The notes under the pieces: model-generated
The model's input: the letters and a program-made list of their open reading frames with translations, nothing else
Told to the model about the DNA's origin: nothing
The model's database searches: none
Made by a program: the position numbers and the translations under genes
NCBI RefSeq assembly: GCF_022921075.1
Contig: NZ_CP095050.1
Coordinates: 930,001 to 994,000, forward strand
Origin: Hymenobacter sp. 5317J-9
Lineage (GTDB): Bacteria > Bacteroidota > Bacteroidia > Cytophagales > Hymenobacteraceae
Reading direction: 5' to 3'
DNA: 64,000 nucleotides
Shown here: one piece after another, positions 1 through 64,000 of the stretch
How positions within the stretch are numbered: position 1 is the first letter of the stretch
Layout of the letters: each line of letters opens with the position of its first letter

Positions 1-96
1 GGCCAGGCATTGCGCAAAGTGGGAAGCCGGGTGGTGGCCATGCCGCTACAACGCCGGAGCAGGCCGGGATGGTATGCTGCCCAACAAAACCGCTAA
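1..96 (+). CDS. Possible C-terminal end of a truncated upstream gene
   Basis: Frame 1 is open from the window edge to a TAA at 94-96 and encodes about 31 residues ending WYAAQQNR. A perfect hairpin follows at 137-161, as expected for the 3' end of a transcription unit. No family can be assigned from so few residues. The competing reading, a longer ORF starting at 69 that runs through the hairpin, looks less natural. Confidence 0.3.
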   Translation, partial: GQALRKVGSRVVAMPLQRRSRPGWYAAQQNR

Positions 97-136
97 GCTC
101 AGGGCGCTTTGGAAATTCTGTGTACCTTGAAGGCCA

Positions 137-161
137 GACCACTGCGGCTGCCGCAGTGGTC
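137..161 (+). terminator. Perfect 11-bp hairpin, probable terminator
   Basis: GACCACTGCGG (137-147) and CCGCAGTGGTC (151-161) pair perfectly around a 3-nt loop. There is no strong T-run, so this could be a weak terminator or a regulatory hairpin. It argues that 97-183 is intergenic and that the next gene starts at ATG 184. Confidence 0.5.
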
Positions 162-183
162 GAACTCACTCTTTCCACACTTT

Positions 184-491
184 ATGAAAAAAGGCTACCC
201 CCCCCCCCCCCCACGTATTGCCGGCTGAAGCAGGCATTATTCGTACTCGCTATGTTGATTAGCTGGCGACCCGCCGCGCAGGCCCAGCTTTACCTGGCTC
301 CGGATTGCAGCCAGCCCCAGACGTATACCGCCACGCTCGGCAGCCCCACCCAGACACAATTGCAGCCCACCGGGCAAGGCCTCTGGCGTGCTGATGTGAA
401 AGTGCGGGGCGTACCGGCTGGTCAATATGCTGCGCGGCTGCTAGTAGACGGGGTGCCGGTTTCAATGCAGAAAGTAGTTGTCAACCGTTAA
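184..491 (+). CDS. Small secreted protein with start and body out of frame across a C15 tract
   Basis: The body frame (stop at 489-491) encodes a hydrophobic signal-peptide core (LFVLAMLI), an AQA cleavage-like site, then about 70 mature residues. The C-terminus (GQYAARLLVDG...KVVV) resembles the last strands of a T9SS sorting domain. The best start, ATG 184 encoding MKKGY, is one nucleotide out of frame because the C-tract has 15 C. One extra C, or two fewer, would give a continuous protein of about 103 residues with an ordinary Lys-rich signal peptide. The alternative in-frame ATG at 69 would force translation through the 137-161 hairpin and bury the signal peptide internally. The gene may be phase-variable, broken or affected by a homopolymer sequencing error. 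Function is unknown. Confidence 0.5.
198..212 (+). repeat. Homopolymeric C15 tract
   Basis: Fifteen consecutive C residues lie four codons after the ATG at 184. With 15 C the ATG frame ends at TGA 226-228. With 13 or 16 C it would run on into the downstream secreted-protein frame. Confidence 0.9.
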
Positions 492-497
492 TTAGAA

Positions 498-531
498 GGG
501 CCGACTTTGGGATTTACTACCAAGGTCGGCC
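498..531 (+). terminator. Hairpin terminator after the small secreted protein
   Basis: The arms at 498-510 and 520-531 (GGCCGACTTTGG / CCAAGGTCGGCC) form a stem with one mismatch, just after the stop at 491 and before the next ORF at 542. Confidence 0.6.
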
Positions 532-541
532 TGCTTATTAT

Positions 542-2128
542 ATGTGGTGCAAGAAATGGGCAACGGTATTATTGCTGGGAGCAATAACCGTTTTCTCTGC
601 TGCTGCGCAGGGAGTTGGTGGGTGGGAGCGGTTGGACTTATTTGGCAACCCAGTTTCCAACAATGTGGGAAATACATATGGACGTTTCATACTTCAGCAA
701 GGCACTATCACTGTGTGCGCCAGCGCTTCTACTTATTTTGGTTACTGGGCGCAATATGATGAGTCAGGCAGTCGGAAATGGCAAAAAAGAGGGCGTAAAA
801 CTTCGGGTGGGTTAGTTGATGAGCCTTGGGGCCGCGGGGTATTTGCTGCCGGTACCCAACCCGCCAATAATGCTCTAGGCGTTACAAGCATTTTTCATTG
901 GCTGAATGCTCAAGGCGATACCATACGGGTGCTAGGTAGGCCAACAATTAATGTAGCACTCGAATACGGTAGTACGTTAGGATTACACGGCCGTTACTAC
1001 GTGGGAGGGGGCGGCGACGGCAGCGGGCTGGGGCAGCGCCCCATTGCCCTGCACTATTCGCTGGTGTGCCTCGACACGGCCGGCCGGTTTCGCTGGCAGC
1101 GGCAGTATCCCAACCCCGCCATTCGGCTCGGGCCGGCCGCCCCGGCTTTCGTGGGCGGCTACGCCTACCTGATGCAGGTACTGGAAGCCCCGCGCCAGCG
1201 CCTGCTGCTGCTGGGATACACCCAGCGCGACTCCGTTAGTTTCCAGCTTTATGCCATGGAGGTAGACACGGCCGGGCAGCTGCTGCGCACGCGCTGGGTC
1301 GAGCCCTTCGGGCGTCGGGCCTCGGTCACGATGACCAGCCTGACCAACGCCGTGCGCCTGCGCGACGGCAGCGGCTACGTGCTGACGGGGTTTGCCAAGA
1401 TTGACTCGCTTACGCGCACGCGCAGCCGCGGCTTCGTGGCCAAGCTCGACACGGCTCTGCGCGTGGTGTGGCGCACGCTGCTGCCCACGCCCAGCGCGGC
1501 CGGCCCGCCGGTGCAGGGCGTCGACGTGCAGCCGGGGCAGGTGCGCGAGCGCGCCGACGGCGGCTTCACCGTGCTCGTGACCGAGCAGGGCGGCCTAAGC
1601 CGCCGCCGCGAAAACGAGGTCGACTTCATTCGCCTCAACGCCCAGGGCCGGGTGCTGGGCTGGGACAGCTACTGCACCCAAACCTGCAACCGCGTGGAGC
1701 CCTACTCCTGGCAGTACCTGCCGGCCGACTCGTCCATCATCGTGAGCGGCTGGGGCGAGCAACGCGACGCGGTGGGGCGGGTGCTGGCCCGTCCGGCCTG
1801 GTTGGCGCGGCTGGCCGGGGCGCCCTGCCGGCGCTACGTGGTGCCGGCCGTGCCCACCGCCGCGCGGGCCGGGGCCGGGGTGGATGCGCCGGGCCTCTAC
1901 CCGCAGCCGGCCCGCGCCGGCGACGTGGTGCGCCTCACCAATGGGGGACCCGCCCGCCCGGTGCGCCTGCTCGACGCGCTGGGGCGTGAGGTGGCGCGCT
2001 GGCCCGCGCCCGCCCGCGCCGGCGGCGCCCTGGTGCTGCCCCTGCCCGCCGGCCTGCGCCCGGGCCTCTACCTGGTGCAGGCCCTGGGCGGCGCACCCAT
2101 CACGGCCCGGCTGCTGGTGAGCGAGTGA
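542..2128 (+). CDS. Secreted protein with C-terminal T9SS sorting domain
   Basis: This 528-residue protein begins with a signal peptide (MWCKKWATVLLLGAIT, cleavage near SAAAQG). The body is rich in beta-strand repeats of the kind found in Bacteroidota surface propeller proteins, with no recognisable catalytic motif. The last 80 or so residues have the order of a type-A T9SS sorting domain: LYPQPA, then VRLLDALGREV, then GLYLVQ and a final RLLV strand. It is therefore probably exported through the Sec and type IX systems to the surface or medium. Base composition shifts at about 1.0 kb: the first 450 bp of the gene are AT-richer than the rest. Substrate or role is unknown. Confidence 0.75.
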   Translation: MWCKKWATVLLLGAITVFSAAAQGVGGWERLDLFGNPVSNNVGNTYGRFILQQGTITVCASASTYFGYWAQYDESGSRKWQKRGRKTSGGLVDEPWGRGVFAAGTQPANNALGVTSIFHWLNAQGDTIRVLGRPTINVALEYGSTLGLHGRYYVGGGGDGSGLGQRPIALHYSLVCLDTAGRFRWQRQYPNPAIRLGPAAPAFVGGYAYLMQVLEAPRQRLLLLGYTQRDSVSFQLYAMEVDTAGQLLRTRWVEPFGRRASVTMTSLTNAVRLRDGSGYVLTGFAKIDSLTRTRSRGFVAKLDTALRVVWRTLLPTPSAAGPPVQGVDVQPGQVRERADGGFTVLVTEQGGLSRRRENEVDFIRLNAQGRVLGWDSYCTQTCNRVEPYSWQYLPADSSIIVSGWGEQRDAVGRVLARPAWLARLAGAPCRRYVVPAVPTAARAGAGVDAPGLYPQPARAGDVVRLTNGGPARPVRLLDALGREVARWPAPARAGGALVLPLPAGLRPGLYLVQALGGAPITARLLVSE

Positions 2129-2183
2129 GGCGCATCCGGAGTGGGCGCGACTACCGGCGCAGAAATCCCGAGTAAAACGGAAC

Positions 2184-2282
2184 GTCATGCTGAGCGCAGT
2201 CGAAGCATCTCGCTTGTGGCAGTAATCCTATCAACCGGATTTACTCTTGCACGCGAGATGCTTCGACTGCGCTCAGCATGAC
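2184..2282. repeat. REPIN-like paired palindrome, copy 1
   Basis: Outer arms GTCATGCTGAGCGCAGTC and the matching GACTGCGCTCAGCATGAC flank a spacer of about 40 bp. The copy lies between two convergent genes. Arm type is GCTGAGCGCAGTC. Confidence 0.9.
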
Positions 2283-2312
2283 CGCCTTTTATTAGCTGTT
2301 CCGCCGCCCCGC

Positions 2313-2753
2313 CTACTTGTACTCGTTGCCGCAATGGAAGCAGTGGTAGCGCTTGTCGGGCACGGGGTAGCGCAGCAGCACCGACAGCAGCGTCGACGCC
2401 CAGGTATAGCTGGGCCCCGTGGCCGGCCCATAGGCCACGTCCGACGACCCGCAGCGTGGGCAGCGCGGCGCCACCGGGTCGGGGGCGTCGGCTTCGAAGG
2501 ACGCATAATCGGGCGTGGTGGCCGGCGGCACCGGCACCGAACGCAGCAACTCCAGGGCGGTTTCCGCGTCGCGCTGGTACACGTGCAGCCGCACCCCGCC
2601 CGTGATGGGGCTGTAGAGCGGCATGAGCGACACCAGGTTTTCGTTGCTCAGAAAGCACGGAATGCCCGCCGCCTCCAGCCGGGTGCGGGCCAGGTTGGCG
2701 GCCATCGGCTCGTAAAACGATTCGAGGAAAACGACGGAGTCGGGCTTGGGCAC
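2313..2753 (-). CDS. DUF2007-like protein with C-terminal zinc ribbon
   Basis: Residues 5-75 match the DUF2007 (putative signal-transducing) pattern: a short beta strand, ANLARTRLEAAGIPCFL, then NENLVSLMPLYS, GGVRLHV and a final helix. The C-terminus adds a zinc-ribbon-like pair, CPRCGSSD near residue 100 and CFHCGNEYK at the end. The product is small and soluble (146 residues). The start is GTG at 2753, since no ATG fits. It lies between two REPIN copies in tandem with the lipoprotein gene upstream. Molecular function is unknown for the family; the zinc ribbon suggests nucleic-acid or protein binding. Confidence 0.7.
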   Translation of the reverse strand: MPKPDSVVFLESFYEPMAANLARTRLEAAGIPCFLSNENLVSLMPLYSPITGGVRLHVYQRDAETALELLRSVPVPPATTPDYASFEADAPDPVAPRCPRCGSSDVAYGPATGPSYTWASTLLSVLLRYPVPDKRYHCFHCGNEYK

Positions 2754-2776
2754 GCGGGTGAACAGTGTGAATTTAG

Positions 2777-2874
2777 AAGACCGTCATGCAGAGCGCAGCG
2801 AAGCATCTCGCGTACAATAGTAAATGATTACTGCCACATGCGAGATGCTTCGCTGCGCTCTGCATGACGGTCTT
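2777..2874. repeat. REPIN-like paired palindrome, copy 2
   Basis: The arms AAGACCGTCATGCAGAGC and the matching GCTCTGCATGACGGTCTT extend the shared core by several paired bases. The copy lies between two genes transcribed leftward. Arm type is GCAGAGCGCAGCG. Confidence 0.9.
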
Positions 2875-2894
2875 TTTGTTCCTGATTTACAAAA

Positions 2895-3461
2895 TCACTT
2901 CGCCTGCTTCGTAGCATCGTTGATGCCCTTGGCGGCGTGGCCGGCTTGCAGGGCCACAAACTCAGCCTGGCGCGCTCGAATGGGCACCTCGTAGCGCGTG
3001 GGCATGTCCATGCGTATCTGCTTGAGCTGGTCGTTCAGGCGCTGGTACACGGCGCGGGCATAGTCCCAGTCGCGGTCGGTGAAGGTGGCGCGCTCGGTGC
3101 GCACGGCCCGCACAAACTGGGCGTAGGCGTTGGGCAGGTCGGCGGGCGTGAGGGCGTTTACCTGGCCGGAATAGGGACCCAGTAGCTTGGTTTCCATCGC
3201 AATCTGCTCGCGCGGGTCCAGAGGACGGGCGCGGCGGGCGCGGTTGGCCTCGTGGTAGGTGGCCGTGGCCTTGCCCACGTTGGCAATTTTGCGGGTGGCT
3301 TTGCGGGCCAAGGTGTCGAGCTCGTGGCCGGCGGTGCGGGCGGCTTCCTGCCGCTCGCGCGGGGTCGAGTCGCAGCCGCTGAGCGAGAGCGTGGCCAGGG
3401 CCAGCAGGGCCCACAGCGGGCGGCGCTTGTAAGGAGTCAGGCTTGCAGTCAAGTGGTTCAT
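2895..3461 (-). CDS. Putative lipoprotein of unknown function
   Basis: The 188-residue product starts at ATG 3461 (MNHLTASLTPYKRR), followed by a hydrophobic stretch and a lipobox-like LSLSGC, so it is probably lipid-anchored. The mature part is helical and charged, with many Arg/Lys and Glu, and no catalytic signature is visible. The frame is open further upstream, but the lipoprotein signal fixes this start. The preceding gene on the same strand is the TPR protein (start about 4063), separated by about 85 bp. Confidence 0.6.
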   Translation of the reverse strand: MNHLTASLTPYKRRPLWALLALATLSLSGCDSTPRERQEAARTAGHELDTLARKATRKIANVGKATATYHEANRARRARPLDPREQIAMETKLLGPYSGQVNALTPADLPNAYAQFVRAVRTERATFTDRDWDYARAVYQRLNDQLKQIRMDMPTRYEVPIRARQAEFVALQAGHAAKGINDATKQAK

Positions 3462-3547
3462 AACGCACCGAAATGGGGGTGGAAGGGCAGTGGTTTTCCC
3501 GCCTTCTACGGCCGGGCCGGACGAAAGTAAGCGCGCCCGGGCTTCCG

Positions 3548-4063
3548 TTATTCCAGCGGGCCACTGTCTTCCAGCAGCTCGCGCAGGGCCAGCTGCTGCT
3601 CGGGCAGGCCAGGCAGGTGGGCGCACAGCGCGGCCAGCCGGTCCAGGGTGCGCAGGGCGCGGCGGTAGTCGCCCAGCTGCCGCAGGATGCCTGCCTTGCC
3701 CCACAGCGCCCCAAAATGCCGCGGCTCACGGAGCAGGGTTTCAGCAATGTCTTCGAGCGAGGCTTTGTATTCGCCGCGCAGGTAGTGGGCCGTGGCGCGC
3801 TTGTTCCAGGCCTCCGCAAAATCGGGATTAATCTGGAGGATGTGCGTGAACAGCGCAATGGCCAGCGTGTGGTCCTCGGCCTGCATGGCGCGCATGCCCG
3901 CTTCGAGCTCTTTGTCGAGGGCCGCGTCGCCACTGCTCAGCCAGAGCTGCCAGATACCGCTTTGCAGGGCTTCAATCTCGGCCGGCGCAGTGGCCGTGCG
4001 CAACTGGGCAAACAGGTCGTCGAGCATTTTCAGGTTGTTTGGAGTATCAGAAAGAACGGTCAT
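3548..4063 (-). CDS. Tetratricopeptide-repeat protein
   Basis: The 171-residue protein carries two or three TPR-like helical hairpins. One (about 65-100) reads DHTLAIALFTHILQINPDFAEAWNKRA. The next (about 100-135) contains YLRGEYKASLEDIAETL, and a degenerate third follows. No signal peptide is visible, so it is a cytoplasmic scaffold-type protein. ATG 4063 lies inside the terminal CATGAC of REPIN copy 3, so the first three codons come from the repeat. The next in-frame ATG is at 4027 (MLDDLFAQLR). Partner proteins are unknown. Confidence 0.65.
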   Translation of the reverse strand: MTVLSDTPNNLKMLDDLFAQLRTATAPAEIEALQSGIWQLWLSSGDAALDKELEAGMRAMQAEDHTLAIALFTHILQINPDFAEAWNKRATAHYLRGEYKASLEDIAETLLREPRHFGALWGKAGILRQLGDYRRALRTLDRLAALCAHLPGLPEQQLALRELLEDSGPLE

Positions 4064-4162
4064 GCTGAGCTTGTCGAAGCATCTCTACCCCGCCAGTAAC
4101 CCATACGAATGAATTGCTATTGCGGTAGAGATGCTTCGACAAGCTCAGCATGACCGTTCTTT
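4051..4162. repeat. REPIN-like paired palindrome, copy 3
   Basis: The arms AAAGAACGGTCATGCTGAGC and its complement pair over more than 30 bp (arm type GCTGAGCTTGTC) around a 45-bp spacer. The left arm contains the ATG of the TPR gene. Confidence 0.9.
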
Positions 4163-4175
4163 CAAGTCCAATGAA

Positions 4176-5132
4176 TCAAAACAGCTCCTTGGCCACGCGC
4201 CGGATGCTTTCGGCCTTGCCCATGGAGTAGTAGTGCAGGCAGGGCACGCCGTGGGCCATCAGCTCGCGGCTCTGGTTGAGGCACCACTCGATGCCCACGG
4301 TGCGCACGGCTTCGTTGTCGCGGCACTGGCTCACGGCTTCCACCAGCGGCTCGGGCAGGTTGAGGTAGAAGGAGCGGGGCAGCATCGAGAGCTGGTTTTT
4401 GGTGGTAAGCGGCTTCAGCCCCGGAATGATGGGCACGTTGATGCCCGCCGCCCGGCACAGTTTCTCGAAGCGGAAAAACTCCTCGTTGTCGAAAAACATC
4501 TGGGTCACGATGTAGTCGGCGCCGCGGTCCACCTTGTGGCGCAGGTAGCGAATGTCGGCGTTGTAATTGGGCGCTTCGAAGTGCTTTTCGGGGTAGCCGG
4601 CCGTGCCGATGCAGAAGTCGGTGGCCCAGGCCTCGTCCTGCTCCTGGTCGAGGTATTCGCCCTTGTTCAGGTTGGCCACCTGGCCGATGAGGTCGCAGGC
4701 GTAGGCGTGCCCGTCGGGCTCGGGCTTGAACACGCCTTCGCTCTTGATGGGGTCGCCGCGCAAGGCCAGAATGGAATCGATGCCCAGGAAGTGTAAGTCA
4801 ATCAGCGCGTTCTCGGTTTCCTCCTTCGTGAAGCCGCCGCAGATGAGGTGGGGCACGGTGTCCACATCAAACCGGTTTTTGATGGCCGCGCAAATGCCCA
4901 CGGTGCCGGGGCGGCGGCGCACGGTTTTCTTCTCCAGCAGGCCGTTGGGGTGGTGGCGGTACACATACTCCTCGCGGTGGTAGGTCACGTCGATGAACGG
5001 CGGCTTGAACTCCATCAGCGGCTCGATGTTCGAGAACAGCGTGTGGATGTTTTCACCCTTTTTGGGCGGCAGCACCTCAAACGAGAAGAGGGTTTTGCCG
5101 TTGGCCTGGGCGAGGTGGTCGGTAACTTTCAT
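4176..5132 (-). CDS. metF: Methylenetetrahydrofolate reductase
   Basis: MetF reduces 5,10-methylene-THF to 5-methyl-THF, the methyl donor used by MetH. The 318-residue protein has the family motifs: FSFEVLPPKKG near the N-terminus with the catalytic Glu at about 19, VPHLICGG near 120, ILALRGDP near 145, and DYIVTQMFFDN in the C-terminal half. Length matches bacterial MetF. It lies directly downstream of metH on the same strand, separated only by a palindromic repeat, so both are probably transcribed from the riboswitch-controlled metH promoter. Confidence 0.95.
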   Translation of the reverse strand: MKVTDHLAQANGKTLFSFEVLPPKKGENIHTLFSNIEPLMEFKPPFIDVTYHREEYVYRHHPNGLLEKKTVRRRPGTVGICAAIKNRFDVDTVPHLICGGFTKEETENALIDLHFLGIDSILALRGDPIKSEGVFKPEPDGHAYACDLIGQVANLNKGEYLDQEQDEAWATDFCIGTAGYPEKHFEAPNYNADIRYLRHKVDRGADYIVTQMFFDNEEFFRFEKLCRAAGINVPIIPGLKPLTTKNQLSMLPRSFYLNLPEPLVEAVSQCRDNEAVRTVGIEWCLNQSRELMAHGVPCLHYYSMGKAESIRRVAKELF

Positions 5133-5138
5133 GGAGTG

Positions 5139-5218
5139 TAGCGTGGACTTTTAGTCCGCGCCTGCAAGCGTTAGGTCGATAGATTCAGAGGCGTTCACTC
5201 GCGGACTAAAAGTCCGCG

Positions 5219-5221
<3 letters not shown>
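5139..5221. repeat. Palindromic repeat, family B, overlapping the metH stop
   Basis: TAGCGTGGACTTTTAGTCCG at 5139 pairs with CGGACTAAAAGTCCGCGCTA ending at 5221. Each arm also contains an internal palindrome (GGACTTTTAGTCC). The last three bases are the metH stop codon. A second copy lies at 11804-11872. Confidence 0.85.
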
Positions 5222-8917
<3,696 letters not shown>

Positions 8918-8949
8918 TTCTTTCGGGGTCGAATAGCTACGGTAGCGCG

Positions 8950-9092
8950 TATCCAGAAAGAAACCCGCGCAGCAAAGCACGGTTCCGGCTGTCATCTTCT
9001 TTCGCCAAAAAAGCGGCGAAACGGGAGTTGGCACCTACTCGCGGCAGGTTGCCAAGACGTCATCGGGCCCGGTCCCTCGGTCTTTCTGGATA
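8950..9092 (-). promoter_or_regulatory. SAM-I (S-box) riboswitch upstream of metH
   Basis: Read on the minus strand, an 11-bp P1 helix is formed by TATCCAGAAAG (9092-9082) and CTTTCTGGATA (8960-8950). Inside lie the S-box core blocks in order: GAGGGACCGG, GATGACGTCTTGGCAACC, then GTAGGTGCCAACTCCCG, followed by a GC-rich hairpin at about 9000-9020. The element ends 32 bp before the metH ATG. SAM binding is expected to reduce metH and probably metF expression. Whether control is at termination or initiation cannot be told; no strong T-run is seen before the ATG. Confidence 0.9.
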
Positions 9093-9195
9093 GCAGCGTA
9101 GGGCGAAGATACAACCACCAGGGCTTGTCGCGTATGCGTTGGCTTGTGCATTGAATGAATAATTTGGCCCGACGCGGCACGAGCTGAAGTCGGCG

Positions 9196-10419
9196 CTACA
9201 GCGCCCACGCCGGCCACACGCTGCCCGCCGCAAACACGGCCGGCTCGGGCGGCAACTCCAAAAATGCAGTTGCCCCCACCAGCCCCATCATGTCGCCGGA
9301 ACCACCCACGCGGAGCGGGGTGGCCAAGCGACGGCCTCCAGCGTCCACGGTCAGGCGCACGGGCACGAAGTGGGTGAGTTGGGGCTTGAAATTGATGTCG
9401 ACGGTAAGCACGGCTGGTTGTGGGGCCTCGGCAGCGGCGGCAGTTTCGGGTGTGCCTGCGAACTGTTGCACGGCGCGCAGCCAGGGCCGCACGTAGCGGC
9501 AGGCCGTGATGAACGTTGAAACCGGGTTGCCGGGCAACCCAAACACTACCGGCCCGCCGGCCCGCGCTCCAAACCACAGCGGCTTGCCCGGCCGCTGCTG
9601 CACTTCGTGGAAAATTTCCTCGACCTGCAATTCACGCAACAGGCCCGGCAGGTGGTCGGCGCGGCCCTTGCTCACGGCTCCGCTCAGCACCACGGCATCA
9701 AAGCCTGCGCCCAAAATTTTGGTGAGACCATCGCGCAGCTCCGCCACGTCGTCGGAGAGGTGGAACAGCGAAACGTCGGCCCCGGCCTGGGCAAACAGCG
9801 CTTGCAGCGCGTACACGTTGGAACGCCGTATCTGGTGCGCCAGGGGCTTTTCCCGAATGCCCACCAGCTCGTTGCCGGTGCTCACCACGGCCAGGCGCGG
9901 GGCGCGCAGCACGGCCAGCTCGGCAGCGCCCACGGTGGCGGCCACGGCCAGCTCGGCGGGTCCCAGGCGGGTGCCGGCGCGCAGCAGGGCATCGCCGGCG
10001 CGGCGGTCGGCGGCCTGGTGGTGGATGTTGACGCCGGCCGCATCGGGCGTCGGAATCTGAATGCGGGCGCGATTGTCGTGCAGCAGAATGTCCTCGTAGC
10101 GAATCACCGCATCGGCCCCGGCGGGCAGCACCGCGCCCGTCATCACCTCCACGGCCTGCTGCGGGCTGGGCAGCGGGCGGGCGGGCTCACCGGCATACTG
10201 GGCGTGGGCAATGTCGAATTCCGTCTGGCCCCCGGCCCAGGTGGCAAAGCTCACCGCAATGCCGTCCATCGCCACCCGGTTGAAAGGCGGAAAGTCGCGG
10301 TCGGCCACCAGCGTTTCGGCCAGGATGCGGCCGGCAGCGTGGGGCAGGGCCACGGTTTCGGGCGGCAGCGGGCGGGCCGTGGCAAGGACGCGGGCGGTGG
10401 CTTCGGCGGGGGAGAGCAT
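9196..10419 (-). CDS. moeA: Molybdopterin molybdenumtransferase MoeA
   Basis: MoeA inserts molybdate into adenylylated molybdopterin, the last common step of molybdenum-cofactor synthesis. The 407-residue protein carries the expected signatures: DFPPFNRVAMDG near residue 42, GAVLPAGADAVIRYED near 110, VVSTGNELVG near 180, and GLPGNPVST near 290, with a C-terminal domain IV. It is transcribed away from moaC and the rest of the cluster. The product is cytoplasmic. Confidence 0.95.
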   Translation of the reverse strand: MLSPAEATARVLATARPLPPETVALPHAAGRILAETLVADRDFPPFNRVAMDGIAVSFATWAGGQTEFDIAHAQYAGEPARPLPSPQQAVEVMTGAVLPAGADAVIRYEDILLHDNRARIQIPTPDAAGVNIHHQAADRRAGDALLRAGTRLGPAELAVAATVGAAELAVLRAPRLAVVSTGNELVGIREKPLAHQIRRSNVYALQALFAQAGADVSLFHLSDDVAELRDGLTKILGAGFDAVVLSGAVSKGRADHLPGLLRELQVEEIFHEVQQRPGKPLWFGARAGGPVVFGLPGNPVSTFITACRYVRPWLRAVQQFAGTPETAAAAEAPQPAVLTVDINFKPQLTHFVPVRLTVDAGGRRLATPLRVGGSGDMMGLVGATAFLELPPEPAVFAAGSVWPAWAL

Positions 10420-10449
10420 GGGTGGGTGAGTTAAGAGTTAGGAGTGGCC

Positions 10450-10548
10450 GTCATGCAGAGCGCAGCGAAGCATCTTTACTGCACAACGCAGTCTAATTAT
10501 CGGGATTAGTGGTGGCGGTAAAGATGCTTCGCTGCGCTCTGCATGACG
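10450..10548. repeat. REPIN-like paired palindrome, copy 4
   Basis: GTCATGCAGAGCGCAGCGAA pairs with its complement ending at 10547. It lies between the moeA start and the end of the reductase gene upstream. Confidence 0.9.
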
Positions 10549-10579
10549 TTCTGCGAATAACGCTTTGCCAACGTAGCGC

Positions 10580-11647
10580 CTATGGAATCAGCCGGTCTTG
10601 GCGCAGCTTCGCAAATAAATCGAAAAACGAGTCCTCCGTGCTCTGAAACACGGTGAAGCCGCGCTTGCGGCTATTGGCCATGTCCGTCATCACCTCGATG
10701 GGGCGGCCCAGGTCCAAATCCGTGTGCCAGGGCGAAGCCAAGCGGCTTAAGTCAGCTTCGGCCAAACCGTTTTTCGTGGCGATTTCGCGCCACAGCTCCG
10801 CATCGCCGGCCATCTCGGCTTCGAGCGGGTGAATGCTGCCATCGAAGCCCACGGCCTCCACGCCAAACCACTCGGCTAGGCGGCCCCATAGCTGGCTCCA
10901 GCGGAAAACGTCGCCGTTCACCACGTTGTAGGCCTCGTTGCGGGCGGCTTCGGTGGTGGCAGCCCACACCAGCTGCTTGGCGATAACGCGGGCATCGGTC
11001 ACGTCCGACAAGCCTTCCCATTGCGCCTGCGAACCGGGCCAGCGGAAGGGCCGCCCGGTGGCCTTGCAGATGCTCGCATACACGGCCAGCGTGGTGCCCA
11101 GGTTCATGAGGTTGCCCACGGCCTTGCCGATGATGGTGTGTGGCCGGTGGATGCTCCAGGTGAAGCCGTCGCGCGCGGCGGCGGCGTACACCTCGTCTTC
11201 TTGGGCGTAGTAAAAGTTGTCGAGCGCCAGCCGGGGCTGCGACTCGCGCAGCGGCGTGGGCGGCGGCATGCCCCCGCTCACGTAAGCCTCAAACGGCCCC
11301 AGATAGTGCTTCAGGCCGGTTACCAGCGCTACGTGCTGCACCGAATGTTTCGGGCCCAGCACGGCCAGCAGGTTGCGCACCATGGCGCTGTTCACGCGGA
11401 TGTTTTCGGCCTCGGTGTCGTTGCGCATCCAGCTGGTGATGAATACGTGCGTGGGCCGGAGGTCGGCCAGCGCAGTTTCGAGGCTGGCGGGGTCCAGCAG
11501 GTCGGCGGCCACGGGTTGCAGGCCGGCAATGCTGGTATCGGGGCGGCGGGCCAGGCCGTAGGTAATCCAGTTGTGGGCCAGCAGCTCCTGGGCCAGGTTG
11601 CTGCCGATGATGCCGCTGGCACCTACTACTAAAGCGGTATTGGTCAT
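10580..11647 (-). CDS. PRISE-like SDR reductase (progesterone 5-beta-reductase family)
   Basis: This is an extended short-chain dehydrogenase of 355 residues. The N-terminal Rossmann motif is GASGIIGSNL, followed by ARRPD for cofactor binding. The hallmark LKHYLGPFE near residue 135 and NFYYAQED near residue 165 match the progesterone 5-beta-reductase/iridoid-synthase family, in which the usual YxxxK is replaced. Such enzymes reduce activated C=C bonds with NADPH. ATG 11647 is chosen; the open frame further upstream runs into a palindromic repeat. It sits among cofactor genes without an obvious link. The physiological enone substrate is unknown. Confidence 0.75.
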   Translation of the reverse strand: MTNTALVVGASGIIGSNLAQELLAHNWITYGLARRPDTSIAGLQPVAADLLDPASLETALADLRPTHVFITSWMRNDTEAENIRVNSAMVRNLLAVLGPKHSVQHVALVTGLKHYLGPFEAYVSGGMPPPTPLRESQPRLALDNFYYAQEDEVYAAAARDGFTWSIHRPHTIIGKAVGNLMNLGTTLAVYASICKATGRPFRWPGSQAQWEGLSDVTDARVIAKQLVWAATTEAARNEAYNVVNGDVFRWSQLWGRLAEWFGVEAVGFDGSIHPLEAEMAGDAELWREIATKNGLAEADLSRLASPWHTDLDLGRPIEVMTDMANSRKRGFTVFQSTEDSFFDLFAKLRQDRLIP

Positions 11648-11803
11648 ACTAAATTTCGGGATGAATGGGGCGGCCAAGAAGGGCCGACGCGGCAGAATTA
11701 GCCGGGGCATTGGGGCCCGTTTAAGCCCGCGCTTCGTTGAAAACGGCTGCCGCGACCAATAGTTTGCAGCAAAACAATTTGCGGCCGGGTTGGCTAAGTG
11801 AGA

Positions 11804-11872
11804 CGTAGCGCGGACTTTTAGTCCGCGACACCACCAGCCTTGCGTTGGCGCAGACTGAAAGTCCGCGCTGCA
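11804..11872. repeat. Palindromic repeat, family B, second copy
   Basis: GTAGCGCGGACTTTTAGTCC at the left and AGACTGAAAGTCCGCGCTGC at the right are a slightly decayed copy of the 5139-5221 element. It lies between the divergent reductase and moaC genes. Confidence 0.8.
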
Positions 11873-11915
11873 CTTCCGCCAACGATTTGGTGCCATTACG
11901 CGTCTCTACAGCCCT

Positions 11916-12407
11916 ATGCTAACCAAGAATTTCACCCACGTCAACGCCGCCAATCAGCCTACTATGGTGGATGTCGGCCAGAAAACGCCCACCCGCCGCG
12001 TGGCCCGCGCCCACTGCCGCGTGGTGCTGGGCGAGGAGCTGCTGAGCCGGGTGCAGGCCGGCGAAATGCCCTCGCACAAAGGCCCGGTTATTCACACGGC
12101 CATCCTGGCGGGCATCATGGGCGCCAAAAAAACGGCCGACCTCATCCCGCTCTGTCACCCGCTGGGGCTCGATGATTGCAGCATCACCATCGAGCCCGAC
12201 GGCCCCGATGCCCTGCGCGTGGTGTGCACCGCCGTGGTCACGGGCCGCACCGGCGTGGAGATGGAGGCCCTGACCGGCGCCACCGTGGCGGCCCTCACCA
12301 TTTACGACATGTGCAAGGCCTTTTCGCACGATATTGCCATTGATAGTGTGCAGCTTATCGAGAAAACCGGCGGCAAGAAGGATTTTCACCGCGCCGAAAA
12401 TTCGTAA
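11916..12407 (+). CDS. moaC: Cyclic pyranopterin monophosphate synthase MoaC
   Basis: MoaC converts 3',8-cyclo-GTP, made by MoaA, to cyclic pyranopterin monophosphate. The 163-residue protein shows MVDVGQKTPTRRVA near the N-terminus, HKGPVIHTAILAG, LIPLCHPL near residue 80, and the C-terminal GVEMEALTGATVAALTIYDM. Length and motif order match the family. It is followed after 8 bp by the mobA-like gene, so the two are probably co-transcribed. Confidence 0.95.
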   Translation: MLTKNFTHVNAANQPTMVDVGQKTPTRRVARAHCRVVLGEELLSRVQAGEMPSHKGPVIHTAILAGIMGAKKTADLIPLCHPLGLDDCSITIEPDGPDALRVVCTAVVTGRTGVEMEALTGATVAALTIYDMCKAFSHDIAIDSVQLIEKTGGKKDFHRAENS

Positions 12408-12415
12408 ATTCCGAC

Positions 12416-13612
12416 ATGGATAGTTTACCAAGCCCAACCGCAACACGAACCAAGCACGCGGCCCTCGCCCGTCCCGACGTAGGCGACTTTGGCCGCCACG
12501 AGCTGGCCATTCTGGGAGCGCCCTGCGGCGACATTCAAATGCTGGTGGCCCGCCTGCTGCCGCACCTAGCCCCGCAGCTGCGCGTGGGGTACGTGGATGC
12601 CGACCACGCCGCCGGCGACGCTGCCGCGGCCGAAGAACCAGCCGAAACGGCCGCTAAGCCCGTGCCCTACGTGGCCGCAAACGGCCTCTCGGCCGAGCTG
12701 GTCGATAAAATCACCTACCGCCAGCTCAACCTCACGCGGGCCCTCGACCGCTTCACGCAGCCCGAGCTGCTGGCCCACGAAAGCGTGGTGCTGGTGAATG
12801 GCAACCACTTCCGCGCCCGCCAGCAGGTCGTCATCGTCGACCCGCGTAAGCCCTTGGACAAGAAGCTTGACCGCCTCACCGACGTGCGTCTCATTCTCCT
12901 CGCCGATGGGCAGACCGAGCTGCCGGCCGTGCTGCTCGAGCACCTCAGCGCCGCCCCGCTGCCGCCCGTGCTGCCACTGGCCGACACGGCCAAAATTGCG
13001 GCCTTCATCCGGCAGTGGTACCAGCTGGCGGTGCCGGTGCTGCGCGGCCTCGTGTTGGCCGGTGGCCGCAGCGAGCGCATGCAAACCGACAAGGGCGCCC
13101 TGCACTACCACAGCCTCGACCAGCGCCAGCATACCGCCGCGCTGCTGGCCGAGTTCTGCCCCGACGTGCGCGTGTCGGTACGCCCCGACCAGGCCGGCGG
13201 CTTGCCCGCCGGCCTCACGGCTCTGCCCGACACCTTCCTGAACCTGGGCCCGCTGGGCGGCATCCTGTCAGCCTTGCAGGCCGACCCCAACGCGGCCTGG
13301 CTGGTGCTGGCCTGCGACCTGCCCTTCCTCACCCGCGACACGCTCGAATACTTGGTGAGCAACCGGCAGCCGAGCCGTATGGCCACCTCGTTCCGCAGCC
13401 CGTGGGATGCGTTTCCGGAGCCGCTGGTGAGCATCTGGGAGCCGCGCAGCTACGGGCAGTTGCTGCGGTTTCTGGGCCTGGGCTATTCCTGCCCGCGCAA
13501 GGCGCTTATAAACTCCGACATCGAGCTGCTGGCCCCGCCCGTGCCCGCCGAGCTGCGCAACGTGAACACGCCCGCTGAGCGCGCCGCTGCTGAGCAGGAA
13601 CTGCTGCGCTGA
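12416..13612 (+). CDS. MobA-like nucleotidyltransferase with N-terminal MobB-like domain
   Basis: The C-terminal half of this 398-residue protein is a GT-A nucleotidyltransferase like MobA: VLAGGRSERMQTDKGAL at about 207-223, LGPLGGILSAL, then ACDLPFL. MobA attaches GMP to molybdopterin. The first 200 or so residues resemble a MobB-type P-loop domain in position, but the expected GxxGxGKT loop reads GAPCGDIQML and lacks the Lys-Thr pair, so GTP binding is doubtful. The gene starts 8 bp after moaC, which supports a cofactor role. An alternative is a related NTP transferase with another acceptor. Confidence 0.75.
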   Translation: MDSLPSPTATRTKHAALARPDVGDFGRHELAILGAPCGDIQMLVARLLPHLAPQLRVGYVDADHAAGDAAAAEEPAETAAKPVPYVAANGLSAELVDKITYRQLNLTRALDRFTQPELLAHESVVLVNGNHFRARQQVVIVDPRKPLDKKLDRLTDVRLILLADGQTELPAVLLEHLSAAPLPPVLPLADTAKIAAFIRQWYQLAVPVLRGLVLAGGRSERMQTDKGALHYHSLDQRQHTAALLAEFCPDVRVSVRPDQAGGLPAGLTALPDTFLNLGPLGGILSALQADPNAAWLVLACDLPFLTRDTLEYLVSNRQPSRMATSFRSPWDAFPEPLVSIWEPRSYGQLLRFLGLGYSCPRKALINSDIELLAPPVPAELRNVNTPAERAAAEQELLR

Positions 13613-13652
13613 CCGCCAGACCTGAAGCAAACCCATGCCGGCTAACAACCTG

Positions 13653-13687
13653 AAAGCCTGACTGCCACCTCGGCGGCTAGGCTTTTT
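13653..13687 (+). terminator. Rho-independent terminator after the moaC operon
   Basis: AAAGCCTGACTGCC and GGCGGCTAGGCTTTTT form an imperfect stem followed by T residues, about 40 bp after the stop at 13612. Confidence 0.65.
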
Positions 13688-13797
13688 CTTGCGTCATGGG
13701 TATAGCAGACGAGGGGAAAAAGGCGTTTAAAGCACGGCTTGGCACACTTTTCGAATAGCGCCAGCCAAGGTTTATTCCTTCACTTGCTATCCTTATC

Positions 13798-14490
13798 ATG
13801 AAAAAAATCATCGTTCCAGTTGCCGCGCTGCTAACCGTGGCCGCTGTTTCTTCGGCCCGGGCGCAGGACGTGCGCTTCGGCCTGCGCGCCGGCGCTAATT
13901 ATTCTAACTTGGCCGGCGACATCAAAAACGAATCGACCTACAACAACAAAGTCGGCTTCCTGGGCGGCGTGATGCTGAACGTACCCGTGCTGGCCGACGG
14001 GTTCCTGTCGGTGCAGCCCGAGGTGCTGTATTCGCAGAAAGGCTTCGAAAACAAGCCCACCGAATACACCAACCTATTGGGCGCTAAGCAAAAGCGCGAG
14101 GGCCAGGTGAACTACAACTACCTCGACGTGCCGGTACTGCTGAAAGTGAATGCCGGCGGCTTTATCGTGGAGGCCGGCCCGCAATATTCCTACCTCATCA
14201 GCTCCAACAACGAAACCAAATACACCACCACCCCGGCGCTAGGCGGCACCCCCTCCGTGACCGAAACCCAGAATAAAAACGATGTGAGTGGCCTCAATCG
14301 CAACGAGCTCGGCTACGTGGCCGGCGTGGGCTACCAAGCCGACAATGGCCTGAACCTGAGTTTGCGCTACACCGGCGCCTTCAGCGACTTCGTGAAGAGC
14401 GACAACAACACCTACTTCAACGGCGACCTGAGCAACGCCCGTCACTCCGCGTTCCAGCTCTCGCTGGGCTACCTGCTGCCGGGCAAGTAA
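13798..14490 (+). CDS. Outer-membrane beta-barrel protein (PorT-like family)
   Basis: The 230-residue protein begins with a signal peptide (MKKIIVPVAALLTVAAV, cleavage after ARAQ). Alternating hydrophobic strands follow, starting with the typical VRFGLRAGANYSNLAG. Strand patterns such as FLSVQPEVLYSQKGF and the terminal FQLSLGYLLPGK fit an 8-10 stranded outer-membrane barrel. It is flanked by molybdenum-cofactor genes but shows no link to that pathway. Cargo or partner is unknown. Confidence 0.8.
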   Translation: MKKIIVPVAALLTVAAVSSARAQDVRFGLRAGANYSNLAGDIKNESTYNNKVGFLGGVMLNVPVLADGFLSVQPEVLYSQKGFENKPTEYTNLLGAKQKREGQVNYNYLDVPVLLKVNAGGFIVEAGPQYSYLISSNNETKYTTTPALGGTPSVTETQNKNDVSGLNRNELGYVAGVGYQADNGLNLSLRYTGAFSDFVKSDNNTYFNGDLSNARHSAFQLSLGYLLPGK

Positions 14491-14510
14491 AGGCTTGATT
14501 TGCTTTTCGG

Positions 14511-14599
14511 CTGTCATGCTGAACGCAGTGAAGCACCTTATCACGCTGGAACGTTTTGTTCTGGCGTGATAAGGTGCTTCACTGCGTTCAGCATGACAG
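14511..14599. repeat. REPIN-like paired palindrome, copy 5 (divergent)
   Basis: CTGTCATGCTGAACGCAGTG and its complement, extended by AAGCACCTTATCACGC / GCGTGATAAGGTGCTT, form the most nearly perfect hairpin of the set with a short loop. It lies between convergent genes and may also act as a terminator. Confidence 0.85.
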
Positions 14600-14614
14600 G
14601 AAAGGAAAAATAGG

Positions 14615-15037
14615 CTACGGGTGCGCCGCTACCCACTCGGTGCCGTCCTCGTATTCCTCTCGCTTCCAGATGGTGACCACCTGCTTCAGCGTGTCGATGA
14701 TGAACTGGCAGGCGGCGAAGCTTTCGGCGCGGTGGGGCGTGGCCACGGCCACCACCACCGCCACGTCGCCGAGCTCCAACGTGCCTTTGCGATGCACCAC
14801 CGCCACTTCCTGCAGCATGGGCCACTTTTCGTAGGCCTGCGCCACCACGTGGCCCAGCTGCGTGAGGGCCATGCTGTCGTAGGACTCGTAGTGCAGGCGG
14901 CGCACCGGGCGCCCGCCCGACTGGTTGCGCACCGTGCCAATAAAGGAGTTGACCGCACCAGCCGTGTCGGTTTGCACGGCCGCCAGGGCGGCGGCAATGT
15001 CAATGGGCTGGTCGGTGATGGATAGGGTAGGGGTCAT
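14615..15037 (-). CDS. moaE: Molybdopterin synthase catalytic subunit MoaE
   Basis: MoaE, with thiocarboxylated MoaD, converts cyclic pyranopterin monophosphate to molybdopterin. The 140-residue protein has FIGTVRNQSGGRPVRRLHYE near residue 32, VAVVHRKGTLELGD near 80, and the catalytic-loop region IWKREEYEDGTEWV at the C-terminus with its conserved Lys. It is downstream of moaD on the same strand; a palindromic repeat separates them. Confidence 0.95.
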   Translation of the reverse strand: MTPTLSITDQPIDIAAALAAVQTDTAGAVNSFIGTVRNQSGGRPVRRLHYESYDSMALTQLGHVVAQAYEKWPMLQEVAVVHRKGTLELGDVAVVVAVATPHRAESFAACQFIIDTLKQVVTIWKREEYEDGTEWVAAHP

Positions 15038-15041
15038 TGAA

Positions 15042-15123
15042 TCAGTTGGCAGTTGGCAGTGAGCAGTTATCTAATATGGGAGAAATTTAAACTGTTCATT
15101 GCTCACTGATAACTGCTAACTGA
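15042..15123. repeat. Palindromic repeat, family D, between moaD and moaE
   Basis: TCAGTTGGCAGTTGGCAGTG at the left is complementary, with small offsets, to GCTCACTGATAACTGCTAAC at the right. The AT-rich loop reads AATATGGGAGAAATTTAAAC. This family appears once in the window. Confidence 0.75.
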
Positions 15124-15126
15124 AGC

Positions 15127-15369
15127 CTAGCCGCCGGCCACGGGCGGGATGAGGGCAATTTCGTCGACGGTGTGCAACGGCTGGTCGTGCGCCGCATACT
15201 CGTTGTTCACGGCCACGGCGCAGCTGCGCAGCTCGCCCAGGGCGGGATATTGGCGGCGCATTTCGGCCAGTAGCTCGCCCACGGTGGCCGGGGCCGGCGC
15301 GGGCAACTCAATCACGGAGGTGCCCACGATGTCGCGGGTGATGCCGAACAGGGAGATTTTTAATGACAT
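15127..15369 (-). CDS. moaD: Molybdopterin synthase sulfur-carrier subunit MoaD
   Basis: This 80-residue ubiquitin-like protein starts at ATG 15369 (MSLKISLFG) and ends in the diagnostic Gly-Gly (ALIPPVAGG), which is adenylylated and then thiocarboxylated to carry sulfur to MoaE. AVAVNNEYA in the middle matches the family. moaE follows. The gene is divergent from moaA, which begins about 135 bp away on the other strand. No MoeB-type activating enzyme lies in the window. Confidence 0.92.
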   Translation of the reverse strand: MSLKISLFGITRDIVGTSVIELPAPAPATVGELLAEMRRQYPALGELRSCAVAVNNEYAAHDQPLHTVDEIALIPPVAGG

Positions 15370-15503
15370 ATCTTTCGACGTAAACGTGTGGGCGAACCGG
15401 GGCCGCCGGTCCAGTGGCCCGCGGCACCCGCCGGGTCTGAACACCTTTGGCGCCGGGCGGGTTATCGCAGGCCGGCAGTCTTACGTACAGCCGCACAAAA
15501 TTG

Positions 15504-16550
15504 GTGATAAACGTGCTTCCAACTCTTCTCAGCCCGGCCGCGCCGGCCGTCACGCCCCTCTACGACCAGCACGGCCGGCCGCTGGAGTACCTGCGCCTGG
15601 CCGTGACGGACCGCTGCAACCTGCGCTGCTTCTACTGCATGCCCGAAGAAGGCATCAAGTACATGCCCAAGCACGAGCTGCTGAGCTACGAGGAGATGCT
15701 GCGCCTCACGGGCCTGCTGGCGGGGTTGGGCGTGCGCAAAGTGCGCCTCACCGGCGGCGAGCCCTTCGTGCGGCGCGACCTGGTGCCCTTCATGGAGCGC
15801 CTGGCCGAGCTGCCCGGCATCGACGACATCAGCCTGACCACCAACGGCGTGCTCACGGCGCCGCACGTGCCCGCGCTGGCCCGCCTGGGCGTGAAGGCCG
15901 TGAACCTCAGCCTCGACACGCTGGACCGGGAGCGTTTCTTCCAAATAACGCGGCGCGACGAGCTGCCGCGCGTGATGGAAACCTTCTACGCGCTGCTGGA
16001 GGCTGGTATTCAAGTGAAAATCAATGCCGTGGTGATGGACGGCCAAAACATTGCCGACCTCATTCCGCTGGCCGAGCTCAGCCGCGACCTGCCCGTGGAC
16101 GTGCGTTTCATCGAAGAAATGCCCTTCAACGGCGGCAGCCACGAAGCCGGCCCCGCCTCGCTGCCCTGGAACCACGTCCGCATTCGCCAGCACCTGGAAG
16201 CCCATTTCGGCGCCCTTATGCCCGTTAGCATGGCGGCGGGTGCCACCGCCTCGGAATACACCATTGCCGGGCACCAGGGTACGGTGGGCATCATCGCGGC
16301 TTATTCGCGCACCTTTTGCGGCACCTGCAACCGCCTGCGCCTCACGGCCGAGGGCGGCATCAAAACTTGCCTCTACGACCAGGGCGTGCTCGACACCCGC
16401 GCCCTGCTGCGCGGCGGCAAGTCCGATGAGGAAATCGTAGCGGCTCTATCGACCGCTTTCCGCCACCGCGCCGCCAACGGTTTCGAGGCCGAGCGGCACC
16501 GGCCCCTGCATCAGCTCAGCTTTGAGAGCATGGCCACCATCGGGGGCTAG
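15504..16550 (+). CDS. moaA: GTP 3',8-cyclase MoaA (radical SAM)
   Basis: MoaA performs the first cofactor step, cyclising GTP with SAM radical chemistry. The N-terminal 4Fe-4S motif CNLRCFYC and the C-terminal cluster motif FCGTCNRLRLTAEGGIKTC are both present, as are LTGGEPFVRRD and the terminal Gly-Gly needed for activity. No ATG exists before the conserved region: candidate starts are GTG 15504, GTG 15513 and TTG 15447. GTG 15504, giving 348 residues, is chosen as the closest to usual family length. The gene is divergent from moaD/moaE. Confidence 0.93.
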   Translation: MINVLPTLLSPAAPAVTPLYDQHGRPLEYLRLAVTDRCNLRCFYCMPEEGIKYMPKHELLSYEEMLRLTGLLAGLGVRKVRLTGGEPFVRRDLVPFMERLAELPGIDDISLTTNGVLTAPHVPALARLGVKAVNLSLDTLDRERFFQITRRDELPRVMETFYALLEAGIQVKINAVVMDGQNIADLIPLAELSRDLPVDVRFIEEMPFNGGSHEAGPASLPWNHVRIRQHLEAHFGALMPVSMAAGATASEYTIAGHQGTVGIIAAYSRTFCGTCNRLRLTAEGGIKTCLYDQGVLDTRALLRGGKSDEEIVAALSTAFRHRAANGFEAERHRPLHQLSFESMATIGG

Positions 16551-16790
16551 GGCCGCCGCAATCGTTAGCTGAGCGCAGGCGAAATCCCGCGCCGTTGAAA
16601 CGATGCCGTGTGTCTCAGGTCAGCAGCCCATTAGGTGAACTACTGTTGGGCTGCGCGTGCGCAGGTGCTCACCCGCGCTGCAAAACGGGTGCGCACGGTG
16701 GTGGAAAATAGTATCGTTGCTATGAGTTTGTTTAAATTTATTCATTTTTTAATCATGTGTTAGTAAGATGGTTAGCCTGCATTAAGGACA

Positions 16791-16798
16791 TATCTTTG
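16791..16798 (+). promoter_or_regulatory. Bacteroidota -7 promoter element (TATCTTTG)
   Basis: TATCTTTG matches the TAnnTTTG consensus in the AT-rich 16.70-16.83 kb stretch, 30 bp before the kinase ATG. No clear -33 TTTG is visible at the usual distance. Confidence 0.5.
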
Positions 16799-16828
16799 TT
16801 GCCTTATTATTTATACATTATTTAGGCA

Positions 16829-19336
16829 ATGTCCTTTTCTACTCGTCTTTCTGCTTCTGATACCCCCGCTCCGGCCCCGGCCGAAGTTGAAGTGCGTAGC
16901 AGTAAAACGGCAGAAGATGAGATACTTGCTTTGCGGCAGGCTTTGGCGGCTGCCCAGGCCGAAGCCGCTACCGCCGCCCAGCGCCTCGAAGAGCAGCAGG
17001 ATTTCTACGAGACCATTCTCAACAACCTGAAAGTGGAGGTGGTGGCCTTCGATACCGAGCACCGCTACCAGTTCGTGAATGCCCTGTGCTTCAAAGACCC
17101 GCACATGCGGCGCTGGGTGATTGGCAAAAACGACTTCGACTACTGCGACCTGCGCGACCTGCCCGTGGAGCTGGCCGAGAACCGGCGCCTGGCCTTTGCC
17201 AAGGCCGTGCAGTCGCACACCGAGTCGCGCTGGGAAGAAACCTTGCCGTCGGCCACCGGACCGCGGCGCATCCTGCGGCAGTTCATTCCTGTGTTTCGGC
17301 CCGATGGGCAGCTGCGCATGGTGGTGGGCACCGGCACCGACATCACCAAGCGCTGGCTGGCCGAGCAGAAGCTGGCCGAGCAGCGCGAATTCTACGAATT
17401 CACCCTCGACCACATTCCCTGCGACCTCGGTGTGTTCGACGCGCAGGGCCGTTACCTGTACGTGAACGCCGTGGGCATCAAGGACCCCGTGCGCCGCCGC
17501 TGGGTCATCGGCAAAGACAATGTGGAGTATTACACCCGCTACGGCTATCCGCGCGCTCAGGCCGAGGAGCGCCACGCCCGCATCATGGCCGCGTTCGACG
17601 GCGGGCAGCTGGTAACGTTTGAGGAATCGTATGACCGGCCCGGCGGCACGCGCCACCAGCTGCGCTGCCTGCAGCCCGTGTTTCATGCCGACGGCACGCC
17701 GCACCTGCTGGTGGCCTACGGCATCGACATCACCGAGCGCGTGCTCACGGAGCAGGCCCTGCGCCACGCCAAGCTGGCGGCCGAAAGCGCGGTGCGGGCC
17801 CGCGAGATTTTCCTGGCCAACATGAGCCACGAAATCCGCACGCCCATGAACGCCATCCTGGGCATGAGCCAGCTCTTGGCCAAAACCCCGCTGGAGCCCG
17901 ACCAGGACAGCTACCGCCAAGCCATTGCCACCTCGGCCGAACACCTCCTGGTCATCATCAACGACATTCTGGACCTCTCGAAGCTGGAGGCCGGCAAGAT
18001 GACGCTGGAGCACATGGGCTTCGAGCCCGTTCAGCTGCTGGCCGAAGTGGACCAGACCCTGCACTACCGCGCCGTGGAAAAAGGCCTGACCCTGCTCACC
18101 CGGGTGGCGCCCACGGTGCCGTCGGTGCTCATCGGCGACCCCTACCGCATCCGGCAGGTGCTGCTGAACCTGGCCGGCAACGCCATCAAGTTCACCGACG
18201 CCGGGCAGGTGAGCGTGAGCTGCGAGTTTGTGCCCGGCACAGAAGATGAACCCGGCGAGGTGGTGTTTGAAGTGGCCGATACGGGCGTGGGCATCGAGCC
18301 GGAGTTTGTGCAGAAGATTTTTCAGGAATTCAGCCAGGAAGACTCGTCCGTGACGCGCAAGTTTGGCGGCACCGGCCTGGGCTTGAGCATCTGCCGCAAC
18401 CTGCTGGGCCTGATGGGCAGCGACGTGCAGCTCGAAAGCGAGAAAAACCAGGGCACGGTGATGCGCTTTGCCCTGCGCCTGCCCGTGGGCACCGTGCACG
18501 ACCTGCCGCCCAAGGAAGTGCTGCCGCCCGACAGCCCCATGCGCAACGACCTGCGCAACAAGCAGGTGCTGCTGGTGGAAGACAACCGCTTCAACCGCCA
18601 GATTGCCAAAACCTTTCTCACCCACGCCCACGTGCAGGTGACCGAGGCCGAGCACGGCGCCCTGGCCGTGGAGCTGGCCCGCCACCAGCCCTTCGACCTC
18701 ATTCTGATGGACATTCAGATGCCGGTGATGGACGGCTACGCGGCCACCGCGCTGCTGCGCCGGCAGCTGGGCCTGACCACGCCCATTGTGGCCCTCACGG
18801 CCAACGCCATCAAGGGGGAGCGCGAAAAGTGCCTGGCCGCGGGCATGAGCGACTACCTGGCCAAGCCATTTAAGGAAGAAAGCCTGCTAAAGATGCTGAG
18901 CAAGTGGGTGCTGCCCCACATGGCTCCGGCCGAAGAAGAAGACCACCCGGAAATGGCACCGGCAGCCGTTGCCGCGCCCGCCACTGCCGACGGGGAGGTG
19001 AAGCTCTACCAAGTAGAAGAGTTGCTGAAGGTGGGGCAGGGTGACCTCGACTTTGTGGCCTTTATGCTGGACACCTTTCTGGAAAGCTGCGAGGAAGCCT
19101 TGCGCGAGCTGAGTGAAGGCATGCAGCAAGCCGACATCGGCCTGCTGAAGGAGGCGGCCCACAAGCTGCGGCCCAACCTGGTGCACCTGGGCGCCCTGCA
19201 CCTGCTGCCGCCCGTGGAAGCGCTGGATGAGTGGCAGGGCGGCTTCCGGCGCGATGCCCTGGAGCCGCTGGTGGAATCGGTGGGCCTGTTGCTGCGCGAA
19301 ATCATGCTCCAGATTCGGCTCGATTTGGAGGAATAG
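16829..19336 (+). CDS. Hybrid sensor histidine kinase with two PAS domains, receiver and HPt-like tail
   Basis: The 835-residue protein has no membrane segment, so it is probably a cytoplasmic sensor. Order: an N-terminal helix (about 30-60), PAS 1 (about 55-180), PAS 2 (about 185-315), HisKA with phospho-acceptor His near 334 in MSHEIRTPMNAILG, and HATPase with NAIKFTD, DTGVGI and GGTGLGLSI. A receiver domain with phospho-acceptor Asp near 627 (LILMDIQMPVMDGY) follows. The C-terminal helical bundle carries AAHKLRPNLVHLG, a likely HPt His near 778. All modules of a His-Asp-His relay are present in one chain. Its output partner is not adjacent. Confidence 0.9.
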   Translation: MSFSTRLSASDTPAPAPAEVEVRSSKTAEDEILALRQALAAAQAEAATAAQRLEEQQDFYETILNNLKVEVVAFDTEHRYQFVNALCFKDPHMRRWVIGKNDFDYCDLRDLPVELAENRRLAFAKAVQSHTESRWEETLPSATGPRRILRQFIPVFRPDGQLRMVVGTGTDITKRWLAEQKLAEQREFYEFTLDHIPCDLGVFDAQGRYLYVNAVGIKDPVRRRWVIGKDNVEYYTRYGYPRAQAEERHARIMAAFDGGQLVTFEESYDRPGGTRHQLRCLQPVFHADGTPHLLVAYGIDITERVLTEQALRHAKLAAESAVRAREIFLANMSHEIRTPMNAILGMSQLLAKTPLEPDQDSYRQAIATSAEHLLVIINDILDLSKLEAGKMTLEHMGFEPVQLLAEVDQTLHYRAVEKGLTLLTRVAPTVPSVLIGDPYRIRQVLLNLAGNAIKFTDAGQVSVSCEFVPGTEDEPGEVVFEVADTGVGIEPEFVQKIFQEFSQEDSSVTRKFGGTGLGLSICRNLLGLMGSDVQLESEKNQGTVMRFALRLPVGTVHDLPPKEVLPPDSPMRNDLRNKQVLLVEDNRFNRQIAKTFLTHAHVQVTEAEHGALAVELARHQPFDLILMDIQMPVMDGYAATALLRRQLGLTTPIVALTANAIKGEREKCLAAGMSDYLAKPFKEESLLKMLSKWVLPHMAPAEEEDHPEMAPAAVAAPATADGEVKLYQVEELLKVGQGDLDFVAFMLDTFLESCEEALRELSEGMQQADIGLLKEAAHKLRPNLVHLGALHLLPPVEALDEWQGGFRRDALEPLVESVGLLLREIMLQIRLDLEE

Positions 19337-19434
19337 CCCACGGTGGCAACTTCTGAGGGCGGCGGGGCGTTGGGGGAGCTTGTAGTTTTGCAAGACCGCC
19401 CGGCCCGCCGCGCGGCGCGTGAGGACCCGTGTTT

Positions 19435-20595
19435 ATGATTTCGTTGACTGCTTCGGCCCGGCCGATTTCGCGCAAGGCCCACCGTGTGGCCGTGAGCGCC
19501 TTGTTTTTCCTGTTGGGCCTGTGCTTTGCGACCTGGGCGTCGCGCATTCCGAGCGTGCAGCAGCGCATGGGCATTTCGGAAGCCGCGCTGGGCGGCGTGC
19601 TGCTGGCCATTCCGCTGGGGCAACTGCTGTCGCTGCCCTTCACGGGCTGGCTGGTGGCCAAAGAAGGCAGCCGCAAGGTGGTGCTGTGGGGCGTGGTGCT
19701 GTATGCGGCCGCGCTGCTGGGCCTGGGCTGGGCCGCTAACCTCTACCAGCTGGTGCCCTGCCTGGTGCTGTTTGGCGTGGGCGGCAACCTCACCAATATC
19801 TCGGTAAATACCCAGGCCGTGGGCGTGGAGCGGCTCTACAAGCACCGGCCCATCATGGCCTCGTTTCACGGCCTGTGGAGTTTGGCGGGGTTTGTGGCGG
19901 CGGCCATTGGCTCGTTCATGATTGGGCACGCCGTAGCGCCGGGCCTGCATTTTATTTTCATTGCGCTATTTATTCTGGCGGGCCTGGCCGTGAGCGCCGG
20001 TTACACCGTGCGCCAGGACAGCAACGTGGACCCCGACCAACCCATCTTCGTGAAGCCCGATAAGGAGCTGCTGGGGTTGGGCGCCATTGCCTTCTGCGCG
20101 CTCATTTGCGAAGGGGCCATGTTCGACTGGAGCGGCGTGTATTTTAAGAAAGTCATTCAGGCGGAGCCGCGCTGGGTGGGGGCGGGCTACACGGCCTTCA
20201 TGAGCACCATGGCGCTGGGGCGTTTCGGGGCCGACTGGCTGGCCCATCGCCTGGGGCCGAAGCGCGTGATTCAGCTCTGCGGCCTGCTCACCGCTACGGG
20301 CCTGCTGATTGCGGTGCTTCTGCCCATGCTGCCCACGGCGTTGCTGGGCTTTTTGCTGGTGGGATTTGGCACGTCGGCGGTGGTGCCGCTGGTGTACTCG
20401 GCGGCGGGCAAATCCACGCACATGTCGGCCGGCATGGCGCTGGCCTCGGTGTCGACGATTGGGTTTTTCGGGTTTCTGCTGGGCCCGCCGGTGATTGGCA
20501 TGGTGGCCGGGGCCACGAGCCTGCGCGTGTCATTTGCCTTCATTGCCTTCATGGGGCTGTGCGTGTCGGCGGTGGCGGGCCGGGTGCGGGTGTAG
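19435..20595 (+). CDS. MFS transporter, YbjJ/fucose-permease-like
   Basis: The 386-residue protein has about 12 hydrophobic segments. It begins with LFFLLGLCFATWASRIPSVQ and GISEAALGGVLLAIPLGQ, typical of the YbjJ-type subgroup of the major facilitator superfamily, and also has SFHGLWSLAGFVAAAIGSF. The substrate cannot be read from sequence. ATG 19435 is used; a GTG two codons upstream is possible. TAGTTTTG at 19383-19390 fits a -7 element. Confidence 0.8.
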   Translation: MISLTASARPISRKAHRVAVSALFFLLGLCFATWASRIPSVQQRMGISEAALGGVLLAIPLGQLLSLPFTGWLVAKEGSRKVVLWGVVLYAAALLGLGWAANLYQLVPCLVLFGVGGNLTNISVNTQAVGVERLYKHRPIMASFHGLWSLAGFVAAAIGSFMIGHAVAPGLHFIFIALFILAGLAVSAGYTVRQDSNVDPDQPIFVKPDKELLGLGAIAFCALICEGAMFDWSGVYFKKVIQAEPRWVGAGYTAFMSTMALGRFGADWLAHRLGPKRVIQLCGLLTATGLLIAVLLPMLPTALLGFLLVGFGTSAVVPLVYSAAGKSTHMSAGMALASVSTIGFFGFLLGPPVIGMVAGATSLRVSFAFIAFMGLCVSAVAGRVRV

Positions 20596-20616
20596 GGCGG
20601 AACAGGGGTGGGAAAA

Positions 20617-20725
20617 GAACGTCATGCAGAGCGCAGCGAAGCATCTCGCTCGGAGCAGCAACCCTTTTCCTGCGATTGAGTTACTACCCCGAGCGAGATG
20701 CTTCGCTGCGCTCTGCATGACGTTC
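20617..20725. repeat. REPIN-like paired palindrome, copy 6
   Basis: GAACGTCATGCAGAGCGCAG and its complement, extended by CTCGCTCGG / CCGAGCGAG, flank a 30-bp spacer between the MFS and cupin genes. Confidence 0.9.
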
Positions 20726-20756
20726 CGCTACTCCTTTTATACTTCAAAACACCCCC

Positions 20757-21134
20757 ATGCCCGAAACCTCACAAGTGACCAAATACGCCTGGGACGACAT
20801 GCCCAAGGAGCAGCTCTCCGACCAGCTGTCGCGGCGCCTCATCACCGGCGATAAAATGATGCTGGCCCACGTCTACCTCAAAAAAGGCTGCATCGTGCCC
20901 CTACACCATCACGAAAACGAGCAGATTACCTACATTCTGGAAGGCGCCCTGCGGTTTCATATCGGTGCCGAAGACGGCGAGGAGGTCATTGTGCGGGTGG
21001 GCGAAGTGCTGCACATTCCCTCCAACGTGCCGCACATGGCCGAGGCGCTGGAAGACACGCTGGACGTGGACATCTTCAGCCCGCCCCGCCAAGACTGGCT
21101 CGACAAATCGGACGACTACCTGCGTAAAAAGTAG
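20757..21134 (+). CDS. Cupin-domain protein
   Basis: The 125-residue single-domain cupin has motif 1 (LHHHENEQITYILEG, with two His and a Glu as metal ligands) and motif 2 (GEVLHIPSNVPHMAEA). It binds a divalent metal in a small beta barrel. The gene ends 4 bp before the SDR gene, so the two are translationally linked and probably work together. Proteins of this length can be isomerases, dioxygenases or sensors; the reaction is not predictable. Confidence 0.85.
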   Translation: MPETSQVTKYAWDDMPKEQLSDQLSRRLITGDKMMLAHVYLKKGCIVPLHHHENEQITYILEGALRFHIGAEDGEEVIVRVGEVLHIPSNVPHMAEALEDTLDVDIFSPPRQDWLDKSDDYLRKK

Positions 21135-21138
21135 GCTC

Positions 21139-21930
21139 ATGGACCTCGGACTACAAGGCAAAGTGGCCCTGGTGGCCGCCGCCAGCAAAGGCCTGGGCCG
21201 CGCCGTGGCCGAAGAACTGGCGGCCGAAGGTGCCTCGCTGGTGCTCTGCGCCCGCGGAGATGAAGCCTTGCGCGCCACCTGTGCCGCCATCGAGGCCGCT
21301 CACGGCGTGCCCGTTCTCGGCCTGACCGCCGACGTGGCCAACCCCGCCGACGTGGCCCGCTTGGTGCAGGCCGCCCAAGAAAAATTTGGCCGCATTGATA
21401 TACTGGTGACTAACGCCGGCGGCCCGCCCGCCGGCACCTTCGATTCGCTGAGTGCCGAGCAGTGGCAGGCTGCCACCGGCTTGCTCCTCACCAGCGTGGT
21501 GGAGCTGACGCGCGCCGTGCTGCCGGGCATGAAGGCGCAGGGCTGGGGCCGCATTCTCAACATCACTTCCATCTCGGTGAAGCAGCCGGTGGAAAACCTG
21601 ATGCTCTCGAATAGCCTGCGGGCGGCCGTGACGGGCATGGCGCGCACGCTGGCCACGGAGGTGGCCCCGTTTGGCATCACCGTCAACAACATTCTGCCCG
21701 GCTACACGCGCACCGAGCGGGTGGTGAACCTGGCCGACGCCACAGCCGCCAGGGAAGGCATTTCGGCCGCCGACGCCACCGCCCGCTGGGAAAACCAGAT
21801 TCCGATGCGCCGCCTGGGCGAGCCGCGGGAGTTTGCGGCGCTGGCGGCGTTTCTGTGCTCGGAGCGGGCCAGCTACATCACCGGCACGTCCATCCCAGTA
21901 GACGGCGGCTGGATACGCTCGCTGCTGTAA
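21139..21930 (+). CDS. SDR-family oxidoreductase with altered catalytic motif
   Basis: The 263-residue Rossmann protein resembles 3-oxoacyl-ACP reductase (FabG): VAAASKGLGRAVAEEL for NAD(P) binding, then LVTNAGGPP and a C-terminal TGTSIPVDGGWIRSLL. The usual YxxxK catalytic pair is replaced: the region reads LMLSNSLRAAV, with Ser at the Tyr position and Arg at the Lys position. This variant is shared by a recognised subgroup of SDR proteins. It starts 4 bp after the cupin gene. Substrate is unknown. Confidence 0.8.
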   Translation: MDLGLQGKVALVAAASKGLGRAVAEELAAEGASLVLCARGDEALRATCAAIEAAHGVPVLGLTADVANPADVARLVQAAQEKFGRIDILVTNAGGPPAGTFDSLSAEQWQAATGLLLTSVVELTRAVLPGMKAQGWGRILNITSISVKQPVENLMLSNSLRAAVTGMARTLATEVAPFGITVNNILPGYTRTERVVNLADATAAREGISAADATARWENQIPMRRLGEPREFAALAAFLCSERASYITGTSIPVDGGWIRSLL

Positions 21931-21962
21931 CCTCTGCAGCCGGCTGCGTATAAGAAACAGAG

Positions 21963-22054
21963 CGTCATGCTGAGCGCAGTCGAAGCATCTCTCCCGCAGC
22001 AGTAAAACCAATTACTTGTGCGGGAGAGATGCTTCGACTGCGCTCAGCATGACG
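21963..22054. repeat. REPIN-like paired palindrome, copy 7
   Basis: CGTCATGCTGAGCGCAGTCG and its complement flank a spacer ending TTGTGCGGGAG. It has the same GCTGAGCGCAGTC arm type as copy 1. Confidence 0.9.
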
Positions 22055-22099
22055 TTCTGCTTTCAATCGGCCACGCTCTCACTATTTCCGCTCTTCATT

Positions 22100-23671
22100 T
22101 TGACCGAAAACCTCACCCACCGGCAGAAGATGCTCACCTTCGGCGGCATTCTGCTGGCCATGTTTCTGGGGGCGCTGGACCAAACCATTGTGTCGACGGC
22201 GCTGCCGCGCATCGTGGCCGACTTGCAGGGGCTCGATAGGTTTACGTGGGTGGCCACGGCGTACCTGGTGGCCAGCACGGCGCTGGTGCCCATTTACGGC
22301 AAGCTGGCCGATATGTATTCGCGGCGCACCATCGAGGTGACGGCGGTGAGCATTTTTCTGGTGGGCTCGATGCTGTGTGGGCTGGCCGGCGAGTTTGGCC
22401 CGCTGCCGCTGCTGGGCGATGGCATGAACCAGCTGGTGGTGTTTCGGGCCATTCAGGGCCTGGGCGGCGCGGGGCTGTTTGCCATGGCCTTCATCATCAT
22501 TGCCGACCTATTTGCCCCGGCCGAGCGGGGGCGCTACCAGGGCTTTACGGGGGCGGTATTTGGCACCTCGTCGGTGCTGGGGCCGCTGCTGGGCGGCTTT
22601 CTGACTGACCGCGGCACCGGGCTGATTCCGGGCGTGGCCGGCTGGCGGCTGGTGTTCTACGTGAACCTGCCGCTGGGCGCGCTGGCCCTCTGGTTCATTC
22701 TCACGCAAATGCCTCCCCTGCGCCCGCGCACCGAGCCCAAGCCGTTCGATTTCCTCTCGGCCGTGCTGCTGATGGTGGGCCTGGGACCCTTGGTGGTGGC
22801 GTTGCAGCTCAACAAAGCCCAGTACGGCTGGACGTCGCCGCTCACGCTGGGGCTGCTGGCCGTGGCCGTGCTGGCGCTGGGCTTGTTCGTGGTGCGCAGC
22901 CTGCGGCACGAAAACCCCATTCTCAACTTTGGGCTGTTCAAAAACCGCGTGTTTCGGACGGCCAACGCGGCGCTGTTTCTGATGGGCGGCGCGTTTCTGG
23001 GCGTCATCATTTTCGAGCCGCTGTTCATGGTGAACGTGCTGGGCGAAACGGCCACCCGCGCCGGCATCAGCCTCATTCCCATGTCGCTGGGCGTGGTCAC
23101 GGGGTCGATGCTGGCCGGCCAGATGGTGTCGCGCTTCGGCCACTACAAGCGCTGGATGCTGGCCGGGCTCGCGCTGCTGCTCGTGGGGCTGTCGCTGCTG
23201 GCCACCATGCCCGTCGACGTGCCCTACTACCGCGTGCTGATGTACCTGGCCATCTGCGGGCTGGGGCTGGGGCCCACCATGCCACTCTACACCCTGGCCG
23301 TGCAAAACGCCACCGAGCCCGCGCTGATGGGTCAGGCCACCTCGGCCAGTCAGTTTTTTCGGCAGATTGGCGGGGCCATCGCGGCCTCGGTGCTGGGCAC
23401 GGTGCTCACCCTCACCCTGGCCCAAAACCTGCCCGCCACGGCCGCCAGCTCCGCCGCGCAGCAAACAGTGGTGGCCGAAGGCCCGGCGCTACCTTCGGCC
23501 ACTGCCACCGGCCGGCCGAACGAGGCCATGCGCCAAGCCTTCTCCAAAGCCATTTCGCGGGTGTACTTCTTCAATATTTTCCTGGTGGTGGGCGGGCTAA
23601 TTATGACGCTGTTTGTGCCAGAGCTGCCGCTGCGCAAGGCCAATGAGCAGGTACCAGTGGCGGCAGAGTGA
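22100..23671 (+). CDS. DHA2-family drug/H+ antiporter (EmrB/QacA type)
   Basis: The 524-residue protein has about 14 membrane segments. The DHA2 motif LDQTIVSTALPRI opens the first helix, followed by YGKLADMYSRR (motif A) and GAVFGTSSVLGPLLGGFLTD (motif C). It probably exports toxic amphiphilic compounds. Start choice: TTG 22100 gives MTENLTHRQK; ATG 22049 lies inside the REPIN arm; ATG 22130 would clip the N-terminus. There is no adjacent membrane-fusion partner. Confidence 0.88.
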   Translation: MTENLTHRQKMLTFGGILLAMFLGALDQTIVSTALPRIVADLQGLDRFTWVATAYLVASTALVPIYGKLADMYSRRTIEVTAVSIFLVGSMLCGLAGEFGPLPLLGDGMNQLVVFRAIQGLGGAGLFAMAFIIIADLFAPAERGRYQGFTGAVFGTSSVLGPLLGGFLTDRGTGLIPGVAGWRLVFYVNLPLGALALWFILTQMPPLRPRTEPKPFDFLSAVLLMVGLGPLVVALQLNKAQYGWTSPLTLGLLAVAVLALGLFVVRSLRHENPILNFGLFKNRVFRTANAALFLMGGAFLGVIIFEPLFMVNVLGETATRAGISLIPMSLGVVTGSMLAGQMVSRFGHYKRWMLAGLALLLVGLSLLATMPVDVPYYRVLMYLAICGLGLGPTMPLYTLAVQNATEPALMGQATSASQFFRQIGGAIAASVLGTVLTLTLAQNLPATAASSAAQQTVVAEGPALPSATATGRPNEAMRQAFSKAISRVYFFNIFLVVGGLIMTLFVPELPLRKANEQVPVAAE

Positions 23672-23680
23672 CGTCCGCCC

Positions 23681-23803
23681 CCGGTCCGACGGCGCAGCCG
23701 TCCGACCGGTCTTCGTGAGTACCGTCTGCGACCAGCCCTGAGGATACCATTCAACGATTTCGTCCTTGTGACGACTGGTCGGACGGCTGCGCCGTCGGAC
23801 CGG
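23681..23803. repeat. Palindromic repeat, family C
   Basis: CCGGTCCGACGGCGCAGCCG and its complement at 23777-23803 enclose a loop of about 70 bp between convergent genes. A decayed fragment of this family (GGCGCAGCCGTCGGGC) occurs near 61980-61995. Confidence 0.85.
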
Positions 23804-23811
23804 AGTAGCCG

Positions 23812-24993
23812 CTAGTGCTTGCCCAGCCCCACCCAGCCGCGGCGCATGGCGTAATACACGGCCGTGCCTACCACCAGGCCCACGAGGTAGCCATAGGGCA
23901 GCCCGGCGCACAGCAGGCCCACCAGCAACGCCACCAGCAGTTCGCTCCGGTCGCCGCTGATGTCGCGCAGCAGCGTGGCCAGCGACAGCGCCTCGAACAG
24001 CAGCAGCACGCCCAGCACCGGCAGCGGAAAAATCTGCACCACCTCGGCAAAGCCCTGGCTAAAAAACAGGCCCATCACCAGGAAAATGCCGCCGTAGATG
24101 ACCACCGAGCCGCCCGTGCGCGCCCCAAATGCGTAATGACCCACCATTCCCCCCGAACCGTGGCACACCGGAAAGCCGCCGAAAAATGGATTTACCAGAT
24201 TCATCAGCGCGTAGGTGAAGCTGATTTTGCGGGTGGTGAGCTGTCGTTCGGGAAATAAATCGTGCGCCACCTGCCGGGTGGCCAGCACCGAGTTGCCGAG
24301 CGACAGCGGAATCTGGGGCAGCGCCAGCAGCACGGCGCCGGTGAGGATGTCGGCCGTTTGGGGCAGGTGCCAGGTGGGCAGGTGCAGGCCCACGGCCTTT
24401 TGGGCGGTGGCCAAATCGAGCTTGAACATCAGTGCATACGCCACGCCCAGGGCAATGACGATGAGCGCCGCCGGCCAGCGCCGGTTGCCAAACAGCACTA
24501 CCGTCACCGCGAAGGCCGCGGCCGCCAGCGCATAGCCCGCCGCACCGTCGGCGCCCACGTACTTGGTGAGGGCCAGCGTGGAGAGCTGCAGCGCCAGCCC
24601 AAACTGGATGCCGCGCACCACGGCCTTGGGCACCAGCCGCCCCAGCGCATCAATAAGCCCCGTCACCGACAGGAAAAACATGCTGACCCCAATGGCCAGC
24701 CCACCGCCAAAAATGACCCGTCCAGGCAGTTTCTGGGCAATAACCAGCGCCGCAAACGCTTTGAGCGGCTGCACCGGCATGGGCATGCGGTACCACAAGC
24801 CGGTGAACACCTGCATCAGCCCAAACATCACCAATACCCCGGCGCTGTCGATGCCCGAGGCGGCGATGACGCCAATGAGCAGCGGCAGGTCGGTGCCCAG
24901 GTCACCGAAGGCGCCGGCCACCTCGTTGCGGTCGAAGCGAATGGGCGGACGGGTAGGGGCGGGGGGCGCTGGTTGGGCTTGGGTGAGGGTCAT
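23812..24993 (-). CDS. Putative molybdate/sulfate transporter, MOT1-like
   Basis: The 393-residue protein has 10-11 hydrophobic helices and the signature motifs of the MOT1 molybdate-transporter group: AFGDLGTDLPLLIG near residue 28 and MPMPVQPLKAF near residue 70, plus PVCHGSGGMVGHYAFG in the second half. MOT1-type proteins import molybdate with high affinity; some relatives carry sulfate. Its presence with moa genes, fdhD and a molybdoenzyme supports molybdate as substrate. It lies downstream of the 78-residue protein gene on the same strand. Confidence 0.82.
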   Translation of the reverse strand: MTLTQAQPAPPAPTRPPIRFDRNEVAGAFGDLGTDLPLLIGVIAASGIDSAGVLVMFGLMQVFTGLWYRMPMPVQPLKAFAALVIAQKLPGRVIFGGGLAIGVSMFFLSVTGLIDALGRLVPKAVVRGIQFGLALQLSTLALTKYVGADGAAGYALAAAAFAVTVVLFGNRRWPAALIVIALGVAYALMFKLDLATAQKAVGLHLPTWHLPQTADILTGAVLLALPQIPLSLGNSVLATRQVAHDLFPERQLTTRKISFTYALMNLVNPFFGGFPVCHGSGGMVGHYAFGARTGGSVVIYGGIFLVMGLFFSQGFAEVVQIFPLPVLGVLLLFEALSLATLLRDISGDRSELLVALLVGLLCAGLPYGYLVGLVVGTAVYYAMRRGWVGLGKH

Positions 24994-25024
24994 GGTAAAC
25001 GTGAACAGCTGAGCTTACTTAGCA

Positions 25025-25261
25025 TTACTCCTCATCGCGTAGTCGCGTTCTGGCTTCGGCAACCAACGTGGCAAAGTTTGCCTGCAGCAGTTCTGGTAAT
25101 TGCTTCTCAAGCAAGCATTCTACGTTCCAAAGCGCACGTTGCTCGGCTTGGTCCTCAAACAACTCTGGTTGGTCTGTTGAATTTATTCGATGCAGAAATT
25201 CGAACAACACCAAAGCCTCGTCTTTTGATAGGTTAAGTAGGGGTTGGTCTTGGCTAGACAT
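25025..25261 (-). CDS. Small acidic protein of unknown function
   Basis: The 78-residue product starts at ATG 25261 and ends EARTRLRDEE. It is helical, with alternating hydrophobics in DEALVLFEFLHRI and LEKQLPELLQANF. The codon usage is AT-richer than its neighbours. No domain is recognised. It is on the same strand as dctA upstream and the molybdate transporter downstream. Confidence 0.55.
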   Translation of the reverse strand: MSSQDQPLLNLSKDEALVLFEFLHRINSTDQPELFEDQAEQRALWNVECLLEKQLPELLQANFATLVAEARTRLRDEE

Positions 25262-25304
25262 GCTTGCTGGTCATTGGTTTACGTTTGTGGTAGTTCCGAC
25301 CACA

Positions 25305-26618
25305 TCATTTCCTGTTCTTCAACAGGCGCGCCAATTCGCTGGCTTGCTCAGCGGCCTCGCCCAGGTACTCGCCACTCGTGTAGCCTTTGCGGAAACGCAG
25401 CGGCTTAAGGCGCTTGCCCAGAGCATCGACGGCCATTTCGTGGTCGAGGGCGCCTTCGTTGTGGGCCAGGAACACGGTGGCCACGCCGTTGCCAATGAAG
25501 TTGGTGATGCTGCGCGCTTCCGACATAAACCTATCCACGCCCAGCAGCAGGGCCAAGCCTTCCACCGGAATCACTTTCATGGCCGTGAGGGTGCTGGCCA
25601 GCACCACGAAGCCGCTGCCGGCCACGCCCGCCGCGCCTTTCGAGGTCACCATCAGAATGCCCATCATGGTCAGAATCTGGCCCGCGGAGAGGTCGACGTG
25701 GAATACCTGCGCCAGGAACAACGTGGACAGCGAGAGGTAGATGGTGGTGCCGTCGAGGTTGAAAGAGTAGCCCGTGGGCACCACCAGTCCCACCACCGGC
25801 TGGGCGCAGCCCATGCGCTCCAGCTTTTCCATGAGGCCCGGCAGACCGGCTTCCGACGACGAAGTGCCCAGCACAATCAGCAGCTCGGCCTTGAGGTATT
25901 TGAGGAACGACCACATGCCCACGCCGCAATAGCGCAGAATGGCTCCCAGCACCACAAAAACGAACACACCCATGGTCAGATACACGGTCACCATGAGCTT
26001 GCCCAGCGGGAGCAGCGTGGCAATGCCGTACTTGCCGATGGTGAAAGCCATGCCCCCAAACGCCCCAATGGGCGCCAGCAGCATCACCAGGTGCAGCCCG
26101 CGAAACACGTATTTGGAGGCTTCTTTCAGGAAATGAATGATGGGCTTGCGGCCGGCGTACTTGCTGAGAATAATGCCCAGCGCTATGGCCACCAGCAGCA
26201 CTTGAAGCGTCAGGTTATCGGCCAAAAAGTGAGTCCAGGAGAAATCAGTGGCCCTTTTGGTGAACTCGCTCACTTTGCCGGTATCCAGCTTGCCGGTGCT
26301 CACACCCGCCCCTGGCCGCACCAGCGCCGCCACGCCCACCCCGATGAGCAGGGCCAGCGTGGTCACAATCTCAAAGTACAGCAGCGCCTTGCCGCCGATG
26401 CGCCCCACCTTCTTTAAATCCCCCATAGTGCTGATGCCGAGGGTGATGGTGAGGAAGATAATGGGGTTGATGAACAGCTTGACGACGTCGATAAACCGCT
26501 TGCCCAGAAACTCCATCTGCACGGCTTCGGCGGGCCGGAAGTGGCCTAGCAGTGCCCCGGCCACAATGGCCAGCAGCACCCAAAGCGTGAGGTTGCGGCT
26601 GAGTTTCTTGAATTTCAT
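25305..26618 (-). CDS. Dicarboxylate/cation symporter, DctA family
   Basis: The 437-residue protein belongs to the dicarboxylate/amino-acid:cation symporter family: LFINPIIFLTITLGI in the first third, TSSSEAGLPGLMEKLE (re-entrant hairpin 1), GYSFNLDGTTIYLSL (the NLDGT substrate motif), and SKGAAGVAGSGF (hairpin 2). It imports C4-dicarboxylates such as succinate and malate with protons or sodium. The DctA-like length and motifs favour dicarboxylates over glutamate. The gene is divergent from fdhD across REPIN copy 8. Confidence 0.85.
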   Translation of the reverse strand: MKFKKLSRNLTLWVLLAIVAGALLGHFRPAEAVQMEFLGKRFIDVVKLFINPIIFLTITLGISTMGDLKKVGRIGGKALLYFEIVTTLALLIGVGVAALVRPGAGVSTGKLDTGKVSEFTKRATDFSWTHFLADNLTLQVLLVAIALGIILSKYAGRKPIIHFLKEASKYVFRGLHLVMLLAPIGAFGGMAFTIGKYGIATLLPLGKLMVTVYLTMGVFVFVVLGAILRYCGVGMWSFLKYLKAELLIVLGTSSSEAGLPGLMEKLERMGCAQPVVGLVVPTGYSFNLDGTTIYLSLSTLFLAQVFHVDLSAGQILTMMGILMVTSKGAAGVAGSGFVVLASTLTAMKVIPVEGLALLLGVDRFMSEARSITNFIGNGVATVFLAHNEGALDHEMAVDALGKRLKPLRFRKGYTSGEYLGEAAEQASELARLLKNRK

Positions 26619-26660
26619 GGGCAGAATGTGGCGGAATTAGCTTACAAGAACGTCAGGTAA

Positions 26661-26782
26661 AAGAGAACGTCATGCAGAGCGCCGCGAAGCATCTTTACCG
26701 CCACCGCTAATCCTTTTTCTTTAGCGGTTGGTTTACCTGTGGCCGGCGAGATGCTTCGCGGCGCTCTGCATGACGTTCTCTT
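26661..26782. repeat. REPIN-like paired palindrome, copy 8 (compensated arms)
   Basis: Arms read GCAGAGCGCCGCGAAG and CTTCGCGGCGCTCTGC: the change from GCAGCG to GCCGCG occurs in both arms. It lies between the divergent dctA and fdhD genes. Confidence 0.9.
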
Positions 26783-26800
26783 TGCTCGCATTCCCGCCCC

Positions 26801-27678
26801 ATGACTCCCGCCATCCTGCTGCCCGCCGCCAGCTATGAATTTGCCAGCATCCAAAAGGTAAGCGGTGCCGGCCCGCCCGTGCCGGCCTCCGACCAACTGG
26901 CCGCCGAGGAACCGCTCGAAATCCGCGTGGGCTACGATGCCGGGGGCAGCGCCAGCACCGCACCCTCTCGGTCACCATGCGCACGCCCGGCCACGACGAA
27001 GAGCTGGCCGCAGGCTTCCTGCTCACCGAAGGCCTCATCCACAACAAAAAAGACCTACTCGGCATCATTCCCTGCCCCGACGTGCAAAAGGCCGAGGAGG
27101 CAGGCAATGTGGTGCGCGCCGAGCTGGCCGCGCACGTGCAAGTCGATTTTGCGGCCATGGAACGGCATTTTTACACCAGTTCCAGCTGCGGTGTGTGCGG
27201 CAAAACCAGCATTGATGCCGTGCGCACGGCCTCCTGCCCGGTGCTGCCTGCCGAGGGGCCGCACCTCAGCTACGCCACGGTGCACCGGCTGCCGGAGCGG
27301 CTGCGCGCGGCTCAGGCCGGCTTCGAGCAAACCGGCGGGCAGCACGCTTCGGCGCTGTTTTCGCCGACGGGCGAACTGCTGCTGCTGCGCGAGGACGTGG
27401 GCCGGCACAATGCCTTGGATAAAGTCATTGGGGCGGCGCTGCTGGCTGGCTGGCTGCCGCTACACCAGCACATTCTGCTGGTGAGCGGGCGCGTCAGCTT
27501 CGAGCTGGTGCAGAAGGCGGCGGCGGCCGGCATCGGCGTGCTGGCCGCCGTGGGCGCGCCCAGCAGCTTGGCCATTCAGGCCGCCGAGAGCTTCGGCATG
27601 ACGGTGCTCGGCTTTGTGCGCAACGAGCGGTTCAACGTGTACTGCCACGGGTGGCGTTTGACGGAGCGCGCCGAATAA
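26801..27678 (+). pseudogene. fdhD: fdhD, sulfur carrier for formate dehydrogenase, split by a one-base frameshift
   Basis: FdhD delivers sulfur to the molybdenum cofactor of formate dehydrogenases. The N-terminal part (MTPAILLPAAS... LAAEEPLEIRV) is in the frame of ATG 26801. From about 26947 the conserved protein continues in another frame: TLSVTMRTPGHDEELAAGFLLTEG, then the active-site loop SSCGVCGKTS and [10 protein letters not shown]. The break coincides with a run of five G (26942-26946). One extra G would give a continuous EIRVGYDAGGQRQHRTLSV and a full-length protein of about 292 residues. As read, the protein is disrupted; sequencing error or slippage are alternatives. The 3' part alone (ATG 26977) lacks the N-terminal strands. 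Confidence 0.8.
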
Positions 27679-27705
27679 GCTTTTCTCGGCTCCGCCTCTG
27701 GGGGA

Positions 27706-30108
27706 CTATAGCGCCGGTTTTACTTCAAAATCGAAGCTGGTAGTTCCCGCCGAGCCATTGGGGCTGAGGCCCTGCACCACCACCCGGTACTTGCCGGCCT
27801 GGTCGGAGGTATAAAACGTGAGCTCCTCTCCGCTGGCATTGGGGTTCCAGTAAAGCAGGTTGCGGAAGTCGGGCATACGGCTCTGGACGGCTTGCGGGGT
27901 GTCGTAGCGGGGGGCATAAAACTCGCGCTGGCCCTGCAGCCCTTCGTAGTCCTGCAGCAGGGCGTAGGGGTCGGGCGGCACCCCGCCCAAATCCCCTTTG
28001 TAAGAGGTGTAGCTCACCACACCGTTGTACACGAGTGGGCCGTGAAAATAGCGGGCCGTAATCACGTCCAGACGTTTGATTTTTAAGGGGTCGACGGCCA
28101 TTATTTTGTTGGTGTCAAACACGGGCATTCCGTCCAGTAGCACCAGCGGGTTTTCCAGCAGGTTGCGCGAGTTGTGGTCGAGCACCAGGAAGTGGAAGCC
28201 GTCCTTGCGCATACGCACCATCACCCCCGGCACGTATTCGCGCATCACCTCTTCGAGGGTCTTAAACCGGGTAAACTGGTCGAGGAAATACCGCTCGTCG
28301 GGCTTGCCGTAGAAGGTAGCGGTGTCGGGGAGGGGCGTGGAGTAGGCCGGTGTTTTGCTTTGGAAATGCAACTGTACTTCCGATTGCACGTGGCGCTGGC
28401 GCAGGCTGGCAGCCCAGCCCGGCGGCAGCTGCAACGGCGCCGATGGCCGCCGGGCATAGCGCGTGGAAAACGGCGACAACAGGTCGACGCGGTACAGGGT
28501 GTCGCGCTCGGTATTGGGCTGCACGATGAGTTGGGTGGGGCCGTACAGGTCCGGCGCTTCAAAGCGAATGCTGCCGTCGGCCCGGCTCACAGAATTGTAT
28601 AGCTGGAAATAGCGGCCGGGCATCGTGAGGTAGACGGGCACATTGGCCACGGGCGCGCCCGTGGCGCTCAACACCACCTGGCCCCGCACCACGTGGCCGT
28701 TGAGCTCGGGCAAGTGCTGCAGCGGCGCTGGCTTGGGGGCCAGCACGTCGGCCCACTTAAAGCGGCTCCAGCCCTGGGTCAGCATCAGGTTGTCGGTGGC
28801 TTCGGCGCGGTCGCGGCTTGGGCTCGTCAGGTAGTATTCCGGATTCTCCACCACGCCCCGCAGCTCCGAGGTCAGCCACAGGTAGGGCACGATGTTGGTC
28901 CCGCCCGCGGCCGAAAGCGAATCGAGCTGATACACCGCCACCGACAGGTTGGCCGGTCCGGCGGCCGTCAGCCGCAGGCTCACCTTTTCGCGGGGCCCGT
29001 ACTGCGGCTTGTCGGTTTGGGCCGCGAGGCGGAGTTGTTGGGCCGGCGGCCGGAAGTAGAGCCGCTCGCACACCGGCTGCCGGCGGCTGTTGAATAGCGT
29101 GAAATGCGAGATGCCATCGGCCAGCCCGGTTTTGGCCACGCTGAACACGGCCTTGCCTTCGTAGAGTTGGCCCGTGGCCGCCACCGCCACCTGCTGTCCG
29201 GCGTGGGCCAGCAGGAAAAGGCGCTCGTCCGCGTCGCCGGTTCCGGTTGCCTGCACCACCAGCCGCAGCCGCTCGGCACTGCCTTCTTCCAGGCGCAGCA
29301 CGTAGCCCCGCGACTCCACCACGGGAAGGCTGACGACGATGGGCGGGCGGCGGGCCAACTTGATTTCGGCCCGGTACCCCCCACCCGCGCTGGACGGAAC
29401 GAAGGAAAAGCTACCCAGGCCCTGCCGCAGCGTGGCAAACTGCGCCACGCGCGCGCCGCTGGGGTCGAGCACCACGCCGGTAGCCGCCACGCCGTGCCCG
29501 GCCCCGTCCGTTATTTTAAAGCCCACCCGGCTGAGCAGGCCTTGCACGAGGTGGCCGCCTTCGGGAAAAAAATGCGCGTCGGGCGCGGCGGCTGGGCCAG
29601 CCGCCGGCAGTCCCGATTGCGTGTGCGTGTTCACCACGCTCACCGTGGTGTGGAAATAAAGCTCGGGGTCGCCGTTCTGCATCCAGCGGGTATAGGCGCG
29701 CACCGTGTAGTGGCCCGAAGGCAAAGACGAAGGCAGCACCAGCGACCCCCACCCTGCGGCGCGCGCCAACCCGATTTTGGTTTGCAGCACGGGCACGTTC
29801 TCGCGATTGAGCACTTCCACGTAGGCCACTTTGCTGGCGGCCAGGGGCCGGTGCGGATTGCCGGCCACGGTGTACGCCTTAAACCACATGGTTTCGCCGC
29901 TCAGGTAGCTGGGCCGGTCCACGTGTAGGTAAAGCTTTTCGGCGGGCACGCGCTGGCTGTAGGCTGCGAAGCGCGGGCCAATGGCCGGCAGCAGGGAGTC
30001 GGCAGGCTGCTGGGCCCGGGCCGTGCTCAGGCCCAGCAGCCCGGCTACGGCCGCGCCGAGCAAGCGTGTCTGTAGCCGGCAAAACGTCAAAAAGGAGCGG
30101 TCAGTCAT
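27706..30108 (-). CDS. Large exported protein with MG2-like domain and C-terminal TonB-plug-like domain
   Basis: The 800-residue protein has a signal peptide (cleavage near ARAQ). Residues about 55-170 read like an alpha-2-macroglobulin MG2 domain (EKLYLHVDRPSYLSGETMWFKAY). After several beta domains, residues about 610-720 resemble a TonB-receptor plug: LEEVMREYVPGV, NPLVLLDGMPVFD, DPLKIKRLDVI, then VYNGVVSYTSYKG. No 22-strand barrel follows; the protein ends about 85 residues later in a beta strand module (FYTSDQAGKYRVVVQG). It is probably periplasmic or surface-located. It is the last gene of the leftward receptor locus. Function is unknown. Confidence 0.7.
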   Translation of the reverse strand: MTDRSFLTFCRLQTRLLGAAVAGLLGLSTARAQQPADSLLPAIGPRFAAYSQRVPAEKLYLHVDRPSYLSGETMWFKAYTVAGNPHRPLAASKVAYVEVLNRENVPVLQTKIGLARAAGWGSLVLPSSLPSGHYTVRAYTRWMQNGDPELYFHTTVSVVNTHTQSGLPAAGPAAAPDAHFFPEGGHLVQGLLSRVGFKITDGAGHGVAATGVVLDPSGARVAQFATLRQGLGSFSFVPSSAGGGYRAEIKLARRPPIVVSLPVVESRGYVLRLEEGSAERLRLVVQATGTGDADERLFLLAHAGQQVAVAATGQLYEGKAVFSVAKTGLADGISHFTLFNSRRQPVCERLYFRPPAQQLRLAAQTDKPQYGPREKVSLRLTAAGPANLSVAVYQLDSLSAAGGTNIVPYLWLTSELRGVVENPEYYLTSPSRDRAEATDNLMLTQGWSRFKWADVLAPKPAPLQHLPELNGHVVRGQVVLSATGAPVANVPVYLTMPGRYFQLYNSVSRADGSIRFEAPDLYGPTQLIVQPNTERDTLYRVDLLSPFSTRYARRPSAPLQLPPGWAASLRQRHVQSEVQLHFQSKTPAYSTPLPDTATFYGKPDERYFLDQFTRFKTLEEVMREYVPGVMVRMRKDGFHFLVLDHNSRNLLENPLVLLDGMPVFDTNKIMAVDPLKIKRLDVITARYFHGPLVYNGVVSYTSYKGDLGGVPPDPYALLQDYEGLQGQREFYAPRYDTPQAVQSRMPDFRNLLYWNPNASGEELTFYTSDQAGKYRVVVQGLSPNGSAGTTSFDFEVKPAL

Positions 30109-30157
30109 TAAGAAAAAGGACGCAAAAGGGGCAGCGTGAGGCGGCTTGGGGCAGTGG

Positions 30158-31294
30158 CTAGGGCCAGAAGCTCGGCTTCACGTTGGTGCCGCGCCGGCGG
30201 CAATCCACGCAGTCGGGTGACGATGAAAGGTAGAAGACCGGGTTGAAGTTGCCATCAAGAAGGGCATAGGTCGGCACGTTGACCGGGTTGCGGAAAACGT
30301 CGTTTACCAGGCGCAACGGAATGGTGTCCTGGTAAATGCAGTCTTCGTATCCCGTGGCGTACTTCGTGCCCAAGGGCAGCTGAGACCGGTCGATGAACAT
30401 GCGCTTTTGCGTGACGGACGTCGCGCCGACGTAGCCCAGCACGAGCTCACCGGCATCGTCCAGGCAGTGCACGTTGCCGGTGAGTTGCGTGGGCAGCGGG
30501 TCGAAGAGGGTGCCGAGGCTCTCGGTGTTCTTCTGCAGCATTTCCCAGTAAGCGTATTCTTCGGCCGTTTGGGCCAGCTGCTGCACCAGCAGGCTGTACT
30601 TCACGCGCAGCTTGTAGGAGTTTCGGGGCAGCAAGTGCAGCGGCGCGTTGGCCACCACGTCATCGCTCAGCTTCTGGGTGTTGCCCAGCATGATGGACGT
30701 GGAGTTGGCCGTGCTCCAGCACGTGAAAATGTTCTCGACGCGCGGCCGCATGGCCCCGTTGACGTACTCGTAGTCGGACCGGAAAGCCGAATTGTACTGC
30801 CAGGTTTCCTGCGCTTTCCAGCGGTAGTAGCGGGTGGCGTTGGCGGGGTCATGCGTGCTCACGTAGAGCTGCACCCCCTTGCTGTCCACGCTCCAGGTCA
30901 CGCTGTCGATGGGCGGGGCCACCTTGGCCACCACCAGGTCGGAAGCATAGCGCCGGCCCGTCAGCGTGCTCACCTGCAACTGGTAGCGGCGGTTGGGGCT
31001 CAGGGCCAGGGGCTGCGACGAGTAGGTGCCCGGCAGTCGTTCGGCGAGGGGGTAGAGGGCACCGGCGTCGTCTTTGATGCTCACCATGGCCTTCGCCTCG
31101 AAGGGCGGCGCGGTGGTGAGGGCCAGGCTTTGGCTTCTCGACAAGCGGATAACCGTGACGCCGCTCAGGTTGATGAAGCCGTCGACCACCAAGTAGCGGG
31201 CGGGCGAGCTTATCACCGGCGGCGCGTAGGGCTCCACGCAGGCCGTCAGGCTCAGCAGCAGCCCCAGCACACAATATTTTAAGGCGCGCAACAT
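30158..31294 (-). CDS. DUF4249 lipoprotein
   Basis: The 378-residue product starts at ATG 31294 with a lipoprotein signal (LLLSLTAC). The mature start CVEPYAPPVISSPARYLVVDGFI, followed by VTVIRLSRSQ, is the DUF4249 pattern. DUF4249 genes commonly follow TonB-dependent receptors in Bacteroidota, and this one starts about 9 bp after the receptor stop. A TTG start at 31306 would overlap the receptor. It is predicted to sit in the outer membrane as an accessory of the receptor; ligand is unknown. The C-terminal CVDCRRRGTNVKP is unusual in having a Cys pair. Confidence 0.82.
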   Translation of the reverse strand: MLRALKYCVLGLLLSLTACVEPYAPPVISSPARYLVVDGFINLSGVTVIRLSRSQSLALTTAPPFEAKAMVSIKDDAGALYPLAERLPGTYSSQPLALSPNRRYQLQVSTLTGRRYASDLVVAKVAPPIDSVTWSVDSKGVQLYVSTHDPANATRYYRWKAQETWQYNSAFRSDYEYVNGAMRPRVENIFTCWSTANSTSIMLGNTQKLSDDVVANAPLHLLPRNSYKLRVKYSLLVQQLAQTAEEYAYWEMLQKNTESLGTLFDPLPTQLTGNVHCLDDAGELVLGYVGATSVTQKRMFIDRSQLPLGTKYATGYEDCIYQDTIPLRLVNDVFRNPVNVPTYALLDGNFNPVFYLSSSPDCVDCRRRGTNVKPSFWP

Positions 31295-31302
31295 CGAGCG
31301 GG

Positions 31303-34059
31303 TCAAAATTTGAAGTTGTAGGTGACGGTGGGAATGGGCTGTGCGAAAATGGACAGCTGGTAGCCCTTGATTTGCCCGCCCACCGATTTGAAATACACCG
31401 AATACGGGTTGCTGCGGCCGGTGAGGTTGTACACGGCCACCGTCCAGGAGCTGTGGGCCAGCTTCTTGATGCGGTGGTTGCCTTCGATGTTCATCGAAAA
31501 GTCCACGCGGTAGTAGTCGGGCACGCGGTAGGCGTTGCGGTCGGAGTAATACACGCGGCCCGTGCCGTCGATGTAGTACTTCGACAGCGGCAGCGTGATG
31601 GGCCGGCCCGTGCTGTAGTTGAAGTTCACCGATGTGCTGAAGCGCTTGCTGAAGCGGTAGTTGCCGGCCAGGTTCACCTCGTGGGGCTTGTCGTAGTTGC
31701 TGGGGTAGTAATTGCCGCCGTTGATGCGTTCGGCCGGGTTGTCGGGGTTTACCTGCGCCAGCGTGCGGGCGTAGGTGTAGTTCAGCCAGCCATTCACCTT
31801 GCCCGCGGTTTTGCGAACCGAAACTTCCACCCCGTAGGCTTTGCCCTTGGCGCTCACCACGTCGGTTTCGAGGTGGGGGTTGAGGAGCAGCTTGGCGCCC
31901 CCTTTATAGTCCAGGAAGTCCTGCATCACCTTGTAATAGGTTTCTACCGACGTTTCAATGGTGTTGGCTTTGAAATTCCGGTAATAGCCCACCGATACCT
32001 GGTCGCCCACCTGCGGGCGCACGTAAGCGTCGCTCAGCTTCCAGGTGTCCGTCGGCGACACCGAGGCCGTGTTGGTGAGTTGGTGAATGTACTGGCGCGT
32101 GCGGTTGTAGGCAGCCTTCACCGAGGAGTTGTCGTTGAGCGCGTACTTCAGCGAAGCCCGGTACTCGGGGCCGTGGTAGGTGGCCACGGTGCGGCCGCTG
32201 CCGTAGCGCATCGTATCGAGCACGGTGGTGGGGCTGCGCGGCCGGCCATCCTCGTAACGGTACACGTCGCGCGGGCCTAGCGCCTGGTAGTAGGAATAGC
32301 GTAGCCCCAGGTACACCGAAAAGCGCGCCGTCACGTCCCACCGGTCCGAGACATAGAGGGCGCTTTCCTGGGCCTGCTCGCGCGCCAGCGTTTGCGACAC
32401 CACCAGCGACTTGTCGCCGCGGGGCTGCAGGCTGCCCGGCGACATGCCGTAGCGCAGGGTGCTGCCCCCAAAGTCGACGGTGTGCGCCGAGCTGTGGAAA
32501 TAGCTAAAATCGGCCTGGCCGCCCAGCTGTTCGATGTCGAAGCGCAGCACCGAGGCGTTGACGGGGTTCCGTTCGCTTTCTATCTGGTAGTCGTAGCGGC
32601 TGTACGTGCCCGTGAGCACCCCGAATAGCTGGCTGCCGAAGGTGTGGCGCCACTTCACGCTCCCGTTCCGGTTCTGGTAGGCATACGTGGTGTCGGCGCC
32701 GAACTTAAACCGGTCGCGGCTGACATAGCCGTTGACCGAAAGGGCGTTGTTGGGGTCAAACGTGTGGTTGACCTGCGCGTTCACGTCGTAGAACGAGGCC
32801 GAGCTTTCGCGCAGGGTGCGGCTGGGCAGCTTGCCCAGCAGCCAGTCGGAATACGAAGTGCGCCCACTCACCAAGAACGAGGTTTTGTCCTTCACAATGG
32901 GGCCTTCCAGGGCCAGGTGGCTGGTGAGCAGGCCAATGCCGCCGGCCCCGGCAAATTTTTGCTTGTTGCCCTCGCGGGTGGTGATGTCGAGCACCGACGA
33001 CAGGCGCCCGCCGTACTTGGCCGGAATACCGGTTTTGTACAGCTCCACTGACTTGAGAATGGCGGGGTTGAAGCCCGAAAAAAAACCGAACAGGTGCGAA
33101 GGGTTGTAAATGGTGGCGTCGTTGAACAGAATCAGGTTCTGGTCGGTGCCGCCGCCGCGCACGCTGATGCCGTTGCTGCCCTCGCCCACCGACTTCACGC
33201 CCGGCAGCATCAGCACCACCCGCATCACGTCGGTTTCGCCGAAAGCCGTGGGCACCTGCCGCATGGTCTTGATGTCGAGCTTCTCGACGCCGATTTGCAT
33301 GCCGGTCACGTTCTTGGTTTTTTCGGCTTCCACCACCACTTCCTTCAGCACCACCACGTCTTCCTCCATCTGCACGTCGAGCTGGCCGTTGGCCAGCAGC
33401 AGCACGCGCCGCCGCGTGTTCTTAATGCCGATGCCCCGAATGTTGAGCACGTGCGGCCCCACGGGCAGCGTCAGGGCATAATACCCCTGCGCGTCGGTGG
33501 CCATGCCCCCGCCGGGGCCGTCCACATACACCGTGGCGCCGGCCACCGGGCCGCCGGTTTTGGCCGAGCGCACGTGCCCGGTCAGCGTGGCCCGGCCGCT
33601 GGCCGGCGCCGCGCTCAAGCGCCCAATTTCGTAGAGCTGCGACGGGCTGGCGGCCACCGGTACCGGCCGGTTCGCCACGGCCGCGCTGTCGGCCACCGGT
33701 GCCGCCGTCAGCGTTTCAAAAAAGCCAGCGGGCAGCACCAGGGGCAAGCCCCTGTCCTTGGTGATGAACACGTGGCGGTCGGCGTCCATCGAAAACCGCA
33801 GCGCGGTGGGCTGGAGCGCCTGCCGCAGCACCGAAGCCACCGTTTGCTCCCGGACTTCTGCCCGCACCGTCACGCCCCGCACCGCGGCCGAATCGAAATA
33901 AATGCGGTAGCCGCTGCGGGCTTCCAGCTGCCTGGCCAGCTCCTCCACGCTCAGGTCCTGGAAGCTCCCGCTGATGAGCGGCTCGGCCTGCTGAGCTAGG
34001 CCCAACCGGCTGCCCATGCAGCATATAAATAAAATAACAAGTCGGTAAAGGGTTTTCAT
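31303..34059 (-). CDS. TonB-dependent receptor with N-terminal STN and carboxypeptidase-like domains
   Basis: The 918-residue protein starts at ATG 34059. Order: signal peptide; STN-like domain (about 25-100, LSVEELARQLEARSGYRIYF); carboxypeptidase-regulatory-like beta sandwich (about 155-235, TLTGHVRSAKTGGPVAGATVYV); plug (about 255-375, MPGVKSVGEGSNGISVRGGGTDQN reading across the loop); then a large barrel ending in a hydrophobic strand with terminal Phe (YNFKF). It imports or processes an unknown ligand using TonB energy. STN domains usually signal through FecR and an ECF sigma factor, neither of which is in the window. The DUF4249 and MG2/plug genes follow. Confidence 0.9.
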   Translation of the reverse strand: MKTLYRLVILFICCMGSRLGLAQQAEPLISGSFQDLSVEELARQLEARSGYRIYFDSAAVRGVTVRAEVREQTVASVLRQALQPTALRFSMDADRHVFITKDRGLPLVLPAGFFETLTAAPVADSAAVANRPVPVAASPSQLYEIGRLSAAPASGRATLTGHVRSAKTGGPVAGATVYVDGPGGGMATDAQGYYALTLPVGPHVLNIRGIGIKNTRRRVLLLANGQLDVQMEEDVVVLKEVVVEAEKTKNVTGMQIGVEKLDIKTMRQVPTAFGETDVMRVVLMLPGVKSVGEGSNGISVRGGGTDQNLILFNDATIYNPSHLFGFFSGFNPAILKSVELYKTGIPAKYGGRLSSVLDITTREGNKQKFAGAGGIGLLTSHLALEGPIVKDKTSFLVSGRTSYSDWLLGKLPSRTLRESSASFYDVNAQVNHTFDPNNALSVNGYVSRDRFKFGADTTYAYQNRNGSVKWRHTFGSQLFGVLTGTYSRYDYQIESERNPVNASVLRFDIEQLGGQADFSYFHSSAHTVDFGGSTLRYGMSPGSLQPRGDKSLVVSQTLAREQAQESALYVSDRWDVTARFSVYLGLRYSYYQALGPRDVYRYEDGRPRSPTTVLDTMRYGSGRTVATYHGPEYRASLKYALNDNSSVKAAYNRTRQYIHQLTNTASVSPTDTWKLSDAYVRPQVGDQVSVGYYRNFKANTIETSVETYYKVMQDFLDYKGGAKLLLNPHLETDVVSAKGKAYGVEVSVRKTAGKVNGWLNYTYARTLAQVNPDNPAERINGGNYYPSNYDKPHEVNLAGNYRFSKRFSTSVNFNYSTGRPITLPLSKYYIDGTGRVYYSDRNAYRVPDYYRVDFSMNIEGNHRIKKLAHSSWTVAVYNLTGRSNPYSVYFKSVGGQIKGYQLSIFAQPIPTVTYNFKF

Positions 34060-34147
34060 GCAAGCGGGGCAGGTAGAAAAAGGGCCTGGTGAAGATGAGG
34101 CAGGCACCCGAGCGAAGAAACGGAATGGTGGAGGGGGCGTCGCCGCA

Positions 34148-34903
34148 TCAGGGGAGGGGCGCCGGGGCGGCCGCGTAGCGCACCAGCTCCGTCAGGGCCC
34201 GCTCGCGCCCGTTTTCGCCAAAGTTTAGCTGCTGTGCTTTCAGGTACTTGCGCAGGGCGGCCTTTTGCTCCGGGAATATTCCCAGCACCGAATTTGCGCT
34301 ACCGGCTTTGTAATAATGGCCGTCTTTGTGGATGAAATAGGTCACCTTTTCCTCCATTTCGCCTTGCAGACCGGTGTTTGTAGAGTGCTGTTGAATTGAT
34401 TTGCGGCGCGCCGCCAGCAGGCGCGCCCGGCCGTCGACCAACACTTCGTAAAAACCAGTCTTAAGCGGGGCCTCTTCGCCGGCGGCCACCACCACCCGCA
34501 CAAATGAATGCGTGTCGATGGTGAACCGGGCCAGGTTTTCGGATACCAGTTGCAGGTAATAGTCGTTGGACGGGGCTTTGATGACCACTTGGTCGCGCAT
34601 CAAGTCGTAGCGCAGCTCCACCCCAGGATACAGCACGCCGCGGTAGTAGACCGAGCCCGTTTGCGAGTCGGCAGAGCCGAAGAACTGGTGCCCGCTGATG
34701 TTGCCGCTCACGTAGTGGGCGTATTCCGGGCCATTGTAGAGTCTGGTTTCAAACCCTACATCGGCCGCGTAATGTCGATAGAAAGCGACAGGTAGTGAGG
34801 CAGTTGCTTGGCCCGAATCTGGCAACGCAACGCTTTGGGCCTGGGCGTGGGCTTTGGGTAACAGCAGCAGCGTGAGCAGGCAGCAAAGAAGGGCGTTTTT
34901 CAT
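34148..34903 (-). CDS. Secreted protein of unknown function upstream of the TonB receptor
   Basis: The 251-residue product starts at ATG 34903 and has a clear signal peptide (MKNALLCCLLTLLLLPKAHAQ). The mature protein is beta-rich with Tyr-rich strands (VYYRGVLYPGVELRYDLM) and a helical C-terminus. It ends about 90 bp before the receptor start on the same strand, so it may be the first gene of that operon. No domain is recognised. A TTG at 34912 is a less likely start. Confidence 0.6.
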   Translation of the reverse strand: MKNALLCCLLTLLLLPKAHAQAQSVALPDSGQATASLPVAFYRHYAADVGFETRLYNGPEYAHYVSGNISGHQFFGSADSQTGSVYYRGVLYPGVELRYDLMRDQVVIKAPSNDYYLQLVSENLARFTIDTHSFVRVVVAAGEEAPLKTGFYEVLVDGRARLLAARRKSIQQHSTNTGLQGEMEEKVTYFIHKDGHYYKAGSANSVLGIFPEQKAALRKYLKAQQLNFGENGRERALTELVRYAAAPAPLP

Positions 34904-35060
34904 TCGAAGCAAAAAGCCACCCGTGTCCCGACAGGGAAGGACGACTGCACAACAGGATATGGCCTACCAATGTACTAGACTTGTCGCAAATGGCCGGGCG
35001 CAACGGCCACCTTTGTCTTACGTTAAACAAAAGCATCACCCCTTTCACGGTTAGTTTGTC

Positions 35061-35408
35061 ATGAAGCTCCGCATCGAAGACGACACCCTGCGCCTGCGCC
35101 TTTCCGACGGCGAAGTGCGCACTTTTGCCGAGCAAGGCCGCGTGGAAGGCGCCGTGCACTTCGGCCTGAGCCCCGAACAGCGCCTGACCTACGCCCTGGA
35201 GCGCGGTTCCGAACGCCCCCAGACCATGCCCAACGAAGAACCCGTGCAAATCCACTACGAGCCCGGCGCGCTCACCGTGCTGGTGCCCTTCGCGCTGGCC
35301 AAAGCCTGGGTTGAAACCGATCAGAACGGCTTTTCGCACAGCCTTTCGCTGGCTGAAAACCAGCACCTGCGCATTCTGGTTGAGAAAGACCTGGACTGCA
35401 AGCATTAG
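35061..35408 (+). CDS. Small conserved Bacteroidota protein (DUF7009-like)
   Basis: This 115-residue soluble protein opens MKLRIEDDTLRLRLSDGEV, a pattern I associate with a small DUF family (probably DUF7009). It is beta-rich with no cysteine pair apart from the C-terminal DCKH. It precedes the YdeP/FdhF-type molybdoenzyme gene on the same strand, separated by REPIN copy 9, which suggests but does not prove a shared role. Function is unknown and the family name should be treated as tentative. Confidence 0.6.
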   Translation: MKLRIEDDTLRLRLSDGEVRTFAEQGRVEGAVHFGLSPEQRLTYALERGSERPQTMPNEEPVQIHYEPGALTVLVPFALAKAWVETDQNGFSHSLSLAENQHLRILVEKDLDCKH

Positions 35409-35425
35409 GGCAGATGACTAAGAAC

Positions 35426-35526
35426 GTCATGCAGAGCGCAGCGAAGCATCTCGCTTGCTCAAACTGATTCAACTGACTGAATAGATTACTTGAGCAAGCG
35501 AGATGCTTCGCTGCGCTCTGCATGAC
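35426..35526. repeat. REPIN-like paired palindrome, copy 9
   Basis: GTCATGCAGAGCGCAGCGAA and its complement, extended by CTCGCTTGCTCAA / TTGAGCAAGCGAG, make the longest inner stem of the set. Confidence 0.9.
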
Positions 35527-35552
35527 ATCTTCCTTTTAACGTCTATTCCGCT

Positions 35553-38114
<2,562 letters not shown>

Positions 38115-38134
38115 GCGCCTCGCAATGACAGCCG

Positions 38135-39409
38135 TTATACGGCAGGCGTCGGCTGCTTCTCCAAATCGAACAGCTCGCCCAGCAGCTCTACCAGCTGGCC
38201 GGCGTCGTCGCGCTTGCAGGCGGCTTTGAGTTGCAGCACATGCTGCTTCAGCACCTTTTGCATCAGCGAGCGGGTGGCTTCGTCGAGGAGCTTGCTTTCG
38301 GCGGGGGTGGCTTTCTTCTGGAAACGGTCCAGTTCTTCCTGGCGCAGCTGCTCCAAACTGGCTTTTACGCGCTGAATGATGGGCGACACCATCATTTCCT
38401 TGCTCCACTCACTCAGGCCGGCAATGCTTTCGGCGATGATGGCGCGCACCTGGGGCACGGCGGCCAGGCGCATTTCCAGCGCGGCCGAGGCCTTGCTCTG
38501 GATGGCGTCGATGTTGTAGACCAGCACGCCGGGTACCTGCTCCACGTCGGCGCCGATGCTGCGGGGCACGCTCAGGTCGATGAAGAACTTAAAGCTCAGC
38601 ACGTCGAGGTGCTGCACCAGCTCTTTGGTGAAGAACGGCTCGGCGCGGTTGATGGAGGAAATGATGACGTCGGCCTCTTTCAGCGCGGGCACCAGATTCT
38701 CGAAATCCACTATGTTCATGCCGCATTCCTCGGCCAGTGCTTCGGCCTTGCTGCGGGTGCGGTTGCAGAGAGTAATGGTGCCAAAGGCCTTGCTGGCAGC
38801 CAGGTGGCGGCACACATCGGCGCCGATTTCGCCCAGGCCCACCACCAGCACGTTGGGGTTGGCCACGTCGGCGGTCAGCTCTTCCACCAGTTCCAAAGCG
38901 GCGTAGCTCACGGAGGCGGCGCCGTCGCGGAAGCTGGTTTCGGTTTGCACGCGCTTATTGGTAAAAAACACCGTGTGCAGCAGGCGGTGCAGGAAGGGGC
39001 CGGCGGCGTCGGCATCGGCGGCCCACTGGTAAGCCGTTTTCACCTGGTTGCTGATTTGCAGGTCGCCCACCACTTGCGCGTCGAGGCCCATGGCTACTTC
39101 GAAAAGGTGCTGCACGGCCGCGTCGGCGTCGGTCAGCAGGTCGAAGTAGGGGAGGAACTGGCCGATGTCGGCGCGGTCCTTGAGGTGGCCCAGGGCGAGG
39201 ATGATGTCGCGGCTGCGGTCGTCCTCGGCGGTGTAGTATACCTCGGTGCGGTTGCAGGTGCTCAGCACGAGCAGGTCGCTTAGGCCCAGCTCATTGTGCA
39301 GCGTGTGTAGAAAGCGGCGACAAGCGGCCTCGTCTAAAGAAAGCAGCTCGCGGATGGCCAGCGGCGCTTTCTTGAAGGATAGGCTAACGGCCTTGAACGG
39401 ATGGGACAT
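38135..39409 (-). CDS. hemA: Glutamyl-tRNA reductase
   Basis: HemA makes glutamate-1-semialdehyde from glutamyl-tRNA, the first committed step of tetrapyrrole (heme, and potentially cobalamin) synthesis. The 424-residue protein carries the catalytic-Cys motif LVLSTCNRTEVY near residue 50, FFTNKRVQTETSF, and the NADPH-binding VVGLGEIGADVCRHL near 185, with a C-terminal helical dimerisation domain. ATG 39409 is chosen; GTG 39424 is possible. TAATTTTG on the minus strand at 39444-39437 is a good -7 element 27 bp upstream. The next heme gene is not adjacent. Confidence 0.93.
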   Translation of the reverse strand: MSHPFKAVSLSFKKAPLAIRELLSLDEAACRRFLHTLHNELGLSDLLVLSTCNRTEVYYTAEDDRSRDIILALGHLKDRADIGQFLPYFDLLTDADAAVQHLFEVAMGLDAQVVGDLQISNQVKTAYQWAADADAAGPFLHRLLHTVFFTNKRVQTETSFRDGAASVSYAALELVEELTADVANPNVLVVGLGEIGADVCRHLAASKAFGTITLCNRTRSKAEALAEECGMNIVDFENLVPALKEADVIISSINRAEPFFTKELVQHLDVLSFKFFIDLSVPRSIGADVEQVPGVLVYNIDAIQSKASAALEMRLAAVPQVRAIIAESIAGLSEWSKEMMVSPIIQRVKASLEQLRQEELDRFQKKATPAESKLLDEATRSLMQKVLKQHVLQLKAACKRDDAGQLVELLGELFDLEKQPTPAV

Positions 39410-39436
39410 AGAGTAAATCGACACGAAATCGGACTA

Positions 39437-39444
39437 CAAAATTA
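39437..39444 (-). promoter_or_regulatory. -7 promoter element for hemA (TAATTTTG)
   Basis: On the minus strand the octamer matches TAnnTTTG exactly and lies 27 bp upstream of the hemA ATG. No convincing -33 element is seen. Confidence 0.5.
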
Positions 39445-39648
39445 CGGCAGGATTTCGGTTCCGAATACTAACAGCCAGTGCCCGCGCGGGGTTCGTGTAC
39501 TAACCTGACGAATATCAGCCGCCAGACCCGCCTCAGGCGCCGGGAAAGCACCTGGCCGCCGGCTGGCTGACAAAAATCAGTTGCCCCGCGCCGGTCAATA
39601 AGCTTCAAAACCGCAACATTCTGGAAAAACCGCCGTGCGCAGGGCCCG

Positions 39649-39656
39649 TACCTTTG
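39649..39656 (+). promoter_or_regulatory. -7 promoter element directly before the EamA gene (TACCTTTG)
   Basis: TACCTTTG ends only 4 bp before ATG 39661, so transcription would begin at or next to the start codon, giving a leaderless or nearly leaderless mRNA. Confidence 0.55.
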
Positions 39657-39660
39657 CCGC

Positions 39661-40713
39661 ATGTTCCTGAAAACCCCCTCTGCTGCTGATTCTCCACTCG
39701 GGCCGCGCCCCGCCGGGGTTGCCTCTAGCGCAGGCCCCGCCGGCAGCGACCCCGGTGCCGTGGGCGCCGCCGACGAAACCGCCTCGCTGGAAGCGGCCGA
39801 AGCCATGGCCGTGCCCGCGCCAGCCGTCACCACGCCCGTGGCGTGGGTGCTGCTGCTGGTGCTGGCGTCCATCTGGGGCACGTCGTTTATCCTGATGAAG
39901 AAGGGGCTGGTGGTATTTTCGGCCATGGAGTTGGGCGCCACTCGTGTCACGGTAGCGGCCCTGTTGCTGCTGCCGTTTGCCCTGCGCCACGTGGGTCGCG
40001 TAGAGCGCAGTCGCTTCAAGTGGCTGGCCCTGAGTGGCATGGTGGGCACGTTTATTCCGGCTTTTCTTTTTGCTTATGCCGAAACCAAGCTGGCTTCGGG
40101 GCTGGCGGGCGTGCTCAATGCCCTCACGGTGGTGTTCACCCTGCTGGTGGGCGCCCTGTTGTTTGGGCAGCGGCTCACGGGCCTGCGGGTGCTGGGCATC
40201 ACGCTGGGGCTGGTGGGCACGGTGGTGATGCTGCTGCTGGGCGGCAGCGGCGGCGCCGAAACCCCAACGGGCGAGGGCAATGCGTGGTACGGCATCTACA
40301 TCCTCATTGCCACCATGGGCTATGGCTTGAGCGTCAACGTTATCAAGCACAAGCTGGGCGGCATGACGCCGGTGGCCGTCACCTCGGTGCTGCTGCTGCT
40401 CATTGGCGGGCCGGCCCTGGCGTACCTGCTGCTGGGCACTGGCTTTTTACACAAGTTATCTACCGTGCCGGGGGCCTGGGCTGCCTTTGGCTACATCGCG
40501 CTGCTGGCCACTATGAGCACAGCCGTGGCCATGGTGCTGTTCAACAAGCTCATTCAGCAGTCCACGGCGCTGTTTGCCTCGTCCAGCACCTACCTCATTC
40601 CCATCGTGGCCCTGGCCTGGGGCGCCCTCGACGGCGAGGCGTTCAACCTCTGGCACTTCGCCGGCATGGTGGTTATTCTGGCCGGCGTGCTCATTATCCA
40701 CCGGGCCAACTAG
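39661..40713 (+). CDS. EamA/DMT-family exporter
   Basis: The 350-residue protein has ten hydrophobic segments in two five-helix EamA repeats. Repeat 1 starts VLLLVLASIWGTSFILMKKGL and ends near TGLRVLGITLGLVGTVVMLLLGG; repeat 2 begins with GIYILIATMGYGLSVNVI. Such drug/metabolite transporters export amino acids or metabolites; the substrate is unknown. A 55-residue Ala/Pro-rich N-terminal extension precedes the first helix. The TACCTTTG element just upstream supports ATG 39661. Confidence 0.85.
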   Translation: MFLKTPSAADSPLGPRPAGVASSAGPAGSDPGAVGAADETASLEAAEAMAVPAPAVTTPVAWVLLLVLASIWGTSFILMKKGLVVFSAMELGATRVTVAALLLLPFALRHVGRVERSRFKWLALSGMVGTFIPAFLFAYAETKLASGLAGVLNALTVVFTLLVGALLFGQRLTGLRVLGITLGLVGTVVMLLLGGSGGAETPTGEGNAWYGIYILIATMGYGLSVNVIKHKLGGMTPVAVTSVLLLLIGGPALAYLLLGTGFLHKLSTVPGAWAAFGYIALLATMSTAVAMVLFNKLIQQSTALFASSSTYLIPIVALAWGALDGEAFNLWHFAGMVVILAGVLIIHRAN

Positions 40714-40731
40714 ATAGAATAAATACTTAGT

Positions 40732-40823
40732 ACGTCATGCAGAGCGCAGCGAAGCATCTTTACCTTAATACTAAATCAGATTAGTTGTGCGGTAAAGATG
40801 CTTCGCTGCGCTCTGCATGACGT
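40732..40823. repeat. REPIN-like paired palindrome, copy 10, beside the RAYT gene
   Basis: ACGTCATGCAGAGCGCAGCG and its complement flank a spacer of about 35 bp. It ends 19 bp from the stop codon of the RAYT transposase. Confidence 0.9.
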
Positions 40824-40842
40824 TCTTCTATTTTCCTGCCTT

Positions 40843-41388
40843 TCAGTCATTCACATACGGCCACTCCTGGAACCGCGCGGGCAGGCCGGCCTGCCGGGCG
40901 TTGCCGCGCACGTAGGCCAGCAGGCGGATGAGCTCGGCTTCGTCCTGCACCTCGTATTCGTGCCAGCCCACCTGCCAGAACTCGGCTTCGGGCGGGAGTT
41001 TGGGGCGCACCAGGCGGCGGCAGGCGGTGCCGGTGCGCAGGTGCAGCAGGTCGATGGCTTTGGCGAAGGAGAGCGGGCTGGTGGCGGGCAGGTGCAGCAC
41101 AAGATGAGCGTGATTGGGCAAAATGGCGAAGCCGTGCACCACGAAGCCGGTTTCTTCCAGCATCAGGATTTCACCGGCCAGTACTTCGGCCATTTTCTCG
41201 TGGTCGAAGTAGCGCGGGCCGATGGGGGCGCGGTCAAGCACGGCGTCGAACCGGGCAAAGAACTGCTTTTGGGCCCGGCGGTGCTCGGTGCCGGCTTCGA
41301 GGGACCGGCGGTGTTCGGCCTTGAGCTCGCGGGCGGTGGCGGCCGGCACAGTGCCGTGCAGGCGCAGGGTGAGGAGGCTGGTGGGCAT
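40843..41388 (-). CDS. REP-associated tyrosine transposase (RAYT, Y1/HUH type)
   Basis: The 181-residue protein belongs to the IS200/IS605-like Y1 nuclease superfamily. The HUH metal-binding motif is ILPNHAHLVL with His 93 and His 95. The candidate nucleophile is Tyr 159 in AYVRGNARQAGL, matching the YxxxNPxxAGL block of RAYT proteins. RAYTs cut and join single-stranded REP hairpins and are domesticated rather than flanked by IS ends. The nearest palindrome is 19 bp from its stop codon, and eleven related copies occur elsewhere in the window. No target or trans activity is demonstrated by the sequence. Confidence 0.85.
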   Translation of the reverse strand: MPTSLLTLRLHGTVPAATARELKAEHRRSLEAGTEHRRAQKQFFARFDAVLDRAPIGPRYFDHEKMAEVLAGEILMLEETGFVVHGFAILPNHAHLVLHLPATSPLSFAKAIDLLHLRTGTACRRLVRPKLPPEAEFWQVGWHEYEVQDEAELIRLLAYVRGNARQAGLPARFQEWPYVND

Positions 41389-41895
41389 GGCGGCGCGCCG
41401 CGGCAGAAAGTTTTTGTGAAAGATTGGCCTCTTCGAGGGCGAGGACGACAGAGAATTAGCTGAAGCGGGAGAGGAAACGGTTTTCTGGCGCCCACGGCCT
41501 TACCCGCGGCGGGCGCGGGGCTGGCCCGTGGGCAGGACGAGGCCGGCGGGTTGGCGCGGGCGTTTGAAGCGGCCGCTGGTATGGGAGTTATTGCGGTTCT
41601 TAGGGCACCAAAAAGCTGGTTTGCCGTAATTCCGAAAGGCAGCTGCGCTGTTTGCGGCCACGAAGGCTTTCGGCTGAGGCATAAGGGTCAGTAAGTTATG
41701 TGAACGTTGCTCCGGCGGGAGAAGGCGCGTCGCGTTTTCGGCCGCGGTTCGCAAATAAAGCCGACCTGCTGCTTTCCACCGCGGCCCGGGCTGGCCTGGC
41801 CTGGCCTGGCCTGGCCTTGTGGTCACCGTTTTACGGCCTTGCCGCCAGCCCTACGTTCTGTCCTCTTCTTCCCGGAGACTAGCCCTCCTCGCTGC
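41389..41895. other. Intergenic region between RAYT and the response regulator
   Basis: About 500 bp with no supported gene. It contains GC-rich stretches and a CTGGC tandem repeat (41791-41816). Short open frames here lack family patterns and start with TTG. No REPIN copy or promoter octamer was recognised. Confidence 0.6.
41791..41816 (+). repeat. Pentanucleotide tandem repeat (CTGGC)x5
   Basis: Five perfect copies of CTGGC, 80 bp upstream of the response-regulator ATG. Changes in copy number would alter the promoter or leader spacing. Confidence 0.8.
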
Positions 41896-42288
41896 ATGCA
41901 CACCCTTCTCATCGACGACGACCCCATCGGCGTTTTTCTTACCGAGCGCCTGCTCCGACGCGAAGCCTTTTCCGAGGACATTGTCGTGCTGAGCACTGCC
42001 GGCGAGGCCCTGGCTTTTTTCCAGCAGGCTGCCCCCGACGAATTGCCCCGCGTAGTGTTCCTGGACCTGAACATGCCCGCGATGGACGGCTGGGAGCTGC
42101 TGACGGCGCTGCGGCCCCTGGCCGACCGCCTGCGCGGCCGCTGCCGCTTCTACATCCTCACGTCGTCGCTGGCCCAGGCCGATGCGGCCCGCGTGGACGA
42201 GTTTGAGCTGGTAGCCGGCCTGCTCCGCAAACCCATCGACGGCGAGCAGATTCGCTGGGTGCGCGCGCAGCTGGAGCAGCCCTCGTAG
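41896..42288 (+). CDS. Single-domain response regulator
   Basis: The 130-residue protein is a stand-alone receiver: the acidic pair in LLIDDDPIGVFL, phospho-acceptor Asp in VVFLDLNMPAMDGWELL, Thr/Ser in ILTSSL, and Lys in LLRKPID. It has no DNA-binding output domain, so it must act through protein contacts or a phosphorelay. ATG 41896 follows from the start of the fold. It is convergent with the PAS histidine kinase, its probable cognate kinase. Confidence 0.9.
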   Translation: MHTLLIDDDPIGVFLTERLLRREAFSEDIVVLSTAGEALAFFQQAAPDELPRVVFLDLNMPAMDGWELLTALRPLADRLRGRCRFYILTSSLAQADAARVDEFELVAGLLRKPIDGEQIRWVRAQLEQPS

Positions 42289-42308
42289 CCCTCGTAAGGA
42301 CCGGGGGC

Positions 42309-43412
42309 TTACTCGGCGGCGCCGGGGGCGTTGGGCAGCTCGATGTAGAAGGTGGTGCCTTTGTGCTCCTGGCTGTCGAACCAGATGCGGCCGTTGTGCA
42401 GCTGCACTATCGTGTGGATGAGGTGCATGCCCAGGCCGGTGGTTTTTTCGCCGCGAAGGCCCGGCCGCCGGGCTTTGGTGAAACGGTCGAACAACACCGG
42501 GTGCAGCCGCTCGGGGATGCCGATGCCGTCGTCGGCCACCGAAATGAGGACGTGTTCGGCGCGCTGCTCCACCGACACGGCAATGCGTCCGCCCTCGCCC
42601 GTGAACTTGATGGCGTTGGACAGCAGGTTGTTGATGACCTGCAGGAACTTGTTGTGGTCGATTTCGACGTAAATCGACGGGCGCGAGGTTTCGAACGAAA
42701 ACCACTTGGCCACCAGGTACTCGTTTTTCTGGTAGGTTTCCATCACCTGGCGCAGCTCGGCGGCCAGGTCCACGCGCGTGCGCTTCAGCTCCACGCTAGC
42801 CGAGCCCATGAACTCGCCATCCACGAAATCGCGGATGAGGTTCACGCTGTCGCGGCAGGTGTCCTGCATCACGCGTATCATGTTCTGCACCTGCGGGTCG
42901 TTTAGGGCCTGGGTTTTCTCTTCCAGAAAATCGGCCAGCTGGCGCAGCATGTTGAAGGGGCCGGCCAGGTCGTGCGACAGGATTTCGAGCGTCGTGTTTT
43001 TCTTGGCCATATACAGGTCCGCGTTGCGCAGGTATTCCTGCTCCACGGTCACGTCCTGCACCGAGCCCGTGAGCAGCTCCTGGCCGTCGGCGGCGGTGGC
43101 GCGGCGGGCCTGCACGGCCAGCCAGCGCAGGGGCCGGTCGGGCCCGGGCTGCAGGCGCAGCAGCAGGTCGTCGCGCAGCTCGCCCGAGGCCAGGTCGACG
43201 AAGCATTCGCGGGCATAGGCCTGGTCGTCGACGGGCAGCAGGCCCAGCAGGTGCGGCAGGTCAGCGTCTATGTTCTCGCGGCGCCGGTCCGGAAACAGCT
43301 GCTCGTAGGAAGGGCTCAGGTAAAGAATTTTGCCCGCGCTGATGCTGTAAATGAAAAAAGTTTGCCGGCTGCCTTCGAGCAAATGCTGAAACAAATCCGG
43401 GGGAGTAAGCAT
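42309..43412 (-). CDS. PAS-domain sensor histidine kinase
   Basis: The 367-residue soluble kinase has an N-terminal PAS domain (about 10-125, with FFIYSISAGKILYLSPSYEQLF) and an H-box TTLEILSHDLAGPFNMLRQL with the phospho-acceptor His near 145. The HATPase region carries NNLLSNAIKFTGEGG, DDGIGIP and TTGLGMHLI. The HDLAGPF form of the H-box is slightly unusual. ATG 43412 is the start. It is convergent with the single-domain response regulator, 20 bp apart, which suggests a pair. Confidence 0.9.
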   Translation of the reverse strand: MLTPPDLFQHLLEGSRQTFFIYSISAGKILYLSPSYEQLFPDRRRENIDADLPHLLGLLPVDDQAYARECFVDLASGELRDDLLLRLQPGPDRPLRWLAVQARRATAADGQELLTGSVQDVTVEQEYLRNADLYMAKKNTTLEILSHDLAGPFNMLRQLADFLEEKTQALNDPQVQNMIRVMQDTCRDSVNLIRDFVDGEFMGSASVELKRTRVDLAAELRQVMETYQKNEYLVAKWFSFETSRPSIYVEIDHNKFLQVINNLLSNAIKFTGEGGRIAVSVEQRAEHVLISVADDGIGIPERLHPVLFDRFTKARRPGLRGEKTTGLGMHLIHTIVQLHNGRIWFDSQEHKGTTFYIELPNAPGAAE

Positions 43413-43915
43413 GGGAATGGGACAGAAAAGTCGCGGTGCGAAGGGCCCGGCCCCAACACCTAAAAGCCCGGGGTGGGGCGGCCAAGCCCGCAAGAAGGCC
43501 GAAATATACACCGTTTCACTCCGAGGCAGTCAACCCTGTTAGAAGCCGCCTGCATCGCAGTTACTCGGTGGGGCAAAGCCTGGTTTGGTCGGCGGTTGTT
43601 GACCCAGTGGCGGCTAAAATTATGAACGCACCGTGGGAAAACCGGCCGTGTCGCATTCGTCCAATACTATGTATTGCTTAATATATACTTTTGACTATGC
43701 TTTTTGCTGCTCCTTCCATCACGTCGAGGCCTTCGGACGATTGGCAAGGGAGAGGCAGGAAGTGACGCAGGTTGGTAGCGGCAGCAGGCTTATGAAGCGA
43801 CAGCATACCCTCATTCTTTAGTTGACCTAGCAGCCAGATGCCCCGGGAGTTGTGGCCCAGGACGCGCTGCATCCCCGCTCTTTTCTCTCCTTTTTCTGTT
43901 TAAAAGTCCTGTACC
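43413..43915. other. AT-richer intergenic region
   Basis: About 500 bp with no supported gene. An AT-rich core near 43660-43700 contains TACTTTTG (43686-43693), a possible -7 element for the secreted-protein gene. A short minus-strand frame at 43678-43872 has no recognisable family. Confidence 0.5.
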
Positions 43916-44362
43916 ATGAAAACTTCCTTGTTGCTCGTGGCCGCGCGTTTCGGCCGGCCGTTTGCCGCAGTCCTTCTCGGGGCTGCGCTTAGCCTTCTGG
44001 TTGCCAGCCCCAGCCAAGCCCAAACCTGCGACCAATGGGCCGGAGTTATCAAAATGACCGATTTGAGCTACCGGGTGTGGGCGTGCAACCCGGCTGCCAA
44101 ACAGGGCTACATCCAAATGATGGACGACAAAGGCACTGTGTACTTCGAGCAGTACAGCAAGGCTACGAATTTTGGGCGCAAGCTCAATCTTTGCGAACTG
44201 CCCAATGGCAAGTACACCATTCTGGTTAAAATCGGGTACGACGAACACCGGTTCAACGTGAACATGCAAAGCTCCTCGCGCCAATGGGCCGACGTGGTGG
44301 AGGAAAGCAAGCCCAACCAACGCCTCGTCACCATGGAAACCGGCTCAATGCCGATAAAATAG
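43916..44362 (+). CDS. Small secreted protein of unknown function
   Basis: The 148-residue product has an N-terminal signal sequence with a long hydrophobic core (AAVLLGAALSLLVAS, cleavage near SQAQ). The mature part of about 110 residues has three Cys and beta-strand patterns (GTVYFEQYSK, GKYTILVKIGYDEHRFNV). It resembles small periplasmic beta-sandwich proteins, but no family is recognised. A strong hairpin terminator follows about 75 bp downstream. Confidence 0.6.
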   Translation: MKTSLLLVAARFGRPFAAVLLGAALSLLVASPSQAQTCDQWAGVIKMTDLSYRVWACNPAAKQGYIQMMDDKGTVYFEQYSKATNFGRKLNLCELPNGKYTILVKIGYDEHRFNVNMQSSSRQWADVVEESKPNQRLVTMETGSMPIK

Positions 44363-44437
44363 CTGCTTCCCGTGTAGCGAGCCCTGCGTATGCCACAACT
44401 AGCCGGCTCGTTTCGTGGCAGCGTGGCCTGTAATTCT

Positions 44438-44485
44438 ACACAAACGAGGGCCTTGGCGAACACTCGCCAGGGCCCTCGTTTGTGT
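44438..44485. terminator. Bidirectional hairpin terminator
   Basis: ACACAAACGAGGGCC and GGCCCTCGTTTGTGT pair, with an inner TGGCGA/TCGCCA stem and a 4-nt loop. It lies between convergent genes and reads with A/T-rich flanks on both strands. Confidence 0.8.
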
Positions 44486-44514
44486 GCGCGGCCGGTGCCG
44501 GCAGGTTGCAGGAG

Positions 44515-46299
44515 CTACGCCAGCGCGGGCGGGGCCGCGGGCTGCCCCAGCTTGGAATTTTTGTAGCCGTAGGTGAAGTACACGGCCAGCCCAATCAGCA
44601 GCCACACAAAGAAGAGCGTCCAGTTGCTGATGCCGAGCTCCGTCATCAGGTACAGGTTGATGAGCAGGCCCAGCGTGGGCAGCAGCGACAGCTTTTTGCG
44701 GAAGGAGAGCACGCTCAGGGCCAGGCAGAACAGGAAGAACACCAGCGTGGGAATCTGGTGGGCAAAGCCGCCCGTCACCTTGCCGCTCACGGCGTCGCGC
44801 TGCAGCCAGCCGTGCTGGCCGCTGGCGTCGAGCCAGAACTCGTGGTTGCTGGCGGCGTTGTAGCGGATGACCAAGAAGGCGCCCACGGCCAGAATGAGCG
44901 GCACCAGCCACTGCCCGTTGATGTAGGGCACCTTGAATCGGGCCTCGGAACGGCCGTAGGGGTCGATGATGAGGATGCCGCCGCACACCAGCGCAAACGC
45001 GAACAGCGTGCCGATGCTGGTAAGGTCGACCACCAGGTCCATATTCAGAATAAGCGCCGGCACGGCCACGAAAAAGCCCGTGACGATGGTGGCAAACGAG
45101 GGCGTGTGAAACTTCGGGTGAATCTTGGAAAATACCTGCGGCAGCAGCCCGTCGCGGCTCATCGTGAGCCAGATGCGCGGCTGCCCCAGCTGAAACACGA
45201 GCAGTACCGAGGCCATGGCAAACACGGCGCTCACCGCCACCAAGCCCGAGAGGCGCGACAAGCCCACCTTGGCAAACACAAACGATAGCGGGTCGCCCAC
45301 GCCCAGCTCTTTGTAGGATACCATGCCCGTGAGCACCAGCGTGATAACCACGTACAGCACCGTGCAAATGATGAGGGCGTACATCATGGCCTTGGGCAGG
45401 TCGCGCTGCGGGTTTTTGCATTCCTCGGCTGTGGTGGAGATGGCGTCGAAGCCGATGTAGGCGAAAAACACCGCCGATACGCCCTTGAGCACGCCGCCCA
45501 CGCCGTTGGGGGCGAAGGGCGTCCAGTTGGCGGGCTGCACGTAGAACGCGCCCACCGCAATGACAATGAACACCACAATGAGCTTGAGCAGCACCAGCAG
45601 GTTCGACGCGTTTTTGCTTTCCTTGATGCCCACGTACACCAGCGCCGTGATGAGCACCGTGATGACGAAGGCCGGCAAATCGACCACCAGGTGGAAGCCG
45701 TTGAACAGCTCCGGCGCCTGCGTCCAAGCCTTGTAGCCGTCCATTTGGGCGGGCGTGGCTTCGGCCAAGGGCCGGCCGGCCTGCATGATGCTCATCACGG
45801 CCTCGTAGCCGGCGTGCCCGGTTTGGGTGCCCATGGTGAGCCACAGCGGCAGGTGAATGCCAATGCCATCGAGCAGCCCAGTGAAGTAGTCGGACCAGGA
45901 AATGGCCACCACGATGTTGCCCACCGCATATTCCATGATGAGCGCCCACCCGATAATCCAGGCCGCCAGCTCGCCAAACGAGGCGTAGGCGTAGGTGTAG
46001 GCCGAGCCGCTAACCGGAATGGTGGCCGCAAACTGCGCGTAGCACAGCGCCGAAAACGCGCAGGCCACGGCCGTGAACACAAACAGCAGCGACACGGCCG
46101 GGCCACCGTCGAGGCTGGCCTTGCCAATGGTGCTGAAAATGCCGGCCCCAATGATGGCCGCAATGCCCAGCGCCGTGAGGTCGCGCACGGTGAGGTGGCG
46201 GGCCAGGCCGCCGGCGGAAGGCCCTTCGTGGTCGGCGGGTGGGTTTTGGAGGATGGCCGCAATGGTCTTGCGGCGGAAAAGAGACTTGTCGGAGCTCAT
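44515..46299 (-). CDS. APC-family (cationic) amino-acid permease
   Basis: The 594-residue protein has 12-14 hydrophobic helices in the APC order: DLTALGIAAIIGAGIFSTIG in helix 1, SGSAYTYAYASFGELAAWIIGW in helix 3, and FFAYIGFDAISTTAEECKNPQRDLPKA, which is the CAT-type motif. Length and the C-terminal extra helices fit the cationic amino-acid transporter (CAT) subgroup. The ATG at 46299 starts MSSDKSLFRRK; the frame upstream is open but has no membrane signal. A strong hairpin terminator lies past the stop. Confidence 0.9.
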   Translation of the reverse strand: MSSDKSLFRRKTIAAILQNPPADHEGPSAGGLARHLTVRDLTALGIAAIIGAGIFSTIGKASLDGGPAVSLLFVFTAVACAFSALCYAQFAATIPVSGSAYTYAYASFGELAAWIIGWALIMEYAVGNIVVAISWSDYFTGLLDGIGIHLPLWLTMGTQTGHAGYEAVMSIMQAGRPLAEATPAQMDGYKAWTQAPELFNGFHLVVDLPAFVITVLITALVYVGIKESKNASNLLVLLKLIVVFIVIAVGAFYVQPANWTPFAPNGVGGVLKGVSAVFFAYIGFDAISTTAEECKNPQRDLPKAMMYALIICTVLYVVITLVLTGMVSYKELGVGDPLSFVFAKVGLSRLSGLVAVSAVFAMASVLLVFQLGQPRIWLTMSRDGLLPQVFSKIHPKFHTPSFATIVTGFFVAVPALILNMDLVVDLTSIGTLFAFALVCGGILIIDPYGRSEARFKVPYINGQWLVPLILAVGAFLVIRYNAASNHEFWLDASGQHGWLQRDAVSGKVTGGFAHQIPTLVFFLFCLALSVLSFRKKLSLLPTLGLLINLYLMTELGISNWTLFFVWLLIGLAVYFTYGYKNSKLGQPAAPPALA

Positions 46300-46416
46300 G
46301 AAAGGTGGGAGGAGCGGGTTTGAAGGGCAAAAGATAAAGCATAATGGCGGGGGCGTGTGCAATCGGGGCCGCGCGGGCATCAATCGGGCAAGCTCTTTCG
46401 CCTTCTTCCTCAGCCC

Positions 46417-47322
46417 ATGCGCCCCACCGTTTCCCTCACCGTTCCGCAGCCCTGCCACGAAAGCTGGGACGCCATGACTCCCGCCGCCCAGGGCCGCCAC
46501 TGTGCCGCCTGCCAGAAAACCGTGGTCGACTTCACCCTGAAAACCGATGCCGAGATACTGGCCTATCTGGCCACGGCCGCGGGCGGCCCCACCTGCGGGC
46601 GCTTCGCGGCGGGGCAGCTGAAGCGGCCGTTGCAGCGCGCCGTTCCGGCTGCCCCAATGGCTCGGTGGCGGGCCTGGCTGGCGGCGGCCGTGGCCGTGTG
46701 GGGCGTGCGCGAAGCGGTGGGCACGAGTGCGCAGGCACAGACGCCGCAGGAATGGCGGGCCCGCTACTGGGGCGGCCCGGTGCCCGCTGCGCCGATGCAG
46801 AAGCCTCGCAAGACACCAGCGGCCGAAGCAAAAACCGCAGGCGCGCAGCCCATCAGCCACGCGGCAAGTCAGGAAGCCACCACCGGGGCACCGATGCTAA
46901 TGTCGTCCTTCCCGGACCAGCTGCCGCCGCAGCCCCTCGCGTCGCTCGTGCTGCGGGGTTTGGTGACTGATTCTATCAGTGGCGAGCCTATTCCCGGCGT
47001 GACGGTACTGATTAATGGTACCACCGTGGGTACCAGCACCGACAAGGACGGCTTATACAGCCTAGCTGTGCCGACGGAGCTGGCCAGCAAAAAGGGACTG
47101 GAAGTGAAAGTTGCCTCCGTTGGGTTTGTCTCGCAGTTTCGGACAGTAGCAACTCAATCCGGCATGCCCATGAACTTCCGACTGCAAGCCGACATGAAGA
47201 CTCTGGGCGAGGTGGTAATAGCGGGTGGCTTCATGGTTTCCGCCATGCCGCCCGCGCCCTGGCACCCGCGGGCGCTGTGGGGCTGGGGCAAGTATTGGGT
47301 CATGCGGCCGTTTCGGCGGTAG
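46417..47322 (+). CDS. Membrane protein with N-terminal Cys motif and carboxypeptidase-like domain
   Basis: The 301-residue protein starts at ATG 46417. Residues 1-70 have a conserved pattern seen in Hymenobacter-type proteins: PCHESWDAM, GRHCAACQKTVVDFT and a later Cys in GPTCGRFAAG. A single hydrophobic segment follows at about 85-105. The C-terminal part (about 185-270) is a carboxypeptidase-regulatory-like beta sandwich (LRGLVTDSISGEPIPGVTVLI). The topology suggests a cytoplasmic metal-binding head and an extracytoplasmic tail. Function is unknown. Confidence 0.65.
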   Translation: MRPTVSLTVPQPCHESWDAMTPAAQGRHCAACQKTVVDFTLKTDAEILAYLATAAGGPTCGRFAAGQLKRPLQRAVPAAPMARWRAWLAAAVAVWGVREAVGTSAQAQTPQEWRARYWGGPVPAAPMQKPRKTPAAEAKTAGAQPISHAASQEATTGAPMLMSSFPDQLPPQPLASLVLRGLVTDSISGEPIPGVTVLINGTTVGTSTDKDGLYSLAVPTELASKKGLEVKVASVGFVSQFRTVATQSGMPMNFRLQADMKTLGEVVIAGGFMVSAMPPAPWHPRALWGWGKYWVMRPFRR

Positions 47323-47330
47323 GTGAAGCG

Positions 47331-47969
47331 TTAAAATTGGTAGTCTAACGTGAGCAGGCCGTGAACCATCGAACCCGGGCTGAAACCCATATACCAACCA
47401 AAATCCGGGCCCAGAAAAGCAGATTCCTGCCTGTAAACACTGGTGTCATAATCGGGTTGCGGACGTGGATTGCCCCGAAATCCCAACAGTGCATTGCCGA
47501 GCAGTCGCCCATTGGTGGCTCGGCGCAATACGGTGCGCCGATACCCGAGCCCAATGCCGCCACCAAAACTTGTGGTGCGGTAATGATAGGCCACGTACTG
47601 CTTGGTTTTAATGTTTACCACGTTTGCCGTCTGCTGGAAATCGAGGATGCTGAGCTGGAATTGGAAGTACAACCCACCCGGAAATTGCTGGGTCAGGAAG
47701 CGGCGATAGTAAACTGAGGCTTGCTCTCCCCGGTATTCGCTCAGCGCACCGTAGTGGTAGCTGGCGTGCACGCCCACCGAGCTGCTTTGGCCCGTGCGGT
47801 GCTCGTAGCCCAGCTGTGTTTTGTATAAAAGCTCAACGGGCGAAATTGAAACGATGTTGGCCCGGGGCGCCGGTGGCTCAGCGGGAGTTTGCGCTTGCAC
47901 GGCTCCGCGGCCCAATAGCAGCAAGGCCAGTCCACGCTGGAGGCATAAAAGGCGTTGGCATGCTTGCAT
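47331..47969 (-). CDS. Outer-membrane beta-barrel-like protein
   Basis: The 212-residue product starts at ATG 47969 with a signal peptide (LALLLLGRGAVQAQ). The mature part has alternating strands with aromatic ends (LLYKTQLGYEHRT, YYRRFLTQQFPGGLYFQFQLS) and a terminal hydrophobic Phe (LLTLDYQF), as in small outer-membrane barrels. It is convergent with the carboxypeptidase-like gene. A longer TTG start at 48020 is possible. Function is unknown. Confidence 0.65.
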   Translation of the reverse strand: MQACQRLLCLQRGLALLLLGRGAVQAQTPAEPPAPRANIVSISPVELLYKTQLGYEHRTGQSSSVGVHASYHYGALSEYRGEQASVYYRRFLTQQFPGGLYFQFQLSILDFQQTANVVNIKTKQYVAYHYRTTSFGGGIGLGYRRTVLRRATNGRLLGNALLGFRGNPRPQPDYDTSVYRQESAFLGPDFGWYMGFSPGSMVHGLLTLDYQF

Positions 47970-48149
47970 GGCTTGAATTACAAGATGAATGCATTGGGTA
48001 ATCAAATAAAAAATTGGCAAATAAGGACTTTTGCCAGCTGGGGTGCGCTGACACCAATGGTTCTACAGCGCCCGGCAGGGCCATTTGCAGCGCGGTAAAA
48101 AGGACTTTACACCCAAACCTTTCGGCCCCAAAAAGCCTTAAAGCAGGGT

Positions 48150-49214
48150 ATGAGATTCCTGCGTTTTACCCTGCTGCTGCTGGCCACGGCGTGCGCCGCC
48201 CCGCGCCCCACCACCCGCTTCAACCCCACCGCTACCCGTGCCGAACTGCCCCGCGAAGAAGCTGTGCACCCCAAAAACTCGCTGGAGTGGTGGTACCTCA
48301 CCGGCCACCTCACCGACCAGGCCACCGGCCACCAATACGGCGTGGAGTACGTTTTCTTCCACTTCAACCTGAAGGACGGCAAGCAGGACTGGCAGATGGT
48401 GAACATGGCCCTCACCGACCCACAAAACCAAAAGTTCAACTACGACTACAAGCTGGGCCGGCTGCCGCGCCTGCTCACCGACTCGCTGCCGCTGCGCCTG
48501 CGCGAGCAGCAGCGCGGCCAGGTCTGGAAGCTCGACGGGCAGGAGGGGGCCTACCACCTGCAAGCCGCCTTCACCGGCAAGCAGAACGCCGGCTACGCCC
48601 TCGACCTCACCACCCGGCCCACCCGGCCCGTGGTGCTGCACAGCGGCACCGGCTACGAAAACTACGGCAACGGCATCACGGCCGGCTACTATTCCTACCC
48701 CCGCCTGGCCACCACCGGCACCCTCACGGTGGGCGGCCAAACCCACACCGTGACCGGCGAGCTGTGGTACGACCGCCAGTGGAACTGCACCAGCATCGTG
48801 GACAAGAACGTGGGCTGGGATTGGCTCAGCATTCAGCTCGACGAGCCGCGCGAGGAGTTCATGCTCAACACCCTGCGCAACTCCGCCACCGGCCTCTCCC
48901 TCAACAATGGCACCTTCAGCCGCGCCACTGGCGGCGCCGACCTGCACCTCTCAGGCACCGATTTCGTGCTCACGCCCCTCACGTACTGGACCAGCCCGAA
49001 ATCCAAAAAGAAGTACCCCGCCACCTGGCGCGTGCAGGTGCCCGGCCAGGGCTACGACCTCACCGTGGAGCCGCTGGTGCCCCAGCAGGAGCTGGCCCTG
49101 CGCTTTTTCCACGCCTTCACTATGTACTACTGGGAGGGCATGTGCCGCGTGACCGGCACCCACAACGGCCAGCCCGTGACGGGCAAGGCGTATGTAGAGA
49201 TTACGAATCGGTAG
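48150..49214 (+). CDS. AttH/CrtC-like lipocalin-fold lipoprotein
   Basis: The 354-residue product begins with a lipoprotein signal (FTLLLLATAC, Cys at 15). The mature protein has the AttH/carotenoid 1,2-hydratase hallmarks: NSLEWWYLTGHL near residue 43, GVEYVFFHFNLKDG, GYYSYPRLATTGTLTVGG, and ELWYDRQWN near residue 205. These are two stacked lipocalin-like barrels. The family includes carotenoid hydratases and uncharacterised secreted proteins; with no carotenoid genes nearby, hydratase activity is not claimed. It is anchored to a membrane. Confidence 0.82.
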   Translation: MRFLRFTLLLLATACAAPRPTTRFNPTATRAELPREEAVHPKNSLEWWYLTGHLTDQATGHQYGVEYVFFHFNLKDGKQDWQMVNMALTDPQNQKFNYDYKLGRLPRLLTDSLPLRLREQQRGQVWKLDGQEGAYHLQAAFTGKQNAGYALDLTTRPTRPVVLHSGTGYENYGNGITAGYYSYPRLATTGTLTVGGQTHTVTGELWYDRQWNCTSIVDKNVGWDWLSIQLDEPREEFMLNTLRNSATGLSLNNGTFSRATGGADLHLSGTDFVLTPLTYWTSPKSKKKYPATWRVQVPGQGYDLTVEPLVPQQELALRFFHAFTMYYWEGMCRVTGTHNGQPVTGKAYVEITNR

Positions 49215-49217
49215 AGA

Positions 49218-49312
49218 AGCGAGACAATGAGACATGAGACACGCGACCCATGGAGAACGTCTTGCCAACCATAAGTTTCACTTTCTCACGTCTCGCTGTC
49301 TCAGGTCTCATG
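49218..49312. repeat. Imperfect palindromic repeat, family E
   Basis: GCGAGACAATGAGACATGAG at the left is partly complementary to CGCTGTCTCAGGTCTCATG at the right around a 45-bp loop between convergent genes. Confidence 0.6.
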
Positions 49313-49314
49313 TT

Positions 49315-50520
49315 TTACTGATTTAGCACCACCCGGAACGTGGTGCCGCGGCCCTGCTCGCTCCATTTCACGAAGAGGCGGCCTTCGTGGTAGTTCTCGA
49401 TGATGCGCTTGGCCAGGGCCAGGCCCAGGCCCCAGCCCCGCTTTTTGGTGGTGTAGCCGGGCAGGAACACGCTTTCCATCTTGTTTTTGGGAATGCCCTT
49501 GCCCGTGTCGGTGATGTCGACGGCCACCTGCCGGGCGGGGGTGCCGCGGCGGTACCATGTGCGGCGCGTGCGCACCCGCCGCAGGTGCAGCGTGATGGAG
49601 CCGCGGCCATCCATGGCGTCCACGGCATTTTTGCAGATGTTTTCGATGACCCAGTCGAACAGCGGCACGTTGATGCGGGCGGGCGTGTCCGTCGGCAGGT
49701 CGGTTTCGATTTTGAAGATGACCTTCTTCGACACCCGACTTTGCAGGTACTCGATGGCATTGCGGGTGGTCTGGAGGAGGTTTTCATCCTTGAGCACCGG
49801 CACCGAGCCAATGTTGGAAAACCGCTCCGTGATGATTTCGAGGCGTCGAATGTCCTTGCCCAACTCCTCCACAATGGGCTCGTCCTTGAACCGGTCGGAG
49901 TCGCGCAGGTAGTTTTGCCAGCCCACCAGGCTGCTGAGCGGCGTGCCCAGCTGGTGGGCCGTTTCCTTGGCCAGGCCCACCCACACGCGGTTTTGCTCGG
50001 CCCGGCGCGAGGCGCTGAACGCGAAGTAGGCAATGACGGCCAGGCAGCCAATCACCACCAGCTGCACCAGCGGGTAGGTGCGCAGCTGCCGCAGCAGCTG
50101 CGAGTCGCGGTAAAAAATGTAATTCACCTGCCCGCCGCCGAACTTTACCACAATGGGCGGGTGCTTGGTTTTCATCAGCGCCAGCTCGGTTTCGAGGTAC
50201 GCCACCGAATCGGCCAGGGGCAGGTGGCGGGCCATGTCGATGTTTTTGGCCGCGATGATGTCCTTACCGTCGCTGCTGAGAATGACCGGAATGGTCGTGT
50301 TGCCGTTGATAATCTGGTCGAAAACGAAGGGGTTGGTTTCCGATTCCGAATTGACGATGAATTCCTGCGCCTTGGCGTAAAGCTGAATCTGTTGCTGTTC
50401 CCGCTCCGACACGCGCTGCACCAGCAGGTTGGTATACACCACCGTGGCCGCCCCGATGAGCAGGGCCAGTACGGCAATCAGGATTTTGATGCGGGTTTTC
50501 TTTTCGTAAATCGGAATCAT
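49315..50520 (-). CDS. Membrane sensor histidine kinase
   Basis: The 401-residue kinase has a first membrane segment (IKILIAVLALLIGAATVVY, about 9-30), an extracytoplasmic sensor of about 120 residues, a second segment (LVQLVVIGCLAVIAYFAF, about 155-175) and a cytoplasmic kinase core. The H-box reads AKETAHQLGTPLSSL, a divergent HisKA. ATPase blocks are ENICKNAVDAMDG, DTGKGIP and GWGLGLALAKRI. Start is ATG 50520; upstream sequence belongs to REPIN copy 11. No response regulator is adjacent. Confidence 0.88.
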   Translation of the reverse strand: MIPIYEKKTRIKILIAVLALLIGAATVVYTNLLVQRVSEREQQQIQLYAKAQEFIVNSESETNPFVFDQIINGNTTIPVILSSDGKDIIAAKNIDMARHLPLADSVAYLETELALMKTKHPPIVVKFGGGQVNYIFYRDSQLLRQLRTYPLVQLVVIGCLAVIAYFAFSASRRAEQNRVWVGLAKETAHQLGTPLSSLVGWQNYLRDSDRFKDEPIVEELGKDIRRLEIITERFSNIGSVPVLKDENLLQTTRNAIEYLQSRVSKKVIFKIETDLPTDTPARINVPLFDWVIENICKNAVDAMDGRGSITLHLRRVRTRRTWYRRGTPARQVAVDITDTGKGIPKNKMESVFLPGYTTKKRGWGLGLALAKRIIENYHEGRLFVKWSEQGRGTTFRVVLNQ

Positions 50521-50537
50521 GTAGTCGTTAGAAAGAA

Positions 50538-50637
50538 CGTCATGCAGAGCGCAGCGAAGCATCTTGCTCGCAATAGCTAACTCTTCCGACTGAATTACTT
50601 ACTGCGGGCAAGATGCTTCGCTGCGCTCTGCATGACG
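50538..50637. repeat. REPIN-like paired palindrome, copy 11
   Basis: CGTCATGCAGAGCGCAGCGA and its complement, extended by CTTGCTCGC / GCGGGCAAG (one mismatch), lie between the kinase and dusB. Confidence 0.9.
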
Positions 50638-50655
50638 GGCAGCGAGGACATTCTA

Positions 50656-51648
50656 TTACCCCACCAGCACGGCGTCGCTGCTGGCAATCTCGGCCAGGAT
50701 TTCCAGCACGGCGGCGGGCGTTTCTGCATCTACCAGGCGGGTGCGCCAGGCTTTGGCGCCCTCCAGGCCGCGGAAGTACTGGGCGTAGTGGCGGCGCATC
50801 TCAAACACGCCCACTTTCGGGCCCTTCCACTCCACGCTGCGGTCGAAGTGCATCTGGCACATGGCCACCCGCTCTTCCAGGGTGGGCGGGGCCAGCAGCT
50901 CGCCGGTGGCCACGTAGTGCTTCACCTCCCGGAAAATCCAGGGGTAGCCAATGCTGGCCCGGCCTATCATCACGCCGTCCACGCCGTAGCGGTTTTTGTA
51001 TTCGAGGGCTTTTTCGGGCGAGGTAATGTCGCCGTTACCAAAAATCGGAATCTTGATGCGCGGGTTGTTTTTAATGCTGGCAATGAGGCGCCAGTCGGCC
51101 TCGCCCTTGTAGAGCTGGGCGCGGGTGCGGCCGTGTACCGTGAGGGCCTGAATGCCCACGTCCTGCAGGCGCTCGGCCACTTCTTCCACGTTTTTGGTGC
51201 CCTCGTCCCAGCCCAGGCGGGTTTTCACGGTCACGGGCAGGTGGGTGTGCTTCACCACGGCGGCCGTCATGGCCACCATTTTGGGGATGTCCTGGAGCAA
51301 GGCCGCGCCGGCGCCGCGGCAGGCCACCTGCTTCACCGGGCAGCCGTAGTTGATGTCGATGAGGTCGGGCCCGGCTTCGGTGCTGATGGCCGCGCACTCG
51401 CCCATGGTTTCCACATCAGACCCAAAGAGCTGGATGCCGATGGGCCGCTCGTAGTCGAACACGTCGAGCTTCTTGCGGCTCTTGGCGGCCGCCCGGATGA
51501 GGCCTTCCGAGGAAATGAACTCGGTGTACATCAGGTCGGCCCCGTTGGCCTTGCACACGGCGCGGAAGGGCGGGTCGCTCACGTCCTCCATGGGGGCGAG
51601 CAGGAGCGGGAAGTCGGGGAGGGAGATATTGGGACCGATGTTGACCAC
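50656..51648 (-). CDS. dusB: tRNA-dihydrouridine synthase DusB
   Basis: DusB reduces uridine to dihydrouridine in tRNA D-loops using FMN. The 330-residue protein has LAPMEDVSDPPFRA near residue 17, the catalytic Cys in DINYGCPVK near 100, VTVKTRLGWDEG, ALTVHGRTRAQLYKG, and IPIFGNGDITSPE, in the order and length of bacterial Dus proteins. It is the upstream gene of the kinase on the same strand, separated by a REPIN. Confidence 0.93.
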   Translation of the reverse strand: MVNIGPNISLPDFPLLLAPMEDVSDPPFRAVCKANGADLMYTEFISSEGLIRAAAKSRKKLDVFDYERPIGIQLFGSDVETMGECAAISTEAGPDLIDINYGCPVKQVACRGAGAALLQDIPKMVAMTAAVVKHTHLPVTVKTRLGWDEGTKNVEEVAERLQDVGIQALTVHGRTRAQLYKGEADWRLIASIKNNPRIKIPIFGNGDITSPEKALEYKNRYGVDGVMIGRASIGYPWIFREVKHYVATGELLAPPTLEERVAMCQMHFDRSVEWKGPKVGVFEMRRHYAQYFRGLEGAKAWRTRLVDAETPAAVLEILAEIASSDAVLVG

Positions 51649-51688
51649 GGGGATAATTTAAGTAGGGCGTTGTGTGATGTTCTGGCGG

Positions 51689-51801
51689 GGCGCCTCGCCC
51701 CCTGACCCCCTCTCCAGAGGGAGAGAGGGCACCGGACTTGCTCCAAATGGAAATCGTCGGGCTCCCCTCTCCTTTGGGAGAGGGGCCGGGGGTGAGGCGC
51801 C
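51689..51801. repeat. Palindromic repeat, family F
   Basis: GGCGCCTCGCCCCCTGACCC and GGCCGGGGGTGAGGCGCC are complementary around an inner CTCTCC/GGAGAG stem. It lies between divergent genes dusB and the CPBP protease. Confidence 0.8.
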
Positions 51802-51893
51802 CGCAGTGTGCTACAGCACGTTCTTTGTTTGAGTGACTAAGCCTAAGTTAAAATCTGCGGTAAATTTACGCCCTTCCCAACTAGCGCCCCGCC

Positions 51894-52877
51894 ATGAAAG
51901 GTTTCCTGCCCCGCACCCTGCACCCTGGCTTGCAGATACTCCTGTTGCTGGTGACGATGCTGGCCGGGGCCTGCGTGGGACTGGCCGTGTACTACGCCCT
52001 GGCCCAGGCCTTGTTCCATACTTCGGTGCTGGAAGCCAGCAACGTGATGGTGCAGCCGGGCACCAATCCGCAGGCCTGGCCCCTCATCATGACCTACCAG
52101 GGCGCGGTATTGTTTTTTGCGTTTGCGGGGGGCGCGCTGGCGCTGGCGTCGGCGCTGGGCTACGGCTGGGGCGAGTATTTCAACGCCCGCCGGCTGGGCG
52201 CGGGCTGGTGGCTGCTGGGCGCGGCGGCGCTCATCATCGTTCTGCTGCCGTTCATGTCCACGGTCATTGCCTGGAATGCGGGGGCGCATTTCCCCGGCTT
52301 CCTGCACGACTTTGAGGTGTGGGCCCGCGCCAGCGAAGACCGGCTGGCCGAGCTCACCAAGTTTCTGACGCGCCTGAATTCGGTGGGGCGGCTGGTGGTG
52401 GCCATTGTGGTGGTGGCCCTGGTGCCAGCCATCGGTGAAGAGCTGGTGTTTCGGGGCGTGGTGCAGCGCAACCTGGTGCGCTGGTTTTCGCCGCACGTGG
52501 GCGTGTGGCTGGGGGCGGCCATTTTCTCGGCCATTCACATGCAGTTTTTTGGGTTTGTGCCGCGCTTCCTGCTGGGCTTGGTGCTGGGCTACCTCTACCT
52601 CTGGAGCGGCAACATTCTGGTGAGCATGGCCGCGCACTTCACTCAGAATGCCTTTCAGCTCCTCATCCTCTACTTCACGCAGCAGGGCCGCTTCGGGTGG
52701 GGCTTCGACCCCGACGCCACCGAGCCACTGCCCTGGACGCTGGTAGTGCCGTCGGCGCTGCTCTCGGCCGGGCTGCTCTATTTCCTGCACCAGCGCCTGA
52801 CCGCGCCCGCCGCGCCCACCACCATGCTCACCCTCAGCAGCGAGGGCGTGGCCGTGCATCGCAACGACAACCAATAA
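51894..52877 (+). CDS. CPBP-family intramembrane glutamic endopeptidase
   Basis: The 327-residue protein has seven or eight membrane helices. The CPBP (Abi/Rce1-type) signature is complete: motif 1 GEELVFRG with the catalytic Glu pair and Arg, motif 2 FSAIHMQF with His, and motif 3 HFTQN with a further His. These proteases cleave membrane-embedded or CAAX-like substrates; Rce1 homologues act on prenylated proteins, but bacterial substrates are mostly unknown. cdsA follows after a palindromic repeat. Confidence 0.85.
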   Translation: MKGFLPRTLHPGLQILLLLVTMLAGACVGLAVYYALAQALFHTSVLEASNVMVQPGTNPQAWPLIMTYQGAVLFFAFAGGALALASALGYGWGEYFNARRLGAGWWLLGAAALIIVLLPFMSTVIAWNAGAHFPGFLHDFEVWARASEDRLAELTKFLTRLNSVGRLVVAIVVVALVPAIGEELVFRGVVQRNLVRWFSPHVGVWLGAAIFSAIHMQFFGFVPRFLLGLVLGYLYLWSGNILVSMAAHFTQNAFQLLILYFTQQGRFGWGFDPDATEPLPWTLVVPSALLSAGLLYFLHQRLTAPAAPTTMLTLSSEGVAVHRNDNQ

Positions 52878-52879
52878 TC

Positions 52880-52975
52880 TGTAGAGACGCGACACCTCGC
52901 GTCTCTCGTCTGAACGACCGGTATTGCACCGGCGTACTTTCCCAACGCCGAGACGCGAAGTGTCGCGTCTCTACA
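52880..52975. repeat. Palindromic repeat, family G
   Basis: TGTAGAGACGCGACACCTCG and its complement CGAAGTGTCGCGTCTCTACA enclose about 45 bp. It lies between the CPBP and cdsA genes. Confidence 0.85.
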
Positions 52976-52987
52976 TCCCTTTCCCAC

Positions 52988-53935
52988 TTGTCCGACTCTA
53001 CGCCTCCGATTACCAACGCCGCCCCCGAAACCCCCGCCGCCAAAGCCGGCCCCAGCAACCTGCGTTTACGCATCATCTGGGGCGTCATCGGCGCGGCGCT
53101 GCTGCTGGGCAGCGTCTGGTTCAGCCCCTGGACGTTCGGGTTGTTTTTCGCCCTCGTGCAGGCCGTGATGCTGTGGGAGTTCTACCGCATGATGCGGGCG
53201 GGCGGCTACGCGCCGGCCACGTGGATTGGGATTGGAGCAGGTTTAATACTGTTTGGCGGTACCCTATGGGTCGTTTTTCATGATTTGGTAAGTGCCGTCA
53301 ACGAATCTAATGGTTTGACCGCTTTTTTTGAAGCTGCGGGGGCTGCTGTCAACATCGACCTGCTATGGCGCGGACTAGCCATTTTGCTTCCCGTGCTGCT
53401 GTTGATTCGGGAGATGGTAGTGTGGCCTCGCTACAAGCAGCCATTTGTTAATGCCGCTACGGCTTTTTTTGGGCTGATGTATATCGGAGTTCCCATGTCG
53501 CTTCTAAACGTCATTGCCTACGGAAATAGCGGCTACGACTACCGACGCATCTTCGCCCTGCTCTTTCTCATTTGGGCGTCCGACATCGGCGCCTACGCGG
53601 CCGGCAAAACCTTCGGCAAGCACAAAATGGCCCCCAAAATCTCGCCCGGCAAAACCTGGGAAGGCTGGGCCGGCGGCTTTGCAATGACGCTGGTAGTGGG
53701 CTGGGCCATCGGCTTCATGCTGCCCGATATGCCGCTCACGCACCGCCTCGTGGCAGCCGGCGTGGTGGCCGTGTTCGCGCCGCTGGGCGATTTGGCCGAG
53801 TCCATGCTCAAGCGCAGCGTGGGGGTGAAGGACTCGGGCAGCATCATGCCCGGCCACGGCGGCCTGCTCGATAGGTTCGACGCGTTTCTGCTGGTGCTGC
53901 CGGTGCTGGCGCTGCTGCAGCTGCTGGCGGGGTAG
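52988..53935 (+). CDS. cdsA: Phosphatidate cytidylyltransferase CdsA
   Basis: CdsA makes CDP-diacylglycerol, the precursor of all bacterial phospholipids. The 315-residue membrane protein has about eight hydrophobic segments and ends with the family signature (SVGVKDSGSIMPGHGGLLDRFD) near residues 280-300. The first methionine-like codon in a good position is TTG 52988 (MSDSTPPITN). It is followed by a clear hairpin terminator. psd lies 1.85 kb downstream, with glutamate dehydrogenase between. Confidence 0.92.
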   Translation: MSDSTPPITNAAPETPAAKAGPSNLRLRIIWGVIGAALLLGSVWFSPWTFGLFFALVQAVMLWEFYRMMRAGGYAPATWIGIGAGLILFGGTLWVVFHDLVSAVNESNGLTAFFEAAGAAVNIDLLWRGLAILLPVLLLIREMVVWPRYKQPFVNAATAFFGLMYIGVPMSLLNVIAYGNSGYDYRRIFALLFLIWASDIGAYAAGKTFGKHKMAPKISPGKTWEGWAGGFAMTLVVGWAIGFMLPDMPLTHRLVAAGVVAVFAPLGDLAESMLKRSVGVKDSGSIMPGHGGLLDRFDAFLLVLPVLALLQLLAG

Positions 53936-54031
53936 GGGCCTTTGGTCGTTGCGAATGAAGCACAGCGGAATGCGGCAACCCGTCCTGTTCTCAGCGACCA
54001 ACCCAATCATGCGAACAAGCCCATCGGAAAA

Positions 54032-54062
54032 CCCCGACACTGCGCAGCGTCGGGGCTTTTTA
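54032..54062 (+). terminator. Rho-independent terminator after cdsA
   Basis: CCCCGACACTGCGCAGCGTCGGGG, a near-perfect stem, followed by CTTTTT. Confidence 0.85.
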
Positions 54063-54091
54063 CTAACCGTGGCTCGCACAACGGAAAGTGT

Positions 54092-54138
54092 CTGTCATTT
54101 ACAGAACGGATTGCCGCGGCTACGCCTCGCAATGACAG
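54092..54138. repeat. Short inverted repeat, family H
   Basis: CTGTCATT and AATGACAG flank GGATTGCCGCGGCTACGCC. A related piece (CGCAATGACAG) occurs just after the 38114 stop. Confidence 0.6.
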
Positions 54139-54198
54139 GCGGTTGCAATTTCCCCCAAACGTTTGCGGCCAATTCATCTCCGGTCTTGCCAAAAGCAA

Positions 54199-54206
54199 TA
54201 CCTTTG
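54199..54206 (+). promoter_or_regulatory. -7 promoter element for glutamate dehydrogenase (TACCTTTG)
   Basis: An exact match to TAnnTTTG, 59 bp before ATG 54266. No -33 TTTG at the usual spacing is evident. Confidence 0.5.
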
Positions 54207-54265
54207 CGGCCCTCAATCGTATCCATCATCCCACCCAACGCTTCTTAAAACCAATCCCACCACGA

Positions 54266-55552
54266 ATGGCAGCCCACACCGTGTATAAAGAGCCCGCTCC
54301 GCTAGTAGACCGCGAAAATCCGCTCGAATCGATGATGTCGCGCTTCAACATCGCCGCCGAAATCCTCGGCCTCGATGAGGCGACCTACAACGTTCTGAAG
54401 GCCCCTGACAAGCAGGTCATCGTCAACATCCCCGTGACGATGGACGATGGCCAGATTCACGTGTTTGAGGGCTACCGCGTGATTCACAACACCATCCTGG
54501 GCCCCAGCAAAGGCGGCATCCGCTACGACAAAAACGTGCACCTCGACGAGGTGAAGGCCCTCGCGGCCTGGATGACCTGGAAGTGCGCCGTGGTCGACAT
54601 CCCCTACGGCGGCGCCAAGGGCGGCATCATCTGCGACCCCACCACCATGAGCCCCGGCGAAATTGAGCGCATGACGCGCGGCTATACGCTGGCCCTGAAA
54701 GACATTTTCGGCCCCGACCGCGACATTCCGGCCCCCGACATGGGCACCGGTCCCCGCGAAATGGCCTGGCTGATGGACGAATTCTCGAAAACCAATGGCA
54801 TGACTTCGCCCGCCGTGGTAACCGGCAAGCCCCTGGTGATGGGCGGCTCGCTGGGCCGCACCGAGGCCACCGGCCGCGGCGTGATGGTGTCGGCCCTGGC
54901 CGCCCTCAAAAAGCTGGGCCTGAAGCCGACCGAAGTGTCGGCTGCGGTGCAGGGCTTCGGCAACGTGGGCTCGTGGGCCGCCGTGCTGCTGCACGCCCAA
55001 GGCGTGAAGATTAAGGCCGTGTCAGACATTTCGGGCGCCTACTGGAACGAGAACGGCATCAACATCGACGACGCCATCGCCTACAAAAACGCCCACAACG
55101 GCCGCCTCGAAGGCTTCGCCGGCGCCACGCCGATGGACCCGAACGACCTGCTGACCTCCGACGTGGACGTACTGGTGCCCGCCGCCGTGGAGGACGTCAT
55201 CACCGAGCACAACGCCCACAACATCAAGGCTAAGCTTATTGTGGAAGGCGCCAATGGCCCGACTTCGGCCTCGGCCGACCCCATCATCAACGAGAAGGGC
55301 ATCATGGTGGTGCCAGACATTCTGGCCAACTCGGGCGGCGTGACGGTGTCGTACTTCGAGTGGGTGCAAAACAAGCAGGGCTTCAAGTGGAGCCTCGACA
55401 TGGTGACCGAGCGCGCCGACCGCATCATGTCCGACGCCTTCGAGAAAGTGTACCAGACCAGCCAGAAATACAAGATTCCGATGCGCATCGCGGCCTACGT
55501 GGTAGCCATCGACAAAGTGGCCCAGACGTACAAGTTCCGCGGCGGCTTCTAA
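54266..55552 (+). CDS. Glutamate dehydrogenase family protein (Glu/Leu/Phe/Val)
   Basis: The 428-residue protein has the family landmarks: GPSKGGIRYDKNVHLDEVKAL with the substrate Lys, TWKCAVVDIPYGGAKGGI with the catalytic Lys, APDMGTGPREM, then the Rossmann domain with AAVQGFGNVGSWAA and ILANSGGVTVSYFEW. It interconverts glutamate and 2-oxoglutarate with ammonia; Leu/Phe activity cannot be excluded from sequence. ATG 54266 opens MAAHTVYKEP. The gene has its own promoter octamer and terminator, so it is a single-gene unit set between cdsA and psd. Confidence 0.92.
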   Translation: MAAHTVYKEPAPLVDRENPLESMMSRFNIAAEILGLDEATYNVLKAPDKQVIVNIPVTMDDGQIHVFEGYRVIHNTILGPSKGGIRYDKNVHLDEVKALAAWMTWKCAVVDIPYGGAKGGIICDPTTMSPGEIERMTRGYTLALKDIFGPDRDIPAPDMGTGPREMAWLMDEFSKTNGMTSPAVVTGKPLVMGGSLGRTEATGRGVMVSALAALKKLGLKPTEVSAAVQGFGNVGSWAAVLLHAQGVKIKAVSDISGAYWNENGINIDDAIAYKNAHNGRLEGFAGATPMDPNDLLTSDVDVLVPAAVEDVITEHNAHNIKAKLIVEGANGPTSASADPIINEKGIMVVPDILANSGGVTVSYFEWVQNKQGFKWSLDMVTERADRIMSDAFEKVYQTSQKYKIPMRIAAYVVAIDKVAQTYKFRGGF

Positions 55553-55650
55553 GACGCAGGCGCAATGGAACAGGCAGATTTATTGGGTGTTAGCTTTGGT
55601 GAAGTGCCCAGGTAGCATCTGTTTTTAAATTCCTTCCGTAATTGCTGGTG

Positions 55651-55684
55651 AAAAGGCACGTGCCGTGAGGTTCGTGCCTTTTTA
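55651..55684 (+). terminator. Rho-independent terminator after glutamate dehydrogenase
   Basis: AAAAGGCACG and CGTGCCTTTTT pair around a loop TGCCGTGAGGTT, followed by a T-run. Confidence 0.85.
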
Positions 55685-55786
55685 CTTTTCCTGCCGACCT
55701 TTGTTTGCGGATACCACCCGCCCGGCGGCCATTCGGAACCCCAAACCATCCGTATTATCCGCCAAAATCCGTTTACGCTGCGGTTC

Positions 55787-56449
55787 ATGAAAATACACAA
55801 AGAAGGACGACGCATCCTGTTCGTTACGCTGCTGATTTTGCTAGCGCTGAACTTGTTGATGTTTTATTTCAACCGGGGCAATACGCTGGTTAACCGCTTG
55901 TTCGCGGGGGCTACGGTCATCATTTTCCTGCTGATTCTGCAGTTTTTTCGCAGCCCGTTCCGCCACATGTTCACCCACGAAGACCTGCTGCTGGCGCCCG
56001 CCGACGGCAAGGTGGTGGTGATTGAGAACGTGTTTGAGCCCGAGTATTTCGAGGATGAGCGCAAGCAAATCAGCATTTTCATGTCGCCCATCAACGTACA
56101 CGTCACGCGCAACCCGATTTCGGGCATCGTGAAGTACTTCAAGTACCATCCCGGCAACTACCTGGTGGCCTGGCACCCCAAAAGCAGCACCCAGAACGAG
56201 CGCACCACCGTGGTGGTGGAGTCCGACGCCGGCCCGCTGGTGCTTTTCCGGCAGATTGCCGGCGCCATGGCCCGCCGCATTGTGTGGTACGTGAACGAAG
56301 GCGACGAAGTGAACCAGGGCGAGGAGTTCGGCTTCATCAAGTTCGGCTCGCGCGTGGACGTATTTGTACCGCTCGATACGGAGGTGAAAGTGGAGCTGGG
56401 CCAGAAAGTGAAAGGCGGCGAAACCGTCATTTGCCAGCTCAAAGTCTGA
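55787..56449 (+). CDS. psd: Phosphatidylserine decarboxylase proenzyme
   Basis: Psd decarboxylates phosphatidylserine to phosphatidylethanolamine. The 220-residue protein has two N-terminal membrane helices, then LLAPADGKVVVIENV, SIFMSPINVHVTRNPISG, and the autocatalytic site FGSRVDVF, where cleavage between Gly 187 and Ser 188 creates the pyruvoyl group. The short type matches the Bacteroidota form. No phosphatidylserine synthase gene lies in the window. It acts at the cytoplasmic membrane and is followed by a terminator. Confidence 0.93.
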   Translation: MKIHKEGRRILFVTLLILLALNLLMFYFNRGNTLVNRLFAGATVIIFLLILQFFRSPFRHMFTHEDLLLAPADGKVVVIENVFEPEYFEDERKQISIFMSPINVHVTRNPISGIVKYFKYHPGNYLVAWHPKSSTQNERTTVVVESDAGPLVLFRQIAGAMARRIVWYVNEGDEVNQGEEFGFIKFGSRVDVFVPLDTEVKVELGQKVKGGETVICQLKV

Positions 56450-56486
56450 GCCAAGGACGCCATACAACCATAGAGTAAATACAGGG

Positions 56487-56513
56487 AAGGCCACTCAATC
56501 GAGTGGCCTTTTT
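56487..56513 (+). terminator. Rho-independent terminator after psd
   Basis: AAGGCCACTC and GAGTGGCCTT pair around AATC and are followed by TTTG. Confidence 0.85.
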
Positions 56514-56534
56514 GTTTGTAGAATCTACATTAAC

Positions 56535-56565
56535 CGTCATACCTCGACTCCGCTCAGCATGACAG
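56535..56565. repeat. Degenerate single-arm REP fragment
   Basis: CGTCATACCTCGACTCCGCT then CAGCATGAC resembles the two termini of a REPIN with the middle lost. Confidence 0.5.
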
Positions 56566-56580
56566 ATGGAGCGAAGTGGT

Positions 56581-57756
56581 TCAGACCAGGATGTGCGGCA
56601 CAAACTCCGATAGGTTGATGATGAGGCCGGCCTCGCGGCGAAAGCCAATGGCGCAGGCCTCGCCGGCCCAGAACACGCCAGCCTGGTAGCGGCGGCCCTG
56701 GGCGTCGGTGGGCAGTTCGGCCCAGCGCTGGTAGAGCTGCGGCTGCTGGCCAAACTCGCCGGGGACTTCGGCACCGGGGCGGCCGTCGGCTTGCACCTCG
56801 GCCACGTTCTGGCCCTCGCGGCCCAGCACGGGCTTGCGCACGTGGTGGCCGGGCAGCGGGCTCAGGCTGGCTTCGAGCAGCAGCGGGTGGTGCGGAAACG
56901 TTTCCCAGAGGTGGGCCAGCAGGGCCTTGCTTTGGAAGAGCAGGGCGTAGGCCGGGTTGGCCATCACCACGTCGCGGGTGAGCTGAAGTTGTACCAGGTC
57001 GGCGGTGAGTTCGGGCTCTTCTTCGGCCAGAATTTCCCAGGGCACCAGCTTGAACAGGAAGTCGAACTTCTGCCACTGGCCGGGCACCGATTCGGCCCAT
57101 ACGCCCCGGTCTTCGCCCTGCACCGATACCGTCATGGCATCCACGGAGCACATAAATACGTCGGCAAAACCGGCCGTGCGAGCCGCTTCGGCCAGCACGG
57201 CGCAGTTGGCTTCGTCCTCGGCGCTGTCGGGCAGGTGCACGAGCAGGAGCGTGGCTTGCCGGTCCTGGTTGAGGGCGCGCCAGTGGCGGAACTGGTCTTC
57301 GAGGCACTCGAACAGGCCGTTGGCCTGGCGTTCATCGTCGGATTGGCCGGCGGCGACCAGGCTGGCCCATTGCACCACGGCGGTTTCGGGCAGGCCGGTG
57401 GCGGTATCGGCGTTAAATTCGAGGAGCTTGGAGCCGTCGGCCGTCAGGGCCATATCGAAGCGTCCGTAGAAGTGCCAGTGCCGCTCGTCGTGCCAGGAGT
57501 GACGCACGGCTTCCCACAGGTTAGCCGGGATAGCCAGTTTGTGCAGCAGCGCATCGGGAATGGGGTCGGGAATGGCTTCCACCAGCATGTCGTAGAGCGT
57601 ATCGGCTGCTTGGAGCAGCGTCTCGGCGTCGGCTTCCGGGAGCAGCACGGCTTCACGGGCCACGTAGTTCTGGCAGGCGTCTTCGATAGCCCAGTCCCAG
57701 CCCAGGGCCTGCACGGCCGGCGCTACGTCGCCAGAGAGGGGGAGAAGGTTAATCAT
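56581..57756 (-). CDS. Glutathionylspermidine-synthase-like ATP-grasp enzyme
   Basis: The 391-residue protein matches the GSP_synth family: HWHFYGRFDMALTADGSKLLEFNADTA near residue 100 and the ATP-site block HVRKPVLGREGQNV near 305. Family members form an amide bond between glutathione-like peptides and polyamines, but bacterial homologues of this short form are mostly uncharacterised and are often next to a DUF350 membrane protein, absent here. The IS5-type element begins about 18 bp upstream of the ATG and probably separates the gene from its promoter. Confidence 0.85.
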   Translation of the reverse strand: MINLLPLSGDVAPAVQALGWDWAIEDACQNYVAREAVLLPEADAETLLQAADTLYDMLVEAIPDPIPDALLHKLAIPANLWEAVRHSWHDERHWHFYGRFDMALTADGSKLLEFNADTATGLPETAVVQWASLVAAGQSDDERQANGLFECLEDQFRHWRALNQDRQATLLLVHLPDSAEDEANCAVLAEAARTAGFADVFMCSVDAMTVSVQGEDRGVWAESVPGQWQKFDFLFKLVPWEILAEEEPELTADLVQLQLTRDVVMANPAYALLFQSKALLAHLWETFPHHPLLLEASLSPLPGHHVRKPVLGREGQNVAEVQADGRPGAEVPGEFGQQPQLYQRWAELPTDAQGRRYQAGVFWAGEACAIGFRREAGLIINLSEFVPHILV

Positions 57757-57774
57757 CTGCGGGGATATAAACTA

Positions 57775-58568
57775 GGAAGTGTTAACAGTAGGTATTAATT
57801 TGGGGTATGGATTATTTGCTCACAGACGCGCAGTGGGCCCGCATCGCGCCGCTGCTGCCGGGTCGGGAAGGCACGAAAGGTGGCCGGGGCCAGGACAACC
57901 GCCGTTTTGTAGAAGCGGTGCTGTGGTTGTTGCGCAACGGCTGCCGCTGGCGTGCCTTGCCGGCCGCGTGGGGCAACTGGCACACAACATACACGCGCTT
58001 CCAGCGCTGGACCGCCTCGGGCGTGTGGGCCCGGGTGCTGGCCGCCGTGCAAGAGGACGACGCGCTGCACACGCTGCTGGTCGACTCGACCACCGTGCGG
58101 GTGCACCAACACGCGAGCGGGGCACGCAAAAAAACGGGCCGCAAGCCCTGGGGCGTAGCCGCGGCGGATTGACCACCAAGCTGCACGCGGTGGCCGACGC
58201 TGGGGGCCGGTTCGTGCGCGGCAGCCTGACAGCCGGCCAGCGCCACGACGCCCCGCAAGCGCTGCCGCTGCTCGACGGGCTGGCCCCGGCCTACCTCGTG
58301 GCCGACCGGGGCTACGATTCCGACCCGCTCGTGGCCACCCTGGCTGCCCGCGGCACCTGTGCCGTGATTCCGCCCCGGTGCAAGCGCCGCTACCCGCGGG
58401 GCTACGACGCGGCGCGTTACGCCCAACGTCACCCCATTGAGCGCCTTTTCAGCCGCCTCAAGCAGTTTCGCCGCGTGGCCACCCGGTATGACAAACTCGA
58501 TGCGCATTTTTTGGCCTTTATTCACCTCGCTGCAACCGTCCTGTGGCTACGCGACTGTTAACACTTCC
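57775..58568 (+). mobile_element. IS5-family insertion sequence (IS427-like)
   Basis: Ends GGAAGTGTTAACAGT (57775-57789) and its exact complement ACTGTTAACACTTCC (58554-58568) form 15-bp perfect terminal inverted repeats. TA flanks both ends (57773-57774 and 58569-58570), a likely target duplication. The 794-bp element holds a transposase in two overlapping frames. The intact ends suggest recent arrival. Confidence 0.92.
57807..58561 (+). CDS. IS5-family transposase made by -1 frameshift
   Basis: The first frame (57807-58172) encodes 121 residues, including RFVEAVLWLLRNGCRWRALP and the first catalytic Asp in LLVDSTTVRVHQH. It continues one base back into the second frame, which encodes GPQALGRSRGGLTTKLHAV, the second Asp in VADRGYDSD, and the Glu in HPIERLFSRLKQF, a complete DDE set. 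The overlap contains a run of seven A (about 58128-58134), the probable slip site. Each half alone lacks part of the active site. The 5' half has family PF13340-type sequence (DUF4096-like), as in many IS5/IS427 elements. Confidence 0.85.
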
Positions 58569-58574
58569 TAGAAC

Positions 58575-58666
58575 GTCATGCAGCGCGCAGCGAAGCATCT
58601 TGGCAGCGCAATACAATCAACTGATTATTGGAGGCGGGCAAGATGCTTCGCTGCGCGCTGCATGAT
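58575..58666. repeat. REPIN-like paired palindrome, copy 12 (compensated arms)
   Basis: Arms GCAGCGCGCAGCGAAG and CTTCGCTGCGCGCTGC carry a matching change from GAGC to GCGC in both arms. It starts 6 bp beyond the IS end. The last base of the outer arm (GAT in place of GAC) is decayed. Confidence 0.88.
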
Positions 58667-58709
58667 AGTCTTTGCCAATTGGTTGCGCCGCGACTTCATT
58701 GCGCCACCA

Positions 58710-59384
58710 TTACCCCCCAAAGCCCCGGAAGCCCCCGCGGCTGCCAAACCCACTGCTACGGCCCGAGGGCGCGCTGCTCCGGAAGCTGGGCCGCGGCGAG
58801 CTGCGCATCGTGGAGCGGCTTTCCTGGATGCCGGCCGTGGGCGTGCGCCGGCCCACGAAGCCCCGGCCGAAGAAGCCGCGGCCCTGGTCCTGGCGCTCGC
58901 GGGCCACGTTGGCGCGCCAGCTTTGGTTGCGTTGGAGCAGGCCGGGGTAGGCGTAGTAGCCGGGGTTGGGGGTGAGGAAGCGGCCGGCCATGTAGCCGAT
59001 GCCGCTCCACATCAGCACGTCCATTAAGCCGGTGCCGTTGGCGCGGTTTTCGGGGTATTGGCGGCTGTAGTCCTGCATCTGGCGCTGCAGGGCCTGGCCT
59101 TGCAGGGTGTCGGTTTTGCCGTCGAAGTGGTGCAGCACGGCGGCCACTTCTTCCTTGCCGGCCGGGCGCTCGGCCGTGATTTTCCACTGGCCGGGCTGCA
59201 CTTCGGTCATCTCCGTCACGACGCCCTGGCTGTAGCTTTCGCCACCCCAGCTGCCTTCGGCGCCGTTGTCGTCGCGGCGGTTGTCGTTGGAGCAGGCGGG
59301 CAGCGTCAGGCCCAAGCTGCTGGCCGCGGCAATCAGCAGCACGTTGCGGCGCCAGTCGCCGAGAAGGTGGAAGTGCTTTTTCAT
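58710..59384 (-). CDS. Lipoprotein of unknown function with Arg/Ser/Gly-rich tail
   Basis: The 224-residue product starts at ATG 59384 and has a lipoprotein signal with lipobox-like LTLPACSND. The mature part has a region of about 70 residues with VVTEMTEVQPGQWKITAE, then a hydrophobic patch (MDVLMWSGIGYMAG), and a low-complexity tail rich in Arg, Ser, Gly and Phe (FGSRGGFRGFGG). This tail could bind nucleic acid, sugar or another protein. No family is recognised. Confidence 0.6.
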   Translation of the reverse strand: MKKHFHLLGDWRRNVLLIAAASSLGLTLPACSNDNRRDDNGAEGSWGGESYSQGVVTEMTEVQPGQWKITAERPAGKEEVAAVLHHFDGKTDTLQGQALQRQMQDYSRQYPENRANGTGLMDVLMWSGIGYMAGRFLTPNPGYYAYPGLLQRNQSWRANVARERQDQGRGFFGRGFVGRRTPTAGIQESRSTMRSSPRPSFRSSAPSGRSSGFGSRGGFRGFGG

Positions 59385-59426
59385 GGCGTGGGCGGGTAAG
59401 GAGGAATTAAGAGTATAGGTCCAGGC

Positions 59427-59909
59427 TTAGAACCACTGGCCCGCCAGCTGCATCAACTGCTCCAACGCGGCCTGGTCGTCGTGGTCGAAATCGTTGAGCT
59501 GGTCGCTGTCGACATCCAGCACGGCCACTACTTGCCCCTTGTTGAAGATGGGCACTACGATTTCCGACTTCGACTCCGAGCTGCAGGCAATGTGGCCGGG
59601 GAAGGCTTCCACGTCGGGCACCAGCAGGGTTTCGGCCCGCGCCCAGCTGGCACCGCACACGCCCTTGCCGTGCCGGATGCGCGTGCAGGCAATGGGGCCC
59701 TGGAACGGCCCCAGCACCAGCTCTTCGCCCTTCACGAGGTAAAAGCCCACCCAGAAAAACCCGAACGCCTGCCGCAGGGCCGCGGCCGTATTGGCGAGGT
59801 TGGCGGTGAGGTCGGACTCGCCGGTGGTGAGGGCTTCGATTTGGGGCAGCAGCTGGCGGTATTGCTCGGCTTTGGTGAGCGTGGTATCGAGGGAGAGGGT
59901 TTCGGCCAT
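59427..59909 (-). CDS. msrC: Free methionine-(R)-sulfoxide reductase (GAF type)
   Basis: This enzyme reduces free methionine-R-sulfoxide to methionine using thioredoxin. The 160-residue GAF protein has FWVGFYLVKGEELVLGPFQG and the three conserved Cys of the family: one in GPIACTRI, one in GKGVCGASW and one in HIACSSESKSEIVVPI. It is a small cytoplasmic protein in an oxidative-stress context with the catalase downstream. Confidence 0.9.
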   Translation of the reverse strand: MAETLSLDTTLTKAEQYRQLLPQIEALTTGESDLTANLANTAAALRQAFGFFWVGFYLVKGEELVLGPFQGPIACTRIRHGKGVCGASWARAETLLVPDVEAFPGHIACSSESKSEIVVPIFNKGQVVAVLDVDSDQLNDFDHDDQAALEQLMQLAGQWF

Positions 59910-60012
59910 GGTTACGAATGCAAAGTCGGGACTCGCGGAATGTTGGAAGGCAAATGATTAATCGGGAAGAGGCGCCAGCCATTACAGGCATTACGGCGAT
60001 GAACGTGGGCGG

Positions 60013-61047
60013 CTACTCGTTCACGTACCAGAACAACTCATCGGGGCCAACGTTCGTGCGGCTGCGCAGGCCACTGAACCCGATGCGCGGCGCCGCAATG
60101 CCCTGGCCCAGCTTGGTGGGCGCGCGGAACACTCGGATTTCGTCCCACAAGCCCGCTTGCAATAAGGCATTGAGCACCGTGGGGCCGCCTTCCACCAGCA
60201 CCGACTGCACCTGCCGTTGGTGGAGGTCGGCCAGCATTTGCGGGATGAGGTCATCGGCCTCCGACAGGGTCACGAGGTCGAGGTTGGCTTTGTGGTAGGG
60301 CTGGCGGTAGGTGTAGATGAGTGTGGGCTGGGAGCCGTCGAGCAGGTTGTGCGTGGGCGGCAGGCTGAGGTTTTTGTCGATGACGAGGCGGGTGGGCTGG
60401 GGCCCGGGCCAGTCGCGCACGCTCAGGCGCGGGTTGTCGTGCAGGGCCGTGCGCGTGCCCACCAGAATGGCCTGCTCCTCGGCCCGCCACTGGTGCGTGA
60501 GCAGGTTGGCCTGCGGCGAGCTGATGCGGATGGGCTGGAAGTACTTGCCGGCCAGAAAGCCGTCGGCGGTTTCGGCCCATTTCAGCACCAGGTAAGGCCG
60601 CTTCTTTTCGTGGAAGGTGAAGAAGCGCCGGTTCAGCCAGCGGCCTTCGGGGGCCAGCAGGCCGGTTTCGACGCGCACGCCGGCGGCGCGCAGCTTTTCC
60701 AGGCCGCGCCCGTCCACCAGCGGGAAGGGGTCCTCGTTGCACACCACCACTTCGGGCACGCCCTTGGCAATGAGCAGGTCGGCGCAGGGCGGCGTTTTGC
60801 CGTGGTGGGCGCAGGGCTCCAGCGTCACGTACACGCGGGACTGCTTCAGCAATTCCGGGTCGGCCACGGCAGCCAGGGCGTTTACTTCGGCATGGGGACC
60901 GCCGTACTGCTCGTGCCAGCCCTCGCCGATGATGCGGCCCTGGTGCGTCACTACGCAGCCTACCAAGGGGTTGGGCCGGGCGTAGCCGGTGCCGAGGTGA
61001 GCCAGCTGCAGCGCGCGGCTCATGCAGGAAACGTCGTCGATTTTCAT
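60013..61047 (-). CDS. ribD: Bifunctional riboflavin biosynthesis protein RibD
   Basis: RibD deaminates and reduces the pyrimidine precursor of riboflavin. The N-terminal deaminase has PNPLVGCVV, GPHAEVNAL (zinc His) and the PCAHHGKTPPC Cys pair. The C-terminal reductase (about 150-344) has LVLKWAETADGFLAG and SVLVEGGPTVLNALL. Length 344 fits. ATG 61047 follows a TACCTTCG octamer on the minus strand (61060-61053), 5 bp away. prmC is divergent, 55 bp away. Confidence 0.93.
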   Translation of the reverse strand: MKIDDVSCMSRALQLAHLGTGYARPNPLVGCVVTHQGRIIGEGWHEQYGGPHAEVNALAAVADPELLKQSRVYVTLEPCAHHGKTPPCADLLIAKGVPEVVVCNEDPFPLVDGRGLEKLRAAGVRVETGLLAPEGRWLNRRFFTFHEKKRPYLVLKWAETADGFLAGKYFQPIRISSPQANLLTHQWRAEEQAILVGTRTALHDNPRLSVRDWPGPQPTRLVIDKNLSLPPTHNLLDGSQPTLIYTYRQPYHKANLDLVTLSEADDLIPQMLADLHQRQVQSVLVEGGPTVLNALLQAGLWDEIRVFRAPTKLGQGIAAPRIGFSGLRSRTNVGPDELFWYVNE

Positions 61048-61052
61048 TGGGG

Positions 61053-61060
61053 CGAAGGTA
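61053..61060 (-). promoter_or_regulatory. -7-like octamer for ribD (TACCTTCG)
   Basis: On the minus strand, TACCTTCG lies 5 bp before the ribD ATG, one base from the TAnnTTTG consensus. It is paired with a divergent octamer at 61090-61097. Confidence 0.4.
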
Positions 61061-61089
61061 GGAACGGGGCCGTGGCTGAGCCCGCCGCC

Positions 61090-61097
61090 TACCTTTG
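61090..61097 (+). promoter_or_regulatory. -7 promoter element for prmC (TACCTTTG)
   Basis: An exact TAnnTTTG match, 5 bp before ATG 61103, so the transcript is probably leaderless or almost so. Confidence 0.5.
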
Positions 61098-61102
61098 CGC
61101 CG

Positions 61103-61960
61103 ATGACCATTCGCCACTTCACCACCGCTTTGGCCGAGGCCCTAAACGCCGTGTACCCGTCCCGCGAAGCCGAAAGCATTGCGGCCCTTGTGGCAGAGCA
61201 CCTGCTCGGCGCCACGCCGCTGCAGCGCCTGATGCGGGCGCAGGAGCCCGTGCCGGAAACTGCCCTGGCGGCCCTCCCGGCCCTGCAAACCCGCCTGCTG
61301 GCCCACGAGCCGGTGCAATACGTGCTGGGCGTGGCCCACTTCGCCGACATGGAGCTGGAAGTGACGCCCGCCACCCTCATTCCGCGCCCCGAAACTGAAG
61401 AGTTGGTGCAGCTCATTGCCCAGGAGCAGCACGGACGGCGCGGCCTGTCGGTGCTCGACGTGGGCACCGGCTCGGGCTGCCTGGCGCTGGCGCTGGCCCG
61501 CGACCTGCCCGATTCGGCGGTGCTGGCCGTGGATATTTCGGCCGAAGCCCTGGCCGTGGCCCGGCGCAATGCCGCCCGCTACGGCCCGGCCGTGGCTTTT
61601 CAGCAAGTCGACATTCTGCGAAGCCCGCCCGCGGGCCTGGCTGCCGGCACCCTCGATGTGCTGGTAAGCAACCCGCCCTACGTGCGCGAAAGCGAGCGCC
61701 CCCAGATGCGCGAAAACGTGCTGGCTTGGGAGCCGGCCACGGCCCTGTTCGTGCCCGATGAGGACCCGCTGCTGTTCTACCGCCGCCTCGTCCAGCTGGG
61801 CCACGAGCTGTTGCGCCCGGGCGGCGCCATCTACTTCGAAATCAACGAAGCCCTGGGCCCGGAAACCGCCGACCTGCTCACGCAGCGCGGGTTTGCTGGG
61901 GTACGCGTGCAGGCTGATATGTTCGGGAAGGTGCGAATGGTGCGGGGGGAGAGGAGCTAG
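61103..61960 (+). CDS. prmC: Peptide chain release factor N5-glutamine methyltransferase
   Basis: PrmC methylates the Gln of the GGQ motif in release factors. The 285-residue protein has an N-terminal helical domain, then IPRPETEELV, the SAM-binding LDVGTGSGCLALALA, and the catalytic VSNPPYVRESE (NPPY). ATG 61103 (MTIRHFTTAL) matches the family start; the frame is open upstream but overlaps ribD. Divergent from ribD, with its own octamer. Confidence 0.93.
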   Translation: MTIRHFTTALAEALNAVYPSREAESIAALVAEHLLGATPLQRLMRAQEPVPETALAALPALQTRLLAHEPVQYVLGVAHFADMELEVTPATLIPRPETEELVQLIAQEQHGRRGLSVLDVGTGSGCLALALARDLPDSAVLAVDISAEALAVARRNAARYGPAVAFQQVDILRSPPAGLAAGTLDVLVSNPPYVRESERPQMRENVLAWEPATALFVPDEDPLLFYRRLVQLGHELLRPGGAIYFEINEALGPETADLLTQRGFAGVRVQADMFGKVRMVRGERS

Positions 61961-61965
61961 CACGG

Positions 61966-61995
61966 CCCCGGTCTGATGGCGCAGCCGTCGGGCTG
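61966..61995. repeat. Decayed fragment of palindrome family C
   Basis: CGGTCTGATGGCGCAGCCGT is similar to the family C arm (CGGTCCGACGGCGCAGCCGT) with two changes. The rest of the 61961-62256 gap has no supported gene. Confidence 0.5.
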
Positions 61996-62256
61996 GGGCT
62001 TGATTAACCAGTCGCTTTTTGCAGTAGGCGCCGCCTGTTACGAGCCGGCCGGCCCGGCCCGCGGGCACGGGCCCAAGCCACAGGCTGCCAGCTTTTCAGG
62101 TATGGCTAAAGTGCTGTTTTTTGGGGTGATTGGCTTTGCGCGGCAGCTCGGCGCTAATGACGGTATAAGCAAAATCTATCGAACGCCGGCCCGGCTTCTG
62201 GCGTTCTTTGCGCAGCAAACCGACATTTTCTTTCCACTATCTAGCACATTCTTTCT

Positions 62257-63915
62257 ATGAGCGAACAGCAAAATCCCACGTCGGGCGACGGCACGGGCAC
62301 GGCCGTGAACGGCGCGGGCACCGCGCAGGACGGCCGCTTGGCTTCCGGCGAAAACGCCCAGACCCTGACCACCCGCCAAGGCCACCCCCTCACTAACAAC
62401 CAAAACACCCGCACCGTGGGCAACCGCGGCCCGGCCACGCTGGAGAACTACCAGTTCATTGAGAAAATCAGCCACTTCGACCGAGAGCGCGTGCCCGAGC
62501 GTGTGGTGCATGCCCGCGGCGCCGGCGCTCACGGCGTGTTCGAAGCCTACGGCAAGGTGGGCGACGAGGCCATTGAGAAGTACACCCGGGCCAAGCTCTT
62601 CAACACCAAGGGCAAGGAGACGCCGGTGTTTGTGCGCTTCAGCACAGTGGGCCACGGCGGCCACTCGCCCGAAACCCTGCGCGACCCGCGCGGCTTCGCG
62701 GTGAAATTCTACACCGAAGACGGCAATTGGGACCTGGTGGGCAACAACCTGAAGGTGTTCTTCATCCGCGACGCCATGAAGTTCCCAGACCTCATTCACT
62801 CGCAGAAGCCTGACCCGGTGCACAACCGCCAGACCGGCGAGCGCATCTTTGACTTCATCTCGAACACGCCGGAAGCCATGCACATGGTGAGCTTCCTGTT
62901 CTCGCCCTGGGGCATTCCGGCCAACTACCGCCAGATGCAGGGCTCGGGCGTGAACACCTACAAGTGGGTGAACGCCAACGGCGACGCCGTGCTGGTGAAA
63001 TACCACTGGGAGCCGCAGCAGGGCGTGAAAAACCTGACCGCCAGCGAAGCCGAAGCCATTCAGGCCAAGAACTTCAACCACGCCACGCAAGACCTGTTCG
63101 AGAACATCGAGAAGGGCAACTTCCCCAAGTGGGAGCTGCGCGTGCAGATGATGAGCGACGACGAGCACCCGGAGCTGGACTTCGACCCGCTCGACGACAC
63201 CAAAATCTGGCCCGAAGACCAGTTTCCGCACCTGCCCGTGGGCATGATGACGCTGAACCGCAACCCCGAAAACTACTTCGCCGAGGTAGAGCAGTCGGCG
63301 TTCGGCACAGGTGTGCTGGTGGACGGCCTCGATTTCTCCGACGACAAGATGCTGCAGGGGCGCACGTTCTCGTATTCCGACACGCAGCGCTACCGCGTGG
63401 GCACCAACTACTTGCAGCTGCCCATCAACGCGCCCAAAAAGCACGTGGCCACCAACCAGCGCGACGGCCAGATGGCCTACCACATGGACTCGGCCCCCGG
63501 CCAGAACAACCACATCAATTACGAACCCAGCTCGCTGAACGGCCTGAAGGAGGCGCCCCGCACGGCGCCCGACCACATGCCGCAGTACAACGGCCGCCTG
63601 ATGCGCCAGACCATCGACCGCCAGAACAACTTCAAGCAAGCCGGGGAGCGCTACCGCCTGCACGAAGACTGGGAGCGCGACGACCTCATCAGCAACATGG
63701 TGGGCGCCCTCGCCACCGCCAACCGCACCGTGAGCGACAAGATGGTGGAGCTGTGCACCAACTGCGACGCCGACTGGGGCAAGCGCCTAGCCGACGGCCT
63801 AGCCGCGGCCCGCGGTGGCCAGGCTGCCGAAGGCGGCAACCAGTACAACGAAGCCAAAGGCTCGAAAGCTGCTGCCGAAGCTGAGGCAGTGGCTCACGAC
63901 GCCAAGCCGTACTAA
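62257..63915 (+). CDS. Heme catalase
   Basis: The 552-residue protein is a typical monofunctional catalase that converts hydrogen peroxide to water and oxygen. The distal His is in [11 protein letters not shown] (His 85), the distal Asn region in [17 protein letters not shown], and the proximal heme Tyr is Tyr 373 in [14 protein letters not shown]. An acidic, disordered N-terminus of about 60 residues and an Ala-rich C-terminal tail are extra. Length is near the small-subunit catalases rather than the 700-residue type. A long palindromic terminator follows. Confidence 0.95.
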
Positions 63916-63917
63916 CT

Positions 63918-63985
63918 CCGATTAGCCAGGCAACAAAAAAGGGCTCCCGGCATCGGGAGCCCTTTTTTGTTGCCTGGCTAATCGG
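63918..63985. terminator. Perfect 32-bp-arm palindromic terminator after the catalase
   Basis: CCGATTAGCCAGGCAACAAA at the left is exactly complementary to the right arm, with the loop GCAT. GGGCTCCCG/CGGGAGCCC plus A and T runs make it a bidirectional terminator. Confidence 0.9.
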
Positions 63986-64000
63986 TTATTTCTGCACTTC

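Follow-up and report, generated by a model that had tools for sequence, protein, structure and literature searches.

We consider it likely that a tract of 15 C close behind a start codon in the analyzed window (the whole stretch of Hymenobacter DNA, 64 kb long) is a vestigial repeat switch that came down from a phase-variable family of secreted proteins and stayed in place after the body of its gene had been lost. The tract lies at 198-212, 3′ of ATG 184-186, in the layout ATG AAA AAA GGC TAC(C)n, where the first C of the tract is the third base of TAC. With 15 C, reading from ATG 184 gives 14 codons and a stop (TGA 226-228), and the frame with the signal-peptide core LKQALFVLAMLISWRPAAQAQ is open to TAA 489-491. 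This out-of-frame arrangement had been described in the original prediction, as had its repair by 16 or 13 C, and both were reproduced. When one C is added (C16) or two are removed (C13), ATG 184 is fused to the signal-peptide frame (MKKGYPPPPPTYCRLKQALFVLAML..., about 102 residues with C16). Gain or loss of units at the tract would toggle between a short peptide and the longer protein. The features of the window are as follows.

1-41, minus strand: 5′ end of a divergent OmpA-like gene (381 aa, extending past the window; ORF L007 6896-8041 minus, mapped to the window).
137-161, plus strand: hairpin of 11 perfectly paired bp, 5′ of ATG 184 and between the starts of the two divergent genes.
184-228, plus strand: OFF-frame ORF from ATG 184 to TGA, MKKGYPPPPPRIAG and stop.
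198-212, plus strand: C15 tract in the signal-peptide n-region; its homologue is the C8 of G115:C1, and the C13 at C1:56225 is analogous.
225-287, plus strand: core of the signal peptide, which at C15 is not in the ATG 184 frame.
288-347, plus strand: what remains of the mature N-terminus, a part homologous to the N-terminal end of the 838-855-aa family.
351-491, plus strand: what is left of the C-terminal domain (its last ~45 residues) and the stop codon; of the sorting domain, the YPNP part is absent.
498-532, plus strand: 13-bp hairpin in the gap that separates the remnant from the next gene, without a U tract (z = -5.29).
542-2128, plus strand: 528-aa secreted protein with a weak T9SS sorting domain.
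2201-2265, 2799-2852, 20637-20705, 21981-22036, 35442-35510 and 50555-50620: palindromic repeats dispersed through the window, their arms having GCGAGATGCTTCG (14 matches against 0.14 expected).
57823-58528: the codon model changes frame here on the same strand, which may mark a split transposase-like gene.

The preference for ATG 184 over the upstream ATG 69 holds. A start at ATG 69 was ruled out because the open frame 5′ of 183 is partly antisense to the divergent OmpA-like gene, which starts at about window position 41, and because DNA-level alignment matches ATG 184 to the start codon of a homologue in genome G115. The hairpin that had been cited in favor of ATG 184 is indeed present, with 11 pairs at -22.3 kcal/mol (z = -2.85). 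A scan for sigma-70-type promoters 5′ of 184, with a model that does not cover Bacteroidota promoters, found none.

The small window ORF matches both ends of a single 855-residue frame in G115. The C-terminal match has 58% identity over 45 residues, and the N-terminal match is weaker. The window copy still has its signal peptide and about 20 N-terminal and 45 C-terminal residues, with about 700 residues missing between these two ends. The secreted protein of 103 residues that was originally proposed therefore stands as an open frame of about 102 residues with C16, but not as a complete protein, as it is most likely an internally deleted remnant of a secreted family of about 840-855 residues. 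Codon composition was uninformative as support for the small ORF because the same codon model overlooks the first third of the 528-aa gene as well.

That 528-aa gene at 542-2128 is conserved 3′ of the intact family members, with 51-65% identity across the set. Three intact members were found. First, G115 has a frame of 855 residues with C8 at the aligned site, in frame. Second, a paralogue in this genome at C1:5.076-5.079 Mb has a frame of 838 residues, with its signal peptide put out of frame by (CT)15; the repeat is at L277 4906-4936 (G000 C1 about 5,078,405-5,078,436). Third, G043 has (CT)11 in the signal peptide, in frame. With its frame intact, the (CT)15 paralogue is a better candidate for phase variation than the window copy. 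The intact members end in a weak T9SS type A sorting domain, scoring 19-25 bits, just under the cut-off; the best scores (TIGR04183, 21.1 of 23 bits; PF18962, 25.3 of 27 bits) come from full-length alignments and stay below it. In the window product (P0001), the first half of this domain is missing, and neither Pfam nor NCBIfam gave a match. A search for PDB relatives of the long family found none.

The locus may accordingly be a plain pseudogene, at which slippage would be without consequence, and we judge this about evenly balanced, tilting slightly toward true. The extent of the loss, which includes the YPNP part, and the lack of any family model matching the remnant speak for it. So do two other sites: G043 has a second, decayed copy adjoining the same downstream gene, and this genome has a third copy of the downstream gene without any upstream partner, indicating that loss of the first gene is recurrent. 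Against it, 88 codons of the remnant remain open, in a frame matching the family at both ends, and its signal peptide looks intact. In sum, the window copy is probably a degenerate remnant.

The preferred reading, a vestigial switch, draws on how unusual the tract is and on where similar tracts occur. The second-longest run of C or G in the window has 6 bases. Pattern searches across the genome (5.4 Mb, three contigs) returned only two C or G runs of at least 12, namely the window C15 and a C13 at C1:56225-56237. The C15 is thus a long simple repeat in a 5′ coding region, exceptional for this genome. The C13 sits in ATG AAA AAC TTC TAC(C)n and cuts the start off from the signal peptide RRQRLFWLLAMCSWLTVGQSSAQ by one missing C. 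Both runs follow ATG-AAA-NNN-NNN-TAC and interrupt a signal peptide. The C13 gene (L008 4212-6465, G000 C1 about 56,211-58,464) encodes a secreted protein and also has an apparent one-base gap in its middle; in its G103 orthologue, a C8 tract is followed by a single 749-aa frame. The third tract of this kind is a C10 at C1:2,650,132, which lies in frame in MKIFTPPPSLTKKLLLLVCCTMARFAAGQA, ahead of a 352-aa product with weak metalloprotease matches.

Among the seven runs of at least 10 C or G in the genome, three are found in signal-peptide genes, 6-30 nt past the ATG. Such positions make up ~0.45% of strand positions, a background taken from the window by means of a simple rule for signal peptides, and the binomial P is about 3e-6, to be taken as an order of magnitude only because the rule is approximate and itself missed two of the three peptides. 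The tract layout is very unlikely to be due to chance. Incidentally, a C10/G10 run at L154 about 1502 (G000 C1 3,794,530) lies shortly 5′ of an apparent secreted-protein gene start on the opposite strand and is possibly a repeat located in a promoter or leader.

The layout was found in further members of the genus (120 genomes): C13 in G067, C14 and C13 in G097, C14 in G094 (lipoprotein), C13 and C10 in G096, C18 in G034 (lipoprotein), C11 in G058 and C10 in G079 (lipoprotein). By an approximate count, ~9 of the ~376 C runs of at least 11 in the genus fit it. As a general rule for long C runs in the genus, the layout was rejected, since among 30 unselected long C runs from other members, none (0/30) was in the context of a start and a signal peptide.

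Differences in tract length with the protein otherwise conserved, which the original prediction proposed to look for in relatives, are present at analogous loci. For one conserved gene, G079 has C10 (ON) whereas G058 has C11 (OFF), and homologues in G067 and G097 have C13 and C14, respectively. In a scan of 84,980 species, analogous cases appeared in several phyla among the matches listed, of which the clearest is a pair of Aequorivita species. In A. antarctica, C12 reads through into a hydrolase-like protein (ON); in A. capsosiphonis, whose DNA is otherwise closely similar, C11 leads to a stop after 11 codons (OFF). The 913-aa frame that follows is conserved in the pair, with a sorting-domain-like tail. 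For the window locus itself, the comparison is with one distant homologue, the C8 of G115.

CT repeats occur in the signal peptides of family members and of related genomes, and thus take the same functional place as poly-C. Repeats of at least nine CT units are very rare in the 120 genomes, being found at four places by the pattern, plus the (CT)15 of this genome, which the pattern missed because of the base preceding it. Four of these five lie within signal peptides. At eight units, two more signal-peptide cases were found, a lipoprotein of G094 and a second gene of G096. A reversed control pattern had no match in any genome. Some CT repeats could come partly from codon preference rather than from switching, because signal peptides rich in Leu and Ser favor CTC and TCT codons.

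The OFF state could be an artifact of long-read homopolymer undercalling: the true tract would have 16 C, and the gene would be ON in the sequenced strain, although the repeat would still be prone to slippage. We regard this as a real possibility but lean against it. Both long C tracts of the assembly are one C short of ON, and two other genes seem to have lost a base: the 56-kb gene, by its gap relative to the G103 orthologue, and an FdhD/NarQ-family gene (window 26801-27678), which is split into two frames at a break near 26945-26952 beside a G5 run, either a possible assembly indel or a real mutation. On the other hand, the frame is broken likewise in the (CT)15 paralogue, whose repeat is not a homopolymer, and the C10 at C1:2,650,132 reads in frame. 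Out-of-frame poly-C is also seen in multi-contig, likely short-read assemblies of other species (G067, G097, G094 and G034) and in Aequorivita. Assembly error, named at the outset as the main alternative, remains live for the exact C count and the OFF state, both insecure because of the other apparent one-base losses, but it does not do away with the repeat itself, and it leaves unexplained the out-of-frame (CT)15 paralogue and the tracts seen in assemblies of other species.

RNA polymerase slippage or ribosomal frameshifting might instead yield a steady minority of full-length product, without genetic switching. In its favor, most of the tracts found (~10 of 14) are out of frame, including the short C8 of G103 with its intact 749-aa frame downstream. 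However, about one-third being in frame is what random phase would give, and the differences in DNA tract length between related genes, together with CT repeats in the same role, suit slippage of DNA, so that this explanation is unlikely. Even less likely is neutral expansion of poly-proline by chance in a flexible n-region, for although n-regions tolerate sequence change and long C runs in the genus are mostly found in other places, it is opposed by the positional excess in this genome, the homologous tract in G115, the fact that paralogues have different repeat types at this place, and the frequency of out-of-frame lengths.

We therefore return to a simple-sequence-repeat switch in the signal-peptide coding region as the probable origin of the C15. 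Slipped-strand mispairing at replication would add or remove single C and so set whether the signal-peptide core is read from ATG 184. This design would go back to a phase-variable family of secreted proteins that have poly-C or CT repeats in the signal peptide and a second secreted-protein gene 3′ of them. Later, about 700 residues of the gene body would have been lost, presumably by an in-frame deletion, making the ON product a remnant of about 102 residues that may have no function. Because most of the gene body is gone, the switch may now control little and is probably vestigial. The phase-variable switch of the original prediction is thus upheld in its layout, which recurs, in the varied tract lengths of relatives and in the CT repeats of the paralogue and other genes, but is weakened in that the product is a remnant and the OFF state is insecure.

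The wider genus pattern is more interesting than the window copy. We moderately favor the view that poly-C and CT repeats in signal peptides form an interchangeable contingency system for T9SS-type secreted proteins and lipoproteins in this genus, and probably in other Bacteroidota; members of one family would carry different repeat types, and the window locus would be a decayed member still bearing its switch. Phase variation by slippage is best known from animal-associated pathogens. Signal-peptide switches in a seemingly environmental genus of Bacteroidota suggest that surface and secreted proteins are diversified for other reasons, candidates being phage or predator pressure and colony-level bet hedging. 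If so, annotation calls for caution, as genes that are merely OFF would be taken for pseudogenes or short ORFs, and homopolymer errors of long reads can imitate the OFF state.

The mechanism is already known from Neisseria and Helicobacter, and its use in this genus appears to be undescribed. Among the papers searched, none linked Hymenobacter to phase variation, and those that mention both type IX secretion and phase variation name neither in title or abstract, although such absence proves little. Three known systems can be compared. First, as in T9SS type A sorting-domain proteins (TIGR04183/PF18962), intact family members carry the C-terminal sorting domain, albeit in weak form, whereas the window remnant retains only the last ~45 residues, with no model match. 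Second, nalP/mspA of Neisseria meningitidis undergoes poly-C phase variation with tract lengths of 6-15 (PMC3723659). The likeness is that poly-C lies inside the coding sequence of an exported protein and that its length modulo 3 sets ON or OFF (PMC3723659). The differences are that the Neisseria proteins are autotransporters rather than T9SS-type, and that their variation was shown in populations and by immunoblot, whereas ours is in silico and the window copy is truncated. Third, in oipA of Helicobacter pylori, the reading frame is switched by CT repeats located where the signal peptide is encoded (PMC10564699). OipA is an outer-membrane protein of another phylum, and the window copy has poly-C instead of CT, but the intact paralogue at C1:5.076-5.079 Mb is like oipA in having its CT repeat in the signal-peptide coding region.

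Follow-up and report, generated by a model that had tools for sequence, protein, structure and literature searches.

In the genome of Hymenobacter sp. 5317J-9, a gene for a RAYT-type HUH/tyrosine nuclease ends beside a palindrome, which raises the question of whether the two form a functional pair, in which the nuclease mobilizes the repeat, or are neighbors by coincidence. We considered this question within the window, the 64,000-nt stretch that surrounds the locus (NZ_CP095050.1, positions 930,001 to 994,000), as well as in the rest of the genome and in related species. An earlier note on this DNA had proposed a dedicated RAYT-REP pair specific to Cytophagales. CGTC-tagged REPs have been described as elements that lack both a dedicated transposase and transposase genes at their flanks (Di Nocera et al. 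2013, PMC3733652). Our literature search found no reports on Hymenobacter REPINs or on the CGTC arm sequence described below. We conclude that the locus probably represents an ordinary orphan RAYT, inherited vertically, next to which a REPIN happens to lie.

CGTC-tagged REPINs in the window and the genome

The palindrome between the EamA and RAYT genes (Table 1) is a REPIN, an inverted pair of CGTC-tagged arms that occurs as a dispersed unit, as its earlier assignment to the REPIN family had it. The inverted repeat GTCATGCAGAGCGCAGCG occupies positions 40734-40751 on the forward strand and 40804-40821 on the reverse strand. In the window, 22 CGTC arm matches were observed, compared with 0.15 expected, and genome-wide the 18-bp arm, with up to 3 mismatches allowed, was found 317 times in forward and 312 times in reverse orientation (the control, the reversed pattern, gave 3 and 1); the genome holds about 315 CGTC REPIN copies. 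A stricter paired pattern detected 250 REPINs in this genome and none in the control. By this pattern, each of the 37 Hymenobacter genomes analyzed holds between 15 and 366 REPINs, whereas 22 genomes from other genera of the same order are nearly devoid of them. The arms differ from classical REPs, as had been noticed before, being CGTC-tagged, unlike GTAG REPs, and they fall into several co-occurring types, termed alpha (GCAGAGCGNAGCG), beta (GCTGAGCGNAGYC), gamma (TCCTGAGC...GGACC) and delta (GCTGAGCTTG).

Table 1. Genes and CGTC REPINs of the window discussed in the text
Feature	Position	Strand	Remarks
CGTC REPIN, beta type GCTGAGCGCAGTC	2182..2284		
CGTC REPIN, alpha type	2781..2870		
CGTC REPIN, alpha type	10448..10549		
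CGTC REPIN, alpha type	20619..20723		
CGTC REPIN, alpha type	35424..35528		matching site REPIN-free in four relatives compared
hemA-like gene (glutamyl-tRNA reductase)	38135..39424	-	phylogenetic marker
EamA-family transporter gene (P0003)	39661..40713	+	identified from sequence; convergent with RAYT gene
CGTC-tagged REPIN, alpha type, inverted arms CGTCATGCAGAGCGCAGCGAAGCATCT...	~40733..40822		between EamA and RAYT gene
A-type RAYT-type HUH/Y1 protein (P0001), 181 aa	40843..41388	-	His93, His95, Trp138, Tyr159
CGTC REPIN, alpha type	50537..50638		

REPIN sites are occupied in some Hymenobacter relatives and vacant in others. Alpha arms are 6.8 times denser in the window than on average, which counts against a purely coincidental neighborhood. 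We rejected local hopping, that is, a higher alpha density near the RAYT gene, as a general effect: the nine other RAYT-bearing genomes taken together showed 39 arms vs about 27 expected, and the density at the corresponding site of one RAYT-less genome was 2.6-fold. Elsewhere on the contig (G000:C1), alpha-type REPINs are nearly missing from about 1.5-2.9 Mb, with 1 arm in the 300 kb sampled, in comparison with 0-0.47 Mb and the window, while the beta and gamma types are evenly distributed.

A single-copy RAYT-type protein with an altered tyrosine motif

The identification of the gene product, here called A-type RAYT, as a RAYT-type protein holds by profile, residues and fold. NF047646 (NCBIfam, REP-associated tyrosine transposase) matches residues 61-178 with E 3.5e-14, at a score of 52.9 bits that lies below the curated cut-off of 80, and the Pfam Y1_Tnp match is sub-threshold (15.6 bits vs a cut-off of 23). 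The AF2 model (pLDDT 87.2, pTM 0.85) has the Y1 transposase fold, and the best PDB match is 4er8, the complex of E. coli TnpA_REP with a REP hairpin (E 2.4e-6). In an alignment of the window's protein with 40 relatives covering three RAYT types, T7, H93, H95, W138 and Y159 are invariant columns, and the two histidines and the tyrosine stand where they had previously been placed. Judging from fold and residues, A-type RAYT would act on single-stranded DNA at a hairpin, cleaving and rejoining the strand via Tyr159.

A-type RAYT shares with TnpA_REP/RAYT proteins the HUH motif, the single catalytic tyrosine, the Trp-Gln motif, the fold, the single copy and the lack of IS ends, but departs from them (4er8; NF047646) in its sub-cut-off score, in a helical insert of about 40 residues ahead of the HUH strands, which is common to the B-type RAYTs of the genus and absent from the C-types, and in its altered NP motif. 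Around the tyrosine, the sequence reads YVRGNA in the window's protein and Y..HP or Y..QP in orthologues, and the class 2 signature Y---NP is absent from A-type RAYT, whereas the B- and C-type paralogues retain NP. A-type RAYT is thus RAYT-like by every residue and fold test except this motif. Compared by published motif features, it resembles TnpA_Y1 subclasses 2.4 and 2.6 (Quentin et al. 2018, PMC6006769), which correspond to Bertels groups 4 and 5, in its NHxH and WQ motifs, in its length (about 180-195 aa) and in its occurrence in Bacteroidetes, where they are abundant or mostly found; unlike them, it has no REP-like elements in REPtron position, and its His-to-Tyr distance is about 65 residues vs published medians of 88 and 82 for subclasses 2.4 and 2.6, respectively.

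The gene is single-copy in its 5.4-Mb genome, with the nearest paralogue there 29% identical, and no IS200/IS605-type ends were seen at it, nor conserved ends across its orthologues, which bears out the previous description of a single gene without IS ends. The several near-identical copies and the subterminal hairpin ends expected of an IS200/IS605 insertion sequence are thus lacking. Orthologues (E below 1e-40) are present in 24 of the 37 Hymenobacter genomes of the first set and in 35 of 61 in a larger sample, and were not found in the 22 searched genomes of other genera of the same order. Of the RAYT loci read, all except 4 have EamA next to the gene; this synteny, kept in nearly all readable orthologue loci, indicates that A-type RAYT is vertically inherited and non-mobile. 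The dN/dS of 0.14-0.27 among close orthologues implies a maintained protein. Loss also occurs, as shown by a 26-aa relic in G025 (G025:C125:12102-12200; 69% identical, with an in-frame stop), which lies on the same contig as HemA and EamA while sister species retain the gene. Four Hymenobacter genomes (G005, G015, G023 and G032) have no RAYT-family match at all.

The adjacency of the RAYT gene and the REPIN

The end of the REPIN and the RAYT stop codon are separated by about 19-20 bp, in agreement with the 19 bp given before. We compared the flanks of RAYT genes across the genus, scoring the same repeat on both sides when at least 14 bp were common to both 400-bp flanks. Such repeats flank B-type RAYTs at 9/10 loci and C-type RAYTs at 11/13 loci, compared with 0/31 A-type loci, and they are likewise missing from the control genes EamA (0/25) and HemA (0/28). 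The B-type proteins, about 30% identical to A-type, are flanked by canonical GTAG REPs such as GTAGCGCGAACTTTGTAGTTCGCG, with matched copies on both sides of the gene, unlike A-type RAYT. The CGTC elements have the same REPIN architecture as the GTAG REP/REPtron systems, and A-type RAYT belongs to the same superfamily as the B-type proteins, but its gene has no flanking REPtron.

One-sided proximity gave a similar picture. CGTC arms were located no more than 200 bp away from 9/31 A-type RAYT genes and 8/28 EamA genes, vs 1/28 HemA genes; the corresponding counts are 0/10 for B-type and 0/13 for C-type RAYTs. The EamA and HemA controls thus rule against the adjacency as evidence of RAYT-REPIN pairing; such an adjacency is no more than expected by chance in a genome this rich in REPINs. 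The neighboring REPIN is also not conserved in sister species. G071 has no REPIN at the site matching 40733-40822, and in G060, which has the HemA most similar to that of the window (98% identical), a gamma-type REPIN occupies it; the vacant site and the differing REPIN imply that the juxtaposition is recent and ordinary. The dedicated pair proposed in the earlier note therefore finds no support at this locus, and, as the association for which RAYTs are named fails here, the A-type protein is an orphan RAYT-type protein rather than a REP-associated one.

Could the adjacent REPIN and RAYT be the remnant of an ancestral REPtron, with flanks lost or replaced in most species? In several A-type orthologues, a palindrome of the CGTC, GTAG or another type does immediately adjoin the gene at its 3' end. 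Against such a remnant, the repeat families change from one species to another and never match across the two sides of the gene, and the neighboring EamA intergenic regions are equally often occupied, so that we consider this origin very improbable.

Two REPtrons are present elsewhere in the same genome, one around a B-type RAYT (L004, G000:C1:1895609-1896124) with flanking REPs GTACCACCAAGCTGTGCTTGGT and one around a C-type RAYT (L047, G000:C1:5167534-5167998) with flanking REPINs GATGGCGCGGGGCTGTGCCCCGTGCCG, the latter with spacers of about 105 bp and no GTAG tag. In G003, two C-type RAYT matches of identical score and length (G003:C1:54358 and G003:C1:4855760) possibly reflect a recent duplication of a whole REPtron. 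Hymenobacter intergenic regions are also rich in other long palindrome families (GTAGAGACGCATATTTGCGTCTC, GTAGGGGCGGGGCTTGTCCCCGCCC and near-simple palindromes of the AATGAGGAATGAGGAATG type), for example, in the EamA-RAYT intergenic regions L006, L007, L009, L022, L026 and L110.

RAYT presence and REPIN load across Hymenobacter

A RAYT could still act in trans. Under this alternative, A-type RAYT would be the trans-acting mobilizer of the Hymenobacter CGTC REPINs, recognizing, in single-stranded DNA of the lagging strand, the CGTC foot together with the GNA hairpin, and copying REPINs to further sites with no need of copies next to its own gene. One fact keeps trans action alive, namely, the phylogenetically corrected correlation between the RAYT and REPIN load. 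The raw median was 112.5 REPINs in genomes with A-type RAYT vs 47 in those without it (p=0.0002). In a phylogenetic regression on a tree built from HemA and EamA, which is limited to a single marker pair with patchy EamA coverage, total CGTC REPINs were 2.4-fold higher with A-type RAYT (p=0.0009, n=36). When B-type, C-type and genome size were added to the model, the A-type effect persisted (p=0.016), but the B-type effect was similar (p=0.018), so that the effect on REPIN load is not unique to A-type RAYT. The combined count of alpha and delta arms was likewise higher with A-type RAYT after phylogenetic correction (p=0.0005, n=57), and here B-type was not predictive once A-type was included (p=0.32).

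The alpha arm type in particular tracks the RAYT clade, as trans mobilization would predict: alpha arms are associated with clade I RAYTs (PGLS p=0.0125, n=57) and reach their highest numbers in the species clade bearing the RAYTs closest to the window's A-type. Our first PGLS, on 30 genomes chosen partly for high alpha counts, found no association; this biased set was replaced with the n=57 and n=36 sets, which comprise all genomes with a usable marker. The correspondence between RAYT groups and arm types that the earlier note suggested looking for across Hymenobacter is therefore borne out for alpha and clade I, but not for delta arms, which are ubiquitous.

Loss of the gene gave mixed evidence. 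In the subclade in which the RAYT was lost or degraded, most members have fewer copies, as expected of a mobilizer: alpha counts are 21 in G025, 76 in G064, 3 in G066 and 7 in G068, vs 54-188 in sisters of the subclade, where counts are mostly higher. The conservation of the catalytic residues and the purifying selection on the gene also fit. However, genomes without A-type RAYT keep 51-76 alpha copies (68 in G010, 76 in G064 and 51 in G023) with undiminished exactness, the fraction of exact alpha arms being 0.61 without A-type RAYT and 0.60 with it; this equality gives no support to REPIN decay after RAYT loss. Sister pairs disagree as well, with 39 alpha arms in G021, which has the RAYT, vs 34 in G033, which lacks it, and 1 each in G065 and G073, both with the RAYT. 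Palindrome-rich genomes without a RAYT, which had been named beforehand as counter-evidence to the pairing, do exist, as exemplified by G023, which is 100% complete, lacks any RAYT-family match and holds 73 REPINs. Given that exact copies persist where all RAYTs are missing, the multiplier of CGTC REPINs need not be A-type RAYT. Together with the missing REPtron and the phyletic spread of the arms described below, these observations make a trans-acting role for A-type RAYT possible but doubtful in our assessment.

The persistence of REPINs in the four genomes without a RAYT-family match might also point to another enzyme, for example, a B-type RAYT or a non-RAYT nuclease, that moves CGTC REPINs while A-type RAYT has an unrelated host role. 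The cross-phylum loci described below are in line with such a reading, but the B-type RAYTs are themselves flanked on either side by GTAG REPs of their own, B-type presence has no predictive value for alpha plus delta counts alongside A-type, and no other candidate gene was identified, leaving this the least credible of the alternatives that we weighed, with scarcely any probability.

The CGTC arm hairpin and its occurrence beyond Hymenobacter

The CGTC arm consensus, CGTCATNCN-GA-GC-GNA-GC-GA-N'GN'ATCT, is foldable on one strand. It consists of a CGTC foot, ATNCN, a tandem G-A step, a GC-GNA-GC mini-hairpin and a complementary return strand, giving a stem of 5 bp, a G-A/A-G step and 2 bp, with a GNA loop and a TCT tail. 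In the unpaired foot (CGTC or TGTC) of 132 paired arms, the first position is C at 0.72 and T at 0.23, followed by GTC at 1.00, with GTC fixed by, or next to, the search pattern. The covariation test was limited to two free stem pairs, the other positions being fixed by the search pattern. These pairs are Watson-Crick in 60/61 and 57/61 arms (shuffle means 30 and 40, maxima 43 and 49), in a set of 61 arms from 54 non-Hymenobacter loci that contains only 19 distinct arms, so that the counts are not independent; in the Hymenobacter alpha type, one of the two pairs is an A-A mismatch. Single-arm folding energies of CGTC arms are no better than those of shuffles, in contrast to the strong perfect hairpin of the B-type GTAG REP (-9.4 kcal/mol, z -5.35). 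GCGNAGC forms an unusually stable DNA mini-hairpin. Because the nearest-neighbor energy model may not reward G-A and GNA motifs, we relied on the covariation.

Like the CGTC-tagged REPs described previously (PMC3733652), the Hymenobacter elements have a CGTC foot, AT at the stem base and inverted head-to-head dimers, with arms that recur across several phyla. The described REPs have a stem of 8-9 bp, a loop of 4-5 nt and a CCA tail, features that the Hymenobacter arms do not share; instead, these have the tandem G-A step in the stem, the 3-nt GNA loop and a tail of TCT.

Exact matches to the 23 fixed letters of the consensus were found in a dozen or more phyla, including Omnitrophota, Acidobacteria, Planctomycetes, Cyanobacteria, Chloroflexi, Armatimonadetes, Clostridia and others, as well as Alpha-, Gamma- and Deltaproteobacteria; isolates with an exact arm include Legionella massiliensis, Silvibacterium bohemicum, Vineibacter terrae and Reyranella soli. 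With an estimated chance expectation of about 0.01 such matches in 257 Gb, CGTC arms are not Cytophagales-specific, contrary to the scope given to them earlier. No RAYT was present in any of 80 loci (8-kb pieces) around the cross-phylum arms. This breadth weighs against trans mobilization by A-type RAYT, given the absence of the latter from the 22 searched genomes of the same order.

Across the 54 non-Hymenobacter loci, the GNA-loop CGTC hairpin with the tandem G-A step is nearly unchanged. At L204, L218, L247 and L263, some CGTC arms are arranged head to tail, and the copy lying upstream breaks off just before its return stem (for example, GTCATCCCGAGCGTAGC|CCGTCATCCC), as though a switch in copying had taken place at the hairpin.

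Discussion

The explanation that we favor, an orphan RAYT beside a coincidental REPIN, treats the two elements separately. A-type RAYT is a single-copy orphan HUH/Tyr nuclease, retained beside EamA in Hymenobacter and kept by purifying selection, that would cleave and rejoin hairpin single-stranded DNA through Tyr159. The REPIN at 40733-40822 is one of the approximately 315 CGTC REPINs that insert in intergenic regions, and would have arrived at this site by chance; each of its arms, when single-stranded, would fold into a hairpin, and the arms have the inverted arrangement usual for REPINs. The neighborhood does not reveal which enzyme multiplies CGTC REPINs. A RAYT beside a CGTC REPIN resembles a missing link, but the cross-species comparison shows that proximity is the wrong evidence: real REPtrons are conspicuous in the same genomes, and the A-type RAYT gene is not among them. 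Taken alone, the locus is an apparent exception to the rule that CGTC repeats lack flanking transposase genes (PMC3733652); across species, it is not.

There is perhaps a little more than one chance in four that A-type RAYT is the first identified mobilizer of CGTC REPINs, acting purely in trans and without a REPtron, with the GNA-loop CGTC hairpin as its substrate class. If true, this would answer a question dating from 2013, namely, which enzyme moves CGTC REPs. The same repeat is found in close Hymenobacter relatives that have A-type RAYT and in others that lack it, and such species provide a clean system for tests of trans action by a RAYT. The hairpin of the arms, which differs little between Hymenobacter, Legionella and Acidobacteria, is a marker of a widespread repeat.
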